From Stenoxybacter acetivorans DSM 19021 (lineage in GTDB: Bacteria; Pseudomonadota; Gammaproteobacteria; Burkholderiales; Neisseriaceae): DNA of 64,000 nt. Under the pieces are notes generated by a model. That model had not been told where the DNA came from. It saw only the letters and a program-made list of their open reading frames with translations, and did no database searches. Position numbers and translations under genes: made by a program. Within the stretch, counting starts at the first letter, position 1. Every line of letters begins with the position of its first letter. The DNA lies in NCBI RefSeq assembly GCF_000745895.1, contig NZ_JQKE01000007.1:1-64000 (forward strand), given 5' to 3'. This document shows, one piece after another, positions 1 through 64,000 of the stretch.

Positions 1-359
1 AAGCCATAATCAGAGGACATGCTGATATTAACAGCGTTCTCCATACAGATGGCTGGCGCGGTTACGACGGTTTGGTTGATGTGGGTTTTGAAAAGCATTT
101 TCGTGTCAATCATGGTAATGATGAGTTTTCCGACGGTAAGGGCAATCATGTAAACGGTATTGAAAGCTTTTGGGGCTTCGCTAAACACCGCTTGGCGAAG
201 TTTAAAGGTATTCATAAGCACTTATTTGAAATTCATCTTAAAGAAACTGAGTTTCGTTTTAACCATAGAGAGCAAAATATCTATAAAATCTTGCTTAAAT
301 GGTTTAGAACCGAGAAAATTTAGTTGTCTTGTTTTTACCTTGTTTGGTTGTCTTGTCCC
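1..359 (+). mobile_element. Right part of an IS1595-family insertion sequence (IS1016-like), cut by the window edge
   Basis: The window opens inside a transposase gene that ends at 323. After its stop come two copies of a TTGTCTTGT motif (about 325-333 and 348-356), the second ending in CCC at 359. That is a plausible terminal inverted repeat end, but the left end lies outside the window, so neither the repeat nor a target duplication can be confirmed. The neighbouring M48 protease gene ends at 425 on the other strand and is not interrupted. Confidence 0.6.
3..323 (+). CDS. IS1595-family transposase, C-terminal part
   Basis: Open from base 3 without a start, so the N-terminal part lies outside the window. 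The visible peptide contains HTDGWRGYDGL, then HVNGIESFWGFAKHRL and KETEFRFNHR. These match the end of the DDE/ISXO2-like catalytic core of IS1595-family (IS1016 group) transposases: the second Asp in the TDGW block, and the N-G-I-E-S/N-F-W block carrying the last acidic residue. The reading frame is intact to its stop, so what is visible gives no sign of inactivation. Transposition capacity cannot be judged without the left half. Confidence 0.75.
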   Translation, partial: AIIRGHADINSVLHTDGWRGYDGLVDVGFEKHFRVNHGNDEFSDGKGNHVNGIESFWGFAKHRLAKFKGIHKHLFEIHLKETEFRFNHREQNIYKILLKWFRTEKI

Positions 360-424
360 AAATATTATTAGACATTATAACTTGCGGAAATTACTTTTTT
401 ATATAACATATTGATTTGATATTA

Positions 425-2422
425 CTACTGCGGCAGCAAGGGCGGGATTGGGCAGCGTAAAATGGCGGCAATGGTACGCATTAAATCACGCTCAGTAAAA
501 TGAATGCGGCCGTCGGCTTGAACGGCGGTCAGCACGGCTTGTAAAACGGCGGCTTTGTCGTCGTCGTTAAGCGCAGCCAAACGCTGTAAAGCGGCTTGCA
601 GCTGCGGCAATGCGGCGGTTTTTATTTGCTGCCATGCAGGTATCGGCGTTATCGCAAACGAGGAAACGGCTGCCTGAAATGCGGCTTGAGCGATGGTTTC
701 ATCGTTGTTGCAACGCGCTGCCCATGCCAAAACCAGAATGATGTCATCGGTGCTTTGGGCGAGTGTGCGGCTGTGATTGGCTGTGTTCGGCGGGGATAAA
801 TGGATGTTCAGCACAGTCCAAATACACCATTCACGCAAGCTGATTTGCCCGTCGGCAATCATAAGCTGCTGCCACATTTTTCTCAGCTGCTGCCATTGCG
901 GCTCAGACATTTCTGCCAAAGCGGGCAATGCCAAATCCAACAGCGGTAAAGCATGGGCGGTAATCAGGCGGTTTTGCCGAGCAAATAAAGATTGGGTCCG
1001 TAAATACAGGTTTCTGTCGTATTGCTCAATGATTTGCCATTGTTTATCGGTAATTTCGGCTTGTTCAGACAGCAATAACACGCACACCAAAGATTGTGCT
1101 TGTTCTGCATCTTGGCTGGCTTCATACCATGCGGGCGACATGTTTTGGCGCAGCCATGCGGCATATTGCAGGTGCTGCGGGTGAATTTGAATGATGTCGG
1201 ACAATGTTTGTTGTCGGATTTGCGATGGCGGCGTGTTTTCCCATGTTTGCGCTTCATCGTATGCCGCTGCTGTGTCGTTGCTGCCCGCAAAGCCGGAATA
1301 AAGGGTATCTGCCGTGTTTTGGTTGCCTGAATGCCATTGTGCGCCATTGTTGTCAGACAAATAGGCGGCAGCGCGTTTATCCAGACGGGCAATGCGCTGT
1401 TTAATTGGCGGGTGAGTCGCCAGCCAACTGCTTAATCCGTTCATTTCACTGAACATAAAATGCGCATATTCCGCTGAGCTGAAACTGCGCCAACGCGGCT
1501 GCGGTTGTGATGCGATTTTAGACAATGCGCGGACTAAGCCTTCTTTTTGCCGCGTGAATTGCACCGCCGATGCGTCTGCCAAAAATTCACGTTGGCGGCT
1601 CACGCTTGCCTGAAGCAACTCAGCCATGACGATGCCGAAAAAATCCAAAATAATTAAAGGAATACCAAGCAAAATGCCGGGTATTCCGGGCGAATATGGT
1701 TCTTTGCGGTTGTATTCAATATCGGCATTGTATTCGATACCGACGTTATTGGGATTTGAGCCGAAGAGCAGCCCGCTTCCCAGATTGCCAATCATCATCA
1801 AGCCGTGCAGCAAGCCGCTTAAACGCATATTCAGGCGCATGTCGCCGTTGAGAATGTGGCTGAATTCATGCGCCACCACTGCTTGCAATTCATCTCGGCT
1901 CAAAGCATCGATTGCTCCTTGCGTTACTGCCACCACGGCATCTTGAGGATTCCAGCCTGCCGCAAATGCGTTGATGCTGCTTTCAGGCAGCCAATAAACT
2001 TTGGGCAAAGGCAAGCCCGCCGCGATTGCCATTTCTTCCACAACATTCAATAATTGCCGCGTGTTGCCGCTGGCTTGATTGGGTAATACCCGCTTGCCGC
2101 CCAAGGCTTCAGCCACCGCCGCGCCGCCGTGTTTTTTCAGTTGCCGCAATCGATAGACACTGCCGCCCAATACCAGTATGAGCATCAGCAATGCACTCCA
2201 GCACCAAATCACCCACATATTTGTCTGCATATTTGTCTGCCAAAAATTGTTGACAGAAGCAGGACACGAATGCAGTGTGCAGGTAAGCGCAAGCAGAAAT
2301 GTGCCGATAAAAGCAATGCAGGTGGCGGTCAATACCACCATCAGAGTCACCGCCGGCACATACAGCCAAATCAACAATCGGCTTAACTGCCGTGCCTTGC
2401 GTTGATGTTCAAAAAAACGCAT
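425..2422 (-). CDS. M48-family membrane metalloprotease
   Basis: This is a 665-residue zinc endopeptidase anchored in the inner membrane. Two hydrophobic segments (about residues 16-48 and 69-89) precede the M48 peptidase domain. The zinc motif HEFSH lies at about 185-189, and a downstream REFLADASAV block near residue 279 supplies the third, glutamate ligand. About 300 further residues rich in Trp, Gln and Ala follow the catalytic domain, with no motif I recognise. The gene starts 12 bases after lemA ends. M48 proteases and LemA proteins are often neighbours, suggesting a shared envelope role, probably in quality control. The substrate is unknown. The start ATG has only a weak ribosome binding site, consistent with coupling to lemA translation. 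Confidence 0.85.
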   Translation of the reverse strand: MRFFEHQRKARQLSRLLIWLYVPAVTLMVVLTATCIAFIGTFLLALTCTLHSCPASVNNFWQTNMQTNMWVIWCWSALLMLILVLGGSVYRLRQLKKHGGAAVAEALGGKRVLPNQASGNTRQLLNVVEEMAIAAGLPLPKVYWLPESSINAFAAGWNPQDAVVAVTQGAIDALSRDELQAVVAHEFSHILNGDMRLNMRLSGLLHGLMMIGNLGSGLLFGSNPNNVGIEYNADIEYNRKEPYSPGIPGILLGIPLIILDFFGIVMAELLQASVSRQREFLADASAVQFTRQKEGLVRALSKIASQPQPRWRSFSSAEYAHFMFSEMNGLSSWLATHPPIKQRIARLDKRAAAYLSDNNGAQWHSGNQNTADTLYSGFAGSNDTAAAYDEAQTWENTPPSQIRQQTLSDIIQIHPQHLQYAAWLRQNMSPAWYEASQDAEQAQSLVCVLLLSEQAEITDKQWQIIEQYDRNLYLRTQSLFARQNRLITAHALPLLDLALPALAEMSEPQWQQLRKMWQQLMIADGQISLREWCIWTVLNIHLSPPNTANHSRTLAQSTDDIILVLAWAARCNNDETIAQAAFQAAVSSFAITPIPAWQQIKTAALPQLQAALQRLAALNDDDKAAVLQAVLTAVQADGRIHFTERDLMRTIAAILRCPIPPLLPQ

Positions 2423-2434
2423 ACGCGGCTCGCT

Positions 2435-3025
2435 TTATAAATTGACTTTCGGGGTGCCTTGAATCAGTTCGCTGTCTTTAAATTGCAGTAGCACTGCGTC
2501 TTTTGCGTGTCCGAACAATGAGGCAAACAGCACAAACGGAAACGATTGACGCAGGGTGTTGTAGTCCATCACGTCATCGTTATAGGCTTGCCGCGCGAAG
2601 GAAACGCGGTTTTCGGTGCTGCTGATTTCCTCGGTTAATTGTTTGAGGTTTTCGCTGGCTTTTAATTCGGGATAGGCTTCAATTTGCACGTTTAAGCCCT
2701 GCAAAGCCCCTGATAATTTTTGCTCACTGCTTGCCATTTGTGCCAAAGCCGCCGGATTTTGCGGCTGATTGTGTGCTGCCTGCAAAGCCGCTAAGGCTTG
2801 ATTTCGTGCCTGTGTTACTGCGGTTAAAGATTGATTTTCGTGTTGTAAATAGGCTTTGGCAACCGTAACTAAGTTGGGAATCAAATCGTAGCGCCGTTTT
2901 AACTGCACTTCGATTTGTGCAAAGGAATTTTGCCACTGGTTTTTACTTCTCACCAATTTGTTGTAGATGTGTATCAAAACACCGGCAATCAGTACCAAAA
3001 CCAATAATGTGATGATTGCAGCCAT
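2435..3025 (-). CDS. lemA: LemA family protein
   Basis: A 196-residue protein with one N-terminal membrane segment (about residues 3-21) followed by a helical, Gln-rich cytoplasmic or periplasmic domain. The blocks YDLIPNLV near residue 50 and ENRVSFARQAYND near 140 are the typical LemA signature. A strong AAGGAG ribosome binding site sits six bases before the ATG. LemA proteins have no settled biochemical function. Position directly ahead of the M48 protease, and behind an unknown Q/T-rich gene, indicates one transcript. The family call is firm; any role is inference. Confidence 0.9.
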   Translation of the reverse strand: MAAIITLLVLVLIAGVLIHIYNKLVRSKNQWQNSFAQIEVQLKRRYDLIPNLVTVAKAYLQHENQSLTAVTQARNQALAALQAAHNQPQNPAALAQMASSEQKLSGALQGLNVQIEAYPELKASENLKQLTEEISSTENRVSFARQAYNDDVMDYNTLRQSFPFVLFASLFGHAKDAVLLQFKDSELIQGTPKVNL

Positions 3026-3034
3026 GTTATCTCC

Positions 3035-4066
3035 TTAGGTGGTTTGTGATGTATCGTTATTTAAATTGTTTGGCGCAGTTTGTTTTTCCTGCGCTTGGGT
3101 TTCCGCTGCATTTTTTTGCGCATCGTCAGCCCAAAGCCGGCTTTGTTTCAAAACATCGGGCAGGTGATGCCGCACGACTTCATCAACAGTATCCGGAATC
3201 TGGGTTAACAGCTGGTGTTGTAAGCTGTTTATCCATTGTACACTGGAAATTTGAATGGCGGTGCGCACCATGCCTGCCAGTGTGTCTGCCAGATGCGGGC
3301 GCAGTTTTTCAGCCAGCCGATTAATCAGCTCGGTTTCGGAAATGCACTGTACGGCGCGGTTTTCCGATTCTTGCGGATTGATAACATGCAAATGCACATG
3401 AGCCACAGCAGCCGATTCTTGCTCGGTGGGGTATTGGTTGTGTTCCGTTGGATTTTCTGCCGCATCAGACTGCGTGCCTGTGTTTTCTGTTTGTGTTTCG
3501 CTGATGATTTCGGCTTTGTTGCGTTTGTCCAAACGAATGCTGACGGCGGGTGTGGTTTCGCTGTCTGCCCGCTGTAAGCAGTCTTGTGCTGCCAACCAAT
3601 CATCTTGCAGCAAAACGGCGGTTTCGGCGGTTGCCTGCCGTTGCTGCCGATTGTGCTGTTGCTGCCATTGCGCCAAATACGCTAAATAGGTTTCTTTGCG
3701 CTGCTCGGGTGTGAGCGATTTGGTTGCGGTTGGGATGGCTGCGGGTGGGTTGGTGTTTTGCACAGGCTGTGTTTTTTTGGTAAGGCTGCCTGAATGAAGG
3801 GTAGCAGACAGCTGCGCCGTTGGGCTGTTCGGGTGGTTGGGCGATGCGTTTTGAATCGCGGGTTGGGGTGGCGGCGCGGTTTTTTTGGATTCAAGCAAGG
3901 CTTCTAATTGACGTTCCCATTCCGGTTTGGTTTCATTTGTTTGAGATGATTGTTCGGGTTGCTGCACGGGGGTTGCCGCCTCAGTAGGTTCGGCAGCCTG
4001 AATGGGTTCGTCGTCATCTAATGTGAAGACAAAGGGGGTTTGTCGGGGATTGTGTTGGTCGTTCAC
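3035..4066 (-). CDS. Unknown Q/T/P-rich protein in the trmB-lemA-M48 cluster
   Basis: I do not recognise this protein of about 343 residues. The first two thirds are low complexity, rich in Gln, Thr, Pro and Ala, with an acidic N-terminus (TLDDDEPIQ). The last 110 or so residues look folded: an amphipathic helical stretch around ELINRLAEKLRPHLADTLAG and QLLTQIPDTVDEVVRHHLP. No signal peptide or membrane segment is visible. I place the start at the GTG at 4066, because a GGAG lies eight bases upstream; a GTG three codons earlier would overlap that site. It ends nine bases before lemA, so it probably shares the transcript. Confidence 0.6.
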   Translation of the reverse strand: MNDQHNPRQTPFVFTLDDDEPIQAAEPTEAATPVQQPEQSSQTNETKPEWERQLEALLESKKTAPPPQPAIQNASPNHPNSPTAQLSATLHSGSLTKKTQPVQNTNPPAAIPTATKSLTPEQRKETYLAYLAQWQQQHNRQQRQATAETAVLLQDDWLAAQDCLQRADSETTPAVSIRLDKRNKAEIISETQTENTGTQSDAAENPTEHNQYPTEQESAAVAHVHLHVINPQESENRAVQCISETELINRLAEKLRPHLADTLAGMVRTAIQISSVQWINSLQHQLLTQIPDTVDEVVRHHLPDVLKQSRLWADDAQKNAAETQAQEKQTAPNNLNNDTSQTT

Positions 4067-4133
4067 GTGCTTCACTCCGATGTTTTGTTCAGTTGATGCG
4101 TGTTTGGCGGGGTTTTACGGGATTTGATGCGGT

Positions 4134-4835
4134 TTATTTTTTGGTAAACACCAAATCCCAAACGCCGTGCCCCAGCCGTTTGCCGCGTGCCTCAAATTTG
4201 GTTTCGGGGCGGTATGCGGGGGTTGGTGCGTAATTATCGGCGGTATTGCAAAGGGTGTCGAACTCGGTTAATACCAAAAGCATTTGTTCGGCATATTCCT
4301 GCCAATCGGTTGCCAAGTGAATATATCCGCCGCTTTTTAAGCAGGGCAGGAGTTTGGCAACAAACGCAGGTTGAATCAAGCGGCGTTTATGGTGGCGTTT
4401 TTTGTGCCACGGGTCGGGAAAAAAGATGTGAATGCCGTCTAAACTTGTCTCACCAAGCATGTTTTCAACCACTTCCACCGCATCGTGCCGCATGACGCGG
4501 ATATTGTTTGATTGGTTTTCATCAATCAATTTCAATAAGTTACCCACGCCCGGACCATGCACGTCAATTGCCAAAAAATCACTTTCAGGCAGCCGCTTGG
4601 CAATTTCAACGGTAGCAACACCCATGCCGAAGCCAATTTCCAGTATTTTTGGGTTGTTTCTTCCAAAAACTTTATTTAAATCAATTATTTTATTTTGGTA
4701 ATCCAATCCAAACGACGACCACAGCGTATCAATGGCGCGTTGCTGTGCGGCGGTCATGTGTCCTTGCCGCAACACAAAGCTGCGGATAGAACGCGGGTAT
4801 TCAGTATCGGTGGGTGCGGTTGTGGTGGTATTCAT
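4134..4835 (-). CDS. trmB: tRNA (guanine-N7-)-methyltransferase
   Basis: TrmB uses S-adenosylmethionine to make 7-methylguanosine at position 46 of the tRNA variable loop. The sequence shows the conserved [11 protein letters not shown] block near the N-terminus, the SAM-binding LEIGFGMG motif, and the [15 protein letters not shown] block with the catalytic Asp. The C-terminus has [13 protein letters not shown] and [12 protein letters not shown]. The ATG at 4835 gives the usual family length of about 233 residues. A TTG at 4877 preceded by GGAG would add 14 residues and cannot be excluded. First gene of the probable trmB-unknown-lemA-M48 transcript. Confidence 0.93.
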
Positions 4836-5336
4836 ATTTATTTGGATAACAATGCTTGCGTGTTGCTGCGGTGTCAATACCGTTTCTCCACGCGTGAAAA
4901 AGGAGTTTGCGGGTTTTGGGTTGTCTTTAAATGGTGATTATTGCGTCCCTTATTAAATATTGCGTATCTTGCGGTTGTTTTTTGCGTCATGGGTTACTGC
5001 TCATTGGTTAAAATGCCTCGCCTGACGCAAAAATCACCTCTCCATATTTGACGCCATATTTAACTGGAAGCGCAATAAAACAAGCCGCTGTATTATCTGC
5101 CGAGTGCTTTTTATAAATGCAGGCGAGAAAATAAATAAGGTAATTCAAGCGGTAAATACAGGCTGCCTGAAAAAATCAGAAAATTCATTGCTGCCAATCG
5201 GCAATTTATACTGAAAAACAGTGCGTTTGGCCAGTGAATTTATGTGCAATTCGTCGAAAATACCGCGATAAATTTGATTGGAAACAAATCGAGTTTGATA
5301 GAATGTGTCGTTTTTGCTGTTTTGAATGGATTGAAT
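4836..5336. other. Intergenic region between trmB and the unknown gene at 5337
   Basis: About 500 bases without a convincing gene. It holds a pair of perfect inverted arms, TTTTTGCGTCA (4979-4989) and TGACGCAAAAA (5023-5033), separated by 33 bases, plus a few ATTGCG repeats just upstream. An uptake sequence lies at about 5160. The divergent promoters for trmB and the gene at 5337 must be here, but I cannot assign them confidently. Confidence 0.5.
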
Positions 5337-6416
5337 ATGACTGCCTCGCGCCGCTCTCGGTTGCCCGACGCCCGCCCTTATCCCACCGACCCCGTTAAAA
5401 ATGAGTTGCTGATTTATGCTACACAATTGGCAAACGGCGGCGGTAAAGCACAAACGGCGTTGGCACATGAAAGTTTGCACAACGCCATTGCCGCGATGCT
5501 GCTGCAAAAAAATTATTTGGGTTTGTCTGTGGCTTTGGCAATGTCGCCCAATGCGGCGGTTTATGCCGAATTGTGGCGTGGTTTGCAAGCGGTGTTAAAC
5601 GCGTATGACGACACGCAGATGCAATGGTTTGCCTTACCCGTGGTGCTGGTGTGCGGCGCGACGCAAGACACGGAATTGCCCGATACTGTGCCGCAAGCGG
5701 CGATTGACAGTGTATTCGGAGACGCGAAGGTTTATTGTTTGCCGAAATTGCTGTCTGCGGAAACGTTGAGCAGCATCAATGCAGGGCAGTGGTTTGCCGC
5801 CAAGCAAAACCGTGAGCAAGCCGAACAGTTTGCGCAAACGCTGGTTTCAGGCAGCCTGAAAGTGGCAGCGGGGCAATCGGTGTGTGTTGTTTATGCGGTG
5901 GGCTTTGGTGATAAAACCATTCAGGCAGTCTTAAGTAAGCCGTTAAACGATGCGGCATTGCCGTTGATGCAAGTGTGGCAGCAGCATTTTTCAGGCAGCG
6001 GCATCACGCTGTTTGCCAATCCCTTGCCGCCGATGACACCGATGACGGCACTCTATGAGGGCAGCAATATGCGTGCGCGTATGGCGTGTGATGTATTCAC
6101 TGCCAACACGGTTCGCGCTATTCGTTTGCAAAATCCGAGCGTGAGTGCGGTGATTGCCGTCGAAGCGGGTGGGCGTTTATTATTTGGTTTTGATGCGGTT
6201 GATGCTGCTTTTTCGTTTGAACCTCAGGTGTTTGCACGGCAGTTGTCGCCTATGGACAATATTGATTCGTTTATTCAAAACTTTTTGGATTTATTGGTTG
6301 AATGCCGAGTGGAATACGTGCGCTTGCTGGAAGACGTGTTGGCGGAAAATGCCGCTTTTCCGAGCTACGCTCAGGCGCGTCAGATGAAAGGCTGTAATCC
6401 ACTGCTTGAATTATAG
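5337..6416 (+). CDS. Unknown protein, probably soluble
   Basis: A 359-residue protein that I do not recognise. The ATG at 5337 opens with a basic stretch (TASRRSRLPDARPYP) and is preferred over an in-frame start 31 codons earlier, whose extra residues look like non-coding sequence. There is no signal peptide or clear membrane segment. It is rich in Ala, Leu and Val, with several Cys scattered in the middle, and ends in a helical part (FIQNFLDLLVECRVEYVRLLED). Codon use resembles the neighbours, which argues for a native gene. It stands alone between a long intergenic region and the convergent pilT gene. Confidence 0.6.
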   Translation: MTASRRSRLPDARPYPTDPVKNELLIYATQLANGGGKAQTALAHESLHNAIAAMLLQKNYLGLSVALAMSPNAAVYAELWRGLQAVLNAYDDTQMQWFALPVVLVCGATQDTELPDTVPQAAIDSVFGDAKVYCLPKLLSAETLSSINAGQWFAAKQNREQAEQFAQTLVSGSLKVAAGQSVCVVYAVGFGDKTIQAVLSKPLNDAALPLMQVWQQHFSGSGITLFANPLPPMTPMTALYEGSNMRARMACDVFTANTVRAIRLQNPSVSAVIAVEAGGRLLFGFDAVDAAFSFEPQVFARQLSPMDNIDSFIQNFLDLLVECRVEYVRLLEDVLAENAAFPSYAQARQMKGCNPLLEL

Positions 6417-6422
6417 TCATCT

Positions 6423-6485
6423 AAAGGCTGCCTGAAAACCTTGAGTTGTAAACGTGTTACGCTCAGGGGTTTTTCAGGTAGCCTT
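6423..6485. terminator. Bidirectional terminator built from an inverted uptake-sequence pair
   Basis: An uptake sequence at 6425-6436 and an inverted, one-mismatch copy at 6473-6484 (carrying GGTAGCC) form a long stem, extended by CC TTGAG against CTCAGGGG. It lies between the converging gene at 5337 and pilT. Inverted uptake sequences serving as terminators are well known in Neisseria. Confidence 0.65.
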
Positions 6486-6623
6486 ATATAGCTGTACTAT
6501 TATTTTTTCAAAAAAGAAAACATAGCTTATTCAGCAGATTTCAGATAATTAGCCGTAATTTTTTGACTAGTCGTTTTGAAAAATTTAATAGTTTAGCTAT
6601 ATATCTGCTTATGATGAAACTGT

Positions 6624-7664
6624 TTATTGCAGCTGATCCGGATTGTTTGCTTTTGAACGGGCTTCGTCCATGCTGATTTTTCCTGTTTTCAGCAAGTTTT
6701 GCAGGGCTTGGTCAAGGGTTTGCATGCCTGAATTTTGACCGGTTTGCAGCACCGAACCGATTTGGGCAATTTTGTTTTCGCGAATCAGATTGCGCACGGC
6801 AGGTGTACTGAGCATGATTTCATGGGCGGCGACACGGCCATTGCCGTCTTTGGTTTTTAAGAGCGTTTGCGAAATAACTGCCCGTAAACTTTCAGACAGC
6901 ATTGAACGCACCATTTCTTTTTCACTGCCCGGAAATACGTCAATAATCCGATCCACGGTTTTTGCCGCACCGGTGGTGTGTAAAGTACCGAACACCAAGT
7001 GTCCGGTTTCGGCGGCGGTAAGTGCCAAACCAATGGTTTCCGGATCGCGCATCTCGCCGACCAAAATCACATCGGGGTCTTCACGCAGCGCTGACTTCAG
7101 GGCGTTGGCGAAGCTGTGGGTGTGTTCGTGCAATTCGCGCTGATTTACCAATGATTTTTTACATTCATGCACAAACTCAATGGGGTCTTCAATGGTGAGA
7201 ATGTGGGCAGGGTGGTTGGTGTTGATGTAGTCTATCATCGCCGCCAGTGTGGTGGATTTACCGGAACCGGTAGGTCCGGTTACCAATACCATTCCGCGTG
7301 GGGTATCGGCGATTTTCTTGAAAATGGTAGGGCCGTTGAGTTGTTCCAGTGTCAATACTTTGCTGGGAATGGAACGCAAAACGGCGGCAGGACCGCGCTC
7401 AATATTAAACGCGTTCACACGAAAGCGGGATACGCCGGGTAACTCAAAAGAAAAGTCGGTTTCCAGATTTTGCTGATATTGTTTGATTTGATTGTCGTTC
7501 ATGATGGACATGATCATTTTGCCGACTTCATCGCTGCTCATGTCAGGCAAATTGATGCGGCGCATGTCGCCGTGAACGCGAATCATCGGCGGCAAGCCTG
7601 AGCTCAAATGCAAGTCTGATGCTTTGTTTTTAACGGCGAATGCCAATAGGTCGGTAATCTGCAT
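6624..7664 (-). CDS. pilT: Type IV pilus retraction ATPase PilT
   Basis: PilT is the hexameric ATPase that depolymerises type IV pili, powering twitching motility and pulling bound DNA in during transformation. The 346-residue sequence has the N-terminal DLHLSSG block, Walker A GPTGSGKST at 130-138, the Asp box ending LTIEDPIEF, Walker B-region ILVGEMRDPET and the His box TLHTTGAAKT. The C-terminal PAVRNLIRE corresponds to the AIRNLIRE motif specific to PilT, which separates it from PilB and PilU. It lies 41 bases after the DUF1232 gene. No pilU follows within the window. Confidence 0.97.
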   Translation of the reverse strand: MQITDLLAFAVKNKASDLHLSSGLPPMIRVHGDMRRINLPDMSSDEVGKMIMSIMNDNQIKQYQQNLETDFSFELPGVSRFRVNAFNIERGPAAVLRSIPSKVLTLEQLNGPTIFKKIADTPRGMVLVTGPTGSGKSTTLAAMIDYINTNHPAHILTIEDPIEFVHECKKSLVNQRELHEHTHSFANALKSALREDPDVILVGEMRDPETIGLALTAAETGHLVFGTLHTTGAAKTVDRIIDVFPGSEKEMVRSMLSESLRAVISQTLLKTKDGNGRVAAHEIMLSTPAVRNLIRENKIAQIGSVLQTGQNSGMQTLDQALQNLLKTGKISMDEARSKANNPDQLQ

Positions 7665-7705
7665 ATTGTTTTTATTCCTTTTAATTTAAAGGCGGTTGTT
7701 TGCGG

Positions 7706-8071
7706 TTATTTAATGAGCTGGTCTGCGGCTTCTTTGGCGCGCAGCAAAATGTCTTCGTTCATGTGGCTTTTCAGCTGGCTGAACACCAAGGCAATCACTG
7801 CCAAATCATCGGTGAAGCCCAAAGGCCCCAGTAAATCGGGAATGCTGTCGAATGGGCTGACAAAATACAACAGCGCGGCAATAATAATCAATTTGCTTCG
7901 CTTGGGGGTGCTTGGTGATTTCAGTAAAAAATACAAGGCGTAAAGTTGTTTAATGGCGGGTTTTCCCAAACGAAATGCGTATGTTTTGAGCTTATTCAGA
8001 AAGCCTTTTTCGTCCAAACGGCGGCTTTTGAATTTTTCTTGGATTTCTTGAAGTTTTTCGGGGGCGGTCAT
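7706..8071 (-). CDS. YkvA-like DUF1232 membrane protein
   Basis: A 121-residue protein with a charged, helical N-terminus and the DUF1232 core: a hydrophobic segment followed by YFVSPFDSIPDLLGPLGFTDDLAVI, which is the family signature. The function of the family is not established. The ATG at 8071 has AAGGGA seven bases upstream; an earlier TTG overlaps that ribosome binding site and is unlikely. Close spacing ahead of pilT suggests co-transcription, with no evidence that it acts in pilus biology. Confidence 0.8.
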   Translation of the reverse strand: MTAPEKLQEIQEKFKSRRLDEKGFLNKLKTYAFRLGKPAIKQLYALYFLLKSPSTPKRSKLIIIAALLYFVSPFDSIPDLLGPLGFTDDLAVIALVFSQLKSHMNEDILLRAKEAADQLIK

Positions 8072-8165
8072 GTGGATTCCCTTAATCAATAGACAAGCAC
8101 GTTAATACGGGTGCATTTTTTTGGTAATGTAAGCATATATCATTCCATGTGTTATGCGCCATGTG

Positions 8166-8852
8166 TCATGCGGCGGTTGCAAGCAAACTGCCGTCGTGCA
8201 CCGTAAACACGCGCTCGAAACGTGCTGCCAATTCGTCGTCATGCGTAACCACCACTAAGGCGGTTGCCAACTCGTTTTTCAAGTCCAGCATCAAATCCAA
8301 TGCGTTTTGCGCGTTTTGGCGATCCAAATTGCCGGTTGGTTCATCGGCAAGCAGACAAGCGGGGCGGTTTACCAAAGCACGGGCAATGGCGGTGCGCTGA
8401 CGCTCGCCGCCGGATAACTCGCCCGGGCGGTGCAAGATGCGTTGCTTTAAGCCCACTTTTGCCAACATATCGGCGGCGGCGGCTTCCGCTTCCGGCTTGG
8501 GGCGGCGCGCAATCAAAAGCGGCATCATCACATTTTCCAAGGCGGAAAATTCCGGCAATAAATGGTGGAATTGATAAACAAAACCCAGATGCTGATTGCG
8601 CAATTGTCCCAATGCGGTTTGGCTTAAACCCGCCAAATCCTGCCCCATAAGCCGAATCGTGCCTTGCGTGGGCGTGTCTAAACCGCCCAGCAGGTGTAAT
8701 AAAGTGGATTTGCCGCTGCCGGAAGCACCGATAATGCCCACGCTTTGTCCCGGGGCTACCCGCAAATCCAGATGCGCCAATACCGTTACTTGCAGTAAAC
8801 CGTCGTCGTAGCTTTTGGCAACGTTATTGCATTCCAATACCCAATTATTCAT
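8166..8852 (-). CDS. lolD: Lipoprotein-releasing ABC transporter ATPase LolD
   Basis: LolD is the cytoplasmic ATPase that drives transfer of outer-membrane lipoproteins from the inner membrane to LolA. Walker [10 protein letters not shown] lies at 42-50, a Q-loop [12 protein letters not shown] near 98, signature LSGGERQR near 146, and Walker [13 protein letters not shown] follows. The FHHLLPEF block is typical of LolD within the MacB/LolD group. Its ATG at 8852 overlaps the last eight bases of lolC, so translation is likely coupled. Longer in-frame upstream sequence lies entirely within lolC and is not used. Confidence 0.95.
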
Positions 8853-10095
8853 AGCGCAAAGCCTCCGCGGGTTGCGTTTTTGCCGCTTGGCGACTGGGGT
8901 ATAACGTAACCAAAAACGACAGCAGCAAAGAAATGCCCGCAATAATGGCAACGTCGGTAAACGCCACATGTGAGGGAACATAGTCGATAAAATATACAGC
9001 CGATGAAATTAATTGCCGCCCCAGCAGCAATTCCACACCATGCACCACGTGTCCGATATTCCATGCCAGCAACACGCCGATAACCACGCCGCTGACCGTG
9101 CCGATTAAGCCCAGCATAATGCCCTGTACCATAAAAATGTGCATGACTTTGCGCGGGGATAATCCCAATGTGCGCAAAATGGCAATGGCGGCGCGTTTTT
9201 CGGTAACCGTCATAATCAGCGTGGAAATTAAGTTAATTGATGCCACCAAGCTGATGAAAAACATAATGATGAACATCATTTTTTTCTCTAATTCCACCGC
9301 TTGGAAATAATCTTTGTTTTGGAATGTCCAATCACGCGCCCAGACTTTGTCTTGGCGATCCGGCGGCACAATCACTGCCGTTACTTCAGGTGCTGCATCA
9401 GGGCGGCTTAAACGCACCTGCAATATCGCATTTTCATCGCCGGCGCGATAGAGGGTTTTGGCGTCTTCAATATTGGTTAAAGCCAGCGAGCTGTCCACCG
9501 CAAAAATGCCGGTATGCACAATACCCACCACATTAAATTGCTTCATGCGCGGTACCATGCCCACGGGAGTTACATTGCCATCGGGCGTGATGACTGTGAT
9601 TTTTTGCCCGATTTGTGCGCCGAGTTTTGCCGCCAGCTCTTGCCCCAGCACCAAATCAAATTCGGTAGGCAAGAGTTTGCGGTAAAGTTCAGCAGGTAGT
9701 TTATCGCCGAATTCAGAAACTTGCGCGATGCTGTTGGGATCAATGCCTTTCAGCTGCACACCGCTCACTTCACCCTCATTTGCCAGCAAAGCCTGCCCCG
9801 CCACAAACGGCGACACACCCAATACACGTGGATTTTTTTGTGCCAATGCTGCCAGATTTTGCCAATTATCGCCCGCTTCGGGCATGAAATAGCCGATTTC
9901 CATATGCGGCGCAACCTTTAATAATTGCCCGCGAATCTCGCGCTGAAAGCCATTCATCACCGACAACACCACAATCAGCGCAATTACGCCAATGGCAATG
10001 CCGATAATGGAAATGGTGCTGATAAACGACATAAAGCCGCTGCGTTTTTTTGCGCGCAAATAGCGCAGACCGATCCAAGTTTCTAAAGACAGCAT
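8845..10095 (-). CDS. lolC: Lipoprotein-releasing ABC transporter permease (LolC/LolE/LolF type)
   Basis: A 416-residue inner-membrane subunit with the standard layout: one N-terminal membrane helix (about 22-50), a large periplasmic domain, and three C-terminal helices. The N-terminal [20 protein letters not shown] and the C-terminal [18 protein letters not shown] are family hallmarks. Only one such permease gene accompanies lolD here. Outside gammaproteobacteria a single hybrid (LolF) is common and probably forms a homodimer, so LolF could be the more accurate name. Genes run lolC-lolD with an eight-base overlap. Confidence 0.93.
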
Positions 10096-10249
10096 GGTGT
10101 TCTTTGATTGAGTAAACAGGCGGTATGGTAACTTGAATTTGGCAGATTGTGCGGCTTTTGCTTTTCTTTGTGCTGTTGGCTGCCTGAAAACATGAAAGCA
10201 ATCAATGCGTCAGGGCGTTGCTTACTGTTACGAAGAACCAACAAAATAC

Positions 10250-10278
10250 TCAGGCAGCCTTAAACTCAGGCTGCCTGA
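10250..10278. terminator. Inverted uptake-sequence hairpin downstream of pilC
   Basis: TCAGGCAGCCT (10250-10260) and AGGCTGCCTGA (10268-10278) are perfect 11-base arms with a seven-base loop. It lies between the end of pilC (10313) and the start of lolC (10095), both on the minus strand, and probably terminates the pilC transcript. Confidence 0.6.
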
Positions 10279-10312
10279 AATACGCGAAACAATCAGTTAA
10301 ACAATCAAGTTA

Positions 10313-13300
10313 TTAGAATATTTCACGCCAAGAAATACGTTTGATGGTGCGCGGTACGGGCGAACACTCAAAGCGCGTAACATCTGCACCGTCTTGTCCG
10401 GCTTGTGCCATTGCCAGTTCCTCACAAGTAGGAGGGGGAGGAGGCTTACCTCCGTTCCACAGGCGTATGATGCCATTGGTGTTCGTGCCGCCATCTATAG
10501 TATGAGATACTCCGGTAGCGGAAATTAAATTACTGTAATGAGCATCAGCATAAACACCAATTGCCATGTCCTTACCAAAATGGAAAGCCTTCAGCGAGGC
10601 ATCTCCCTCTCCCGGTTTTGCGGGTGAGCCTTTAATGACATTCACTTGGTAGTTGCGGATAATGGATCTATAAGTTGCGCCCACGCACATTAAGTCTTTA
10701 TAGTCGGACGGCAGGTCAATGGATCCGGTTTCCGATGAAAAGAACACGGTTTTGTTTACAATCAGTGGTCTGTTGACAATTCGCTCGCCGTCTTTTTTAC
10801 CATTGACCATCAGGTTAATAAACCAGCCCTTGTGTTGGTTCGAGTTAAGGATTTTGTTGTCTGTGAAATTGCGTGCTTTCCGCTTGTTTCCTTGATCATC
10901 AGTCATTTCGCCTTCGCTCAATTCGCGCTCCAATAAAGTGGTATCGCGATTAGCATAGGAAGCCACCGGTTGGTTTGGCGGTATCGGTGCGCTAATTTTG
11001 TCCAGTAAACTATAGAAACTTTGTTCAGCCAGTGAACCAAAATCGGTGTCTTGGTCAATGCGGTCAGATTCCAAGTAATTTCGTCCGGTGCCAAACACCA
11101 CTTGAGCGTGGGTACCGCCGCGATAATAAGCATTGGGGGCAGCGGTAATTGGTTGTTTGGGATCGCCGTCGAATACTTTATAGGATTCAAATTGAGCAGA
11201 TGTTTCAATATTGCCGTCAACATTGAGGTGAATGCGGTGTAAATCACCATTGGAATCGCCCACGTAAATCACATCGGCAATGAGATCGTTATCCAAATCC
11301 ATAACGTGCAAGTCGCCCAGTACAGCCCCCGCGTCTGCCGAAGACACTTCAATTGTGCGAACCAATCTACCCGGTTTGCCGTTGTTTGTGCGGACGTTTT
11401 GTGTAATCATGCCGCCGGCTTCTCGGTCATAGGAGAAGCCCAAGGCATCAAAAACATAAATTTTAGGTTTTTGTGATGTATCAGGGTAACCGTAGCCATT
11501 GGTTGAAAAGGCAGCGAGCAAAGTATCGGCGGCATAATTCGGTCTTATATTGATGGTTTCCGAATTGTTGTTTGTGTTGCCGGTTTTTTGACGTTGCAGG
11601 GCGATTTCTTTGACCAAGGCATTATTCAAGGTGTAGCCCATGTCGTTGATTTCACCGGCGGCACCAAAAGCATCGGTGCTGGTGTCCCATAACAATACCT
11701 TATCTTTTGCATTGGATTGGTAGCTGCCCGTATTCGTTGAACCGGTGGAAGCATCTGTGATACCAACATTGGTTTTGCCGTCTACGTCATCTTTGCCTCC
11801 GATATTTAAGGCATACAGTCCGCGCCCGCCTTGGCCGGCATTGCCGATAAAGAAGTGCCGTATTTGATCGCCCTTAACATTAGTTGTTGTGTAATAGTTG
11901 ATGGGACCGTCTAAATAGGATTCACGCGGCACGTTGTTGGAACCGTAATTTCTATAAGCACGAATGGCGATGTCTTCAATCAGGCGGCGATTGTTTTCAC
12001 GCAGTATGGCACCGGGCATATATCTAAAACGTTCCAAATAGGGGCGTCCGCTAAAGTTGTGGTCAGCCGTGTAGATATGCGCCATACCGTCGTTGGCTTG
12101 TAACACCATGTAGCGCGGCAATTTAATGGCTTTCCCGTTGGCTTGGGTGAATACACTACCTAAATTGCTTTTGTTGCGACTGCTTTCCACCATGTCGCCC
12201 AGCAAACCGATATTCACGCCGGTGATTTCACCGAGTTTGCGCTTCATGGCATCATCGGGTGTTTGCCCCAGTAATCGGCTGCGAACACGGTAATCCGGAC
12301 GGTCAGAACCCCAAATATTACTGGCATTACCCTCAGTGGAGGCGTAGTCGTCTTGATAGTTTGCGGTTCCAGAGGTGCTGGTATAACTCTCTGCTTTGCC
12401 GAGTAACCAATAAAGATAACCATTCCACCAACGGTTTGCAGTCAGTGGCTTTTTACCATTTGACTCTATCTTAGTGAGTAGCGTGGGGTTTCCATCAGGA
12501 TCAGTCAAGGTGTTGGGTGGTGGTGGTGGGTTATTTGGATCAATATTTTCTACTGGTTGGGCATAATCACAAAGCCACTGCTCCGCTTCTTTAAGCGAGG
12601 TGCCAAAGCAATCGCGCCACAGATCTGTATGCTCATGTTTATATATATCGTTTAAAGAAAAATAATTGTTATTTAATCCGCTGTTGCTAAGTGGATTAGC
12701 TCCTTGTGACAAATCATACAGCTTACTACCTGAAACCACGTTGCCTTTGGCATCTCGGTTTGGCAGAGTGGCTAAAAAGACACTATTATTATAATTAGCT
12801 GTGATTGGGTAAACTATTTTATCTTTTTTGGCACCATCTTGTTCAAAGCCGCTTGGGCTGGTGCTATCCATTTTTTTAAATTGGATAGAACTACTCCACG
12901 ACGGCGGATCAATGGCTACCACCGGTGCAAAGTTTGCTTCTTTTTGGGTTTCATCTGATTCGAATATCGCGCTGTTGTTGGTGAATGTGATTTGACTGTA
13001 CTGAACATAATCCGGTGTCTGAACTTGCGCGATACCCAAAATGGCATCAAAAGCCGCGTCTAAACCATCACCTGAATTAGTAATAATATACGCACCGCCG
13101 CCTTTTTCAACGATATTTTTTACATTGGATGGGCCGCTCATAAAACTGATGGCGTGGGTGATGATGTTTTGTTTGGGGAAATAGGGATCATCCCAGCTCT
13201 TGCCATCTTTATCGGTGGTTACTGTACCGCCAGTACCCTTGCCCGTGGGATCGTCCCAAGAGAATTTGTCAATTTTAAAACCCTCAGGACGGTAATCGTG

Positions 13301-14413
13301 ATTGTAGGCAAATTCAGGCGCGTAAGCCCTTTTATTACCCAAAGACGGAGAGAGAAATGGGAAATCGTGGTCTTGATCTGAGGCACCATCGGAGATCAAC
13401 AAAACATGGTTTTGCTGGCAACGGTATTGCATCACGCGGCGCACGGATGCGCGCACATCGGCGTGATTTTCAATTTTATCCGGATCTTGTACAGCACCTT
13501 CTTTACTGAAACCATTGATAATGCGCGCTTCGGCAGAGTTGTTTTCATTCAACCAGCCACTGTTGGCATCATCGTCTTTAACGTGATCCCAAATGGTCAA
13601 TGGATCAGGTACTTTGCTGCGAGGAACGGAATTAACGCCCCATGCAGGTGCGTAAGTGAAAAATGATTTTGATCGTGCCGTGGGCTGTGTTTTAAAGTTA
13701 TTAATCCAATAACGGTTCATTTCGTCCCACCACAGCGGGCAGTTAAGATATTGGCTGTTTGTACCTGTATTTTCGTCGGCGAGACCGAGGTTATTAGAAG
13801 GACAGGTATAGCTGGGATTGGGGTGGTAGGGTCCTTCGCCGCCCATATAGGCATAAATGGTGCGTAACGCATCCATATTGGGGGTTAAGTGTTCGGAAAG
13901 CATACGAGAAAGAATGATGTCCATCTTCTTGATGTGATCATCAGTACTGTCTTCAATCGGCACCATAATGTAGCCCAAGGTGTTGTACCATGAAGACTCT
14001 GCGCCCACCACATCATGATAACCCTCTGTGAATTGTTCTTTACCGTTTTCTTTGTCCCAATATTTGAAATCCATATCATCATCATAGTCGTTCAGCGTCG
14101 CCAAGCCAATTCGGAATTTATCTCGGTATTTTCTGATAGCACTTCGAGTAACGCTCTTGGCAATTTCGTTTCGGCTGCGACCCCACGGATCTCCGCTTAC
14201 GGACCATTCCATACTTTCCGAATTATCAAAAAGCAACATCAGGTTGGGTGTGGTTTTATTGATGGTTCGCAACTGCATGTAGTAAGGCACGCTGACAAAC
14301 GGCGTTTGGCGCGGAATGACAGGATCGGAGGCTGCGGCGGCAGATGCGTTTTCGATGATTAAACCACAAGCCAGCAGGCTTAACATGATTTGATTTAGGC
14401 GTTTCATTTTCAT
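10313..14413 (-). CDS. pilC: Type IV pilus tip adhesin PilC/PilY1
   Basis: PilC/PilY1 proteins are secreted pilus-associated adhesins that also counter retraction. This one has 1366 residues. A signal peptide (about 1-26, ending NASAAAA) is followed by PNLMLLFDNSESM, a von Willebrand A-like start with a D-x-S-x-S metal site. The C-terminal half is the PilY1 beta-propeller, with a calcium-loop motif DLDNDLIADVIYVGD near residue 1041 and the usual end KRISWRE. GAGG lies eight bases before the ATG. It is longer than gonococcal PilC (about 1040 residues). Two proline runs (NPPPPPNT and KPPPPPT) sit in linkers. I see no poly-G tract near the start of the kind that phase-varies pilC in gonococcus. 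Confidence 0.93.
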   Translation of the reverse strand: MKMKRLNQIMLSLLACGLIIENASAAAASDPVIPRQTPFVSVPYYMQLRTINKTTPNLMLLFDNSESMEWSVSGDPWGRSRNEIAKSVTRSAIRKYRDKFRIGLATLNDYDDDMDFKYWDKENGKEQFTEGYHDVVGAESSWYNTLGYIMVPIEDSTDDHIKKMDIILSRMLSEHLTPNMDALRTIYAYMGGEGPYHPNPSYTCPSNNLGLADENTGTNSQYLNCPLWWDEMNRYWINNFKTQPTARSKSFFTYAPAWGVNSVPRSKVPDPLTIWDHVKDDDANSGWLNENNSAEARIINGFSKEGAVQDPDKIENHADVRASVRRVMQYRCQQNHVLLISDGASDQDHDFPFLSPSLGNKRAYAPEFAYNHDYRPEGFKIDKFSWDDPTGKGTGGTVTTDKDGKSWDDPYFPKQNIITHAISFMSGPSNVKNIVEKGGGAYIITNSGDGLDAAFDAILGIAQVQTPDYVQYSQITFTNNSAIFESDETQKEANFAPVVAIDPPSWSSSIQFKKMDSTSPSGFEQDGAKKDKIVYPITANYNNSVFLATLPNRDAKGNVVSGSKLYDLSQGANPLSNSGLNNNYFSLNDIYKHEHTDLWRDCFGTSLKEAEQWLCDYAQPVENIDPNNPPPPPNTLTDPDGNPTLLTKIESNGKKPLTANRWWNGYLYWLLGKAESYTSTSGTANYQDDYASTEGNASNIWGSDRPDYRVRSRLLGQTPDDAMKRKLGEITGVNIGLLGDMVESSRNKSNLGSVFTQANGKAIKLPRYMVLQANDGMAHIYTADHNFSGRPYLERFRYMPGAILRENNRRLIEDIAIRAYRNYGSNNVPRESYLDGPINYYTTTNVKGDQIRHFFIGNAGQGGRGLYALNIGGKDDVDGKTNVGITDASTGSTNTGSYQSNAKDKVLLWDTSTDAFGAAGEINDMGYTLNNALVKEIALQRQKTGNTNNNSETINIRPNYAADTLLAAFSTNGYGYPDTSQKPKIYVFDALGFSYDREAGGMITQNVRTNNGKPGRLVRTIEVSSADAGAVLGDLHVMDLDNDLIADVIYVGDSNGDLHRIHLNVDGNIETSAQFESYKVFDGDPKQPITAAPNAYYRGGTHAQVVFGTGRNYLESDRIDQDTDFGSLAEQSFYSLLDKISAPIPPNQPVASYANRDTTLLERELSEGEMTDDQGNKRKARNFTDNKILNSNQHKGWFINLMVNGKKDGERIVNRPLIVNKTVFFSSETGSIDLPSDYKDLMCVGATYRSIIRNYQVNVIKGSPAKPGEGDASLKAFHFGKDMAIGVYADAHYSNLISATGVSHTIDGGTNTNGIIRLWNGGKPPPPPTCEELAMAQAGQDGADVTRFECSPVPRTIKRISWREIF

Positions 14414-14967
14414 TGTGCTTACCTCGCGAGTGGTAAAGTTTTTGCGGCAACCGATAAGATGAAACCCATCGGCTACTCGGTTCAGTGCAATACATTCGCA
14501 AAACCCCGATTATTATATTACAGGGTGTGTTTATTGGATATCTAATATTAAACTGTTGATTTTTATTCAATTGTCATATTTTTATTATGCGTTAAATAAA
14601 TTAGGGACACAGTCTAATATCATTATTTTACAGCAATTGCAGCAAATTTCAGTCCAGTCAGGCGAGTTTTACATTTAAATTTCAGAAAATGTTGTTTTGA
14701 GGCATATTTAAAGCCGATGGATATTAAAAAACAAATTAAAAAACAAACTGCTGTGCCGTTCTCGCGGTTTTTATTTTTCGGTATTTCAAAAAATAGCGCA
14801 GAACTTATCCGCAGGTTGCGGCAAAAACGGCGATGATTTGCGGCGCAATCCGACGGTGTATTACAATGACTTCGCCGCGGCAAATACTTAAAACTTGCTT
14901 GGCTGTCTGAAATAAACAGGCTGCCTGAAACACAGGCGCAAACACATCAACAACAAAGGAAATCAAT
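14414..14967. other. AT-rich divergent intergenic region between pilC and sodB
   Basis: About 550 bases with no gene I can support. The pilC-proximal part can fold around CCGAT/ATCGG (about 14450-14475) in the pilC leader. The middle is strongly AT-rich. The sodB side holds a promoter candidate (14838-14867) and one uptake sequence at about 14920. A minus-strand open frame here (14623-14883) has no recognisable protein features and is not called. Confidence 0.5.
14838..14867 (+). promoter_or_regulatory. Candidate sodB promoter
   Basis: TTGCGG at 14838-14843 and TACAAT at 14862-14867 are separated by 18 bases, which would start transcription near 14874, about 95 bases before the sodB ATG. This is a pattern match only. 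Confidence 0.45.
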
Positions 14968-15549
14968 ATGGAACATCAATTACCTAAACTGCCTTATGCT
15001 TTAGATGCATTGGAGCCGCATTTGTCCAAAGAAACTTTGGAATATCACTATGGCAAGCATCATCAAACCTATGTAACCAATTTAAACAATCTGATTAAAG
15101 GCACGGAGTTTGAAACCCTGTCTTTGGAAGACATCATCAAAAAATCCAGCGGCGGTGTGTTCAATAATGCCGCGCAGGTGTGGAATCATACTTTTTATTG
15201 GTTTGGCTTAACGCCTGCGGGCAAAGGCAAGCCCGAAGGTGCGCTGGCACAAGCCATTGAGGCAAAATGGGGTTCTTTTGATGTATTTAAAGAAGAATTT
15301 AATAAAACCGCGGCGGGTACTTTCGGTTCCGGCTGGGCGTGGCTCGTGAAAACATCAAGTGGCGATTTGGCACTGGTATCCACGTCCAATGCCGCCACAC
15401 CGCTGACCACCGACAACACGCCGCTTTTAACCTGCGATGTGTGGGAACATGCTTATTATATTGACTATCGCAACAGCCGCCCGAATTACTTGGGTGGATT
15501 TTGGCAAATTGTTAACTGGGACGAAGTGGCAAAACGCTTTGCTGCGTGA
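14968..15549 (+). CDS. sodB: Iron superoxide dismutase
   Basis: It converts superoxide to hydrogen peroxide and oxygen in the cytoplasm. The 193-residue sequence has the four metal ligands of the Fe/Mn family: His27, His74 (in WNHTFYW), Asp157 and His161 (in DVWEHAYY). [10 protein letters not shown] and the Gln at position 70, which sits next to the metal in iron enzymes, favour iron over manganese. An AAAGGA ribosome binding site precedes the ATG. The gene stands alone behind its own promoter candidate. Confidence 0.95.
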
Positions 15550-15611
15550 ATTTGGGTTGAAGTGGCTGCCTGAAAACGGGTAAATCCGATTTGGCAAAGC
15601 CAAAAACCGGA

Positions 15612-15639
15612 TTGCTATTTTGCGGTGTTCTGCTACAAT
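15612..15639 (+). promoter_or_regulatory. Candidate greA promoter
   Basis: TTGCTA (15612-15617) and TACAAT (15634-15639) are 16 bases apart. The predicted start near 15646 lies only about ten bases before the strong hairpin at 15655, so that transcripts from it would meet a terminator almost at once. Confidence 0.5.
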
Positions 15640-15654
15640 GGCTACCGATTAGTC

Positions 15655-15688
15655 GCAAGCCACCTTTTTTCGGTGGCTTGCCTTTTTT
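15655..15688 (+). terminator. Strong intrinsic terminator or attenuator in front of greA
   Basis: GCAAGCCACC (15655-15664) pairs perfectly with GGTGGCTTGC (15672-15681) around a TTTTTTC loop, followed by CTTTTTT. It ends about 46 bases before the greA ATG. It could terminate sodB, or act as a leader terminator of greA. Confidence 0.85.
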
Positions 15689-15734
15689 ATTATTGTCAGC
15701 GTGAAGCGAAGTAAACGTTGGGAACTTTACCAAA

Positions 15735-16211
15735 ATGCAAAAAATTCCATTAACGGTCAATGGTGCCGATTTACTCAAGCAAGAACTGCAAAAACTCAAA
15801 AGCGTGGCGCGCCCCGCTGTGATTGAAGCCATTGCCGAAGCGCGTTCACACGGCGATTTGTCGGAAAACGCCGAATACGAAGCCGCTAAAGAAAAGCAAG
15901 GTTTTATTGAAGGACGTATTGCCGAGATTGAACACAAATTATCCTTGGCTTTGATTATCGACCCCAAAGAAATTCACGCCGAAGGCAAAGTGGTGTTCGG
16001 CGCAACGGTAACGCTGGAAAACTTAGATACTGAAGAAGAAATCACCTATCAAATTGTGGGTGAAGACGAAGCAGACATTAAATTCAATAAAATTTCTGTC
16101 GGTTCACCTATTGCCCGTGCATTGATTGGCAAAGAAGAGGGTGATGTGGCTGAAGTGCAAACGCCAGATGGTGTGCGTGAATACGAAATTATTGCGGTGA
16201 ACTATGCGTGA
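15735..16211 (+). CDS. greA: Transcription elongation factor GreA
   Basis: GreA enters the secondary channel of stalled RNA polymerase and triggers cleavage of the backtracked RNA 3' end. The 158 residues comprise the N-terminal coiled coil with the tip motif [16 protein letters not shown] (the acidic D-x-x-E-N-A-E-Y residues act at the active centre), then the FKBP-like C-terminal domain ending [17 protein letters not shown]. Length is typical. It is followed after 27 bases by yhbY, suggesting a two-gene transcript. Confidence 0.97.
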
Positions 16212-16238
16212 ACCATTTTTGCAAAACCGAGAAAAACC

Positions 16239-16535
16239 ATGACTGAAATGCTGTTGTCCACCAAAGACATCGCCGCTTTAAAAGCCCGCGCTCACCACCT
16301 GAATCCTGTGGTGATGATTGGGCAAAACGGTTTAACCGATGCGGTTATCCAAGAAACCGATACCCATTTGACTGCCCATGAATTGATTAAAGTTCAGGTT
16401 GCCGATGATGACCGTGCTGAACGCGCTGCCATTGCTCAAGCACTGTGCGGTGCAGTAGATGCGCACTTGGTTCAGCACATCGGTAAACAATTGGTGCTGT
16501 TTCGCCCCAAGCCGGAAAAGCCTCAGCCGAAATAA
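16239..16535 (+). CDS. yhbY: YhbY/CRS1 family RNA-binding protein
   Basis: A 98-residue single CRM domain. The block LKARAHHLNPVVMIGQNGLTDAVI is the family signature, with the GQNG loop in the KH-like fold that binds RNA; HELIKVQV follows. The E. coli homologue associates with 50S ribosomal precursors, so a role in large-subunit assembly is likely. It follows greA closely. Confidence 0.93.
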   Translation: MTEMLLSTKDIAALKARAHHLNPVVMIGQNGLTDAVIQETDTHLTAHELIKVQVADDDRAERAAIAQALCGAVDAHLVQHIGKQLVLFRPKPEKPQPK

Positions 16536-16776
16536 TTTTGTGATAACAATCGGCGCGGGTAAAAACAACCATTGCCGCGCCTCATTACCTCATTGTTTTT
16601 GCAAGCTGTTGTCGGTGTGTTAATCAATGTGTCAATGGTACGGTAAGCCGAATATTTGGCTACGGCAAAACCATCTCTTTTTGCAATAACTGTTTATTCT
16701 GTGTGAATGTGTTGTTGTATTTCTTCAAAGGCGGCGTTTCAGGCAGCCGGTTTACGTATCTGAATGGGAGGCAGTT

Positions 16777-18822
16777 ATGGACATCATTGAATATTCAGGC
16801 AGCCCGTTTAAACTGCACCGTCCGTTTCCGCCTGCCGGCGACCAGCCGGAGGCAATTGCCGCTTTACTCGAAGGTTTAAATGACGGTTTGTCGGCACAAA
16901 CCCTGCTGGGTGTTACCGGCTCGGGCAAAACCTATACCATGGCGAATGTGATTGCGCAAAGTGGCCGCCCCGCCATTATCATGGCACACAACAAAACTTT
17001 GGCAGCGCAGCTTTATGCTGAAATGCGTGGGTTTTTTCCCGAAAACGCAGTGGAATATTTCGTCTCTTATTACGATTATTACCAGCCGGAAGCCTATGTA
17101 CCCAGCCGTGATTTGTTTATCGAAAAAGATTCCAGCATCAACGAACACATTGAGCAAATGCGCCTGAGTGCGACCAAAAGCCTGATGCAGCGTCCTGATG
17201 TGGTGATTGTTGCCACCGTGTCGGCGATTTACGGTATCGGCGACCCCAACGAATACCACCAAATGATTTTGCACCTCAAAGAAGGGCAGAAAATAGATCG
17301 CCGCGACATTATTGCCGCGCTGGTGGCGATGCAATACGAGCGCGGCGACATGGATTTTTCTCGCGGCACGTTTCGGGTGCGCGGCGATGTGATTGATGTG
17401 TTTCCGGCGGAAAGTTCTGAAATTGCCTTGCGCATCAGCCTGTTTGACGATGAAGTGGATCGAATGCAGCTGTTTGATCCGCTGACAGGCAGCCTCAATC
17501 AGCGTGTGGGGCGTTATACCGTGTTTCCGTCCAGCCATTATGTTACGCCGCGCGAAACTGTATTGCAGGCGTGCGAGCGCATTAAAATCGAATTGGCAGA
17601 GCGCATTGCCTTTTTCACCAAAGAAGGGCGGGCGGTTGAAGCGCAGCGTATTGAGCAGCGCACCCGTTTTGACTTGGAAATGCTGTATGAGATGGGTTTT
17701 TGCAAAGGCATTGAAAATTATTCGCGCCATTTTTCAGGTAAACCCGAGGGTGAACCGCCGCCCACGCTGATGGATTACCTGCCAAAAAATGCGATGATGT
17801 TTATTGATGAAAGCCATGTAACCGTTACCCAAATCGGCGGTATGTATAAGGGCGATGCGTCGCGGAAACAAAATTTGGTGGACTACGGCTTTCGTTTGCC
17901 GTCTGCCCGTGATAACCGCCCGCTCAAATTTCATGAATTTGAACGCATTATGCCGCAGGTGATTTTCGTATCTGCCACGCCCGCTAAGTATGAAGAAGAA
18001 CACGCAGGGCAAGTGGTGGAACAGGTGGTGCGCCCCACCGGTTTGGTTGATCCGCAAATCATTATTCGCCCTGTTGCCACTCAAGTGGACGATTTGATGT
18101 CGGAAATCAACAGCCGCAAAGAAAAAGGCGAGCGCGTATTGGTAACCACACTCACCAAGCGCATGGCGGAACAACTGACTGATTATTACAGTGAACTGGG
18201 CGTGAAAGTGCGCTATCTGCACAGTGATATTGATACCGTGGAGCGCGTGGAAATTATCCGCGATTTGCGCTTGGGTTTGTTTGATGTGTTGGTGGGCATT
18301 AATTTGCTGCGCGAGGGCTTGGATATTCCCGAAGTATCGCTGGTGGCGATTTTAGATGCCGATAAAGAAGGTTTTTTGCGTAGCCATCGTAGCCTGATTC
18401 AAACCATTGGCCGTGCCGCCCGTAATCTTAATGGCGTGGCGATTCTCTATGCCGACAGAATCACCGATTCCATGAAAGCGGCAATCAGTGAAACCGACCG
18501 CCGCCGTGAAAAACAACAGCAATTTAATCAAGAACACGGCATTGTGCCGCAGCAAATACATAAGCAAGTCAAAGACATCATCGACGGCGTGTACAGCGAT
18601 GATGAAAATAATAAAGGACGCGGCAAAGGGCGTGGTCAGGGCAGGGTAAAAGGGAAGGTAACAGAAATCCGCAACGAAGAAGACGCGGTAAAAGAAATTA
18701 CCAAATTGGAAAAAGCCATGCAAACCGCCGCCCGCGATTTACAATTTGAAGAAGCCGCTGTTATCCGCGACAAAATCCGTGCTATTAAAGAAAATCTGCT
18801 ATTTGGCGCAGTGCCGGATTAA
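16777..18822 (+). CDS. uvrB: Excinuclease ABC subunit B
   Basis: UvrB verifies DNA damage after loading by UvrA and recruits UvrC for dual incision. The 681 residues show Walker A GVTGSGKT at 45-52, the damage-sensing beta-hairpin region [15 protein letters not shown] near 105, helicase motifs VFVSATPA, and [14 protein letters not shown] and QTIGRAARN in the second RecA-like domain. A C-terminal UVR domain ([16 protein letters not shown]) contacts UvrC. GGGAGGCAG precedes the ATG. The N-terminal residues SGSP are encoded by an uptake sequence. The preceding 240 bases hold no gene. Confidence 0.98.
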
Positions 18823-18836
18823 ACAAATAATAAAAA

Positions 18837-18880
18837 CAGGCTGCCTGAAAATCCGGATAACGGTGTTTTCAGGCAGCCTG
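18837..18880. terminator. Bidirectional uptake-sequence terminator between uvrB and galE
   Basis: Perfect 15-base arms CAGGCTGCCTGAAAA (18837-18851) and TTTTCAGGCAGCCTG (18866-18880) around a 14-base loop, between two converging genes. Confidence 0.75.
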
Positions 18881-19005
18881 AGCATTAAAAATGGTTATGC
18901 TGTGCTTTGGCAAATGGCACAGCAATTGATTGCGGCGTTGCACCTAAAGAAGCTGTTTACTGCATTTTTGCCAAAGCCATGCCGGCAAAAGAAAAACAAT
19001 ACAGT

Positions 19006-20025
19006 TTACGCATCCTCATAGCCGTTTGGGTTTTGCATTTGCCAACGCCAAGCGTCGCGCAGCATCAGAAATAAATCTTTATTGGCTTGCCAGCCCAATT
19101 CTTCTTTGGCTTTGCTTGCATCGGCATAACACGCGGCAACATCGCCTTCTCGGCGCGGGGCGATTTTTCGCGGGATACCAATGCCGCTGACCAATTCAAA
19201 TGCCTGCACCACTTCCGAAACCGTAAACCCACTGCCTGTGCCTAAGTTATACACATGGACACCTGCTTCATCTTTTTTGGTAGCCATCGCCGCCAAATGA
19301 CCGGCAGCAAGGTCTTCAACGTGAATATAATCACGGATAGCAGTGCCGTCGCGGGTGGGGTAGTCGTTGCCATAGACGGACAATTCGTCAAGTTTGCCGA
19401 TGGCCACTTGGCAAATATAGGGCAAGAGGTTGTTGGGAATGCCATTGGGGTTTTCACCGATTAAACCGCTTTCGTGCGCACCAATGGGATTGAAATAACG
19501 CAATAACACCACGCTGAAACGGTTGTCGGCTGCCTGAACATCGCGCAGCAGGTTTTCGGCTTGATACTTGCTGTCGCCGTAGGGATTGGCGGTGTCGCCG
19601 ATGGGCATGTCTTCGGTAATCGGCAATTTGGCAGGATCGCCGTAAACAGTGGCAGACGAGCTGAATACAATGTGAAACACGCCTGCTTTTGCCATTTCTT
19701 CGATCAAAATACGAGTGCCGTTAATATTGTTGTCGGCATATTTTTCGGGTTCACGCACACTTTCCGCCACGCTTTTCAAGCCGGCAAAATGCAAAACCGC
19801 ATCAATTGTGTGTTCGGCAAAAATACGCCGCAAAATTTCGGGGTCGCGCACGTCGCCTTGATAAAATGCGGGCGATTCGCCGCTGATGAGTTCGATTCGT
19901 TCCAGCACCAAAGGTGAAGCATTGCTTAAATTATCCAGTATCACCACCTGATGATTGGCGGCAATGAGCTGCAATACAGTGTGAGAACCAATAAAACCGG
20001 CACCGCCGGTAACCAAAACAGCCAT
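19006..20025 (-). CDS. galE: UDP-glucose 4-epimerase
   Basis: GalE interconverts UDP-glucose and UDP-galactose, supplying galactose for surface glycans. In 339 residues it has the NAD-binding GGAGFIGSH at the N-terminus, the catalytic serine block SSSATVYGD and the Tyr-x-x-x-Lys pair in NPYGDSKY, typical of the short-chain dehydrogenase fold. RDYIHVEDLAAGH and YNLGTGSGFTVSEV are GalE signatures. It is convergent with uvrB, and separated from hslO by a 250-base gap with a degenerate palindromic repeat. Confidence 0.96.
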   Translation of the reverse strand: MAVLVTGGAGFIGSHTVLQLIAANHQVVILDNLSNASPLVLERIELISGESPAFYQGDVRDPEILRRIFAEHTIDAVLHFAGLKSVAESVREPEKYADNNINGTRILIEEMAKAGVFHIVFSSSATVYGDPAKLPITEDMPIGDTANPYGDSKYQAENLLRDVQAADNRFSVVLLRYFNPIGAHESGLIGENPNGIPNNLLPYICQVAIGKLDELSVYGNDYPTRDGTAIRDYIHVEDLAAGHLAAMATKKDEAGVHVYNLGTGSGFTVSEVVQAFELVSGIGIPRKIAPRREGDVAACYADASKAKEELGWQANKDLFLMLRDAWRWQMQNPNGYEDA

Positions 20026-20131
20026 GATTGATGTCCTTAATCCAAATCTGCCGATGCTTAATATCTGTTCGGCATCATACCAAAATTATTCAATTATACT
20101 AAAGCAATTAAATTTTCAAACATCTCTCAAA

Positions 20132-20224
20132 CGTTCTTGCGAGAAGCGCAGCGATGCGGCCATTCGGAATTTAGAAAACGCAGCACGGTTACAATCGAGT
20201 TACTTCGCTTTGTGTGCAATGACG
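20132..20224. repeat. Degenerate dispersed palindromic repeat (CGTCATTGCGAG type)
   Basis: The left part at 20132-20160 (TTGCGAGAAGCGCAGCGATG) and the inverted right part at 20197-20224 (reverse complement begins CGTCATTGC and continues AAAGCGAAGTAACTC) resemble two ends of the CGTCATTGCGAGnnAAGCGAAGCAATC palindromes dispersed in many unrelated bacteria. The arms are too diverged to pair perfectly. It fills most of the galE-hslO gap. Confidence 0.4.
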
Positions 20225-20279
20225 GCGTCATTTTGATGTTTGTTTTTTGCAGTGCTCAGTACCAACCAAACGGATTGTA

Positions 20280-21200
20280 CTAATTTTCCGCCGTTTTTTT
20301 ATTCAGTGCAGCATAATAAGCAGTATCCATGCCGAATAATTGATTGATGTCATTTTCGTCAAACACATAACGTTCATGGCAAAAATCGCAGCAAATTTCC
20401 ACGCTGCCTTGTTCTGCAACCGCTTCACCCACTTCTTCACCGCCGAGCAGCAGCAACATGTCGCGTACTTTGCTGCGGGAGCAGGTGCAGGCAAATTCGA
20501 TGTTCTGAGCAGGAAACACGCGCGGCGGTATTTCGTGAAATAAACGATAAAGAATGGTGCTGGCATCTAAGTTCAGCAATTCATCGCGGCTTAAGGTCTG
20601 CGCCGGTATGCGAATTTCTGCCCAAGCATTGTCGGCATTGGCTGCATTGATGCTGTTGTCGGGCATTTTTTGCAAAAGCAAACCGCCCAAATGCTGCCCA
20701 TCTGCCGCCAGTTGAATAAAACTGTCCAGCTGCTCAGACTGATGCAGATAATTCATCAGCATTTGTGCCACTGTGCCGCCTGCCAACGGCACAATGCCTT
20801 GCCACGATTCGCCGTTGGCGGGCTGCAAAGTTAATACAAACATGCCGTCTTCACCCAATAAATCCGTCAGCGCGGCGTTTTCAGGCAGCCTGATGTTTTC
20901 GTCCCAGCGGGCGGTGGCGCGGCAGGTGCGATCAGACGTGGCTTCGGCAGTGAGCATTTTCAGCATGCCTTTGCCTTGCACTTGAACGATAAGCTGTCCG
21001 TCGAATTTTAAATTGGCGGCGAGCAACACCGCCGCTGCCGTGAGTTCACCCAGTGCGGTGCGTATTGGCAGCGGATAGTGTTTTTGGCTGTTGATGTGCT
21101 GCCACACTTCAGTTAAACGCACGTGCAAACCGCGTATCGGTAATTCATCAAACACAAAGCGGGTTAAACGGTTGTCTTCGGGAGTGGATTCGTTTTTCAT
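20280..21200 (-). CDS. hslO: Redox-regulated chaperone Hsp33
   Basis: Hsp33 is a holdase activated when oxidation releases zinc from its C-terminal cysteines. The 306-residue protein keeps both parts of the switch: CTC (within EFACTCSR) and CDFC (within EICCDFCHERY), giving the C-x-C plus C-x-x-C zinc site; an extra Cys precedes the second motif. The N-terminal half has LGELTAAAVLLAANLKFDGQL and LQVQGKG-type substrate-domain blocks. It lies alone between galE and rdgC, with an uptake sequence just upstream near 21290. Confidence 0.96.
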   Translation of the reverse strand: MKNESTPEDNRLTRFVFDELPIRGLHVRLTEVWQHINSQKHYPLPIRTALGELTAAAVLLAANLKFDGQLIVQVQGKGMLKMLTAEATSDRTCRATARWDENIRLPENAALTDLLGEDGMFVLTLQPANGESWQGIVPLAGGTVAQMLMNYLHQSEQLDSFIQLAADGQHLGGLLLQKMPDNSINAANADNAWAEIRIPAQTLSRDELLNLDASTILYRLFHEIPPRVFPAQNIEFACTCSRSKVRDMLLLLGGEEVGEAVAEQGSVEICCDFCHERYVFDENDINQLFGMDTAYYAALNKKTAEN

Positions 21201-21301
21201 GATTGGGAAAAAATTTGAGATGCTGTTTATATGACCTCATCGGCGGTAAAATCAAGCCAGATGCCGTTATGATAAAATCCAAGCATTCAGGCTGCCTGAA
21301 A

Positions 21302-22201
21302 TCATTCGCTCCAGCCGCCCAAATGCACTGCCAATTCCGCAATCAGCCCGCTTAAGGTTTCGGTCATTAATATTTGTGAAGCAAACAGCAGACTTTCAGG
21401 GTCGTCGCCGTGGTTGGCGGCTTCTTCTTGCAATACGTCTAAAAATTGAATGCGTTTGAGCGTCCATGTGTCGGTGAGCACAAAACGGACGCGTTCCTGC
21501 CAGCACAAACCCAGTTGGGTAACGGTTTTGCCGCTTTTTATGTGGTTGACCACTTCTTCGGCAAGCAAATCCTGCTTGCTCATGCGCACAGTGGCAGCCG
21601 AATCGCCCAAGCCTTTCAGTTCACAGTCGCTGTCTAGTTCAAATCCGCCCGCCGCTGCGCCGTGGAACAGCCAATGGGTCATCACGCTGCCGGGAGATTG
21701 TTTGGTGTCGGGTAAACGTGCATCTAAACCGCCCAAGGCGTCACGCAGCTGTGTTAATAAGGTTTCGGCTTTGTTGGCGTTGGCTTGGTTAATCAACAAT
21801 AAACCGTTATCGGTATCGATAATGGCTTCAATGCGGCTGCTTTTGGTAAATGCACGCGGCAGTAAGTCGTCGGTGATTTGTTCTTTGAGTTCTTGTTTTT
21901 CTTTGCGCCCGAGACTGCGCGCTTCGGCTGCCTGAATGTTGGCGATTCTGTCGTCCAATACATCGCGGATTACTGCTGACGGTAATACTTTTTCTTCTTT
22001 TTTCAAGGCAATGCGCCATGTATTTTGTGCGGCAAACACCATTTCCGAACCAAACGGTGCGCTCGGTGCAAATCCGCTGCTGTCCCAGTCCAAACCCAAG
22101 CACGGCGTAAACGCTGCTTTAGCCAGCTTGTCGGTGATTACCGCCAAAGCGGGCAAAGTTTCTTTGTTTAATGGGTAAATACTTAACTGCTTAAACCACA
22201 T
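21302..22201 (-). CDS. rdgC: Recombination-associated protein RdgC
   Basis: RdgC forms a ring around DNA and limits RecA loading; in gonococcus its loss lowers pilin antigenic variation. The 299-residue sequence begins MWFKQLSIYPL, the family's N-terminal hallmark, followed by a GFAPSAPFG segment, and contains KEQITDDLLPRAF and NGLLLINQANANKAETLL. Length matches the family. It is divergent from galU across 132 bases that must hold both promoters. Confidence 0.95.
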   Translation of the reverse strand: MWFKQLSIYPLNKETLPALAVITDKLAKAAFTPCLGLDWDSSGFAPSAPFGSEMVFAAQNTWRIALKKEEKVLPSAVIRDVLDDRIANIQAAEARSLGRKEKQELKEQITDDLLPRAFTKSSRIEAIIDTDNGLLLINQANANKAETLLTQLRDALGGLDARLPDTKQSPGSVMTHWLFHGAAAGGFELDSDCELKGLGDSAATVRMSKQDLLAEEVVNHIKSGKTVTQLGLCWQERVRFVLTDTWTLKRIQFLDVLQEEAANHGDDPESLLFASQILMTETLSGLIAELAVHLGGWSE

Positions 22202-22333
22202 GTTTGATTTCCTTTTGTTTTATGGCGGTACACCCGATTTTCAGTGCTGCCGTACCGTGCGATGCGTGTTCCATTATATAATGAGCGGTGAAGTTTCATA
22301 AAAGCAATTGGGTTTAACCAAAACGGAAAAGTA

Positions 22334-23224
22334 ATGATGAAAAAAATCAAAAAAGCAGTTTTCCCTGTGGCGGGTTTGGGGACACGTTTTTTGCCTGCCA
22401 CCAAAGCCAATCCCAAGGAAATGCTGCCGATTGTTGATAAGCCTTTGATTCAATATGCGGTGGAAGAGGCAGTTGATGCCGGCTGCACTGAATTGGTATT
22501 CATCACAGGACGCAATAAACGCAGTATTGAAGACCATTTCGATAAGGCTTATGAACTGGAAACGGAGCTGTCCTACAAAAACAAAGTGGAATTGCTGGAA
22601 CACGTTCAAAAAATTATTCCCGATAATGTTACTTGTATTTATATCCGCCAAACCGAAGCCTTGGGGCTGGGGCATGCGGTGCTGTGCGCTCAAGCGGCGA
22701 TTGACAATGAACCGTTTGCGGTGATTTTGGCAGACGATTTAATCGATGCGTCAAAAGGAGCGATAACGCAAATGGTTGAGCTGTATCAGCAAACCGGCAG
22801 CAACATCATTGCCGTGGAACAAATTGACCCGGAAGACACGGCTTCATACGGTATTGTTGATGTGTATGCCGATGCGGTCAGCGGGTTGAATCGTGTGCGC
22901 AATATTGTGGAAAAACCGCAGCCGCAAGATGCACCGTCTAATTTGGGTGTGGTTGGGCGGTATATTTTAAATCCCACTATTTTTAATTTATTGCGCACCA
23001 CCCCGCGCGGTGCGGGCGGTGAAATTCAATTAACCGATGCCATTGCCGCGTCCTTGCTGCATGAAACCTTGCTTGCCTGCTACTTTGACGGCACGCGCTA
23101 CGACTGCGGCAGCAAACTGGGCTATTTGCATGCCAATTTGGTTTATGGCTTAAATCATCCACAAGTGGGTGCAGACTTTAAAGAAATCATACGCCAAACC
23201 GCAGCCAAGCTGAATTTAATCTGA
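22334..23224 (+). CDS. galU: UTP-glucose-1-phosphate uridylyltransferase
   Basis: GalU joins UTP and glucose-1-phosphate to UDP-glucose, the precursor for galactose and other surface sugars and the substrate of GalE. The 296 residues start with the nucleotidyltransferase motif VFPVAGLGTRFLPATKANPKEMLP and contain DKPLIQYAVEEA, VILADDLID with the metal Asp, GRYIL and GGEIQLTDAIA. Two adjacent ATGs could start it; GGAAAAGTA favours the first. kdsA follows after 30 bases, so the two sugar genes are probably co-transcribed. Confidence 0.96.
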   Translation: MMKKIKKAVFPVAGLGTRFLPATKANPKEMLPIVDKPLIQYAVEEAVDAGCTELVFITGRNKRSIEDHFDKAYELETELSYKNKVELLEHVQKIIPDNVTCIYIRQTEALGLGHAVLCAQAAIDNEPFAVILADDLIDASKGAITQMVELYQQTGSNIIAVEQIDPEDTASYGIVDVYADAVSGLNRVRNIVEKPQPQDAPSNLGVVGRYILNPTIFNLLRTTPRGAGGEIQLTDAIAASLLHETLLACYFDGTRYDCGSKLGYLHANLVYGLNHPQVGADFKEIIRQTAAKLNLI

Positions 23225-24109
<885 letters not shown>

Positions 24110-24457
24110 CTGAATGGTTTATTCTGCTGACAGACAAGCAAAAAAATATAGCTTCCGACCTTTGGGTCGGTGTTATTTTGGTGTTAGGGCGCGTTTGTAT
24201 CGCGCCCTAACCACACGTTGCCTTCTATGATGGGGTGCAGCGTGTTCCCACTCTGAAAGACGGGATTTTATTTTAAGGTTGGTAAGGAAAAAAGAAAAAA
24301 ATTTAACGCCTTTTCTTGCCGCTATTTTGGCAAATATCCATAAACAAGCATGGGCAAAACAAGCCCAACAACAGCAAGCCGTACTGTTGGCAAGAATGTG
24401 AAAAAGCAAATTTTCTATTTTTAGGGCAGTATATAAAACAAATTGCTCTGCTGAAAA
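24110..24457. other. kdsA-pilX intergenic region with a possible structured RNA at 24183-24275
   Basis: After the kdsA terminator, three helices follow one another with almost no gap. The first is GTTAGGGCGCG (24183-24193) with CGCGCCCTAAC (24201-24211). The second is ACACG (24213-24217) with CGTGT (24241-24245). The third is TCCC (24246-24249) with GGGA (24262-24265), extended by TCT/AGA and followed by TTTTATTTT. This looks like a small RNA ending in a terminator, or a run-through tail of kdsA. I see no clear promoter of its own. The remainder up to the pilX stop is featureless, AT-rich sequence. Confidence 0.4.
24155..24180 (+). terminator. kdsA terminator
   Basis: CCGACC (24155-24160) and GGTCGG (24165-24170) form a six-base stem with a TTTG loop, followed by TGTTATTTT. 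Its position 45 bases past the kdsA stop fits termination of galU-kdsA. Confidence 0.55.
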
Positions 24458-24928
24458 TTAAAGTTGTCGGCATGCGCCGTTTGTTTTTTTTGCGTCTGCA
24501 TCAGCGGCGGTTTCGCATTCATAAGTGTTGCCAAATGCAGACATCCACAAAGATTTTGTTCTGCTACTTGTTCCATTGGCAAGCGCGAACAGGGCATAGT
24601 TGGTTGCTGGATTATCGTTGTCAGCACAGTCTGCATTGCCGCAACGGGCTGATAAATCATATTTTCGAGCAAGTTCTGCGTTGTCTCCTGTTGTTGCCGA
24701 AGTAATTTTTTCTAGTACGTCTTTTTGTTTAACATTGCCACTCAATTTTAATGATGCCAATTGCTGGTGTGTTTGAGTCAGTGCCGTGCGTGCGGCTGCT
24801 AAATCGGCTCTTTCAATATAGTTTGTATAAGCAGGTAAAGCAAATGCTGCCAAAATGCCGATAATGCTAACGACTATCATCAGCTCAATCAGCGTAAAAC
24901 CTTTGATTTTAATATTGATATTATTCAT
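24458..24928 (-). CDS. pilX: Minor pilin PilX (PilE-like)
   Basis: A 156-residue type IV pilin-like protein, last of the pilHIJKX row. It has a short leader ending IKG, then [14 protein letters not shown] with Glu5, the PilD cleavage and N-methylation motif, and one long hydrophobic helix. C-terminal cysteines ([10 protein letters not shown] and YECE...GACRQL) can form the pilin disulfide loop. In meningococcus, PilX is needed for bacterial aggregation and adhesion. Position and pilin type support the name; sequence identity with meningococcal PilX was not tested. Confidence 0.8.
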
Positions 24929-24941
24929 GGTGTTAATTTTA

Positions 24942-25499
24942 CTATTGACTCTTAGGAACGGGGAATGTGGCTTGGATGTTGGATTGAAGGGTAACTACTG
25001 TGTTTGCATTATTGCCGTGTGCCCGTGCAGTAACGCGGAATACATGGAAGGTATCGCCGAGTGCACTGGTATCAACCCCTAAATATTCAATAATATGGGG
25101 ATGTTTTTTCCAATCGTGGTCTCGTTCCCATGCCGATACATTACAGGTTGGCATTGGTACACAAGAAGATTGGAGAATGTCTGTTTGGCTAAGTATCCCA
25201 AAATAATCCCCTGAACCATAAACATCGGTTCCGGAATTGATGCCGCCGGCGGGTACACACAAAGCAGTGTCTTTGCAATCTACGGTGAATTTAGCCGTTG
25301 GGTTTAATTCACCCACTTCTCTCTCGCCGACGCGCAAGGCGGTTTCTGCACGTGATAATGCTATCTTGCGGTCTGCATCATTGGCAGAAATACGCATTTC
25401 AGTATTACCGCCTTGTATGCCGGCAATAACGAGAAATGCAATTACCAACATGCTGATTAATACAATAAACAGCGAAAACCCGGTTTGTTTTGTATTCAT
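24942..25499 (-). CDS. pilK: Minor pilin PilK
   Basis: A 185-residue protein with the PilX-N type prepilin start: leader ending QTG, then [17 protein letters not shown]. Position 5 is Ile, not Glu; this is typical of the GspK/PilX-like subunit, which caps the minor-pilin complex and does not need Glu5 to bond to a preceding subunit. The block [17 protein letters not shown] continues the family pattern. It lies 55 bases after pilJ and 13 before pilX. Confidence 0.82.
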
Positions 25500-25554
25500 T
25501 TATCTGCCCTTTTCTTTGGTTATTGCTTGCGTTTCGCTCAGGGATTCATTCTTA

Positions 25555-26640
25555 TTAAGGAGGGGTTCTGGCAAGTACACGGTTAGCGCACACATTGCCG
25601 CCGCGCACCGCGATATCAATGGCGTAATTTATATTCTGAGTATCTACAGTTACCCCTAAGGGAATGTGAATCAATGCCGGCAAAAGTGCTTGATCCAATG
25701 GGGAGGCAAGGGTGGGGGGATTATAACTCAGCGTATCTGTGTAGAATGTGAAACTGGTTGTGCCGGCGTTGAAATTGTCCGTACCACCAAGACCGGTATT
25801 AATATTACAACCGGCTCCATCATCATTCGCTGATATATCTGCATAACCGTATTGAATTGGACCAAAAGCTTGAACATTACTCACCAATAGCTGCGGACCT
25901 TCCCATTGATTGTTATTACCCAATGTGAAGCGATATAAACTGGGTGCACCTCGTGCGTCGTCACCAACCACATAAGCCGATGATGCAAAGCGGGTTACTG
26001 TGGTTCTTGAAGAGGGCGATATACCGCCAACATTAAGGATCTTGCCATCTTTATCAATTGTTGAAATAACCAACTCTGAACAAGTTGATACCGCAACGGG
26101 CGTATTTTCGGCAATGCCAATGCCATCATCAAATACCACTTCGTTGACACCCTGTAAACGCCCAAAACCCACGCCATAAGTAAAAATTAATGCGTTGCTG
26201 GGATTGTTTAAAGTTACTCCTGTTTGACCAAGGAATGTACTTCCATTCATCTGACGAATCCCAAAGTTATTTCCATTGTCGTGTGTGGTTGCTGTACCTA
26301 CCTCACTGGGATCATTGGCACCGGCAGTAGTGTGATTACCCGTTACTGAGTTGCCAGGATTTCTCGGACCTTCTGCCGCCAGATTATAACAACCGAATAC
26401 CCCTGCGGCGCGGGCATCTCTGGCGAGCATATTGGTGGCATTGCGCAAATCCTGTTGCACGGCAATGCGGCTTTGTCCTTGTGTAGAGAGATTTTGCGTG
26501 GTGATGTAAGTTGTGCCCACTGCCAATAAAACGATTATACCAATGGCACTGGCAACCATAAACTCAATCAGGCTGAAACCGGATTGTTTGTGTGACTTGT
26601 GCCATGACAATGGCTTGGGCTGGTAAATGTGTGTTGGCAT
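25555..26640 (-). CDS. pilJ: Minor pilin PilJ (PilW family)
   Basis: A 361-residue PilW-type minor pilin. A 20-residue basic leader ends KQSG, followed by FSLIEFMVASAIGIIVLL with Glu5. The long C-terminal globular part is rich in Asn, Gly and Thr and has few Cys. This subunit belongs to the core minor-pilin complex that primes pilus assembly (FimU/PilV/PilW/PilX in Pseudomonas). An uptake sequence sits just upstream at about 26650, in the 38-base gap after pilI. Confidence 0.85.
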   Translation of the reverse strand: MPTHIYQPKPLSWHKSHKQSGFSLIEFMVASAIGIIVLLAVGTTYITTQNLSTQGQSRIAVQQDLRNATNMLARDARAAGVFGCYNLAAEGPRNPGNSVTGNHTTAGANDPSEVGTATTHDNGNNFGIRQMNGSTFLGQTGVTLNNPSNALIFTYGVGFGRLQGVNEVVFDDGIGIAENTPVAVSTCSELVISTIDKDGKILNVGGISPSSRTTVTRFASSAYVVGDDARGAPSLYRFTLGNNNQWEGPQLLVSNVQAFGPIQYGYADISANDDGAGCNINTGLGGTDNFNAGTTSFTFYTDTLSYNPPTLASPLDQALLPALIHIPLGVTVDTQNINYAIDIAVRGGNVCANRVLARTPP

Positions 26641-26678
26641 AATAATTTGGGCTGCCTGAAAAATATTCTGTTGCGGTG

Positions 26679-27260
26679 TTAATCTGAAATCGGCAAGGAA
26701 TAGGTATATTCAATCATGCCATTGGCATCAGTACCGAGATTTTTATCTTCGCCGTCGGCAATTTGCATTTTCCATTTTATTTCAAGTGTATCATCGGGTT
26801 TTACATCTAAATTAATATCTTCGATATTTGTCAAATTTGCGTTCACTTCATTCTTAAAATGGCACAGTTGTATGTTTGCCATTCCATTTCTATCATAAGT
26901 CTGACCACCAGTATAATTGTCATTGCAGTTGTTGTTACTTTTAATTCCAGTCCAGAGGTTTTCATAGAAACTGTAGTCTTTTGCAGCCACAGTGGCATCG
27001 TTTGTCGGAGCGATTAATACAGGGTTGGTCAGCATACTTTCCATTAAATTTTGCGCCGCCTGTGCAACAACGGTTTGATTGCCTGCTTCCTGAACGCTAC
27101 TGACACCGCGCAATTGCGCGACCATCAACACCAATACACCAAACGACAATACAAAAATAGAAATCATCACCTCAATTAAAGTGCTGCCTTTTTGACGGTT
27201 TTTTAATTGCGTGTGTCGGTGTTGATTCAACTGGGTTTGTACAGTAAAACGGGGCATCAT
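26679..27260 (-). CDS. pilI: Minor pilin PilI (PilV family)
   Basis: A 193-residue minor pilin. A long basic leader ends RQKG, followed by STLIEVMISIFVLSFGVLVL; the first mature residue is Ser rather than the usual Phe or Met, and Glu5 is present. The VLSFGVL..AQLRG pattern is typical of PilV-type subunits. It lies 15 bases after pilH and is part of the same transcript. Confidence 0.85.
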   Translation of the reverse strand: MMPRFTVQTQLNQHRHTQLKNRQKGSTLIEVMISIFVLSFGVLVLMVAQLRGVSSVQEAGNQTVVAQAAQNLMESMLTNPVLIAPTNDATVAAKDYSFYENLWTGIKSNNNCNDNYTGGQTYDRNGMANIQLCHFKNEVNANLTNIEDINLDVKPDDTLEIKWKMQIADGEDKNLGTDANGMIEYTYSLPISD

Positions 27261-27275
27261 TGTGTTTTCTCCGGT

Positions 27276-27941
27276 TTAGGGCTCGCCGCAGATGGGCGAG
27301 GCGACATCTGATGCAGTATAATTTGCAGGACAGGCACCACTCCTGCCGCTTGCATCCAGAAAAATCATACTGGATAGTTTTTTACCGTCATTGTTTTTGC
27401 TGAATGTTAAACGCGCTTCGCCGCTGCCTACTTGTAATGAACCGCCCGCATACCAACCAAACGTACCGTTGGGCAGAAAGGCAAATCTCGGAGTTGCCAG
27501 ATCAGCAGGTGGCTTCGATGAACCGAAAGATTGTGTCTGTATGGTGACGGCAATGGGATTTTGCTGGTTGGCACCGTTTTGATTTACTGCGATGGTTCTA
27601 ATGGCCTCATCAGTAACTAACGCACCGTCACGGTTTCTGTCAGCAAATGCAGTTAATCCCTGAACAGCATTAGGAGTGGGTGCTTGGCAATTATTATTCG
27701 GGCTGCCGTCGGTTTTTATGGTAACGGGACACACCAATACCGGCACATTCAAGCGCACCGCTTCGCTGCGGGCAAATCGAAACAGGTTGGCGGTTTGCTC
27801 TGCTTTGCTGCGCACGGCTTGTCTTTGTGCCCACGCACTCATATTGGGCAAGGCAAAAGCCGCCATAATGCCGGTTAACATAACCACCACCATGAGTTCA
27901 ACTAAGGTAAATCCGCGCTGCGGTGTGGAATTGGGTTTCAT
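27276..27941 (-). CDS. pilH: Minor pilin PilH (FimT/GspH family)
   Basis: A GspH/FimT-type minor pilin. The leader ends PQRG, then FTLVELMVVVMLTGIMAAFALP with Glu5; the segment FRFARSEAVRLNVPV is characteristic of FimT/FimU. The C-terminus has conserved cysteines (LVCPV, NNCQAP, GACPAN, PICGEP). I start at the ATG at 27941, giving a ten-residue leader. An upstream ATG at 27989 would give a 26-residue leader but lies almost on the predicted transcription start (TACAAT just upstream). First gene of pilHIJKX, 290 bases after dnaB. Confidence 0.85.
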   Translation of the reverse strand: MKPNSTPQRGFTLVELMVVVMLTGIMAAFALPNMSAWAQRQAVRSKAEQTANLFRFARSEAVRLNVPVLVCPVTIKTDGSPNNNCQAPTPNAVQGLTAFADRNRDGALVTDEAIRTIAVNQNGANQQNPIAVTIQTQSFGSSKPPADLATPRFAFLPNGTFGWYAGGSLQVGSGEARLTFSKNNDGKKLSSMIFLDASGRSGACPANYTASDVASPICGEP

Positions 27942-28233
27942 TTTTTGGTTTCGTTCGGTTGGCACGGTATTGCAGTGTTTCCGTTTCATTTATTGTCTAT
28001 TGTATTGCAGTCTGTTTTAAATACAATAAGCGAAACAATGTTTTACAAAAGGGCAATTGACTATTGTTTTTTATATTTTTTTAATAATGGCAATAGTGGG
28101 TTGTTTGCCGTAATCGTTGTTAAATCAATCAATTCAGTTTATATCCTGAGATTTTGCTTGAAAGCAAATCAATACAGGCAATCTGTTACTCAGTGCTGCG
28201 TTATTGTGTACGCAATGAATTGCTCAGTACCGC

Positions 28234-29658
28234 TCATTCATAATCATAAGCACCATCCGGCATGGCGGCATTTTCAAATTTGGTGTACTTTCCTTGAAAA
28301 GTAAGGTGTATTTTGCCGGTGGGGCCGTTACGGTGTTTGCCGATAATACATTCCGCCATTCCTTTAAACTGACTGTCGGGGTGATAGTATTCGTCGCGAT
28401 ACATAAACATAATTAAATCCGCGTCTTGTTCAATGGCACCCGATTCACGCAAATCAGACATCATCGGGCGTTTATCGGTGCGCTGCTCCACTGCCCGCGA
28501 CAATTGCGACAACGCAATAATCGGCACTTGCAATTCTTTTGCCAAGGTTTTCAGGGAGCGTGAAATCTCGCCCAATTCGGAGGCACGATTTTCGCCGCTG
28601 CGCGATGAACCGGACATCAGTTGTAAGTAGTCAATCACAATCAAGCCCAGCTGTCCGCCCTGCTGCCGTGCTAATCGGCGGGCACGGGCGCGGATTTCCA
28701 AAGCAGTCAGACCCGGTGTTTCGTCAATAAATATCGGTGCATCGGACAGCTGCACCACTGCGTTATTCAGCCTGCCCCAATGTTCGTCTGCCAAGCCGCC
28801 GGTTTTTAAAACACTTTGATCAATGCGCCCCACCGAACCCAGCATTCGCATCACCAGCTGTGCACCGCCCATTTCCATGGAAAATACCGCAACAGGCAAA
28901 TGGCTGTGTATCGCCACATGTTCGGCAATATTCAGCGCGAACGCGGTTTTGCCCATAGACGGACGACCGGCAACAATAATCAAATCACCCGCTTGCAAAC
29001 CCGAAGTCATTTTGTCTAAATCAATAAAGCCGGTGGCAATGCCGGTTACATCGTCTTTGTTGTCGCGGGCATACAAAACATCAATTCGTCCAACCACTTC
29101 TTTCAGCAAGGCGGGCATAGCCAAGAAACCTTGGCGGGCGCGGGAAGACGATTCGGCAATTTGAAAAACATTGTTTTCCGCCTCGTCCAGCATTTGCTTG
29201 GCATCTTTTCCTTGCGGATTATAAGCATCTCTTGCAATTTCTGTACCAACCTGAGCCAGTTGGCGCAGAATAGAGCGTTCACGCACGATTTCGGCATAAT
29301 GGCGGATATTGGCGGCAGAGGGTGTGTTTTGTGCCAAGTTTACCAAATAGGCAAAATCACCCGCTGCTTCCAGCTCTTCGCGCCGCTGTAGTTCTTCTTG
29401 AACGGTAATCACATCAGCAGGACGCATGGTCTCCGCTAATTTGGCAATGGCACGGAAAATCAGGCGGTGTTCATGGCGGTAAAAATCAACTTCGTTGATG
29501 ATGCCGGCAATGTTTTCAAACGCATCATTATCAAGCAGCAATCCGCCCAAGACCGATTGTTCCGCCTCCAGTGAATGCGGCGGGATAAAAGATTGAACGG
29601 TATTATCATCACCCCTTTCTTCAAAAGACAGCGGCGGTTCATCAAATGATTTTGTCAT
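28234..29658 (-). CDS. dnaB: Replicative DNA helicase DnaB
   Basis: DnaB is the hexameric helicase that unwinds DNA at the replication fork and interacts with primase. The 474-residue protein has the N-terminal domain (PHSLEAEQSVLGGLLLDNDAF), a linker, then the RecA-like domain with Walker A GRPSMGKTAFALN, the DnaB motif FSMEMGGAQLVMRML, Walker B LIVIDYLQLM and the end block ESGAIEQDADLIMFMYRDEYY. It lies before the minor-pilin genes exactly as in Neisseria meningitidis, an order retained despite no functional link. Confidence 0.98.
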   Translation of the reverse strand: MTKSFDEPPLSFEERGDDNTVQSFIPPHSLEAEQSVLGGLLLDNDAFENIAGIINEVDFYRHEHRLIFRAIAKLAETMRPADVITVQEELQRREELEAAGDFAYLVNLAQNTPSAANIRHYAEIVRERSILRQLAQVGTEIARDAYNPQGKDAKQMLDEAENNVFQIAESSSRARQGFLAMPALLKEVVGRIDVLYARDNKDDVTGIATGFIDLDKMTSGLQAGDLIIVAGRPSMGKTAFALNIAEHVAIHSHLPVAVFSMEMGGAQLVMRMLGSVGRIDQSVLKTGGLADEHWGRLNNAVVQLSDAPIFIDETPGLTALEIRARARRLARQQGGQLGLIVIDYLQLMSGSSRSGENRASELGEISRSLKTLAKELQVPIIALSQLSRAVEQRTDKRPMMSDLRESGAIEQDADLIMFMYRDEYYHPDSQFKGMAECIIGKHRNGPTGKIHLTFQGKYTKFENAAMPDGAYDYE

Positions 29659-29769
29659 ATTGAAATGGGTCTTTGTGTTTTTTTGCGGTCAATTGAAGTC
29701 AATGATTTTGTGTTTTATTTGTTTATCCGACACGGCAGAACGGCGTGATGCGGCTGAAATTTTCAGGCA

Positions 29770-30264
29770 TCAGTTCATTTCCGGCGCACTTAACGCCATT
29801 GCCAGCACTTTATCGGTTTGCTGTTGGCGGAACAAGGTGAGTTTTTCTGCTAAATCCGGGTATTTTATTGCCAATAAGGCGGCGGCAAATAAGGCGGCAT
29901 TGGCGGCACCGGCTTCGCCGATGGCAAAGGTGGCAACGGGAATGCCTTTGGGCATTTGCACAATAGACAATAAAGAATCTTTGCCGCGCAGATATTTGCC
30001 GGGAATGGGTACACCCAATACGGGAACAGTGGTTTTGGCGGCAACCATGCCGGGCAGATGCGCCGCACCGCCCGCGCCGGCGATAATGGCTTCAATGCCG
30101 CGTTCGCGGGCGGTTTCGGCGTATTCAAACATTAAATCAGGGGTGCGGTGGGCGGAAACCACGCGGGTTTCATGGTCAATATTGAATTCTGTTAATACTT
30201 GCGCGGCGTGCTGCATGATGTGCCAGTCGCTGTTGCTGCCCATAATAATGCCGATTTTGCTCAT
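29770..30264 (-). CDS. purE: N5-carboxyaminoimidazole ribonucleotide mutase
   Basis: PurE converts N5-CAIR to CAIR in purine synthesis. The 164-residue protein starts [17 protein letters not shown] and has the SAHRTPD block with the active-site His, and [14 protein letters not shown]. Length and motifs are those of class I PurE, which works with PurK; purK is not in this window. The ATG at 30264 has AAGAG upstream; longer in-frame sequence reaches into the preceding gene and is not needed. Confidence 0.96.
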
Positions 30265-30292
30265 GTGATGCTCTTTAAAATAAAAAATATGT

Positions 30293-31000
30293 CTAAGAAT
30301 TGGCGATGGAATGCAAACACAATACGGTGTCTGTGCATTTTTGCACAAGTGTTAATCCATCGCCAATGGGTAAAGTAACAGCGGATACGCGTGTGTCTTC
30401 TTTGAGCGATTGATTAAATCGGCGCAAGATTTGAATGCTTTGTGATTGCGTTTCACAGGCTGCCTGAAAAACGCGGCCATTGGATAAAACATTGTCAATG
30501 GCAATCACGCCGTTTGGGCGAATGAGTTTCAGGCAGCGTTCAAAATAATGCGGTGTGGCGGCTTTGTCGGCATCAATCAATGCCAAATCATAGTGATTGC
30601 ATTTGCCTTGGGCGATTAATTCATCAAGGGTGATGATTGCCGGTTGCAAAGACAGTTCAATTTTATGTGCCACTTGGGCTTCAGTCCAATATCGGCGGGC
30701 GATGTCGGTGTAGGTAACGCTGATGTCGCAAGCGGTGATGCGTGCGTCACCAGGCAGGGCAAGGGCAAGGGCGGTGCTGCTGTAGCCAGTGAATACGCCG
30801 ATTTCCAAATAGTTTTTTACTGCCAACAGTTGTGCCAGCCACGCCAATAGCTGTGCTTGCGCCGGTGCGATGTGCATTTTGCCTTGCCGCAAGCGTGCGG
30901 TTTCTTCGCGCAAACGGCACAATAACGCCGGCTCAGACGGGTTAATGCTGTTTAAATAGTGCTGCAAAGGAGCGGATACGCCCAAGCTGGTGTGGCTCAT
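30293..31000 (-). CDS. SAM-dependent O-methyltransferase, family 3
   Basis: A 235-residue class I methyltransferase of the catechol/caffeoyl-CoA O-methyltransferase group. It shows [20 protein letters not shown] (SAM-binding motif I), [23 protein letters not shown] with the metal Asp, and [14 protein letters not shown]. Bacterial members methylate small catechols or remain unassigned; the substrate here is unknown. It ends 28 bases before purE and is followed upstream by an inverted uptake-sequence pair. Confidence 0.88.
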
Positions 31001-31019
31001 GGTCAATGTGAACCAAAAT

Positions 31020-31075
31020 CAGGCTGCCTGAAAAATAAGTTAATGTAATATGCCGCCGTGTTTTCAGGCAGCCTG
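31020..31075. terminator. Inverted uptake-sequence pair between DUF3460 gene and methyltransferase
   Basis: Perfect 15-base arms CAGGCTGCCTGAAAA (31020-31034) and TTTTCAGGCAGCCTG (31061-31075) around a 26-base loop. Both flanking genes run leftward, so it probably terminates the DUF3460 transcript before the methyltransferase. Confidence 0.6.
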
Positions 31076-31081
31076 TTGTGT

Positions 31082-31267
31082 TTAATCTGCTTGGTATGCG
31101 TAGGGTTTACGCGGTACTCGTGCGGCTTTGAAGTTGGCTTCATCTTCGGGATTGAGGGTTACATCCCACAACAAATTTCTGTTTTTTAAGCGTTCAGCCG
31201 ACACCTCGGGGTGGTCTTTGAGGTATTGGTTGAGAAACTGTGTGGTTTCAGATTGGTAGTGGTACAT
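31082..31267 (-). CDS. DUF3460 family protein
   Basis: A 61-residue protein matching the betaproteobacterial DUF3460 pattern: YQSETTQFLNQYLKDHPEV, then NRNLLWDV and a basic, Pro-rich end VPRKPYAYQ. Function unknown. The ATG at 31267 follows two in-frame codons and a GTG that could also start it; neither has a strong ribosome binding site. It is divergent from nadK. Confidence 0.75.
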   Translation of the reverse strand: MYHYQSETTQFLNQYLKDHPEVSAERLKNRNLLWDVTLNPEDEANFKAARVPRKPYAYQAD

Positions 31268-31365
31268 AATAATCACTTGATAAGGTATTTAAAGATGGGT
31301 GAATTATAGCCCAGCACGCGGCTTGTTGGTATGATTGGCGCGTTTATTCGCTTTGAGTGTTGTCT

Positions 31366-32256
31366 ATGAACAGCCAATTTCACCGAATCGGTATTGTTAC
31401 ACGTCCGCAAACGCCGCATATACGGGAAACTTTATCGGCATTGATTGATTTTTTGCTGGTCAATCAGATTGATGTGTATCTGGAAGATGTGTCGGCGGCA
31501 GAAAATTTGGTTGAAAGAACACATTTGGTACGTTGCCGCGTGATTGATAAAGACGACATGGGACGGCAATGTGATTTGGTAACGGTGCTGGGCGGCGACG
31601 GCACTTTATTATCCATAGCGCGTAAGCTGGCACCGTTTCGAGTGCCGCTGATTGGTGTTAATCAAGGACATTTGGGTTTTTTAACGCAAGTGCCGCAAGA
31701 AACGATGTTGGCACAATTGGCAGGCATGCTTGCCGGCAAATACTTGCCTGAAGAGCGCATTTTATTGGAAGCATCAATCCAACGCGGGGAGCAAGAAATT
31801 AAACGGTCGCTGGCGTTGAATGATGTGGTTTTAAGCCGCGGCGGCATGGGTCAGATGATTGAATTTGAAGTATTTATTAACCGAGAATTCGTGTATTCGC
31901 AACGCTCTGACGGTTTGATTGTCTCCACGCCCACCGGTTCTACCGCCTACTCCCTGGCGGCGGGCGGTCCGATTTTGCAATCCACGCTACGGGCGTTCAG
32001 CTTAGTGCCGATTTGCCCGCAATCCATGACCAACCGCCCGATTGCCATCAGCGATACCAGTGAAATTGAAATTTTAATCACTAAAGGCGTGGATGCACGG
32101 GTGCATTTTGACGGTCAGTCATACGTGGACATCAACAGCATGGATACCATCAAAATCCGCCGTTACCGCAATACACTGCGGGTATTGCACCCGATTGAAT
32201 ACCAATACTATAAAACGTTGCGCCAAAAACTACATTGGGGCGAGCAGCTGGTGTGA
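31366..32256 (+). CDS. nadK: NAD kinase
   Basis: NadK phosphorylates NAD to NADP with ATP or polyphosphate. The 296-residue protein has the GGDGT motif (VTVLGGDGTLLSIAR), GVNQGHLGFLT, the SDGLIVSTPTGSTAYSLAAGG nucleotide-binding block and PICPQSMTNRPI. Length is typical. The ATG at 31366 begins NSQFHRIGIVTRP; a GTG nine bases earlier is possible but less likely. Divergent from the DUF3460 gene. Confidence 0.97.
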   Translation: MNSQFHRIGIVTRPQTPHIRETLSALIDFLLVNQIDVYLEDVSAAENLVERTHLVRCRVIDKDDMGRQCDLVTVLGGDGTLLSIARKLAPFRVPLIGVNQGHLGFLTQVPQETMLAQLAGMLAGKYLPEERILLEASIQRGEQEIKRSLALNDVVLSRGGMGQMIEFEVFINREFVYSQRSDGLIVSTPTGSTAYSLAAGGPILQSTLRAFSLVPICPQSMTNRPIAISDTSEIEILITKGVDARVHFDGQSYVDINSMDTIKIRRYRNTLRVLHPIEYQYYKTLRQKLHWGEQLV

Positions 32257-32362
32257 TGGTTTTGAGTGGTGGAGTGCATCTATCGGCGTATGCTTGGGAA
32301 TACCTCTTTTGGGTGGTTCTGTTCGGTATCGGCTACCACTAAATCAAAAGAAATTGCGTACA

Positions 32363-32566
32363 TCAGTTTGCTTTCGGGTCGTGCATGATTTTAGACAGCT
32401 TGTATTGTGTTTTTTCCCCGCTTTCGGGAAGTTCAATGTTTACCAGCCAATCTCCGTCAGGTAACTGTTTCTCAGGCGTTCCCACAATATAGGGAATGCC
32501 GTATTCTCCGAATGTGCGGACAGAACCGATGGGTATGGTGTTCTTTTCTATCGGTATCATTTGCAT
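32363..32566 (-). CDS. Small conserved protein of unknown function (DUF5397-like)
   Basis: A 67-residue acidic protein with PIGSVRTFGEYGIPYIVG, QLPDGDWLVNIELPESGE and a C-terminal YKLSKIMHDPKA. The pattern reminds me of the small DUF5397 family seen in Neisseria and Pasteurellaceae, from memory only. AGGA lies eight bases before the ATG. No signal peptide or membrane segment. Its 3' end faces the end of nadK. About 170 bases between it and trmO hold no convincing gene. Confidence 0.6.
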   Translation of the reverse strand: MQMIPIEKNTIPIGSVRTFGEYGIPYIVGTPEKQLPDGDWLVNIELPESGEKTQYKLSKIMHDPKAN

Positions 32567-32737
32567 TTTGGTTTTCCTGTTTTTTGATTGTTTGTCTCAA
32601 TCTTTGCTCGTATGAAGCAGGGTTAATTCTTACTCAACGTGTATTTTGGCGGTTTCGCATTGCAACAGCAACATCTTCAAAAGAATGCACTTCTATCGCA
32701 TGATGCAACAGCAATAGGGCTGTGTCAATGATGCAAT

Positions 32738-33469
32738 TCACAGCAATTTCAGCCCTGTATGAATCAGCACATTTTCCACACAGGCTGCCTGAATATTAAC
32801 AGAAAAAACAACATCATAATCACTGCCTTGCCATGCCAGTTGCATCACGAAACGGCGCGGTTCATCGTGCTGATGCGCAGGGCGCGGGTCGTGGCGGATA
32901 CTTTCTTTAATCAAGACAACAAAATCTTCAGGCAGCCTGAGCGTGTGTATGGCTTGCTGTGCTTGTTCGTGCCAAACAACGGTTAAAATCGGTGTATCCA
33001 AACGTGCAAAACCGCTGCGGGCGTGTGCTTGGCTCTCGATAAATGCCAGATAAGGTTTGATGTCGATAATCGGCGTTCCGTCAATAAAATCGCCGCCGCG
33101 CACCCAAATTTTAACGCCCTGTTGGGTGTCAATGTGAACCAATGGCAGTAAAGACAAGCCCAAGTGGTTCGGGCGATGCGGGCTGCGGGTGGCGAACACC
33201 CCCACCTTTTTTTTACCGCCCAGTTTCGGCGGACGCACCAGCGGTTGCCAGCCTTCCGTCAGTACTTTGTGAAACACAAAATGTACCCAAATATAATCAA
33301 ATTCACTCAAACCGCGCACACAATCCGCACTGAATTCAGGCAGCAATTCAATACATGACATTGTTTGTGATGCCAAGCCCGGCTGGCGCGGAACACCGAA
33401 TTTTTGTTTATACGGCGACTGGACATAGCCAATCGGTGCGATGCTGAAATTTTCTGTATTTGGATTCAT
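32738..33469 (-). CDS. trmO: tRNA (N6-threonylcarbamoyladenosine37-N6)-methyltransferase TrmO
   Basis: TrmO (also named TsaA, UPF0066) methylates t6A37 in tRNAs that read ACY codons, using SAM. The 243-residue protein has the beta-barrel domain start APIGYVQSPYKQKFGVPRQPG and the signature GVFATRSPHRPNHLGLSLL, with VRGGDFIDGTPIIDIKPYL following. Length fits. It is divergent from recQ; the two starts are under 90 bases apart. Confidence 0.93.
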   Translation of the reverse strand: MNPNTENFSIAPIGYVQSPYKQKFGVPRQPGLASQTMSCIELLPEFSADCVRGLSEFDYIWVHFVFHKVLTEGWQPLVRPPKLGGKKKVGVFATRSPHRPNHLGLSLLPLVHIDTQQGVKIWVRGGDFIDGTPIIDIKPYLAFIESQAHARSGFARLDTPILTVVWHEQAQQAIHTLRLPEDFVVLIKESIRHDPRPAHQHDEPRRFVMQLAWQGSDYDVVFSVNIQAACVENVLIHTGLKLL

Positions 33470-33556
33470 GATTGATGATTAACGATATTCAGAATGGGTG
33501 GAAATGAGCTTATTTCTCGTTACAATACGTAACTTTATTGCATTGAAAGCGCAACA

Positions 33557-35353
33557 GTGAACCACGCCCGCCGGATTTTACACGATGTTTTTGGCTATAC
33601 CGAATTCAGGGGCGAGCAAGCCGAAATTATTCAGACCTTGGCGCAGGGACAGAATGTATTGGCACTCATGCCCACCGGTGCGGGTAAGTCTTTGTGTTAT
33701 CAGATTCCGGCACTCATGCGTGAGGGCGTGGCGATTGTGGTGTCGCCGCTCATTGCGCTGATGCAAGACCAAGTGGCGGCACTGACTGCCGCAGGCGTTC
33801 AGGCAGCCTGTGTTCACAGCGGCAGTGAACAAGACAGCATACAGCAAATAGCGGCAGACATTCATCAAGGCTGCCTGAAACTGTTGTATGTTGCGCCCGA
33901 ACGCTTGGTGTCGCCGCGGTTTTTGCGTTTTTTGGACAGCTTACACGTCAGCCTGTTTGCCATTGACGAGGCGCATTGTGTCAGCCAATGGGGGCATGAT
34001 TTTCGCCCCGAATACCAGCAGCTGGGCATGTTGGCATCGCGTTACCCTAAAGTGCCGCGCATCGCGCTCACTGCCACCGCCGACAAAGCCACCCGCGCCG
34101 ATATTGTGCATTATTTGCATTTGGAAGACGCGCCTTTCTTCCTATCCAGTTTTGACCGCCCGAATATCGATTACCAAGTTATCGAAAAAAACAACGGCAA
34201 AAAACAATTATTGCAGTTTATACAGCGGCAAATGCGTAATCAAAGCGGCATTGTGTATTGCTTGTCGCGCAAGCGGGTGGAAGACATTGCCGCATTTTTG
34301 CGTGAACAGCACATTGATGCGCTGCCGTATCACGCCGGTTTGGATTGGTCTGTACGCGCCGAACATCAACGCCGTTTTACGCAAGAAGACAATATCGTCA
34401 TGGTGGCAACGGTGGCGTTTGGCATGGGCATCGACAAACCCGATGTGCGTTTTGTGGCGCATTTGGATATGCCGCCCTCAATTGAGCATTTTTACCAAGA
34501 ATCGGGTCGCGCAGGGCGGGACGGTTTGCCGGCAGTGAGCTGGTTGTGCTACGGCTTGAACGATTGGGTATTGCTGCGCGAGCGCATTGCCGAAGCCGAA
34601 CGCGATGAAGCGCAAAAACAAATTGATTTGCAAAAACTGGACGCGATGCTGGGCTTTTGCGAAACCGCCGCTTGCCGCAGAACCTTGCTGCTGCGTTATT
34701 TTGAAGAAGACAGCACGCCTTGCGGTCATTGTGATAATTGCCGTGAACCGCCGCCGCGCTTTGACGGCACAGTGCTGGCGCAAAAATTATTGTCGTGTGT
34801 GTATCGCGTCGGGCAAACTTTTGCTACGGGTTATGTGATTGACGTGTTGCGCGGCAAAGACAATGATTGGATACGGCGCATGGGGCATCATGCTTTGTCC
34901 ACATTCGGTGTTGGACAGGAGCTAAGCGACAAAGAATGGCGATCGGTGGTGCGCCAGTGTATTGCGCAAGGCTATTTGAATTTGGCGGCGGGGCAGCACC
35001 AAGCCCTGCAATTGTCTGAACACGCCCGTGCGGTGTTAAAAGGCGAAGAAATTGTGTGGCTGCGTGTACTCAAGCGCGATAAGAAAACCGATTATGATGT
35101 TAAAAGTACGTGGCTGCGCACGGAGCGCGAAGAACGTTTGTGGCAAGCCTTGCGTACTTGGCGCAAGCAACGCGCCCAAGCCGCCAATGTTCCTGCTTAC
35201 GTGATTTTTGCTGACCGTACTTTGCAAGAATTGGTAAAAAACCCGCCGAAAAATCAGCAGGATTTGGTGGGTATTTATGGTATGGGCGAGAATAAATTAG
35301 CGAATTTCGGCGCAGATATTCTGCGGTTGTGCCGTTGGTCGGCAACCGAATAA
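33557..35353 (+). CDS. recQ: ATP-dependent DNA helicase RecQ with one HRDC domain
   Basis: RecQ is a 3'-5' helicase acting in recombination and repair; in gonococcus it is needed for pilin antigenic variation. The 598-residue protein shows FRGEQ, Walker A MPTGAGKSLCYQ, DEAH in FAIDEAHCVSQWGHDFRPEY, helicase motifs through HQESGRAGRDG, a zinc-binding region with CETAACRR...CGHCDNC, the winged helix (RQC) and a single C-terminal HRDC domain (ENVPAYVIFADRTL-type, near residues 530-595). Gonococcal and meningococcal RecQ carry three HRDC domains, so this is the short E. coli-like form. It starts at a GTG. Confidence 0.95.
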   Translation: MNHARRILHDVFGYTEFRGEQAEIIQTLAQGQNVLALMPTGAGKSLCYQIPALMREGVAIVVSPLIALMQDQVAALTAAGVQAACVHSGSEQDSIQQIAADIHQGCLKLLYVAPERLVSPRFLRFLDSLHVSLFAIDEAHCVSQWGHDFRPEYQQLGMLASRYPKVPRIALTATADKATRADIVHYLHLEDAPFFLSSFDRPNIDYQVIEKNNGKKQLLQFIQRQMRNQSGIVYCLSRKRVEDIAAFLREQHIDALPYHAGLDWSVRAEHQRRFTQEDNIVMVATVAFGMGIDKPDVRFVAHLDMPPSIEHFYQESGRAGRDGLPAVSWLCYGLNDWVLLRERIAEAERDEAQKQIDLQKLDAMLGFCETAACRRTLLLRYFEEDSTPCGHCDNCREPPPRFDGTVLAQKLLSCVYRVGQTFATGYVIDVLRGKDNDWIRRMGHHALSTFGVGQELSDKEWRSVVRQCIAQGYLNLAAGQHQALQLSEHARAVLKGEEIVWLRVLKRDKKTDYDVKSTWLRTEREERLWQALRTWRKQRAQAANVPAYVIFADRTLQELVKNPPKNQQDLVGIYGMGENKLANFGADILRLCRWSATE

Positions 35354-35483
35354 ATTTTGGATTCAAAATTTTGGTTTCGTATCGCAGAATGCAGTGCCGC
35401 CGTTAAAATCCATATTTGCTTTAAAAAATGAAACCAACCCGTTAAGATACTGAAAATATTTATTTTAGGACATCTTTAAAGCC

Positions 35484-36488
35484 ATGCAAAACAAGAAACG
35501 ACTGCTGTTGATTATTCTTGCCGTGATTGTGCCGGTGTTGTTGGCAGCCGCGGCAATCCGAGAAAATCTGCGCTTGAAAGACCGTTTGCCCGAAGGATTT
35601 TCAGGTAGCAACGGGCGTTTGGAATTGCGGCGCATGGATGTGGCAGCTTTATATCCGGGCAGAGTGGTGTCTATCGCTGCGGAAGAAGGCACGGCGGTAA
35701 AAAAAGACGATGTGCTGGTGGTGTTGTCGTCAGAGCAAAGCGACAGTCAAGTGGCGGCGGCAAATGCGGCACGGCAGCGGGCAGCGGAAACGGTGGCGCG
35801 GGCAGATGCGGAGATTGCGGCGATGCAGCAGCAGTATAAAGTAGCACAAATGGATTGGGAGAATACCCGCCGTTTAAAAAATGATGCCTTGGTATCGGCG
35901 GCAGAATTACAGCGGCGGCAAGCGGCAAAAGACGGTGCAGCTGCTGCCGTTGCCGCCGCCCGTGCCGCCAGAGCAGAGGCGGTGTCGGCAGTGAATCAGG
36001 CGCAGGCACAAGCCGATGCAGCGGGGGCGGCAAACCGAGATATGCAAATCCGCGCACCCTTGGATGCACGGGTGGAATACCGCATTGCCGACGTGGGTAA
36101 TGTGGTGGGTGCAGGCAGCCGTGTGATTACGCTGCTTGACCCCACCGACTTAACATTATCGGTATTTTTGCCAACGCGTACAGTAGGGCAGCTGCATCTG
36201 GGTGATGAGGCGCGGGTAGTGTTGGACGGCATTGATGCGGTGTGGCAAGCAAAAATCAGCTTTATTGCCGCCGAAGCGCAGTTTACGCCCAAATATGTGG
36301 AAACCGTTGATGAGCGCGATAAGTTAATGTATCGGGTGAAACTGCGCATTCCGATTGACTCGGCGAAGCCTTATACCTGTTTGCTTAAAGGCGGTTTAAC
36401 CGGCAACGGTTATGTACGTTTGGATACCAAACAAGTTTGGCCAGAAAAATGGCGGGTTCGTGCGCCGGCAGCGGCGTGTGCGCCATGA
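35484..36488 (+). CDS. Membrane fusion protein (HlyD/YhiI family) of the RbbA-type exporter
   Basis: A 334-residue periplasmic adaptor. An N-terminal membrane helix (about 5-22) is followed by a biotinyl-lipoyl half (PGRVVSIAAEEGTAVKKDDVL), a long Ala- and Gln-rich coiled coil (about 75-170), the second lipoyl half (MQIRAPLDARVEYRIADVGNVV) and a beta-barrel domain. It joins the inner-membrane ABC permease to the outer-membrane factor. Its stop codon overlaps the rbbA start (ATGA). Gene order matches the yhiI-rbbA-yhhJ operon of E. coli. The exported substrate is unknown. Confidence 0.88.
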   Translation: MQNKKRLLLIILAVIVPVLLAAAAIRENLRLKDRLPEGFSGSNGRLELRRMDVAALYPGRVVSIAAEEGTAVKKDDVLVVLSSEQSDSQVAAANAARQRAAETVARADAEIAAMQQQYKVAQMDWENTRRLKNDALVSAAELQRRQAAKDGAAAAVAAARAARAEAVSAVNQAQAQADAAGAANRDMQIRAPLDARVEYRIADVGNVVGAGSRVITLLDPTDLTLSVFLPTRTVGQLHLGDEARVVLDGIDAVWQAKISFIAAEAQFTPKYVETVDERDKLMYRVKLRIPIDSAKPYTCLLKGGLTGNGYVRLDTKQVWPEKWRVRAPAAACAP

Positions 36489-39364
36489 ACGGTGAACAGG
36501 CGGCGGTGCGGCTTAGCGGCGTTTCTCATGCTTACAAAGATACCCAAGCCCTGAGCGAAATTAATTTGTGTTTACCAAATCATGCCACCATCGGCTTGAT
36601 TGGTCCGGACGGCGTGGGCAAATCAACTTTGCTGTCGTTGATTGCGGGGGTGAAAATCATTCAAAGCGGGCAAGTGTCTGTGTTTGGCGAAAACATGGCA
36701 GACAAACACGCCCGCCGCCGTTTATCACACCGCATTGCCTTTATGCCGCAAGGTTTGGGGCGCAACCTTTATCCCACTTTATCGGTGTACGACAATGCCG
36801 ATTTTCACGCCCGCCTGTTTGGCTTAAACGCAGCGGCAAGGCAGGAGCGTATTACACGCTTATTGCAGGCAACCGATTTGCTGCCGTTTCGTGATCGCTT
36901 GGCAGGGCAATTGTCCGGCGGCATGAAGCAAAAATTAAGCCTGTGCTGTGCCTTGGTGCATCAGCCCGATTTGCTGATTTTAGACGAACCCACCACAGGG
37001 GTTGATCCCTTGTCGCGGCGGCAATTTTGGGCATTGGTGGACAATTTGCGCGCCGAACAAGGCGGCATGACTTTGCTGGTAGCGACTGCGTATATCGACG
37101 AAGCCGCGCGGTTTGAACATTTACTGGCAATGGACGATGGGCGTTTGCTCATCAACGCGCCCACTGCCGAAGTATTGCGCCAAACCGAGAGCCGTACTTT
37201 AGAAGAGGCGTATGTGCGTTTGTTGCCGACGGAAAAACGGTTTTCAGGCAGCCTGAATGCGTTTGCCGCATCGGTGTTTGTGCCCGACCCAAATGAACCG
37301 CCGGCGATTGCGGCACAGCATTTGAGCAAACGTTTCGGCGCGTTTACCGCAGTGGACGATGTGAGTTTTACCATTGATCGCGGCGAAATTTTTGGTTTTT
37401 TGGGTTCAAACGGCTGCGGTAAATCCACCACCATGAAAATGCTTACCGGTTTGCTTGATGCCAGCAGCGGGCGGGCACAATTACTGGGTGAACCGGTAAC
37501 GGCAAACGATTTGAATACGCGAATGCGTGTTGGTTATATGTCGCAAAGTTTTTCCCTGTATGAAGAATTGAGTGTTCGCCAAAATTTGATGTTGCATGCG
37601 CAATTGTATCGGTTGCACGGCGAAGCGGCGCGGCAAGCAGTGGCGCAGTCATTGCAGCGTTTTGATTTAGAAGCGGCTGCCAATGTATATCCCGGTGCAC
37701 TGCCCTTGGGTATGCGCCAACGCCTGCAGCTGGCGGCGGCGTGTTTGCACCGCCCCAAAGTGTTGATTTTGGACGAACCCACTTCCGGCGTTGACCCTGC
37801 GGCGCGTGAAATGTTTTGGCAGTATTTGTTGAAATTGTCACGTGAAGAGCGGGTAACACAATTTGTGTCCACCCATTTTATGAATGAAGCCGAACGCTGC
37901 GACCGTATTTCCTTAATGCATCAAGGGCGGGTTTTGGCAGTGGGTACGCCGCAAGCATTATGCCGGCAACAGCACACCGACAGTTTAGAAGAGGCGTTCA
38001 TTGCCTATTTGGAAGCTGCTGACAAAAATAAAGCAAACACTGCGTTTGCCGAATCCCAATCTCAATCCAAACCCAAATCATCAGCCGACAGGCTGCCTGA
38101 AAATTCGGACAACCGCTGCGATGTGCCGAACACAACCGCATCAAAGCAGTTTGCCGATGCTGCCAAACCAACAAACAGGCTGCCTGAAACCGCACCAAAT
38201 TACGCAAAAATTTCAGCCAAGCCTTTCGGCAGTCTGCGCTATTGGCTGATGACCATGCTTACTTTCGCCCGCCGTGAAGCCATTGAGTTGTGGCGGGATC
38301 GCATTCGTTTGTGCTTTGCACTTTTGGGTCCGGTGGTTTTAATGATTACGGCGGCATACGGCATCTCGTTTGACATCAAAAACATACGTGTTGCCATATT
38401 GGATAATGATCAAAGCGTAGCGAGCCGTGAATTTACCGAGTATTTCACCGCATCGCGCTACTTCACCGAAACCGCTGTTTTACAGAGCGCGGGCGAGATA
38501 GATCATGTGCTGCAAAATTCAACCGCACGGTTGGTGATTGATATTCCGCCGCATTTCGGGCGCGATGTTCTGCGCGGGCAGCAGCCGGAAATCGGATTTT
38601 ATATAGATGGTTCACTGCCGTTTTTGGCAGAAAACATCAAAGGATTTATCAGCGGTATTGTGCTGGATTACAGCAGCGATCAACTCAAGCAAAGCGGGCA
38701 GACAAACACCGGTTTTCAGGCAGCCGCGATTGCACCGCGCTTCGTGTACAACCAAGATTTTAAAAGTGTGGTTGCCATGGCACCGGGTATGATTATGATG
38801 GCGATGATGCTGATACCCACCATGATGACTGCGTTGGGCGTGGTGCGTGAGCGCGAAATCGGTTCTATTCTCAATTTATATACCTCACCCGCAGGGGTGC
38901 GCCAGTTTTTAATCGGCAAACAGCTGCCGTATATTGCCGTGTCAATGATGAGCTATGGTATTTTGGTGTGGCTGGTGATTGTGGTGCTGGGTGTGCCGGT
39001 ACAAGGCAGTTTTTGGGCGATGACTTTGGGTGCATTAACCTTGGTGTGTGCCGCTACTTCGTTTGGTTTGTTGGTGTCCAGCGTGGTGAAATCGCAAGTG
39101 GCGGCGATTTTCGGTTCGGCTTTATTGTCGTTGATTCCTGCCTTGAATTTTTCGGGTTTGTTTTATCCCGTATCCACGCTCAGCGGCGTGAAATATTATG
39201 CCAGCCGATTGTTTCCGACCATGTGGTTTCAAAAAATCAGCTTGGGCGGATTTGCCAAAGGACAGGGGTTCATGGATTTTTTGCCGTATTACACGGTTTT
39301 GCTGTCGTTTGCGCTGGTGTATGTTTTTTTGGCAGGGTGTATTTTGAAAAAGCAAGAACGCTGA
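36485..39364 (+). CDS. rbbA: RbbA-type double-ATPase/permease fusion of an ABC exporter
   Basis: A 960-residue fusion. The first ATPase domain has Walker A GPDGVGKST at 40-48, signature LSGGMKQ near 142 and LLILDEPTTGVDP. The second has GSNGCGKST near 307, a degenerate signature LPLGMRQR near 406 and LILDEPTSGVDP; that degenerate signature is typical of RbbA. A linker of about 70 residues (near 509-580) leads to an ABC-2 permease domain with one helix, a periplasmic domain and five C-terminal helices. The linker encodes two uptake sequences (38090 and 38177). The ATG at 36485 overlaps the adaptor's stop. In E. coli, RbbA was reported as ribosome-associated; export is the more likely role in this operon. 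Confidence 0.88.
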   Translation: MNGEQAAVRLSGVSHAYKDTQALSEINLCLPNHATIGLIGPDGVGKSTLLSLIAGVKIIQSGQVSVFGENMADKHARRRLSHRIAFMPQGLGRNLYPTLSVYDNADFHARLFGLNAAARQERITRLLQATDLLPFRDRLAGQLSGGMKQKLSLCCALVHQPDLLILDEPTTGVDPLSRRQFWALVDNLRAEQGGMTLLVATAYIDEAARFEHLLAMDDGRLLINAPTAEVLRQTESRTLEEAYVRLLPTEKRFSGSLNAFAASVFVPDPNEPPAIAAQHLSKRFGAFTAVDDVSFTIDRGEIFGFLGSNGCGKSTTMKMLTGLLDASSGRAQLLGEPVTANDLNTRMRVGYMSQSFSLYEELSVRQNLMLHAQLYRLHGEAARQAVAQSLQRFDLEAAANVYPGALPLGMRQRLQLAAACLHRPKVLILDEPTSGVDPAAREMFWQYLLKLSREERVTQFVSTHFMNEAERCDRISLMHQGRVLAVGTPQALCRQQHTDSLEEAFIAYLEAADKNKANTAFAESQSQSKPKSSADRLPENSDNRCDVPNTTASKQFADAAKPTNRLPETAPNYAKISAKPFGSLRYWLMTMLTFARREAIELWRDRIRLCFALLGPVVLMITAAYGISFDIKNIRVAILDNDQSVASREFTEYFTASRYFTETAVLQSAGEIDHVLQNSTARLVIDIPPHFGRDVLRGQQPEIGFYIDGSLPFLAENIKGFISGIVLDYSSDQLKQSGQTNTGFQAAAIAPRFVYNQDFKSVVAMAPGMIMMAMMLIPTMMTALGVVREREIGSILNLYTSPAGVRQFLIGKQLPYIAVSMMSYGILVWLVIVVLGVPVQGSFWAMTLGALTLVCAATSFGLLVSSVVKSQVAAIFGSALLSLIPALNFSGLFYPVSTLSGVKYYASRLFPTMWFQKISLGGFAKGQGFMDFLPYYTVLLSFALVYVFLAGCILKKQER

Positions 39365-39492
39365 TACAGGCTGCCTGAAAACACAACCGAAACAGGCGTA
39401 TGCTTACAAATGGACGGCGTGTGCCGTGCGGCAATCTGTTTTTACAATGACCGAGCAGCCGGCTTGGTACTGACTCAAAGTGATTGAATCGT

Positions 39493-40620
39493 ATGCGAAA
39501 CAGCCTGAAAAATATCTGGGTATTGAGTTTAAAAGAATTGAAAAGCCTGTCGCGCGATATTGTTTTGCTGGTGTTGATTGCGGCGGCGTTTTCGGTGGTG
39601 GTTTATGCGGTGGGAACAGGGGTGAGTACGGAAGTGCGCAACGCGCCGATTGCTGTTGTTGATGAAGACCGTTCTGCCTTGTCTTTGCGTATTCGCGATG
39701 CCATACAAAAGCCCTATTTTCAAACGCCTGAAGATTTAAGCCGTGATGGTTTGGACGAGGCTTCGGGGCGTGACCGCTATATTTTTGTGGTGAATATTCC
39801 GCCAAATTTGGAGGCAGATATACTGGCGGGACGGCAGCCGGTGATTCAGCTTTTGGCAGATGCCACTGCCGTAACCCAAGCCGGTGTGGGCGTGGTTTAT
39901 CTCAATCAAATCATTGCGAACGAAATCGCCGATTTTTTCAGGCAGCCTGCTTTGGAAAACCGCCTGCCGCTTAAAGCGGTAACGCAGGTGCTGTACAACC
40001 CAAATGGGCAATCGATATGGTATGTCGGGACGATGCAAATCGTGGCGAGCATCACGTTGTTGGGCATGATTTTGGTGGGCGCGGCGGTGATACGTGAACG
40101 TGAACACGGCACGATGGAACACTTGCTGGTGATGCCGGTGTCGCCGATAGAAATCGCACTGGCAAAAATTCTCACCAACAGCGCGGTGATTTTGCTTGCG
40201 GCATTATTGTCGCTGCGGCTGGTGGCGGAAGGCTGGATGAATGTGTCTTTAAACGGTTCATTAACACTGTTTGCGGCGGGTTTGATGATTTATTTGTTTT
40301 CGGTGTCGGCATTGGGTATTTTGCTGGCAACACTGACCTCGTCAATGCCGCAGTTCGGCTTGTTGTGTTTGCCTGTGTATGTGGTTACCCGCATGTTGTC
40401 GGGCTCGGAATCACCGCTGGAAAGCATGCCCGATGTCATTCAGTCAATTACACGCTTTTCTCCGGTAACGCAGTTTGTGGCGTTCAGTCAAGACGTGCTG
40501 TTTCGCAACGCCGGCATGGCGATTGTGTGGCCGGAGTTGTTGGCAATGACCTTATCAGGCGGTGTGTTTTTAACGCTGGCATTGATACGTTTTCGCGGTA
40601 TGCTGGCAAAACAAACATAA
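39493..40620 (+). CDS. ABC-2 type permease (YhhJ family)
   Basis: A 375-residue inner-membrane protein: one N-terminal helix (LLVLIAAAFSVVVYAV), a periplasmic domain with VRNAPIAVVDEDRSALSLRI and YIFVVNIPPNLEADIL, then five or six helices ending in the ABC-2 pattern (GAAVIREREHGTMEHLLVMPVSP). It is the partner permease for the RbbA membrane domain. The ATG at 39493 begins RNSLKNIW; a TTG three codons earlier is less likely. It follows rbbA after about 130 bases, with an uptake sequence at 39368. Confidence 0.87.
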   Translation: MRNSLKNIWVLSLKELKSLSRDIVLLVLIAAAFSVVVYAVGTGVSTEVRNAPIAVVDEDRSALSLRIRDAIQKPYFQTPEDLSRDGLDEASGRDRYIFVVNIPPNLEADILAGRQPVIQLLADATAVTQAGVGVVYLNQIIANEIADFFRQPALENRLPLKAVTQVLYNPNGQSIWYVGTMQIVASITLLGMILVGAAVIREREHGTMEHLLVMPVSPIEIALAKILTNSAVILLAALLSLRLVAEGWMNVSLNGSLTLFAAGLMIYLFSVSALGILLATLTSSMPQFGLLCLPVYVVTRMLSGSESPLESMPDVIQSITRFSPVTQFVAFSQDVLFRNAGMAIVWPELLAMTLSGGVFLTLALIRFRGMLAKQT

Positions 40621-40699
40621 TGGCGGCGCGGTGTGCTTATTTTTCAGGCTGCCTGAAAAGTTTGCTGCCATAAAAAATTACTTTGCAGGACACACGGTT

Positions 40700-42190
40700 A
40701 TGAATAAAAACCATTGGTTTTCTTTGCTGCTCACGGCATGGTGCGCTGCCTGTACGCCGACTCAAATTGCCCTCACGCCGTCGGTTGAAATCCCCGATGC
40801 GTTTGCCGAAACAAGTGCAGGCGAAGCGGCTGATGTCAGCCGCTGGTGGTTGGATTGGCAGGACGATACTTTAACAGAGCTAATCGAAGCCGGGCGGCTT
40901 GCCAATCGGGATTTGGCAAGTGCCAAAGCCAATCTTCAGGCAGCCCGCGATGAAGCCGCGCTGGCAAACGCTGATTTGCTGCCGACTGCCGTCATCAATG
41001 CCAACGCAGGCAAAAGCCATATTCACGCAGACAATCCGTTAAGTGCCGGCGAACAAGCCGCGTTGTCGTCAATTGGTTTACCCGTTGGTGCACTGCACCC
41101 GCACGGACGCGCACAAACCGCGGGCGTGCTGGTCAGTTGGGAAGCGGATATTTTCGGCGGCAAACGCAGTGATGCTGATGCGGCGCAATATGCTGCTTTG
41201 GCCGTTGCCGAACAATGGCACGGAGCGCAAATACTGGCGGTAGCCGAGATTGCCGACCGCTATTTAAACATACGCGCCAATGAGCGGCGTTTGGCAGTGC
41301 TGCAAACCGCATTGAAAAACCTGCAAGAGCTGCGCCGCTACGCGGCAGGTCGTTTTCAAGCGGGGCAAGTGAGCGATTATGAGATGAAAGACGTTGGTGT
41401 ACGCATTGCACAGCTACAAGCGGCTTTGGCGACGGTTCAGGTGCAAATTGATGCGCACACCCGTTCATTGGCGGTATTGACGGGCAAAACACCGCAAGAT
41501 TTTGTGCTGCCGCCATCGGCGAACGATATTTTGAATCACATACCCGCACCGCCAAGCGGCGTATTGCCCGTTGCTGTCTTGAGCCGCCGCCCCGATGTAC
41601 GTGCCGTTGAAATGCAGTTACAGGCACGCGCGGCACAGCTGGCAAGTGCGCGCGCTGATTTATTACCGCGTTTTGATGTGCGTTTTTTGTGGCAAAACGG
41701 ACGCATTTATTTAAGCAGCGATTTGCCGCATCTGGCGGCATGGGGCGGCGCGGTGAGCGCGGGCGTGAGTTTGCCGATTTTCACCGGCGGGCGGATTCAA
41801 AAACAAATTGATGCTGCCGATGCGCGGGTACGTGCCGCGTTAGCACAATATGAACAAAGCCTGTTAAATGCCTTGGCAGAAGTGGATAATGCTTATCAAG
41901 GTCAATTTGCTTTGCATCAGCAAAATCAATATTTAAGCGAAGCCCAAAATCAAACTCAGCAGCAGGCAAACGGCGCGGATAAATTGTTTCGTTACGGTTC
42001 GTTTACCTTAGATAAAGCATTAACCGCACGCATCAATGCCGCTGATGCTGCCGACCGTTTAATCCAAGGCAGATTGGCACAAGCGCAGCAATTGCTGTTG
42101 CTTTACAAAGCCCTTGGCGGCGGCTGGCTGCCTGAAAATGAAACACAAGCAAGCACACAAACCGAAGCGGAAACAGCGGCGCAGGAATAA
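40700..42190 (+). CDS. Outer-membrane efflux factor, NodT/TolC family lipoprotein
   Basis: A 496-residue outer-membrane channel subunit. The N-terminus reads MNKNHWFSLLLTAWCAACTP: a signal peptide with a possible lipidated Cys18, although Cys15 in place of the usual Leu makes the lipobox atypical. The paired repeats of the family are visible as WWLDWQDDTLTELIEAG with NRDLASAKANLQAARDEA, and later SRRPDVRAVEMQLQARAAQL with PIFTGGRIQKQIDAADAR. CAGGA precedes the ATG. It completes a tripartite exporter with the three preceding genes. The C-terminal tail is Thr/Glu-rich. Confidence 0.9.
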   Translation: MNKNHWFSLLLTAWCAACTPTQIALTPSVEIPDAFAETSAGEAADVSRWWLDWQDDTLTELIEAGRLANRDLASAKANLQAARDEAALANADLLPTAVINANAGKSHIHADNPLSAGEQAALSSIGLPVGALHPHGRAQTAGVLVSWEADIFGGKRSDADAAQYAALAVAEQWHGAQILAVAEIADRYLNIRANERRLAVLQTALKNLQELRRYAAGRFQAGQVSDYEMKDVGVRIAQLQAALATVQVQIDAHTRSLAVLTGKTPQDFVLPPSANDILNHIPAPPSGVLPVAVLSRRPDVRAVEMQLQARAAQLASARADLLPRFDVRFLWQNGRIYLSSDLPHLAAWGGAVSAGVSLPIFTGGRIQKQIDAADARVRAALAQYEQSLLNALAEVDNAYQGQFALHQQNQYLSEAQNQTQQQANGADKLFRYGSFTLDKALTARINAADAADRLIQGRLAQAQQLLLLYKALGGGWLPENETQASTQTEAETAAQE

Positions 42191-42270
42191 GCCGCTTGCT
42201 AAAACGAAACAATTCGGCTAAAAAGCCGACCTCTGCTTTAACTTCAACCTTAATTTAAAGAGCGTTTAAC

Positions 42271-42708
42271 ATGAAAAAAATGATTACCACCGCGTTGTTA
42301 TTGAGTGCACTCACTGTGGGTGCGTCGGGCTGTGCCAATAGCCAAAGCCAAGCGAACAGCACCGATACGCAATCTTTGTCGGGTAAATGGCAAGTGGTGC
42401 GTATTGATAACCAAGCCGTTTCGCGTGATGATTATCAAGTCAGTTTTAATGCGGAAAACAAAAGTGTTTATGCTTATTTCGGCTGCAATCGTTTCAGAGG
42501 TGCTTATACCCAGCAGGCAGACAAATTACAGTTTTCTCAGCTCGCTTCTACCATGATGATGTGCGTGAATATTGAAGATGAAAACCGTGCTAAGGCGGCA
42601 TTAACAGACACCCGTCAATGGCGAAACCTTAACCAAGACGGCGGTCTGGTTCAATTGCTTGACGGCAACGCCAAAGTTCGTTTGGAATTGAAACCGACGG
42701 CAGAATAG
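42271..42708 (+). CDS. META-domain lipoprotein (HslJ-like)
   Basis: A 145-residue predicted lipoprotein: signal peptide with lipobox ASGC, lipidated at Cys21, followed by a META domain (SGKWQVVRIDNQAV, AYFGCNRFRGAY, LASTMMMCV). The E. coli relative HslJ is a heat-inducible envelope protein linked to novobiocin resistance; the function here is unknown. It follows the exporter genes by 80 bases in the same direction but need not be part of that operon. Confidence 0.85.
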   Translation: MKKMITTALLLSALTVGASGCANSQSQANSTDTQSLSGKWQVVRIDNQAVSRDDYQVSFNAENKSVYAYFGCNRFRGAYTQQADKLQFSQLASTMMMCVNIEDENRAKAALTDTRQWRNLNQDGGLVQLLDGNAKVRLELKPTAE

Positions 42709-42790
42709 TTAAATTATCAATCCAACAAAAGTTAAAATTGTTGAACATTGACAAATGTGTATCAAGCTGCATTGATATTAGGAGCAGACC

Positions 42791-43624
42791 ATGATAGGTT
42801 GTTTCGTTGCCGGAACATTGATACACACCAAAGAAGGTTTGCGGCCAATTGAGCAAATCAAGGTGGGTGATGATGTGCTTTCCACACCGGAAGACGGAAG
42901 CGGTGGAACGGCTTACAAAAAAGTTATTAATACCTTTGAGTTTGAAGATCAGGAAACTTGGTTTATCTCTTGGGAAGATCTAACCATGCTTAAAGCCCAT
43001 ACTAAGCATGAAATTGGCAGAGATGAATATCTCAAGGCATATGGCAATGGTTTTGTGATCACAACACCCAATCATCTATTCTGGGTTGTGAGTTCCCGAG
43101 AAAAAAGCATCGAATGTAACAAGCTGGGGAGGCGGATTTTGAAACTGCTTCCCCCTTATCCACAACAACAATGGGTACGGGCTGACCAGCTTTGCGATGG
43201 AATGAGTTTGCTGCTTGCTGATGGACGAATTGTGGAAGTCAGTCGAGTTTCGCGTGTTTACAAAACCGATACAGAGTGGTTGGGCTGGATACGGCAGAAT
43301 TATGATGATGCGACCAGCAAGGGGATTATGCTCAATTTTTCCAATGCCAACGTTGTACCGAATGTCCATATCTACGCACATCGCTTCGATAGTCCTTATT
43401 GCGATCCGGAGTATGGTCTGCTCGAAAATCCCAATAAATCCTATCTTTACGACTATCCGTATGACGAGGAAGTACCCGAATCTTGGTATCGCAGCAAGGT
43501 TTATCACTTTGAGGTTGAGGATTACCACACCTATTTTGTCGATACAATGGGGGTATGGGTACATAGCAATAATGAGTGCATGACGGATAGGGAGTTTAAT
43601 GATGCTCGCCGAAAGAGTGTGTAA
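42791..43624 (+). CDS. Free-standing Hint (intein-like) domain protein
   Basis: A 277-residue protein that is almost entirely one Hint domain of the polymorphic-toxin type. Block A starts at once: [20 protein letters not shown], with the nucleophile Cys at residue 4. Block B is [11 protein letters not shown] with the conserved Thr and His, and the last blocks are [15 protein letters not shown] and VWVHSNN. Only about 15 residues ([16 protein letters not shown]) follow, so there is no toxin domain. A good ribosome binding site (AGGAG) lies six bases before the ATG, and an in-frame TAG lies four codons upstream, so nothing longer is encoded. Base use is AT-richer than the neighbours, suggesting transfer. 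The C-terminal HSNN departs from the usual HN. Confidence 0.82.
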
Positions 43625-43640
43625 TACAACATGCACGGAA

Positions 43641-44189
43641 TTGCCGCCTCATCAGCATAAGCGCACGATACGCATTTTGGGCATTGACCCCGGCAGCCGT
43701 GTAACCGGTTTTGGCGTGATTGATGTGTACGGGCAGCAATATCAATATGTGGCATCAGGCTGCATCAAAACCGAAGCCAAATTCAGCTTGCCTGAGCGCA
43801 TCGGCGTGATTGTGCGCCACTTAGATGAAGTCGTTGAAACCTATCAACCGACACAAGCGGCTGTAGAGCAAGTGTTTGTGAATGTGAATCCCGCTTCCAC
43901 TTTGATTTTGGGTCAAGCACGCGGCGCGGCAATTGCCGCGCTGGTGATGCGGCAATTGCCGGTGTATGAATACACCGCTTTGCAGGTGAAACAAGCGGTG
44001 GTGGGGCAGGGAAAAGCCGCAAAAGAGCAGGTGCAGCACATGGTGGTGCGCATGCTGAACTTGAGTGGTACACCGCAAGCCGATGCCGCCGATGCGCTGG
44101 CGGTGGCATTGACGCACGCATTGCGCAACCACAGCTTGGCGGCGCAAATTCAGCAAGGGTTAAGCCTGAAAGCAGGACGGTTTCACTGA
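43641..44189 (+). CDS. ruvC: Holliday junction endonuclease RuvC
   Basis: RuvC cuts Holliday junctions after RuvAB branch migration. The sequence has [15 protein letters not shown] with the first catalytic Asp, [13 protein letters not shown] with the Glu, and [14 protein letters not shown] with the paired Asp residues. I favour the TTG at 43641, giving [18 protein letters not shown], about 182 residues and the usual short N-terminus. An ATG at 43599 is possible but would run through the end of the Hint gene. It starts 16 bases after that gene's stop. An uptake sequence follows. Confidence 0.93.
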
Positions 44190-44253
44190 ATTCAGGCTGC
44201 CTGAAAACACAAACAGCCGCACAGACAGACGCAAATTTCCCCACACAACAGCC

Positions 44254-46296
44254 ATGATGACACCGCAAACCCAAGCGATATTGAACATAAATGAAGCCAC
44301 CGCCAAAAAACTGGCGAAGCTGCATTTAAATACACTGTGGGATTTGGCGCTGCATCTGCCCCTGCGTTACGAAGACGAAACCCACATCACGCCGATTGCC
44401 GACGCGCCGCTGGGTGTACCTGTGCAGATTGAGGCAAAAGTATTGACGCAGGAAGTGCAGTTTAAACCGCGCAAACAGCTGGTGGTGCAGGTGGCAGACG
44501 CATCGGGCAGTGTGCTGTATTTGCGCTTTATTCATTTTTATCCGAGCCACCAGCAGCAATTGGTGCGCGGCAATACCATTCGTGCTTTAGGAGAAATCAA
44601 ACACGGTTTTTTCGGTGACGAAATGATACACCCCAAAGTTCGGCAAGCAGAAAACAGATCCTTAGCAGAAACCTTGACACCGATTTACCCCACAGTAAAC
44701 GGTTTGAATCAACCCACGCTGCGCCGCCTGATTCAAACAGCCTTAAAACACATTCCGCCAACCGATACCTTGCCGAATGCGTTGTTAAACGAATTACAGC
44801 TGCCACATTTAACAGACAGCCTCACATTACTGCATGCGCCGCCGCCGGAATACACCATTCATGACCTGCACAACGGCGCGCTGCCTGCGTGGCAGCGGCT
44901 GAAATTTGATGAATTGCTGGCACAGCAATTGTCCATGCGTTTGGCTCGGAAAAAACGCATCAGCGGGTCAGCCAAAGCCTTGTGCGGCAACGAATCTCTC
45001 AGCCAAGCCTTATTGGCACAACTGCCGTTTACCCTTACCCGCGCCCAGCAAAACGCATGGGCAGAGATACGCCGTGATTTGGCACAAACGCACCCCATGC
45101 ACCGATTGCTTCAGGGCGATGTGGGCAGCGGTAAAACCATTGTTGCCGCACTGGCGGCACTGATTGCGGTTGAAGCCGGTTTTCAGGCAGCCGTCATGGC
45201 GCCCACCGAAATTCTGGCAGAGCAGCATTATTTAAAATTCAAACAGTGGTTTGAGCCATTGGGGTTGAATACAGCATGGCTTTCAGGCAGCCTGAAAAAG
45301 CGTGAAAAAACGGCTGCCAAAGCGGCAATTGCCGAAGGTACGGCGCAAATCGCTGTCGGTACGCATGCTTTGTTTCAAGACGATGTGGGTTTTGATAATT
45401 TGGGTTTGGTGATTGTCGATGAACAGCACCGCTTTGGCGTGGCGCAGCGGTTGGCGCTCAAAAACAAAGGTGAAGATCTGCATCAGCTGATGATGTCGGC
45501 AACCCCGATTCCGCGCACGCTGGCAATGAGTTTTTTTGCGGATTTAGATGTGTCGGTGATTGATGAATTGCCGCCCGGACGGACGCCGATTAAAACCCGA
45601 TTGGTGAACAGTGTGCGCCGTGATGAAGTGGCGGCTTTGGTGCGGCGTACCGGTGAAATGGGACGGCAAGTCTATTGGGTCTGCCCGTTGATTGAAGAGT
45701 CGGAAACCTTGCAATTGCAAACCGCTGTTGAAACGCAGCAACAACTGCAAGCCGAATTGCCGTCTATGCGCATCGGCTTGGTGCACGGACGTTTAAAGCC
45801 GCAGGAAAAGGCGGATATTATGGCGGCATTTGTGCGCGCAGAATTGCAGGTCTTGGTGGCAACCACCGTGATTGAAGTGGGTGTGGACGTACCCAATGCG
45901 GGGCTGATGGTCATCGAACACGCCGAACGCATGGGTTTGGCGCAACTGCATCAATTGCGCGGGCGTGTCGGGCGCGGCGCGGCGGCAAGCGTGTGTGTAT
46001 TGTTGTTCAGTGAGCCTTTGTCAGAATTGGCAAAATCACGATTGAAAGTGATTTATGAGAATACCGATGGTTTTGAAATCGCCCGCCAAGATTTGATATT
46101 GCGCGGTCCCGGTGAATTTCTCGGCGCACGTCAAAGCGGCACACCAATGCTGCGTTTTGCCGATTTGGAAGAAGACCTCAATCTCTTAGAAGCCGCCCGC
46201 CGCTTGGCAGAACCGTTAATTACCAAGCAACCGCACGTGGTAGAACAACATTTGGAACGGTGGCTGGGCAGCAAAGAAGGATATTTGGGGGTTTAA
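44254..46296 (+). CDS. recG: ATP-dependent DNA helicase RecG
   Basis: RecG drives branch migration and fork reversal. The 680-residue protein has the wedge (OB-fold) domain in the N-terminal third, then Walker A LQGDVGSGKTIVAALAAL, MAPTEILAEQHYLKF, DEQHRFGVAQR, MMSATPIPRTLAMSFF and the C-terminal VIEVGVDVPNAG, HQLRGRVGRG. The final GPGEFLGARQSG is a RecG hallmark. It follows ruvC by 65 bases, separated by an uptake sequence. Confidence 0.97.
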   Translation: MMTPQTQAILNINEATAKKLAKLHLNTLWDLALHLPLRYEDETHITPIADAPLGVPVQIEAKVLTQEVQFKPRKQLVVQVADASGSVLYLRFIHFYPSHQQQLVRGNTIRALGEIKHGFFGDEMIHPKVRQAENRSLAETLTPIYPTVNGLNQPTLRRLIQTALKHIPPTDTLPNALLNELQLPHLTDSLTLLHAPPPEYTIHDLHNGALPAWQRLKFDELLAQQLSMRLARKKRISGSAKALCGNESLSQALLAQLPFTLTRAQQNAWAEIRRDLAQTHPMHRLLQGDVGSGKTIVAALAALIAVEAGFQAAVMAPTEILAEQHYLKFKQWFEPLGLNTAWLSGSLKKREKTAAKAAIAEGTAQIAVGTHALFQDDVGFDNLGLVIVDEQHRFGVAQRLALKNKGEDLHQLMMSATPIPRTLAMSFFADLDVSVIDELPPGRTPIKTRLVNSVRRDEVAALVRRTGEMGRQVYWVCPLIEESETLQLQTAVETQQQLQAELPSMRIGLVHGRLKPQEKADIMAAFVRAELQVLVATTVIEVGVDVPNAGLMVIEHAERMGLAQLHQLRGRVGRGAAASVCVLLFSEPLSELAKSRLKVIYENTDGFEIARQDLILRGPGEFLGARQSGTPMLRFADLEEDLNLLEAARRLAEPLITKQPHVVEQHLERWLGSKEGYLGV

Positions 46297-46507
46297 ACCA
46301 CAGTATCGGCTGATGATTGATTAACAGACGAGCAGCCTACATGACAGCACAGTAACCGTGCCATTGTGATTGGGTGATTAGGTACAGCCAAGCTGCTTTC
46401 TTTTTCATCACCGCAGCAATCCGAAGCAATCAAGTCTCTTGTGGTAGAAACCGACATGAAAAGCCGTATCCATGTGCAAAAAAAAACAGTTGTTTAGCCA
46501 TAAATGT

Positions 46508-46540
46508 AAAAAAGGCTGCCTGAAAAGTTTCAGCCAACCT
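46508..46540 (-). terminator. Uptake-sequence terminator downstream of the YgiW-like gene
   Basis: Read on the minus strand, GGTTGGCTGAAA pairs with TTTCAGGCAGCC (one mismatch, one wobble) and is followed by TTTTTT. It lies about 30 bases past the stop of the gene at 46571. The rest of 46297-46507 after recG shows no gene. Confidence 0.6.
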
Positions 46541-46570
46541 CTTTTACACACAAACAAGTAAGCCATCGGT

Positions 46571-46933
46571 TTAATTTAAAATATCCACGCGATCAACATC
46601 AACTTCAGTTTGGCGAACGGCATGGCGATCCACTTCTCCGTGAATACGCACTTTTTGCCCTTCGTTTACGACTTGACCATGCCAATCTTCATCATCAATT
46701 TCCACGGGCATGGTGCCGGTGGCATCGCGAAACTGGTAACGCTCATGTCCGATTTTTTTATCCAACGTTCCTTCCAAAGTTACCCAACTGTCGTCCCACA
46801 TGGTTTTGGCTTTTGCTACAGTTACTTTTTGTTCACCGGCATCTTGGTTTAAAGGAGCAGCCTGTACTGCGGCGGTTAAAGCAACGGCACCAAACGCAAA
46901 AGCCAATAATTTTTTAATATCATGTACCATCAT
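46571..46933 (-). CDS. ygiW: YgiW/BOF-family periplasmic OB-fold protein
   Basis: A 120-residue exported protein. A signal peptide ends AVQAAP, followed by the bacterial OB-fold (BOF, DUF388/NirD) domain: WVTLEGTLDKKIGHERYQFRDATGTMPVEIDDEDWHG and VRIHGEVDRH, ending VDVDRVDIL. YgiW-type proteins respond to stress and cationic compounds in enterobacteria; function here is unproven. GAGGAG lies six bases before the ATG at 46933. Upstream, a palindrome-like AGATAGAATTATCT (47034-47047) may be a regulatory site. Confidence 0.88.
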   Translation of the reverse strand: MMVHDIKKLLAFAFGAVALTAAVQAAPLNQDAGEQKVTVAKAKTMWDDSWVTLEGTLDKKIGHERYQFRDATGTMPVEIDDEDWHGQVVNEGQKVRIHGEVDRHAVRQTEVDVDRVDILN

Positions 46934-47476
46934 AATCACTCCTCAAATGGATTTTAATCATAAGTCCGTTATCAGCAGACATTTCAGTAAAATTCGTCCT
47001 TGTCGGTGTCTGAAAAGCGGATAATTGACATTTAGATAGAATTATCTATATGTTGGCTGGCATTATCAATCTCTACAGTAAATAATATCAAGAAATATTC
47101 CCAAGTTTAACTTTAACACCAGAAATAGTTACAAACGAAACAATAATTGTGAATTGGTGAATTGCAGAAAAACAACAATAAGGTTTATTGTGTTGTGTTT
47201 ATGCAACTAAAAATATCCTTAATTCAGTCTTAATCCACGAAATACATGACATCAGCCGATTTTTTCGGCATGATAAAGCAATCTGTATCGGGTTGCCGGC
47301 GGCAAACCGTTTGAATATTCGGATATTGACAGTTTGACAGGGCTTTATTTATAGTACAATCTGATTTGTCTGACTTGCCTGCCCGATTTTTGAGCGGCCG
47401 GTGTTTAGTATTTGTGTTGAGATGGCGCCGATTTGGCAATGCCGTTAATCACATAACATTTTGATGAGGGAATAAC
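46934..47476. other. Divergent intergenic region between ygiW and rmpM
   Basis: About 540 AT-rich bases with no gene I can support. It contains the inverted repeat AGATA-GAAT-TATCT at 47034-47047 near the ygiW side, whose continuation TAGAATTATCTATAT nearly repeats a sequence in the rplN promoter. On the rmpM side is a promoter candidate at 47334-47360. Confidence 0.5.
47334..47360 (+). promoter_or_regulatory. Candidate rmpM promoter
   Basis: A consensus TTGACA (47334-47339) and TACAAT (47355-47360) with a slightly short 15-base spacer. It would give a leader of about 110 bases before the rmpM ATG. Confidence 0.5.
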
Positions 47477-48133
47477 ATGACCAAACAGCTGAAATTGAGC
47501 GCCTTAATCATTGCAATGCTGGCTTCTGCCGGTGCAATGGCTCACGAAAAAAATGGCTATACCATTAGCCAAGAATCCCGCGACGTGGTTCGCAATGCCT
47601 ACGGCGAATGCTGGGAAAACAGTTTCTTAGACAAAGCCACTGAAGGCTTGGTTGAGTGCGGTGATGCTGCGGCTGCTGTACCTACTGCGCCCAGCTACGT
47701 TGATGAAACCGTCAGCTTGTCTGCCAACTTCTTGTTTGGTTTTGACAAATACAATCTGCGTCCTGAAGCCGTTGCTACTTTAGATGCGCTGGCTCAGCGT
47801 CTGGCTGATTCTCGAGTGCAAAGCGCACGCGTTGAAGGCAACACTGACTTCATGGGTTCAGAGAAATACAATCAAGCTCTGTCTGAGCGCCGTGCCAACA
47901 CTGTTGCTAACCACCTGGTGTCTAAAGGTGTTCCGGCTCAGAAAATCACTGCTGTTGGCTTGGGTGAATCTCAAGCGCGCATGACTGCAACATGTCAAGC
48001 CGAAGTGGCTAAACTGGGTAAAAAAGTATCTGCTGCGAAAAAACGCACTGCTTTGATCGCTTGTATCGAACCTGATCGCCGTGTTGATGTGAAAATTCGC
48101 ACTGTAGTTACAGCTCCCACCAGCAATAGATAA
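47477..48133 (+). CDS. rmpM: OmpA-family outer-membrane protein RmpM (class 4)
   Basis: RmpM stabilises outer-membrane porin and receptor complexes and binds peptidoglycan. The 218-residue protein has a 22-residue signal peptide (ending GAMA), a short N-terminal segment with two Cys ([14 protein letters not shown]), then the OmpA C-terminal domain ([43 protein letters not shown]) with a second Cys pair (TATCQ, LIACIEP). The layout is that of neisserial RmpM and lacks a beta-barrel. GAGGGA precedes the ATG, and a strong terminator follows. Confidence 0.93.
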
Positions 48134-48157
48134 TCACTGATTTCAGTGAGCAGTAAA

Positions 48158-48184
48158 AAAGAGCGGATTTCCCGCTCTTTTTTT
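48158..48184 (+). terminator. rmpM terminator
   Basis: AAAGAGCGG (48158-48166) pairs with CCGCTCTTT (48172-48180), followed by a T run. A second small perfect hairpin, TCACTGA/TCAGTGA (48134-48149), lies directly after the stop. Confidence 0.85.
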
Positions 48185-48279
48185 GTTTTTGATTGGCTGA
48201 ATTTCGATTCATTATCCATATAATGGATAACTGATTGCGAAATTAACAAAGCCAACTTTGTCGTAAGGAAATCCTGAAA

Positions 48280-48732
48280 GTGCATGAATCAGCTGAAATC
48301 GAATTGAAAATTCTTAATCCGAAAATGGCAGATTATTTGCCGCATTATGCCACTGTTGGTTCGGCAGGCATGGATTTACACGCTTGCTTGGACGAATCAT
48401 TATTATTGCCGCCCGGCGATACCGTATTGATTCCCACCGGCATTGCGATTCATTTGAGCTCTCCCGCTTACGCTGCCATGTTGTTGCCGCGCTCGGGTTT
48501 GGGGCATAAAAATGGCATTGTACTGGGTAATTTGGTGGGGCTGATTGATTCAGACTACCAAGGTGAATTAAAAGTGTCTTTGTGGAATCGCGGTAAAGAG
48601 GCTTTTGAAATAGAGCCGTTGGCGCGGATTGCGCAAATGGTCATTGTGCCGGTGGTGCAGGCAGCGTTTAAAGTGGTGGACGAATTCCGGCAAAGCGAAC
48701 GCGGTGAAGGCGGTTTTGGCAGCACGGGTTAA
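48280..48732 (+). CDS. dut: Deoxyuridine 5'-triphosphate nucleotidohydrolase
   Basis: dUTPase splits dUTP to dUMP and pyrophosphate, keeping uracil out of DNA and feeding thymidylate synthesis. The 150-residue trimeric-type enzyme shows [37 protein letters not shown], and the C-terminal [11 protein letters not shown] that closes over the substrate. It starts at a GTG with AAGGA upstream. It is followed after three bases by miaA, so they are co-transcribed. Confidence 0.97.
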
Positions 48733-48735
48733 TTC

Positions 48736-49683
48736 ATGAGTGCAATCCCTAAAATATTGGCAATTTTGGGTCCCACCGCTTCGGGTAAAACAGGTTTGGC
48801 ATTGGCATTGGCGAAAACCCTGCCAATTGAAATCATCAGCCTTGATTCCGCATTGGTGTATCGCGGTATGGATATTGGTACTGCCAAACCCACTGCTGCC
48901 GAATTAGCCCAAACGCCGCATCATTTAATCAATATTATTTCGCCTTTGCAAAGTTACAGTGCGGCAGCGTTTGTGTCTGATTGTGTGCACTTGGCAAAGG
49001 ATATTCATGCGCGCGGCCGCTTACCGCTGTTGGTGGGCGGTACGATGATGTATTACCACGCACTCACACAAGGGCTGAATGATTTGCCTGCTGCTGATGA
49101 AGCAGTGCGCCGCGAGTTGGCAGCAGAAAAACGGCAATACGGCTTGGCGCATTTATATCAGCGATTGCAAAATATTGATGCCGTTACTGCCAATCGATTA
49201 GAACCGACAGACAGTCAGCGCATTGAACGGGCATTGGAAGTGTGGCGGCTCAGTGGTAAACCGTTGAGCCAACATTTTGCTGAACAGCAGGCTTTCAGGC
49301 AGCCTGTGGATTTGTGTACTGTTGCCCTTATCCCCGAAAATCGGCCGCTTTTGCATCAGCACATCGCTTTGCGTTTTCAGCACATGATGCAGCATGGTTT
49401 GGCTGATGAAGTCCGCCGCTTACAGCAAAATTACCCTGAACTCACTGCCGATATGCCGTCTATGCGTTGTGTGGGTTATCGGCAAACTTGGGATTATTTG
49501 GCAGGTGTTTATGACGAAAAAACTTGGTCAGAAAAAGGTATTGCCGCTACCCGCCAGCTGGCAAAACGTCAATTAACTTGGCTGCGGCGTTTGTCGGTTG
49601 ATTATGTATTCGATCCGTATCAAGAAAATGATCTGCTGTCTCAGGTTGCGCATATTTGCAGGCAATATTTTCAAGACGCCTAA
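48736..49683 (+). CDS. miaA: tRNA dimethylallyltransferase
   Basis: MiaA transfers dimethylallyl from DMAPP to A37 of tRNAs reading UNN codons. The 315-residue protein has the P-loop GPTASGKTGLALALA, the Asp in SLDSALVYRGMDIGTAKP, GGTMMYYHAL and the DSQRIERALEVWRLSGKP block, then RQLAKRQLTWLRRL near the end. Its prenyl donor comes from the pathway that begins with Dxs, the next gene downstream. Confidence 0.96.
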   Translation: MSAIPKILAILGPTASGKTGLALALAKTLPIEIISLDSALVYRGMDIGTAKPTAAELAQTPHHLINIISPLQSYSAAAFVSDCVHLAKDIHARGRLPLLVGGTMMYYHALTQGLNDLPAADEAVRRELAAEKRQYGLAHLYQRLQNIDAVTANRLEPTDSQRIERALEVWRLSGKPLSQHFAEQQAFRQPVDLCTVALIPENRPLLHQHIALRFQHMMQHGLADEVRRLQQNYPELTADMPSMRCVGYRQTWDYLAGVYDEKTWSEKGIAATRQLAKRQLTWLRRLSVDYVFDPYQENDLLSQVAHICRQYFQDA

Positions 49684-49821
49684 GCAAATGATTAAAGAGC
49701 AAATGGTTAACAAGAAATTGCAAGATTTCAGGCAGCCTTTAGCCGATTCCTCGCTGCCCTTGTTATAATCCAATATCTTCACTCAAAAAACGTGCAAAGA
49801 CACGTTTCATATATTGACGTC

Positions 49822-51699
49822 ATGGAACCCACATCATTGCTTGGCAACATCAATTTTCCGCAAGACTTGCGTTGTTTGGATAAATCGCAGTTGCCGCAAG
49901 TGGCAGACGAATTGCGGGCGTTTTTATTGGAATCTGTCAGTAAAACAGGCGGGCATTTTGCCAGCAATTTGGGTGCAGTGGAGCTGACTGTCGCCTTGCA
50001 TTATGTCTATCACGCGCCCTGCGATAAATTGATTTGGGATGTGGGACATCAAAGCTATCCGCACAAAATTCTTACCGGACGCAAAGCACGTATGGATACC
50101 ATGCGGCAATACGGCGGTTTGGCAGGTTTTCCCAAACGCAGTGAATCCGAATACGATGCCTTTGGTGTGGGGCATTCCTCAACGTCAATCGGTGCGGCTC
50201 TGGGCATGGCGGTGGCGGATAAGCTGGCGGGGCGTACTTGCCGTAGCGTGGCGATTATCGGTGATGGTGCGATGACGGCAGGGCAAGCATTTGAAGCCCT
50301 GAACAACGCGGGCGATATGGACATTGATTTATTGGTGATTTTGAATGACAACGAAATGTCAATTTCACCCAATGTTGGTGCATTGCCCAAGTATTTGGCA
50401 GCCAACGTGGTGCGCGATGTTAAAGGGTTGGTGAAATCCATCAAGCACAAATCTGAAAAAGTGCTGAATATGCTGCCCGGTGCTTTAGATGTGGCACAAA
50501 AAGTAGAAAGTAAAATCAAAAACATCATTGATGAAAGTAATTTACCTGCTTCGTTGTCTTTATTCAATAATTTTGGATTTAACTACAGCGGCCCGATTGA
50601 CGGTCATGATGTCTTAAAACTGGTGGACGCATTGCAAGATTTGCGTTGCCGCAAAGGACCGCAGCTTTTACACATCATCACCAAAAAAGGACAAGGTTAT
50701 AAACTCGCGGAAAATGATCCCGTGGGTTTTCATGCCGTCGGTACTTTCGATCCCAACTGTGGTCCTGTGGTATCTGCCGCACCGACTAAACCCACCTATA
50801 CCCAAATTTTCGGGCAATGGGTTATTGATCAGGCTCATGCCGATAAACGTTTGGCGGTGATTACGCCCGCTATGCGTGAAGGCAGCGGCTTGGTGGAATA
50901 TGCCCGCACTTTTCCCGAACGTTATTTTGATGTCGGTATTGCCGAGCAGCACGCCGTTACCTTTGCCGCCGGTTTGGCGTGTGAAGGCATCAAACCCGTT
51001 GTGGCGATTTACTCTACTTTTTTACAGCGTGCTTACGATCAATTGCTGCACGATGTTGCTCTGCAAAATTTGCCTGTATTGTTTGCCATTGATCGTGCCG
51101 GCATTGTCGGTGCTGACGGTCCAACCCATGCCGGTTTATATGACTTCAGCTTCCTGCGCTGCATTCCCAATATGGTAATTGCCGCGCCCAGCGACGAGCG
51201 GGAATGCCGCTTGTTGCTGTCTACCTGTTATCAATTGAATCAGCCGTCGGCAGTGCGCTATCCGCGCGGCAGCGGTACAGGCGCGGCGGCAGGCAAGGAT
51301 TTGACAACTGTTCCCGTGGGCAAAGGCATTGTGCGCCGCAAGGGTGAACGCATTGCTGTTTTGGCGTTCGGCAGTATGCTGCCAAGTGCGATGCAAGCGG
51401 CAGATACACTCAATGCCACTGTTGCCGATATGCGTTTTGTCAAACCCATTGACGAAGCCCTTATTTTGGATTTGGCGGCGCACCACGATTATTTGGTGTG
51501 CGCGGAAGAAAATGCCGTAATGGGCGGCGCGGGCAGTGCCGTATTGGAAGTATTGGCACAGCATGGTGTGTTGAAACCCACCTTACTCATCGGTGTTCCC
51601 GATATTATCACCGATCACGGCGATCCTGCCCGCCTTCGTGATGATTTGGGCTTGAGTGCAGAGAAGCTGATACAACGCATTCGTGCATGGGCAGACTGA
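49822..51699 (+). CDS. dxs: 1-deoxy-D-xylulose-5-phosphate synthase
   Basis: Dxs condenses pyruvate and glyceraldehyde-3-phosphate with thiamine diphosphate, the first step of the methylerythritol pathway to isoprenoids. The protein has [33 protein letters not shown], the thiamine motif [36 protein letters not shown] and [15 protein letters not shown]. The ATG at 49822 ([20 protein letters not shown]) gives about 625 residues and matches neisserial starts; a GTG ten codons earlier is also open. No clear ribosome binding site is visible at either. Confidence 0.97.
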
Positions 51700-51714
51700 A
51701 ATACTTCGCCAATC

Positions 51715-52512
51715 ATGATTTTACCCATTGCATTGCATATTGATTCACAGCTGCCTGAAAGTGAACAAACCGCTTTCAGGCAGCATTTATTAACATATGG
51801 TGTGGTGTTTTCAGAATTCACAACAGAATCATCATCAGATTTCAGGCTGCCTGAAAGCCTGTATTTACACGCCGATCAACATGGTTTGAGTTTAGCCAAA
51901 ATCGGAATAAAAGGCGAAGTGCGTGCCGAATTTGCACAAGGTGCTGCGCGGCATCGGCGGCTTTACGGCGGCGGTGAATTGCTTTCGCGAGCCGTGGATT
52001 CGAGTAAAAACCGCAATGTGTGGGATACCACAGGCGGACTGGGGCGCGATGCTTTTGTGTTGGCGGCTTTGGGTTTACATGTGCAGGTATTGGAACGGAA
52101 CGCAGTGGTGTGTGCCTTGTTGGCAGACGGTTTACGCCGTGCGCTACTGTACCCCGATACGGCGGCAATTGCGCAGCGCGTGGTGTTGCACCATAAAGAT
52201 GCCGTCGTATTTATGCAAGAAAGGTGGGGTCAAGGCGACGCACCCGATGTGGTCTATCTTGATCCCATGTATCCGCCGCGTCAAAAATCGGCAGCGGTAA
52301 AAAAAGAAATGGCATATTTCCATGAATTGCTCGGTGAAAGCCATGCCGATGACGATGTGCAGCTGCTCAATATGGCACGCCGATGTGCCAAACAGCGTGT
52401 TGTGGTGAAACGGCCAAGCGGCGGCGTGTTTTTGGCAAATTGTCCGCCCGCCTATCAATATACGGGTAAAAGTACCCGTTTTGATGTTTATTCTCCCTTG
52501 CCTGTGCCGTAA
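51715..52512 (+). CDS. rsmJ: 16S rRNA (guanine1516-N2)-methyltransferase RsmJ
   Basis: RsmJ methylates G1516 of 16S rRNA. The 265-residue protein has the RRLYGGGELLSRAV block, the SAM motif VWDTTGGLGRDAFVLAALG, VLERNAVVCALLADGLRRA and the YLDPMYPPRQKSA motif. The N-terminal third encodes two uptake sequences (RLPES type) and varies between species. It begins 15 bases after dxs. Confidence 0.93.
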   Translation: MILPIALHIDSQLPESEQTAFRQHLLTYGVVFSEFTTESSSDFRLPESLYLHADQHGLSLAKIGIKGEVRAEFAQGAARHRRLYGGGELLSRAVDSSKNRNVWDTTGGLGRDAFVLAALGLHVQVLERNAVVCALLADGLRRALLYPDTAAIAQRVVLHHKDAVVFMQERWGQGDAPDVVYLDPMYPPRQKSAAVKKEMAYFHELLGESHADDDVQLLNMARRCAKQRVVVKRPSGGVFLANCPPAYQYTGKSTRFDVYSPLPVP

Positions 52513-52713
52513 TTTTTATCTGATTTCTGCGCGGTATTTTATTGTATCTCGGCATATTGTTATGACGATGGGACGGATACTGATGCTTTCAGGCAGCCAC
52601 ATTCAGGTAGCCGATTTTTATTTAAAACAAAAATAGGATTGATGTAGTTTGACGGGTTGTTTAATGCGCTTTGATGTTGCAATGAACCAACAAGATATTT
52701 TTATGATAAATAC

Positions 52714-52743
52714 TTGATATGCTTTTAAAAGCCATGTTATCAT
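52714..52743 (+). promoter_or_regulatory. Candidate promoter of the rplC operon
   Basis: TTGATA (52714-52719) and TATCAT (52738-52743), 18 bases apart, with a TG two bases before the -10 (extended -10 form). Predicted start near 52750. Confidence 0.5.
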
Positions 52744-52748
52744 GCACG

Positions 52749-52778
52749 ACTTGCCGAATTTTTGGCAAGTTTCTTTTT
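52749..52778 (+). terminator. Terminator-like hairpin at the 5' end of the rplC leader
   Basis: ACTTGCC (52749-52755) pairs perfectly with GGCAAGT (52764-52770), followed by TTCTTTTT. It begins at the predicted transcription start, so it may be a leader attenuator or 5' stabilising hairpin, or the terminator of a lost upstream gene. Confidence 0.6.
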
Positions 52779-52830
52779 GTGCAATCAAGCCGATCAATCG
52801 TAATCGGCTCCTTGGTTAAAGGAAATAATC

Positions 52831-53475
52831 ATGACTTTAGGTCTGGTTGGGCGCAAAGTAGGCATGACCCGCGTGTTCAATGAACAGGGCGCGTCGGTTC
52901 CGGTTACTGTGCTGGATATGTCTGCTAATCGCGTTACACAACTCAAATCCAAAGATACCGACGGCTATACGGCTGTGCAGGTTACCTTTGGTCAGAAAAA
53001 AGCCAATCGTGTCAATAAGGCCGAAGGCGGGCACTTTGCTAAAGCCGGTGTTGAAGCCGGTCGTGGCTTGGTGGAGTTTTCTGTTTCTGAAGAAAAATTG
53101 GCTGAATTGAAAGCGGGCGGAGAAATCTCAGTCGCTATTTTCGAGGCAGGTCAGTTGGTCGATGTAACCGGTACCAGTAAAGGTAAAGGTTTCTCAGGCA
53201 CAATTAAACGCCACAATTTTGATTCCCAACGTTCTTCGCATGGTAACTCGCGTTCGCATCGCGTTCCGGGTTCTATCGGTATGGCGCAAGATCCCGGCCG
53301 TGTGTTTCCGGGTAAACGCATGGCAGGACAATACGGCAATACACGTTCTACCGTGCAGCACTTGGAAATCGTGCGCGTGGATGCCGAACGCCAATTATTG
53401 TTGGTTAAAGGCGCGGTACCGGGCGCGGTTAACGGCGATGTTGTTGTTCGCCCCAGCGTGAAAGTAGGTGCGTAA
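52831..53475 (+). CDS. rplC: 50S ribosomal protein L3
   Basis: L3 binds 23S rRNA near the peptidyl transferase centre and starts large-subunit assembly. The 214-residue protein begins [18 protein letters not shown] and contains the tip region [33 protein letters not shown], which holds the methylated Gln. It is the first gene of this cluster here. Its stop overlaps the rplD start (TAATG). Confidence 0.98.
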
Positions 53476-54095
53476 TGGATTTGAAATTAATTGATGCTCA
53501 AGGTCAGGCAGTCGGCAGTGTTGCTGGTTCTGATGCTTTGTTTGCTCGTGAATACAATGAAGCACTGGTTCACCAATTGGTTACCGCTTTCTTGGCAAAT
53601 GCGCGTTCAGGCAACCGTGCGCAATTGACTCGCGCTGAAGTAAAACACTCCACCAAAAAACCGTGGCGGCAAAAAGGCACAGGACGTGCGCGTTCCGGTA
53701 TGACTTCTTCGCCAATCTGGCGCAGCGGCGGCCGTGCTTTCCCGAATAAGCCCAGTGAAAATTTCACGCAAAAAGTGAACCGCAAAATGTATCGTGCCGG
53801 TATGGCATCTATTTTGTCGCAATTGGTTCGTGATGAGCGTTTGTTTGTTATTGACGAATTGTCTGCTGAAACCCCGAAAACCAAGGCATTTGTTGCGCAG
53901 TTGAATAATATGGGTCTGGAAAATGTGTTGTTCATCACCAAGCAGTTAGATGAAAACGTGTATTTGTCCAGCCGCAATCTGCCGAATGTATTGGTGTTGG
54001 AAGCAACTCAAGCTGACCCGTACAACTTGTTGCGTTTCAAAAAAGTGGTGCTGACCCGCGCGGCAATCGCTCAACTTGAGGAGCAATGGGTATGA
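53475..54095 (+). CDS. rplD: 50S ribosomal protein L4
   Basis: L4 lines the peptide exit tunnel; in E. coli it represses its own operon. The 206-residue protein has the tunnel loop with [30 protein letters not shown] near residue 60-95. E. coli L4 control acts on the leader upstream of rpsJ, which is missing here, so regulation may differ. Confidence 0.98.
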
Positions 54096-54406
54096 ATCAA
54101 CAACGTTTAATGCAGGTAATTTTGGCACCCGTCGTTTCGGAAAAAAGCAATTTGCTGGCTGAAAAACGCCAACAAATGACATTCAAAGTCTTGCTGAACG
54201 CCACCAAACCGGAAATTAAGGCTGCGGTTGAATTGCTGTTTAATGTGAAAGTGGCTTCTGTTACGACCGCAACCACTAAAGGCAAAACCAAGCGTCATGG
54301 CCGAACCGTCGGTAAACGCAGTGATGTAAAAAAAGCGTATGTAAGCTTGCTTGAAGGTCAAGCCATTGACATCGAGTCCGCCGCCGTTTCTGCAGATAAG
54401 GAATAA
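54092..54406 (+). CDS. rplW: 50S ribosomal protein L23
   Basis: L23 sits at the tunnel exit and docks trigger factor and SRP. The 104-residue protein has [23 protein letters not shown] and the loop [16 protein letters not shown]. The ATG at 54092 overlaps the rplD stop (ATGA) with GAGGAG eight bases ahead; an ATG two codons earlier would sit too close to that site. Confidence 0.97.
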
Positions 54407-54411
54407 GCAAT

Positions 54412-55248
54412 ATGGCTATTGTTAAAATGAAGCCTACGTCTGCCGGCCGCCGCGGCATGGTTCGCGTGGTGACAGAAGGCTTGTATAAAGGCGCACCTTA
54501 CGCGCCGCTTTTGGAAAAACAATCTTCCACTGCCGGCCGCAATAACGGCGGACGCATTACCACCCGCCATAAAGGCGGCGGTCATAAACACCATTACCGC
54601 ATGGTTGATTTCAAACGCAACGACAAAGACGGCATCGCCGCCAAAGTAGAGCGGATTGAATACGATCCCAACCGCACGGCACACATTGCTTTGCTGTGTT
54701 TTGCCGATGGTGAACGCCGTTACATTATTGCGCCGCGCGGCATCGCCGCCGGTGCGGTGTTGGCTTCCGGTTCGGAAGCGGCAATTAAAGCGGGTAATAA
54801 CTTGCCGATTCGCAATATTCCGGTGGGTACGACCATTCACTGTATTGAGATGAAGCCGGGCAAAGGTGCGCAGATTGCGCGTTCTGCCGGTGCGTCTGCG
54901 GTGTTGCTGGCGAAAGAGGGCGTTTATGCTCAAGTGCGCCTGCGCTCAGGTGAAGTGCGGAAAATTCACGTGGATTGCCGTGCAACTGTCGGTGAAGTAG
55001 GCAATGAAGAGCAAAGTCTGAAAAAAATCGGCAAAGCCGGTGCGAAACGCTGGAAAGGCATTCGTCCGACTGTGCGCGGTGTGGTGATGAACCCGGTTGA
55101 TCACCCGCATGGCGGTGGTGAAGGCCGTACAGGTGAAGCTCGTGAGCCGGTTAGTCCATGGGGCACGCCGACCAAAGGCTATCGCACTCGTCGCAATAAA
55201 CGCACGGACAATATGATTGTTCGCCGTCGTTACTCAAATAAAGGTTAA
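54412..55248 (+). CDS. rplB: 50S ribosomal protein L2
   Basis: L2 is needed for subunit joining and peptidyl transfer. The 278-residue protein shows [21 protein letters not shown] and the C-terminal [21 protein letters not shown] with the conserved His. The start ATG follows an AAGGAATAAGCAA segment after rplW. Confidence 0.98.
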
Positions 55249-55254
55249 TGGAAT

Positions 55255-55533
55255 ATGGCTCGTTCATTAAAAAAAGGCCCATATGTCGATTTGCATTTGC
55301 TGAAAAAAGTGGATGCGGCTCGTGCCACCAGCGACAAACGTCCAATCAAAACTTGGTCGCGTCGTTCCACTATTCTGCCTGATTTTATCGGCTTGACTAT
55401 TGCTGTTCACAATGGACGCACTCACGTGCCGGTTTTCATCAGCGATAATATGGTTGGTCATAAATTGGGCGAATTCTCATTGACCCGCACATTTAAAGGC
55501 CACTTGGCTGATAAAAAAGCCAAGAAAAAATAA
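55255..55533 (+). CDS. rpsS: 30S ribosomal protein S19
   Basis: S19 is in the head of the small subunit and contacts the A-site tRNA and S13. The 92-residue protein has [38 protein letters not shown] and [16 protein letters not shown]. It follows rplB by six bases. Confidence 0.98.
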
Positions 55534-55543
55534 GGGGTAAATC

Positions 55544-55873
55544 ATGAGAGTGAATGCACATCACAAAAATGCGCGGATTTCTGCTCAAAAAGCCCGGTTG
55601 GTGGCGGATCAGATTCGCGGTAAAGACATCTACCAAGCGTTGAATATCTTAACATTCAGCCCGAAAAAAGGCGCGGAATTGATTAAGAAGGTGCTGGAAT
55701 CTGCTGTGGCGAATGCCGAGCACAATGAAGGCGCAGACATCGACGAGTTGAAAGTGGTTACGATTTACGTGGATAAAGGACCCAGCCTGAAACGCTTTCA
55801 GGCGCGCGCCAAAGGCCGCGGTAACCGCATTGAAAAACAAACTTGTCACATCAACGTGACTGTGGGTGATTAA
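55544..55873 (+). CDS. rplV: 50S ribosomal protein L22
   Basis: L22 reaches into the exit tunnel with a long hairpin, the site of some macrolide resistance changes. The 109-residue protein shows [18 protein letters not shown], and the hairpin and end [25 protein letters not shown]. Confidence 0.98.
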
Positions 55874-55882
55874 GGAAAAACT

Positions 55883-56593
55883 ATGGGACAAAAAATCCAT
55901 CCTACGGGCTTTCGCCTGGCGGTTAATAAAGATTGGTCTTCCAAATGGTTTGCCAAAAGCGGCGATTTTTCCAAAACCCTGAAAGAAGACATCGATGTAC
56001 GCGTTTTTCTGCGCAAACGTCTGGCAAATGCTTCGGTTGGCCGCGTGGTGATTGAGCGTCCGGCAAAATCTGCGCGTATTACCATTTACAGTGCGCGCCC
56101 GGGTGTGGTTATCGGCAAAAAAGGCGAAGACATTGAAATTTTGAAACGCGATTTGCAAAAATTGATGGGCGTGCCGGTGCATGTGAATATCGAAGAAATC
56201 CGTAAACCGGAATTGGATTCGCAAATCATCGCCGACAATATCGCCGGTCAATTGGAAAAACGCGTTATGTTTCGCCGTGCCATGAAACGCGCCATGCAAA
56301 ACGCCATGCGTGCCGGTGCCAAAGGCATCAAAATCATGTCTTCCGGTCGTCTGAACGGCATTGAGATTGCCCGCAGTGAATGGTATCGCGAAGGTCGCGT
56401 GCCGTTGCACACCTTGCGCGCCAACGTGGACTATGCCACCAGTGAAGCCAAAACCACATATGGCATCATCGGTATTAAAGTTTGGGTCTATAAAGGTGAA
56501 TTGACACCGGGTGAGATTCAAACCAAATCGGATCAACCGGAAAAACGCCAACGCCAAAGAAAATCAGGAGGTCGCGATGCTGCAGCCAACTAG
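55883..56593 (+). CDS. rpsC: 30S ribosomal protein S3
   Basis: S3 forms part of the mRNA entry channel. The 236-residue protein has the KH domain ([15 protein letters not shown]), [19 protein letters not shown] and [20 protein letters not shown]. The Lys/Arg-rich tail ends in an Ala-Asn stretch. The last 17 bases overlap rplP. Confidence 0.98.
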
Positions 56594-56993
56594 AATGAAA
56601 TACCGCAAACAGCACAAAGGCCGCAATACAGGCGTGGCTACTCGCGGTAATAAAGTCAGCTTCGGTGATTTCGGTTTGAAAGCCATTGGTCGCGGCCGCT
56701 TGACCGCACGTCAGATTGAAGCAGCGCGTCGTGCCATGACTCGGCACATCAAACGCGGCGGACGTATTTGGATTCGCGTGTTTCCTGATAAACCGATTAC
56801 TGAAAAACCAATTCAAGTGCGGATGGGCGGCGGTAAAGGTTCAGTGGAGTACTACGTTGCCGAAATCAGACCAGGCAAAATGCTGTACGAAATGGACGGT
56901 GTTGCCGAATCATTGGCGCGTGAGGCTTTTGAATTGGCAGCTGCAAAACTGCCGTTGCCGACAGCGTTTGTGAAAAGACAGGTAGGTCAATAA
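56577..56993 (+). CDS. rplP: 50S ribosomal protein L16
   Basis: L16 positions the A-site tRNA. The 138-residue protein starts [19 protein letters not shown] and contains [23 protein letters not shown] and [16 protein letters not shown]. The ATG lies inside the rpsC end with a near-perfect AGGAGG six bases upstream; longer in-frame sequence is rpsC overlap. The stop overlaps the rpmC start by one base. Confidence 0.98.
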
Positions 56994-57184
56994 TGAAAGT
57001 CAATGAATTGAAAGACAAATCTGTTGAGCAATTAAACGAAGAGTTACTGGGTTTATTAAAAGCACAATTCGGCTTGCGTATGCAACACGCAACCGGACAA
57101 TTGGGCAAAACCAGTGAGCTGAAAAAAACGCGCCGTGATATTGCTCGTGTGAAAACCATTTTGCGCCAAAAGGATGGTGAATAA
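56993..57184 (+). CDS. rpmC: 50S ribosomal protein L29
   Basis: The 63-residue two-helix protein sits near the tunnel exit. [20 protein letters not shown] and [28 protein letters not shown] are typical. It is linked by one-base overlaps to rplP before and rpsQ after. Confidence 0.97.
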
Positions 57185-57447
57185 TGAGTGAAGTAAAAAC
57201 CACGCGAACTTTGCAAGGCAAAGTGGTCAGCGACAAAATGGACAAAACCGTAACTGTTTTGGTAGAGCGCAAAGTGAAACACCCGTTGTACGGCAAAGTA
57301 ATCCGCCGTTCCACTAAAATCCACGCACACGATGAGCAAAACCAATATGGTATCGGTGATGTGGTTGTGATTGCGGAATGCCGTCCTTTGTCTAAAACCA
57401 AGGCTTGGACAGTAACCGAATTGGTTGAAAAAGCACGCGCAGTGTAA
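57184..57447 (+). CDS. rpsQ: 30S ribosomal protein S17
   Basis: S17 is an OB-fold primary binder of 16S rRNA. The 87-residue protein has [29 protein letters not shown] and [27 protein letters not shown]. It is the last gene of the S10-type group; a 411-base gap follows before rplN. Confidence 0.98.
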
Positions 57448-57858
57448 AAGCAGCCTAAGAGTGTGTTGCGGTGCTTGAATATTTGGCATAACAGCACACA
57501 AAATCGCGCAGCAATCTGTTTTGACCGATTAATTGGTTTGGAATGGATTGCTGCGTTTTGTTTTGGGTGATGAAGATTGCAGTTTCAGGCAGCCTGAGTC
57601 TTGCCGATGGCGACTTTTACGTCAGTCAAAAGTAATACTGCATGTTTTTATCAGTAATTCCTTGCGTGAATATAGAATTTTCTATATACTGCACAGCTTG
57701 TCTTTCGTATTTTGAAAGTGCTTGGTTTTTCAACCAAGTATTCTCCCTTCGGGACCCAAGACTGATTTACTGGAACCGTATTCGGTTTCAGGCAGCCTAA
57801 ATCAAACAAGCTGTCTGAAAATGGTAAATTAAGTTGGATTATTAAAGGTATTTTTAAC
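57448..57858. other. Structured gap between rpsQ and rplN (spc leader)
   Basis: No gene in about 410 bases. Two uptake sequences (about 57582 and 57787) flank a promoter candidate at 57662-57690. Downstream of it, short stems follow in series: CTTTC/GAAAG (57702-57718), CTTGGTT/AACCAAG (57721-57738), TCCC/GGGA with a TTC loop (57744-57754) and GAACCG/CGGTTT (about 57773-57788). A long structured leader for the rplN operon is the likeliest reading. Confidence 0.55.
57662..57690 (+). promoter_or_regulatory. Candidate rplN (spc) promoter with palindromic spacer
   Basis: TTGCGT (57662-57667) and TATACT (57685-57690) are 17 bases apart. The spacer is filled by a perfect inverted repeat, ATATAGAA-TT-TTCTATAT (57670-57687), which looks like a dimeric repressor site. 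Predicted start near 57697, about 160 bases before the rplN ATG. Confidence 0.55.
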
Positions 57859-58227
57859 ATGATTCAAATGCAGACCATCTTGGATGTGGCTGATAACTCC
57901 GGTGCGCGCCGCGTGATGTGCATTAAGGTGTTGGGCGGGTCCAAGCGTCGCTACGCTTCTGTGGGCGACATCATTAAAGTGGCCATTAAAGACGCCGCGC
58001 CGCGCGGTCGTGTAAAAAAAGGCGATGTGTACAATGCGGTGGTGGTGCGTACCGCTAAAGGTGTGCGCCGTCCCGATGGTGCTTTGATTAAGTTTGACAA
58101 CAATGCCGCGGTATTGTTGAACAATAAATTAGAGCCGCTGGGTACGCGTATTTTCGGCCCGGTAACCCGTGAACTGCGCACTGAGCGATTCATGAAAATC
58201 GTTTCATTGGCACCTGAAGTGCTGTAA
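57859..58227 (+). CDS. rplN: 50S ribosomal protein L14
   Basis: L14 lies at the subunit interface and binds ribosome silencing factor. The 122-residue protein has [27 protein letters not shown] and [22 protein letters not shown]. First gene of the spc-type group, behind its own promoter candidate and structured leader. Confidence 0.98.
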
Positions 58228-58238
58228 GAGAGGTTACG

Positions 58239-58562
58239 ATGAAAAAGATTAAAACAGGTGACCAAGTCATTGTGATTGCCGGTAAAGACAAAGGCAAAAA
58301 AGGTCAGGTGCTGCGTATTTTGGGTGAAAAAATCTTGGTTGAAGGCGTGAATCAAGTTAAACGTCATCAAAAACCAAATCCGATGCGTGGTGTTGAAGGT
58401 GGTGTGATTACCAAAAGTATGCCCTTGGCAATTTCCAATGTGGCGATTTTTAATCCGGAAACACAAAAAGCAGACCGTGTTGGCATTAAAGTAGAAACCA
58501 TCGACGGCAAAGTGGTGCGCAGTCGTTTCTTTAAATCCACCGGCGCGGCCGTGGGTGCATAA
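58239..58562 (+). CDS. rplX: 50S ribosomal protein L24
   Basis: L24 initiates 50S assembly and lies near the tunnel exit. The 107-residue protein carries the KOW motif ([23 protein letters not shown]), then [14 protein letters not shown] and [23 protein letters not shown]. Confidence 0.98.
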
Positions 58563-58572
58563 GGAGTAATCA

Positions 58573-59112
58573 ATGGCTCGTTTAAAAGAGTTTTATACCG
58601 CCACTGTTGTGCCTGAATTGATGAAACAATTCGGTTACAAATCCGTTATGGAAGTGCCGCGTATTGAAAAAATCACCTTGAATATGGGTGTGGGTGAGGC
58701 GGTTGCCGATAAAAAAGTAATGGAACATGCTGTTGCGGATTTAACCAAAATTGCCGGTCAAAAACCGGTGGTTACCGTTGCGCGCAAATCCATTGCCGGC
58801 TTTAAAATCCGTGATAATTATCCGATTGGCTGCAAAGTAACTTTGCGCCGTGATCGTATGTTTGAGTTTTTGGATCGTTTGGTGAGCATTGCCTTGCCGC
58901 GTGTGCGCGATTTTCGTGGTGTGAATGGTAAATCATTTGATGGTCGCGGCAATTTCAATATGGGTGTGCGCGAACAAATTATTTTTCCGGAAATCGAATA
59001 CGACAAAATTGATGCGTTGCGTGGTTTGAATATTACCATCACCACCACCGCCAAAACCGACGCAGAAGCCAAAGCGTTGTTGTCTTTGTTCAAGTTTCCG
59101 TTTAGGGGTTAA
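58573..59112 (+). CDS. rplE: 50S ribosomal protein L5
   Basis: L5 binds 5S rRNA and contacts the P-site tRNA. The 179-residue protein has [40 protein letters not shown], and [35 protein letters not shown] precedes the ATG. Confidence 0.98.
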
Positions 59113-59114
59113 TT

Positions 59115-59420
59115 ATGGCTAAAAAAGCACTTATTAATCGTGAGCTGAAGCGCGAGGCTTTGGCAAAAAAATTCGCCACCAAACGTGAAGCTCTGTTTGC
59201 AGTTATCAACAATGCTTCTGCTTCTGATGAAGAGCGTTTTCAAGCGCGTTTGCAATTGCAAACCATTCCGCGTAATGCCGCGCCTGTGCGTCAACGTCGC
59301 CGTTGTGCGCTTACCGGTCGTCCGCGCGGTAACTTCCGTAAATTCGGCTTGGGTCGTACCAAAATCCGTGAAATCGCCATGCGCGGCGAAATTCCGGGTG
59401 TGATTAAAGCCAGCTGGTAA
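59115..59420 (+). CDS. rpsN: 30S ribosomal protein S14
   Basis: The 101-residue form of S14, long and without the four-Cys zinc site (the C-minus type usual in proteobacteria). [43 protein letters not shown] is the conserved end. It begins three bases after rplE. Confidence 0.98.
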
Positions 59421-59436
59421 ATAGGAGTATTGAAGA

Positions 59437-59829
59437 ATGAGTATGCACGATCCTATTTCCGATATGTTGACCCGTGTTCGCAACGCTCAGCGTGCGAATA
59501 AAGCCTCCGTATCCATGCCGTCTTCTAAATTGAAAACCGCGATTGCCGCTGTTTTGAAAGAAGAAGGTTATATCGACAGTTTTGCTGTAACTGCGGATGC
59601 CAAGCCGACATTGGAAATTCAATTGAAATACTATGCAGGCCGTCCGGTGATTGAACGCATTCAGCGTGTATCCCGCCCTGGTTTGCGTGTGTATAAAGGT
59701 TCCAACGATATTCCAACCGTGATGAATGGTTTGGGCGTTGTGATTGTCAGCACTTCTAAAGGCGTAATGACCGACCGCAAAGCCCGTGCAAACGGTGTTG
59801 GCGGCGAGTTGTTGTGCGTGGTTGCCTAA
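59437..59829 (+). CDS. rpsH: 30S ribosomal protein S8
   Basis: S8 is a primary 16S rRNA binder and, in E. coli, the repressor of the spc operon. The 130-residue protein shows [31 protein letters not shown] and the C-terminal [32 protein letters not shown]. Whether it binds the leader upstream of rplN is untested. Confidence 0.98.
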
Positions 59830-59838
59830 GGAGGGAAT

Positions 59839-60372
59839 ATGTCTCGCGTAGCCAAAAATCCGGTGACTGTTCCTGCCGGCGTTGATATTAAGTTAGAAGA
59901 AAACGCTTTAGCCGTAAAAGGCAAAAACGGCGAACTGGTTTTGCCTTTGCCCGGTGAAGTTAAAGTGGCTTTGGAAAATGGTCAATTAACTTTTACCGCT
60001 GTCGGTGGAAGCACCAAAGCCGGTGCTTTATCCGGCACTATCCGCGCTTTGGTCAATAATATGGTCAAAGGTGTTTCTGAGGGTTTTGAGAAAAAATTGC
60101 AATTGGTGGGTGTGGGTTATCGCGCTCAGGCACAAGGCAAAACCCTGAATTTGTCTTTGGGTTTTTCTCACCCGATTGTGTATGAGTTGCCCGAAGGTGT
60201 TTCTGCCGCTACACCGTCGCAAACGGAAATTGTGATTTCCGGTGCGGATAAACAAGTAGTCGGTCAAGTTGCTGCTGAAATTCGCGGATACCGTCCGCCT
60301 GAGCCTTACAAAGGCAAAGGTGTACGCTATTCTGATGAAACAGTGGTAATTAAAGAAACCAAGAAAAAATAA
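59839..60372 (+). CDS. rplF: 50S ribosomal protein L6
   Basis: L6 lies near the factor-binding site. The 177-residue protein has [16 protein letters not shown], the repeat fold around [31 protein letters not shown], and the end block [28 protein letters not shown] precedes the ATG. Confidence 0.98.
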
Positions 60373-60385
60373 TTGAGGTTCACTG

Positions 60386-60739
60386 ATGGATAAGAAAGCA
60401 TCAAGAATCCGCCGTGCACGTAAAACCCGTGCCAAAATTGCGGACTTAAACAAAGTGAGATTGTGCGTATTTCGCAGCAATAATCACATCTATGCCCAAG
60501 TAATCAGTGCCGAGGGCGATAAAGTGTTGGCGCAAGCCTCTACTGTGGAAGCTGAAGTGATTGCTGAAGTGAAACACGGTAATACTGTTGCAGCTGCCAC
60601 AGCTGTCGGTAAGCGCATCGCTGAAAAAGCCAAAGCTGCCGGTATCGAAAGCGTTGCTTTTGATCGTTCTGGTTTTCAATATCATGGCCGCGTAAAAGCA
60701 TTGGCCGAAGCTGCCCGTGAAAACGGTTTGAGCTTCTAA
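60386..60739 (+). CDS. rplR: 50S ribosomal protein L18
   Basis: L18 brings 5S rRNA to the large subunit. The 117-residue protein has [75 protein letters not shown], all typical. Confidence 0.98.
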
Positions 60740-60762
60740 TCAACTGTGGAGATTGCATAAAA

Positions 60763-61281
60763 ATGGCAAAACATGAAACAGAAGAGCGCGGCGACGGCTT
60801 GATTGAAAAAATGGTGGCTGTAAACCGTGTAACCAAAGTGGTTAAAGGCGGCCGCATTATGGCGTTCTCTGCTTTAACCGTGGTTGGTGATGGTGATGGC
60901 CGTGTCGGCATGGGTAAGGGCAAATCCAAAGAAGTACCGGTTGCGGTGCAAAAAGCAATGGATCAAGCGCGCCGTAATTTGATTAAAGTGCCGTTGAAAA
61001 ACGGAACAATCCACCACGAAGTAACCGGTAAACATGGTGCTACCAAAGTGTTTATGCAGCCGGCTAAAGAGGGTAACGGTGTGAAAGCGGGCGGCCCGAT
61101 GCGTTTGGTATTTGATGCGATGGGTATCCACAACATCTCTGCTAAAGTGCATGGTTCAACCAATCCGTATAATATTGTGCGCGCCACTTTGGACGCTTTG
61201 CAAAAACTCTACACTCCGGCAGACATCGCGGCAAAACGCGGCTTAACCGTTGCGGATATTTTGGGAGAAGGTCATGAGTGA
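60763..61281 (+). CDS. rpsE: 30S ribosomal protein S5
   Basis: S5 contributes to decoding accuracy and mRNA entry; changes in its loop give spectinomycin resistance. The 172-residue protein has [35 protein letters not shown] with the loop near residues 20-35, then [20 protein letters not shown] and [16 protein letters not shown]. Its end overlaps rpmD by eight bases. Confidence 0.98.
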
Positions 61282-61462
61282 GCAAAAAAAATTGCAAGTG
61301 ACGCTGGTAAAAAGCCTAATCGGTACGATTGAAAGACACCGTGCTTGTGCACGCGGCTTAGGCTTGCGCCGCCGTGAACACACCGTTGAGGTGCTGGATA
61401 CCCCTGAAAATCGTGGCATGATTAACAAAATCGGCTACCTTTTGAAAGTAGTGGAGAAGTGA
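61274..61462 (+). CDS. rpmD: 50S ribosomal protein L30
   Basis: The 62-residue protein has [34 protein letters not shown] and [16 protein letters not shown]. The ATG lies inside the rpsE end (ATGAGTGA); GGGAGAAGG precedes it. rplO follows after one base. Confidence 0.97.
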
Positions 61463-61463
61463 T

Positions 61464-61898
61464 ATGTTTTTGAACACCATTAAACCTGCCGACGGTGCAA
61501 CTCATGCTGCACGCCGCGTGGGTCGCGGTATTGGCAGCGGCTTGGGTAAAACCGGCGGCCGCGGCCATAAGGGTCAAAAAAGCCGAGCAGGCGGTTTTCA
61601 TAAAGTGGGTTTTGAAGGCGGTCAAATGCCTTTGCAACGCCGCTTGCCGAAACGTGGTTTTAAATCACTGACTGCCGCGCAAAATGCAGAAATAAGCTTG
61701 AGTGATTTGGCAAAAATAGCAGTTGATGAAATTGATATTCTGGTGTTGAAGCAAGCCGGCTTGGTGTCTGCCAACATTTTGAATGTGAAAGTCATTGCTT
61801 CAGGCAGCCTGGATCGGGCGGTTACGTTAAACGGCATTAAAGCCACCAAAGGCGCAAAAGTAGTCATTGAAGCTGCCGGCGGTAAAATAGCAGAGTAA
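61464..61898 (+). CDS. rplO: 50S ribosomal protein L15
   Basis: L15 is a late assembly protein. The 144-residue protein has the Gly/Arg-rich N-terminal arm ([25 protein letters not shown]), [15 protein letters not shown] and a globular end. An uptake sequence is encoded inside it (about 61800, residues SGSL). Confidence 0.98.
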
Positions 61899-61911
61899 AG
61901 GTGACGCAAGA

Positions 61912-63225
61912 GTGGCTAATCAACAATCCGCAACCGGACTGGCGAAGTTTGGTGATTTAAAAAATCGTTTATTGTTTTTATTGGGTGCGTTGGTTGTATT
62001 CCGCATCGGCTCGTACATTCCGGTGCCGGGCGTGGATGCGGCCGCTTTGGCGAAATTATACGGAAGTGCCGGCGGCGGTATTTTGGGCATGCTCAATATG
62101 TTTTCCGGCGGCTCTTTAGAACGTTTCAGCATTTTTGCTATTGGCATCATGCCGTATATATCGGCATCGATTATCATACAGCTGGGATCAGAAATTGTTC
62201 CTTCACTCAAAGCCTTGAAAAAAGAGGGTGAAGCAGGTAAACGCATACTGACTAAATACACGCGCTGGGGAACGGTATTATTGGCGACACTGCAAAGTTT
62301 TGGTGCAGCGGCGTTTGTTTATCAGCAAGGCGTGGTGGTTTCCAGTCAATGGGAATTTTATCTTTCCACCATTGTGTGTTTGGTAACCGGAACCATGTTT
62401 TTGATGTGGTTGGGCGAGCAAATCACCGAGCGCGGTATTGGCAACGGTATTTCACTCATCATTACTGCCGGTATTGCTGCCGGTGTGCCTTCCGGAATTG
62501 GCCGCTTGCTGACCTTAACCAGTCAAGGTTCAATGAGCTACTTAATGGCATTGGCATTGATTATTGGTGCGTTGGCATTGGTTTATATCGTGGTGTACAT
62601 CGAAAGCGCACAACGCAAAGTCCCTGTGCATTACGCCAAACGCCAAGTCGGCAATCGCATTATGCAAGCGCAAAATTCGCACATGCCGTTTAAGCTGAAT
62701 ATGTCCGGTGTGATTCCGCCGATTTTTGCGTCCAGCATTATTCTGTTTCCGTCCACATTATTGAGCTGGTTTGGTTCAGCCAGCCAAGACGGGTGGTTAC
62801 AGCGTATAGCAACTTACTTGCAGCATGGGCAGCCGGTTTATATTTTGCTGTTTGCCGCGACCATTATTTTCTTCTGTTATTTTTATACAGCCTTGGTGTT
62901 CAGCCCGCGGGAAATGGCGGAGAACCTGAAAAAAAGCGGTGCTTTTGTTCCGGGTATCCGTCCGGGTGAGCAGACCAGCCGTTATTTGGAAAAAGTGGTG
63001 TTGCGTTTAACCTTTTGGGGTGCGATTTATATCGCCATCGTGTGTTTGATTCCGGAAATCCTGACTTCTGCCATGAGCGTACCCTTTTATTTGGGTGGTA
63101 CTTCACTGCTGATTTTGGTGGTGGTAACCATGGACTTTAGAACGCAGATTGCCTCATACATGATGAGCAGCCAATACGATCACCTGATGAAACGGTCTGC
63201 CATGAAATCTCTGACACGGCGGTAA
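61912..63225 (+). CDS. secY: Preprotein translocase subunit SecY
   Basis: SecY is the channel of the inner-membrane Sec translocon. The 437-residue protein has ten predicted membrane segments, the plug-region block [43 protein letters not shown]-type loop ([16 protein letters not shown]) and the cytoplasmic [20 protein letters not shown] loop that binds SecA and ribosomes. It starts at a GTG. Confidence 0.98.
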
Positions 63226-63229
63226 CCCT

Positions 63230-63448
63230 ATGGCTAAAGAAGATACCATACAAATGCAAGGTGAGATTCTTGAAACCTTGCCCAATGCAACTTTTAAAGT
63301 GAAGCTCGAAAACGATCATGTGGTTTTGGGTCATATTTCCGGCAAAATGCGTATGCACTATATCCGCATTTCGCCGGGTGATAAGGTAACTGTAGAATTA
63401 ACCCCCTACGACTTATCCCGTGCCCGCATCGTTTTCCGCGCCCGCTGA
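63230..63448 (+). CDS. infA: Translation initiation factor IF-1
   Basis: IF-1 blocks the A site during initiation. The 72-residue OB-fold protein begins [19 protein letters not shown] and ends [23 protein letters not shown]. It follows secY after four bases, as in many betaproteobacteria. Confidence 0.98.
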
Positions 63449-63475
63449 TATTCTGTTTTTGAGAAAGGAAACATA

Positions 63476-63589
63476 ATGCGTGTTCAGCCTTCGGTAAAGA
63501 AAATTTGCCGCAATTGCAAAATTATTCGCCGCAACCGTGTGGTGCGTGTGATTTGTACCGATCCTCGGCACAAACAACGGCAAGGTTAA
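63476..63589 (+). CDS. rpmJ: 50S ribosomal protein L36
   Basis: A 37-residue zinc ribbon protein. It begins [15 protein letters not shown] and has the zinc ligands Cys11, Cys14, Cys27 and His32, so it is the zinc-binding (C-plus) form. GAAAGGAAACATA precedes the ATG. It lies between infA and rpsM, the usual place. Confidence 0.96.
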
Positions 63590-63619
63590 TTGTTGTTTTT
63601 TAACCTTTTGTGTTACAAT
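63590..63619 (+). promoter_or_regulatory. Possible internal promoter before rpsM
   Basis: TTGTTG (63590-63595) and TACAAT (63614-63619) with an 18-base spacer in an AT-rich 58-base gap. It could add transcription for the rpsM-led (alpha) group. Weak evidence. Confidence 0.3.
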
Positions 63620-63647
63620 ATTAAAATTTTGCCCATAAGGAAGAAAT

Positions 63648-64000
63648 ATGGCTCGTATTGCCGGGGTGAATATCCCCAACAGTGCCCATATCGTTATTGG
63701 CTTGCAGGCCATTTACGGTATCGGTTCTACTCGCGCCAAACAAATTTGCGAAGCCGCCGGTATTGTGCCGAGCGTTAAAGTCAAAGATTTGGACGAGACT
63801 CAATTGGATGCCTTGCGTGAGCAAGTCGCCAAGTATGAAGTAGAAGGTGATTTGCGCCGTGAAGTTACCATGAGCATCAAACGCTTGATGGACATGGGTT
63901 GCTACCGCGGTTTTCGTCATCGCAGAGGTTTGCCCGCACGTGGTCAGCGTACGCGCACCAATGCCCGTACCCGTAAAGGTCCGCGCAAAGCAATTGCCGG
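63648..64000 (+). CDS. rpsM: 30S ribosomal protein S13, cut by the window end
   Basis: S13 contacts the P-site tRNA and the large subunit. [20 protein letters not shown], the helix-turn [17 protein letters not shown], and the C-terminal [26 protein letters not shown] are visible; the last residues and stop lie beyond base 64000. AAGGAAG precedes the ATG. Confidence 0.97.

What the first reader, a model, noticed from the sequence alone, without database searches (positions are those of the whole stretch)
42791..43624. Stand-alone Hint (intein-like) gene with its own start, no toxin and no N-terminal partner
Seen: Cys nucleophile at residue 4, block B T-x-x-H, closing Hint blocks, an AGGAG site before the ATG, an in-frame stop just upstream, and only about 15 residues after the domain. 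Known: in polymorphic toxins the Hint domain sits between a delivery region and a C-terminal toxin and releases the toxin by self-cleavage. Inference: with three residues before Cys and no toxin after, classical release makes no sense. Either it is a donor cassette or remnant of a toxin locus inserted before ruvC, or the domain has been recruited for another reaction such as cleavage-linked attachment to a second molecule. The ending HSNN instead of HN also departs from splicing-type domains.
Basis: partly seen in the sequence, partly recalled or inferred. Interest (0 to 1): 0.7.

Follow-up and report, generated by a model that had tools for sequence, protein, structure and literature searches.

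The report
Toxin-less Hint gene from widespread family
The gene encodes a self-cleaving-type (Hint) protein domain standing alone with no toxin attached, and it belongs to a widespread, apparently undescribed set of stand-alone Hint genes that bacteria keep under selection, often in small arrays with fixed ends and swapped middles and often without the residues needed for cleavage.

Summary
Window 42791-43624 encodes a 277-aa Hint protein (Pfam PT-HINT 62.9 bits; AlphaFold model matches the CthBIL4 Hint fold) with its own start, an AGGAG site and an upstream stop. Three residues precede Cys1 and 19 follow the last His; the terminal Asn is Ser. No toxin or immunity gene is beside it, and no Hint-bearing toxin is in the assembly. 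It is not an oddity. Related stand-alone Hint genes occur across beta- and gammaproteobacteria, at housekeeping loci, singly or in 2-3-copy arrays. Many lack Cys1 (Gly or Ser instead) and the terminal Asn. In ten genomes checked, all PT-HINT hits lie in stand-alone frames of 223-368 aa. Stand-alone copies show purifying selection (dN/dS mostly 0.1-0.4). Their N- and C-ends are constant while the middle is swapped: paralogues with 96% identical N-modules share 15% in the middle. So classical toxin release does not apply, and the toxin-donor explanation fails for the class, although a remnant cannot be excluded for this copy. Best reading: a recruited Hint frame carrying an exchangeable insert, as an independent, usually non-cleaving protein. 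What the insert does is unknown; an immunity-like conflict role is my guess. New variant of a known kind.

The parts
42791..43624 (+). stand-alone Hint gene, 277 aa, stop included
   Evidence: Pfam PT-HINT 62.9 bits
42779..42781 (+). in-frame TAG stop closing the frame four codons before ATG
   Evidence: sequence
42780..42784 (+). AGGAG ribosome-binding site, 6 nt before ATG
   Evidence: sequence; same check on relatives
42800..42955 (+). constant N-module, residues 4-55, with Cys1 (residue 4) and block A
   Evidence: A2 alignment: mean pairwise identity 0.74 (residues 4-31) and 0.48 (32-55)
43064..43075 (+). block B T-P-N-H (residues 92-95)
43256..43489 (+). variable insert, residues about 156-233, low model confidence from about 171, at the position where inteins carry the homing endonuclease
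   Evidence: mean pairwise identity 0.13-0.20; pLDDT; fold comparison; position relative to inteins inferred
43490..43564 (+). constant C-module, residues 234-258 (blocks F and G, ending VWVH)
   Evidence: mean pairwise identity 0.73 (234-248), 0.59 (249-260)
43565..43621 (+). 19-residue tail [19 protein letters not shown]; Ser where most relatives have the terminal Asn
42271..42708 (+). upstream neighbour: META-domain lipoprotein-like gene, 82 bp before the Hint gene, no terminator-like site between
43599..44189 (+). downstream neighbour ruvC; longest frame starts ATGATG inside the Hint gene, a TTG at 43641 is the other likely start

Best explanation
This is one member of a recurrent class of independent Hint-fold genes. 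The Hint domain has been cut loose from delivery region and toxin and is made as a short soluble protein. The two conserved ends (N-module with block A, C-module with blocks F and G) form the Hint frame, and a highly variable segment sits in the middle. At the DNA level the same ends act as recombination arms: middles are exchanged between genes, arrays grow and shrink, and middles are shared with Hint domains of giant surface proteins. Self-cleavage is usually abolished (Cys1 absent, terminal Asn lost) or pointless, as in this copy, where cleavage at Cys4 would release only Met-Ile-Gly. Shown: stand-alone status, conserved frame, variable middle, middle exchange, purifying selection in relatives, absence of a toxin partner. 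Inferred: that the window copy is itself expressed and functional. Guess: that the protein works in the cytoplasm through its variable insert as a specificity module in a conflict between strains (immunity-like).
For: Own genome: 3 main Hint loci and a short trace, none in a large toxin. Census of 80 loci from named genomes: many ORFs starting 1-14 residues before block A and ending at or just after the final His, in Acinetobacter, Psychrobacter, Moraxella, Chitinibacter, Deefgea, Neisseria and others. Cys1 replaced by Gly or Ser repeatedly (12 changes by parsimony; stand-alone versus embedded 19 changes, at least 12 forced by starred branches). Loci are housekeeping sites such as cysS-Hint-kdsD and gspK-Hint-queD (names from sequence), without toxin or immunity genes seen. 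Ten genomes: all PT-HINT matches in open frames of 223-368 aa. dN/dS: Neisseria tandem copies and near relatives 0.11-0.28, more distant pairs 0.15-0.40; Psychrobacter 0.12-0.38; Acinetobacter 0.27; N-module 0.08-0.16, middle 0.20-0.33. Middle exchange: same Psychrobacter site in two species with flanks and ends 83-88% identical but no DNA homology in the middles; N 0.96/middle 0.15/C 0.77; N-module DNA 98-99% identical between genes with different middles. Homology between embedded and stand-alone copies confined to the domain, 82% over 647 nt.
Against: The window gene has no close orthologue, so selection on it cannot be measured; its nearest relatives in the tree are mostly domain-in-larger-protein forms with weak support. 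Its tail resembles the start of a cut-off extension. It keeps Cys1, unlike the clearest non-cleaving relatives. No convincing promoter was found. The second full copy in this genome lies among immunity-type genes (DUF4272, weak SUKH, LRR), and the third is only a C-terminal fragment, so decay also occurs; IS-split and frameshifted copies exist in Neisseria. No functional evidence for the insert; its model in a Psychrobacter form is not confident.
Confidence: 0.6

Rival explanations
1. Remnant: the Hint part of a polymorphic toxin gene or cassette that landed between META and ruvC and lost its toxin; not functional.
For: Lower GC than most of its neighbours (0.444 vs 0.52-0.55 for recG and ruvC; META is 0.461). 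Own genome has another Hint among immunity-type genes and a C-terminal fragment. Terminal Asn lost. Nearest tree neighbours are mostly embedded.
Against: 277 codons without a stop, good ribosome-binding site, catalytic Cys, TxxH and closing His all kept; related stand-alone copies are under purifying selection.
Confidence: 0.27
2. Silent or expressed donor cassette that supplies Hint variants to a toxin or giant surface protein by recombination, as maf and CDI orphan cassettes do.
For: Constant ends, swapped middles, shared middles between a 12,717-aa Acinetobacter ORF and stand-alone genes. Neisseria maf islands hold BIL-toxin cassettes with their own start (PMC4287609).
Against: In ten genomes with stand-alone copies, and in the window genome, no Hint-bearing large protein exists to receive them. 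A pure donor needs no start codon or SD, yet Psychrobacter arrays keep AAGGA before ATG (18 of 28). No toxin or mafI-type gene follows. Many copies lack Cys1.
Confidence: 0.1
3. Active N-terminal self-cleavage that removes Met-Ile-Gly and exposes an N-terminal Cys, or attaches a small molecule to it.
For: Cys1 with Gly before it, T-x-x-H and penultimate His all present; N-cleavage does not need the terminal Asn (established Hint chemistry).
Against: Closest functional analogues in Moraxellaceae lack Cys1 altogether; no partner protein or ligand-binding extension is seen.
Confidence: 0.08

Closest known systems
PT-HINT domain of polymorphic toxins (Pfam PF07591)
   Same: Sequence family (62.9 bits), fold, conserved blocks
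   Different: No delivery region, no toxin, no immunity gene; large variable insert; terminal Asn lost
[quoted passage not shown]
   Same: Best sequence-profile and fold match in the PDB
   Different: About twice the length through the insert; not set between two flanking regions
mafB-CT cassettes with BIL in Neisseria maf islands (PMC4287609)
   Same: BIL/Hint at the start of an ORF with its own start codon; their BIL lacks the first 7 residues, comparable to the missing Cys1 in relatives here
   Different: Those carry a toxin C-terminus and are followed by mafI, and lie downstream of full mafB; here nothing follows and no mafB-like Hint protein is present
Inteins with homing endonuclease
   Same: Hint frame interrupted at the place of the endonuclease insert; one relative sits in frame inside Mfd
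   Different: No endonuclease match found by Pfam, no host protein around the gene, Asn lost

Membership tests
PT-HINT (PF07591) | score over the curated cut-off | tested here: met
   62.9 vs 27.7 bits
Hint fold | predicted structure matches solved Hint domains | tested here: met
   2lwy TM 0.84 on target
Polymorphic toxin | N-terminal delivery region before the Hint domain | tested here: not met
   3 residues before Cys, stop four codons upstream
Polymorphic toxin | C-terminal toxin domain after the Hint domain | tested here: not met
   19 residues then stop
Polymorphic toxin | immunity gene next to it | tested here: not met
   META and ruvC are the neighbours
Splicing intein | Cys/Ser1, block B TxxH, terminal HN plus +1 nucleophile, host extein | tested here: not met
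   Cys1 and TxxH met; HN is HS, no extein
A-type BIL | Cys1 and terminal His-Asn, domain between two flanking regions | tested here: not met
   HS instead of HN, no flanking regions
Neisseria maf CT cassette | toxin C-terminus followed by mafI, in a maf island | tested here: not met
   definition from PMC4287609
Stand-alone Hint class described here | own start just before block A, ends just after the last His, variable middle | tested here: met
Stand-alone Hint class described here | purifying selection on the copy in question | not testable with these tools
   no close orthologue held; relatives show it
Self-cleaving Hint | autoprocessing activity | not testable with these tools
   needs expression and mass spectrometry

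The most novel reading that the evidence does not exclude
A new class of polymorphic cytoplasmic proteins: the self-cleaving Hint fold has repeatedly been disarmed and reused as a fixed frame that displays an exchangeable insert, with the frame's own coding ends serving as recombination arms, and the inserts act as specificity modules in conflict between strains or against mobile elements.
Probability: 0.22. Interest if true: 0.82.

Novelty: new variant of a known kind. Interest (0 to 1): 0.62.

Why it matters
Hint domains are understood as processing devices that act on what is attached to them. A recurrent, selected class with nothing attached, often lacking the cleaving residues, would mean the fold has a second career as a scaffold. 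The constant-ends, swapped-middle pattern is a diversification system that can be tested directly, and it would change how many 'Hint domain-containing' annotations are read.

Tried and rejected
Single-sequence scan of genome contigs: no relatives; the alignment A1 then worked. Phages: no match. Viral contigs gave 13 mostly weak matches and were not pursued. Empty META-ruvC site in relatives: the META gene is not beside ruvC in the 29 relatives whose flank was read, so the insertion cannot be dated. Moraxella osloensis plasmid copy first looked stand-alone, but its frame has no start codon before Cys1 and it lies after a Tn3 transposase, so it is a 5' remnant. Pseudomonas PIC25 Hint-OEP fusion first looked like an insertion, but the OEP part seems to begin with its own signal region, so it may be read-through. 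A transposable-element explanation: no terminal repeats around the gene and no common mobile gene at the loci. The Psychrobacter model's middle (pLDDT under 50) was too poor for a fold search. The tree is a quick one and the middle exchange distorts it, so counts of changes are rough.

Full report
Observation. The frame 42791-43624 is real and as described. The protein is 277 aa, [16 protein letters not shown]..., with block B TTPNH and closing blocks [25 protein letters not shown]. An in-frame TAG lies four codons upstream and AGGAG six bases before ATG. Pfam gives PT-HINT at 62.9 bits against a cut-off of 27.7. An AlphaFold2 model (mean pLDDT 82) matches the C. thermocellum bacterial intein-like domain 2lwy best (E 7.8e-9, TM 0.84 normalised to the target), and profile search of PDB sequences agrees (2lwy, E 6e-23). 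About 80 residues (156-233) are extra to a minimal Hint domain and poorly modelled from about residue 171; they lie between the last strand of the first part and block F, where inteins carry an endonuclease (position inferred from the model and general knowledge).

Surroundings. Upstream is a META-domain gene, downstream ruvC and recG. The longest ruvC frame begins with ATGATG inside the end of the Hint gene; a TTG at 43641 is the alternative. No terminator-like site lies in 42600-44300 and promoter-like sites are at chance level, so the Hint gene is probably co-transcribed with META and ruvC (inference). Its GC is 0.444, against 0.461 for META and 0.52-0.55 for ruvC, recG and the upstream outer-membrane gene. 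META does not lie beside ruvC in the 29 relatives whose ruvC flank was read, so the junction cannot be compared.

Own genome. Two other Hint loci and a trace: C26, a 242-aa stand-alone frame among a DUF4272 gene, a weakly SUKH-like gene and an LRR-like gene, in a stretch of GC 0.396; C48, a C-terminal fragment at a contig end; and a short match at C26:7095-7172. None is part of a large toxin.

Relatives in the family. Neisseriaceae genomes hold stand-alone Hint genes of about 330-375 aa. In two Neisseria genomes they are tandem units of about 1040 bp beside parE, in one of them with a copied 3' end of parE. Some copies are broken by an insertion sequence or a frameshift. One N. sicca genome has a Hint domain in frame inside Mfd, with Cys1 and a closing HNC, in a loop that also carries other insertions in several Neisseria.

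Wider census. A scan with alignment A1 gave 80 loci from named beta- and gammaproteobacteria. Reading their frames shows three kinds: Hint inside larger proteins (giant repeat proteins with Big, cadherin and M10 peptidase domains); Hint with short N- or C-terminal extensions; and stand-alone Hint genes that start 1-14 residues before block A and end at or shortly after the final His. In the third kind, in Moraxellaceae and scattered betaproteobacteria, Cys1 is replaced by Gly or Ser and the terminal Asn is lost (endings such as VHE, VHQ, VHC, VHDASLNN). On an 84-row tree the stand-alone state changes 19 times (12 forced by starred branches) and Cys1 about 12 times; exchange of middles makes these numbers rough. 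The window copy groups, weakly, with mostly embedded forms.

Loci and arrays. The Moraxellaceae genes sit between housekeeping genes, the same site being used in different species, in 1-3 tandem copies, with no toxin or immunity gene seen nearby (gene names read from sequence). A search among relatives of P. pacificensis found copies in 13 of 57 genomes. In ten genomes with stand-alone copies every PT-HINT match lies in an open frame of 223-368 aa, so no Hint-bearing toxin or giant protein was detected there.

Constant ends, swapped middles. Across 44 sequences, mean pairwise identity is 0.74 in residues 4-31, 0.12-0.36 over most of the middle apart from block B (0.45), and 0.73 in residues 234-248. 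At one Psychrobacter site in two species the flanks and ends are 83-88% identical in DNA while the middles share no detectable DNA homology; single-copy sites match copy 2 of three-copy sites. N-modules 96% identical in protein go with middles 15% identical, and N-module DNA is 98-99% identical between genes with different middles. Homology between embedded and stand-alone relatives stops at the domain edges (82% over 647 nt); one Acinetobacter genome carries a 12,717-aa ORF with a Hint domain and three scattered stand-alone copies.

Selection. dN/dS between stand-alone copies is 0.11-0.40 in Neisseria (0.11-0.16 for most tandem and near-relative pairs), 0.12-0.38 in Psychrobacter and 0.27 in Acinetobacter; it is lowest in the N-module (0.08-0.16) and 0.20-0.33 in the middle. 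One Neisseria copy without Cys1 or the block B His still shows 0.11-0.16 against its near relatives. An SD of the AAGGA type precedes 18 of 28 Psychrobacter genes. These facts fit translated, selected proteins better than silent donors or remnants. Gene conversion between copies could lower some of these values and was not modelled.

Known work. Polymorphic toxins use Hint as a processing peptidase just before the toxin (PMC3482391). Neisseria maf islands contain BIL-toxin cassettes with a TTG start and a BIL lacking its first 7 residues, each followed by mafI (PMC4287609). That is the nearest precedent; it differs by having toxin and immunity. Searches of the held library for stand-alone or tandem Hint genes found no description; subscription papers are not covered.

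Verdict. The gene is a confirmed stand-alone Hint gene and one member of a recurrent class. Shown: architecture, fold, absence of toxin, relatives' selection and exchange of middles. Inferred: that the window copy is expressed and functional (about 0.6). Guess: an immunity-like or other conflict role of the insert. A remnant remains the main rival for this copy.

Noticed in passing
L045:6929-11209 (same place as L138): Neisseria sicca Mfd carries an in-frame Hint domain with Cys1 and a closing HNC in a loop that also holds other insertions in several Neisseria; a candidate splicing or cleaving insert in a repair protein.
   Followed up: partly
G526:C12 around 408476 (L152): Acinetobacter sp. 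Ac_5812 has a 12,717-aa open frame with Big, Hint, M10 peptidase and cadherin repeats, plus three scattered stand-alone Hint genes in the same genome.
   Followed up: partly
L112:2781-5993; L140:1116-3212; L262: Single frames with two or three Hint domains in a row (1071 aa with three in a betaproteobacterial MAG; two each in Moraxella oblonga and a Psychrobacter).
   Followed up: no
L038 and L044: Tandem Hint units of about 1040 bp next to parE; in L038 a second copy of about 480 bp of the 3' end of parE lies beside the array.
   Followed up: partly
L097 and L104: Iodobacter Hint genes preceded in frame by what looks like the N-terminal part of a GNAT acetyltransferase.
   Followed up: no
G000:C26:6400-16000 (L033): Low-GC stretch with a stand-alone Hint gene among DUF4272, weak SUKH and LRR-like genes, resembling an orphan immunity array in the window's own genome.
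   Followed up: partly
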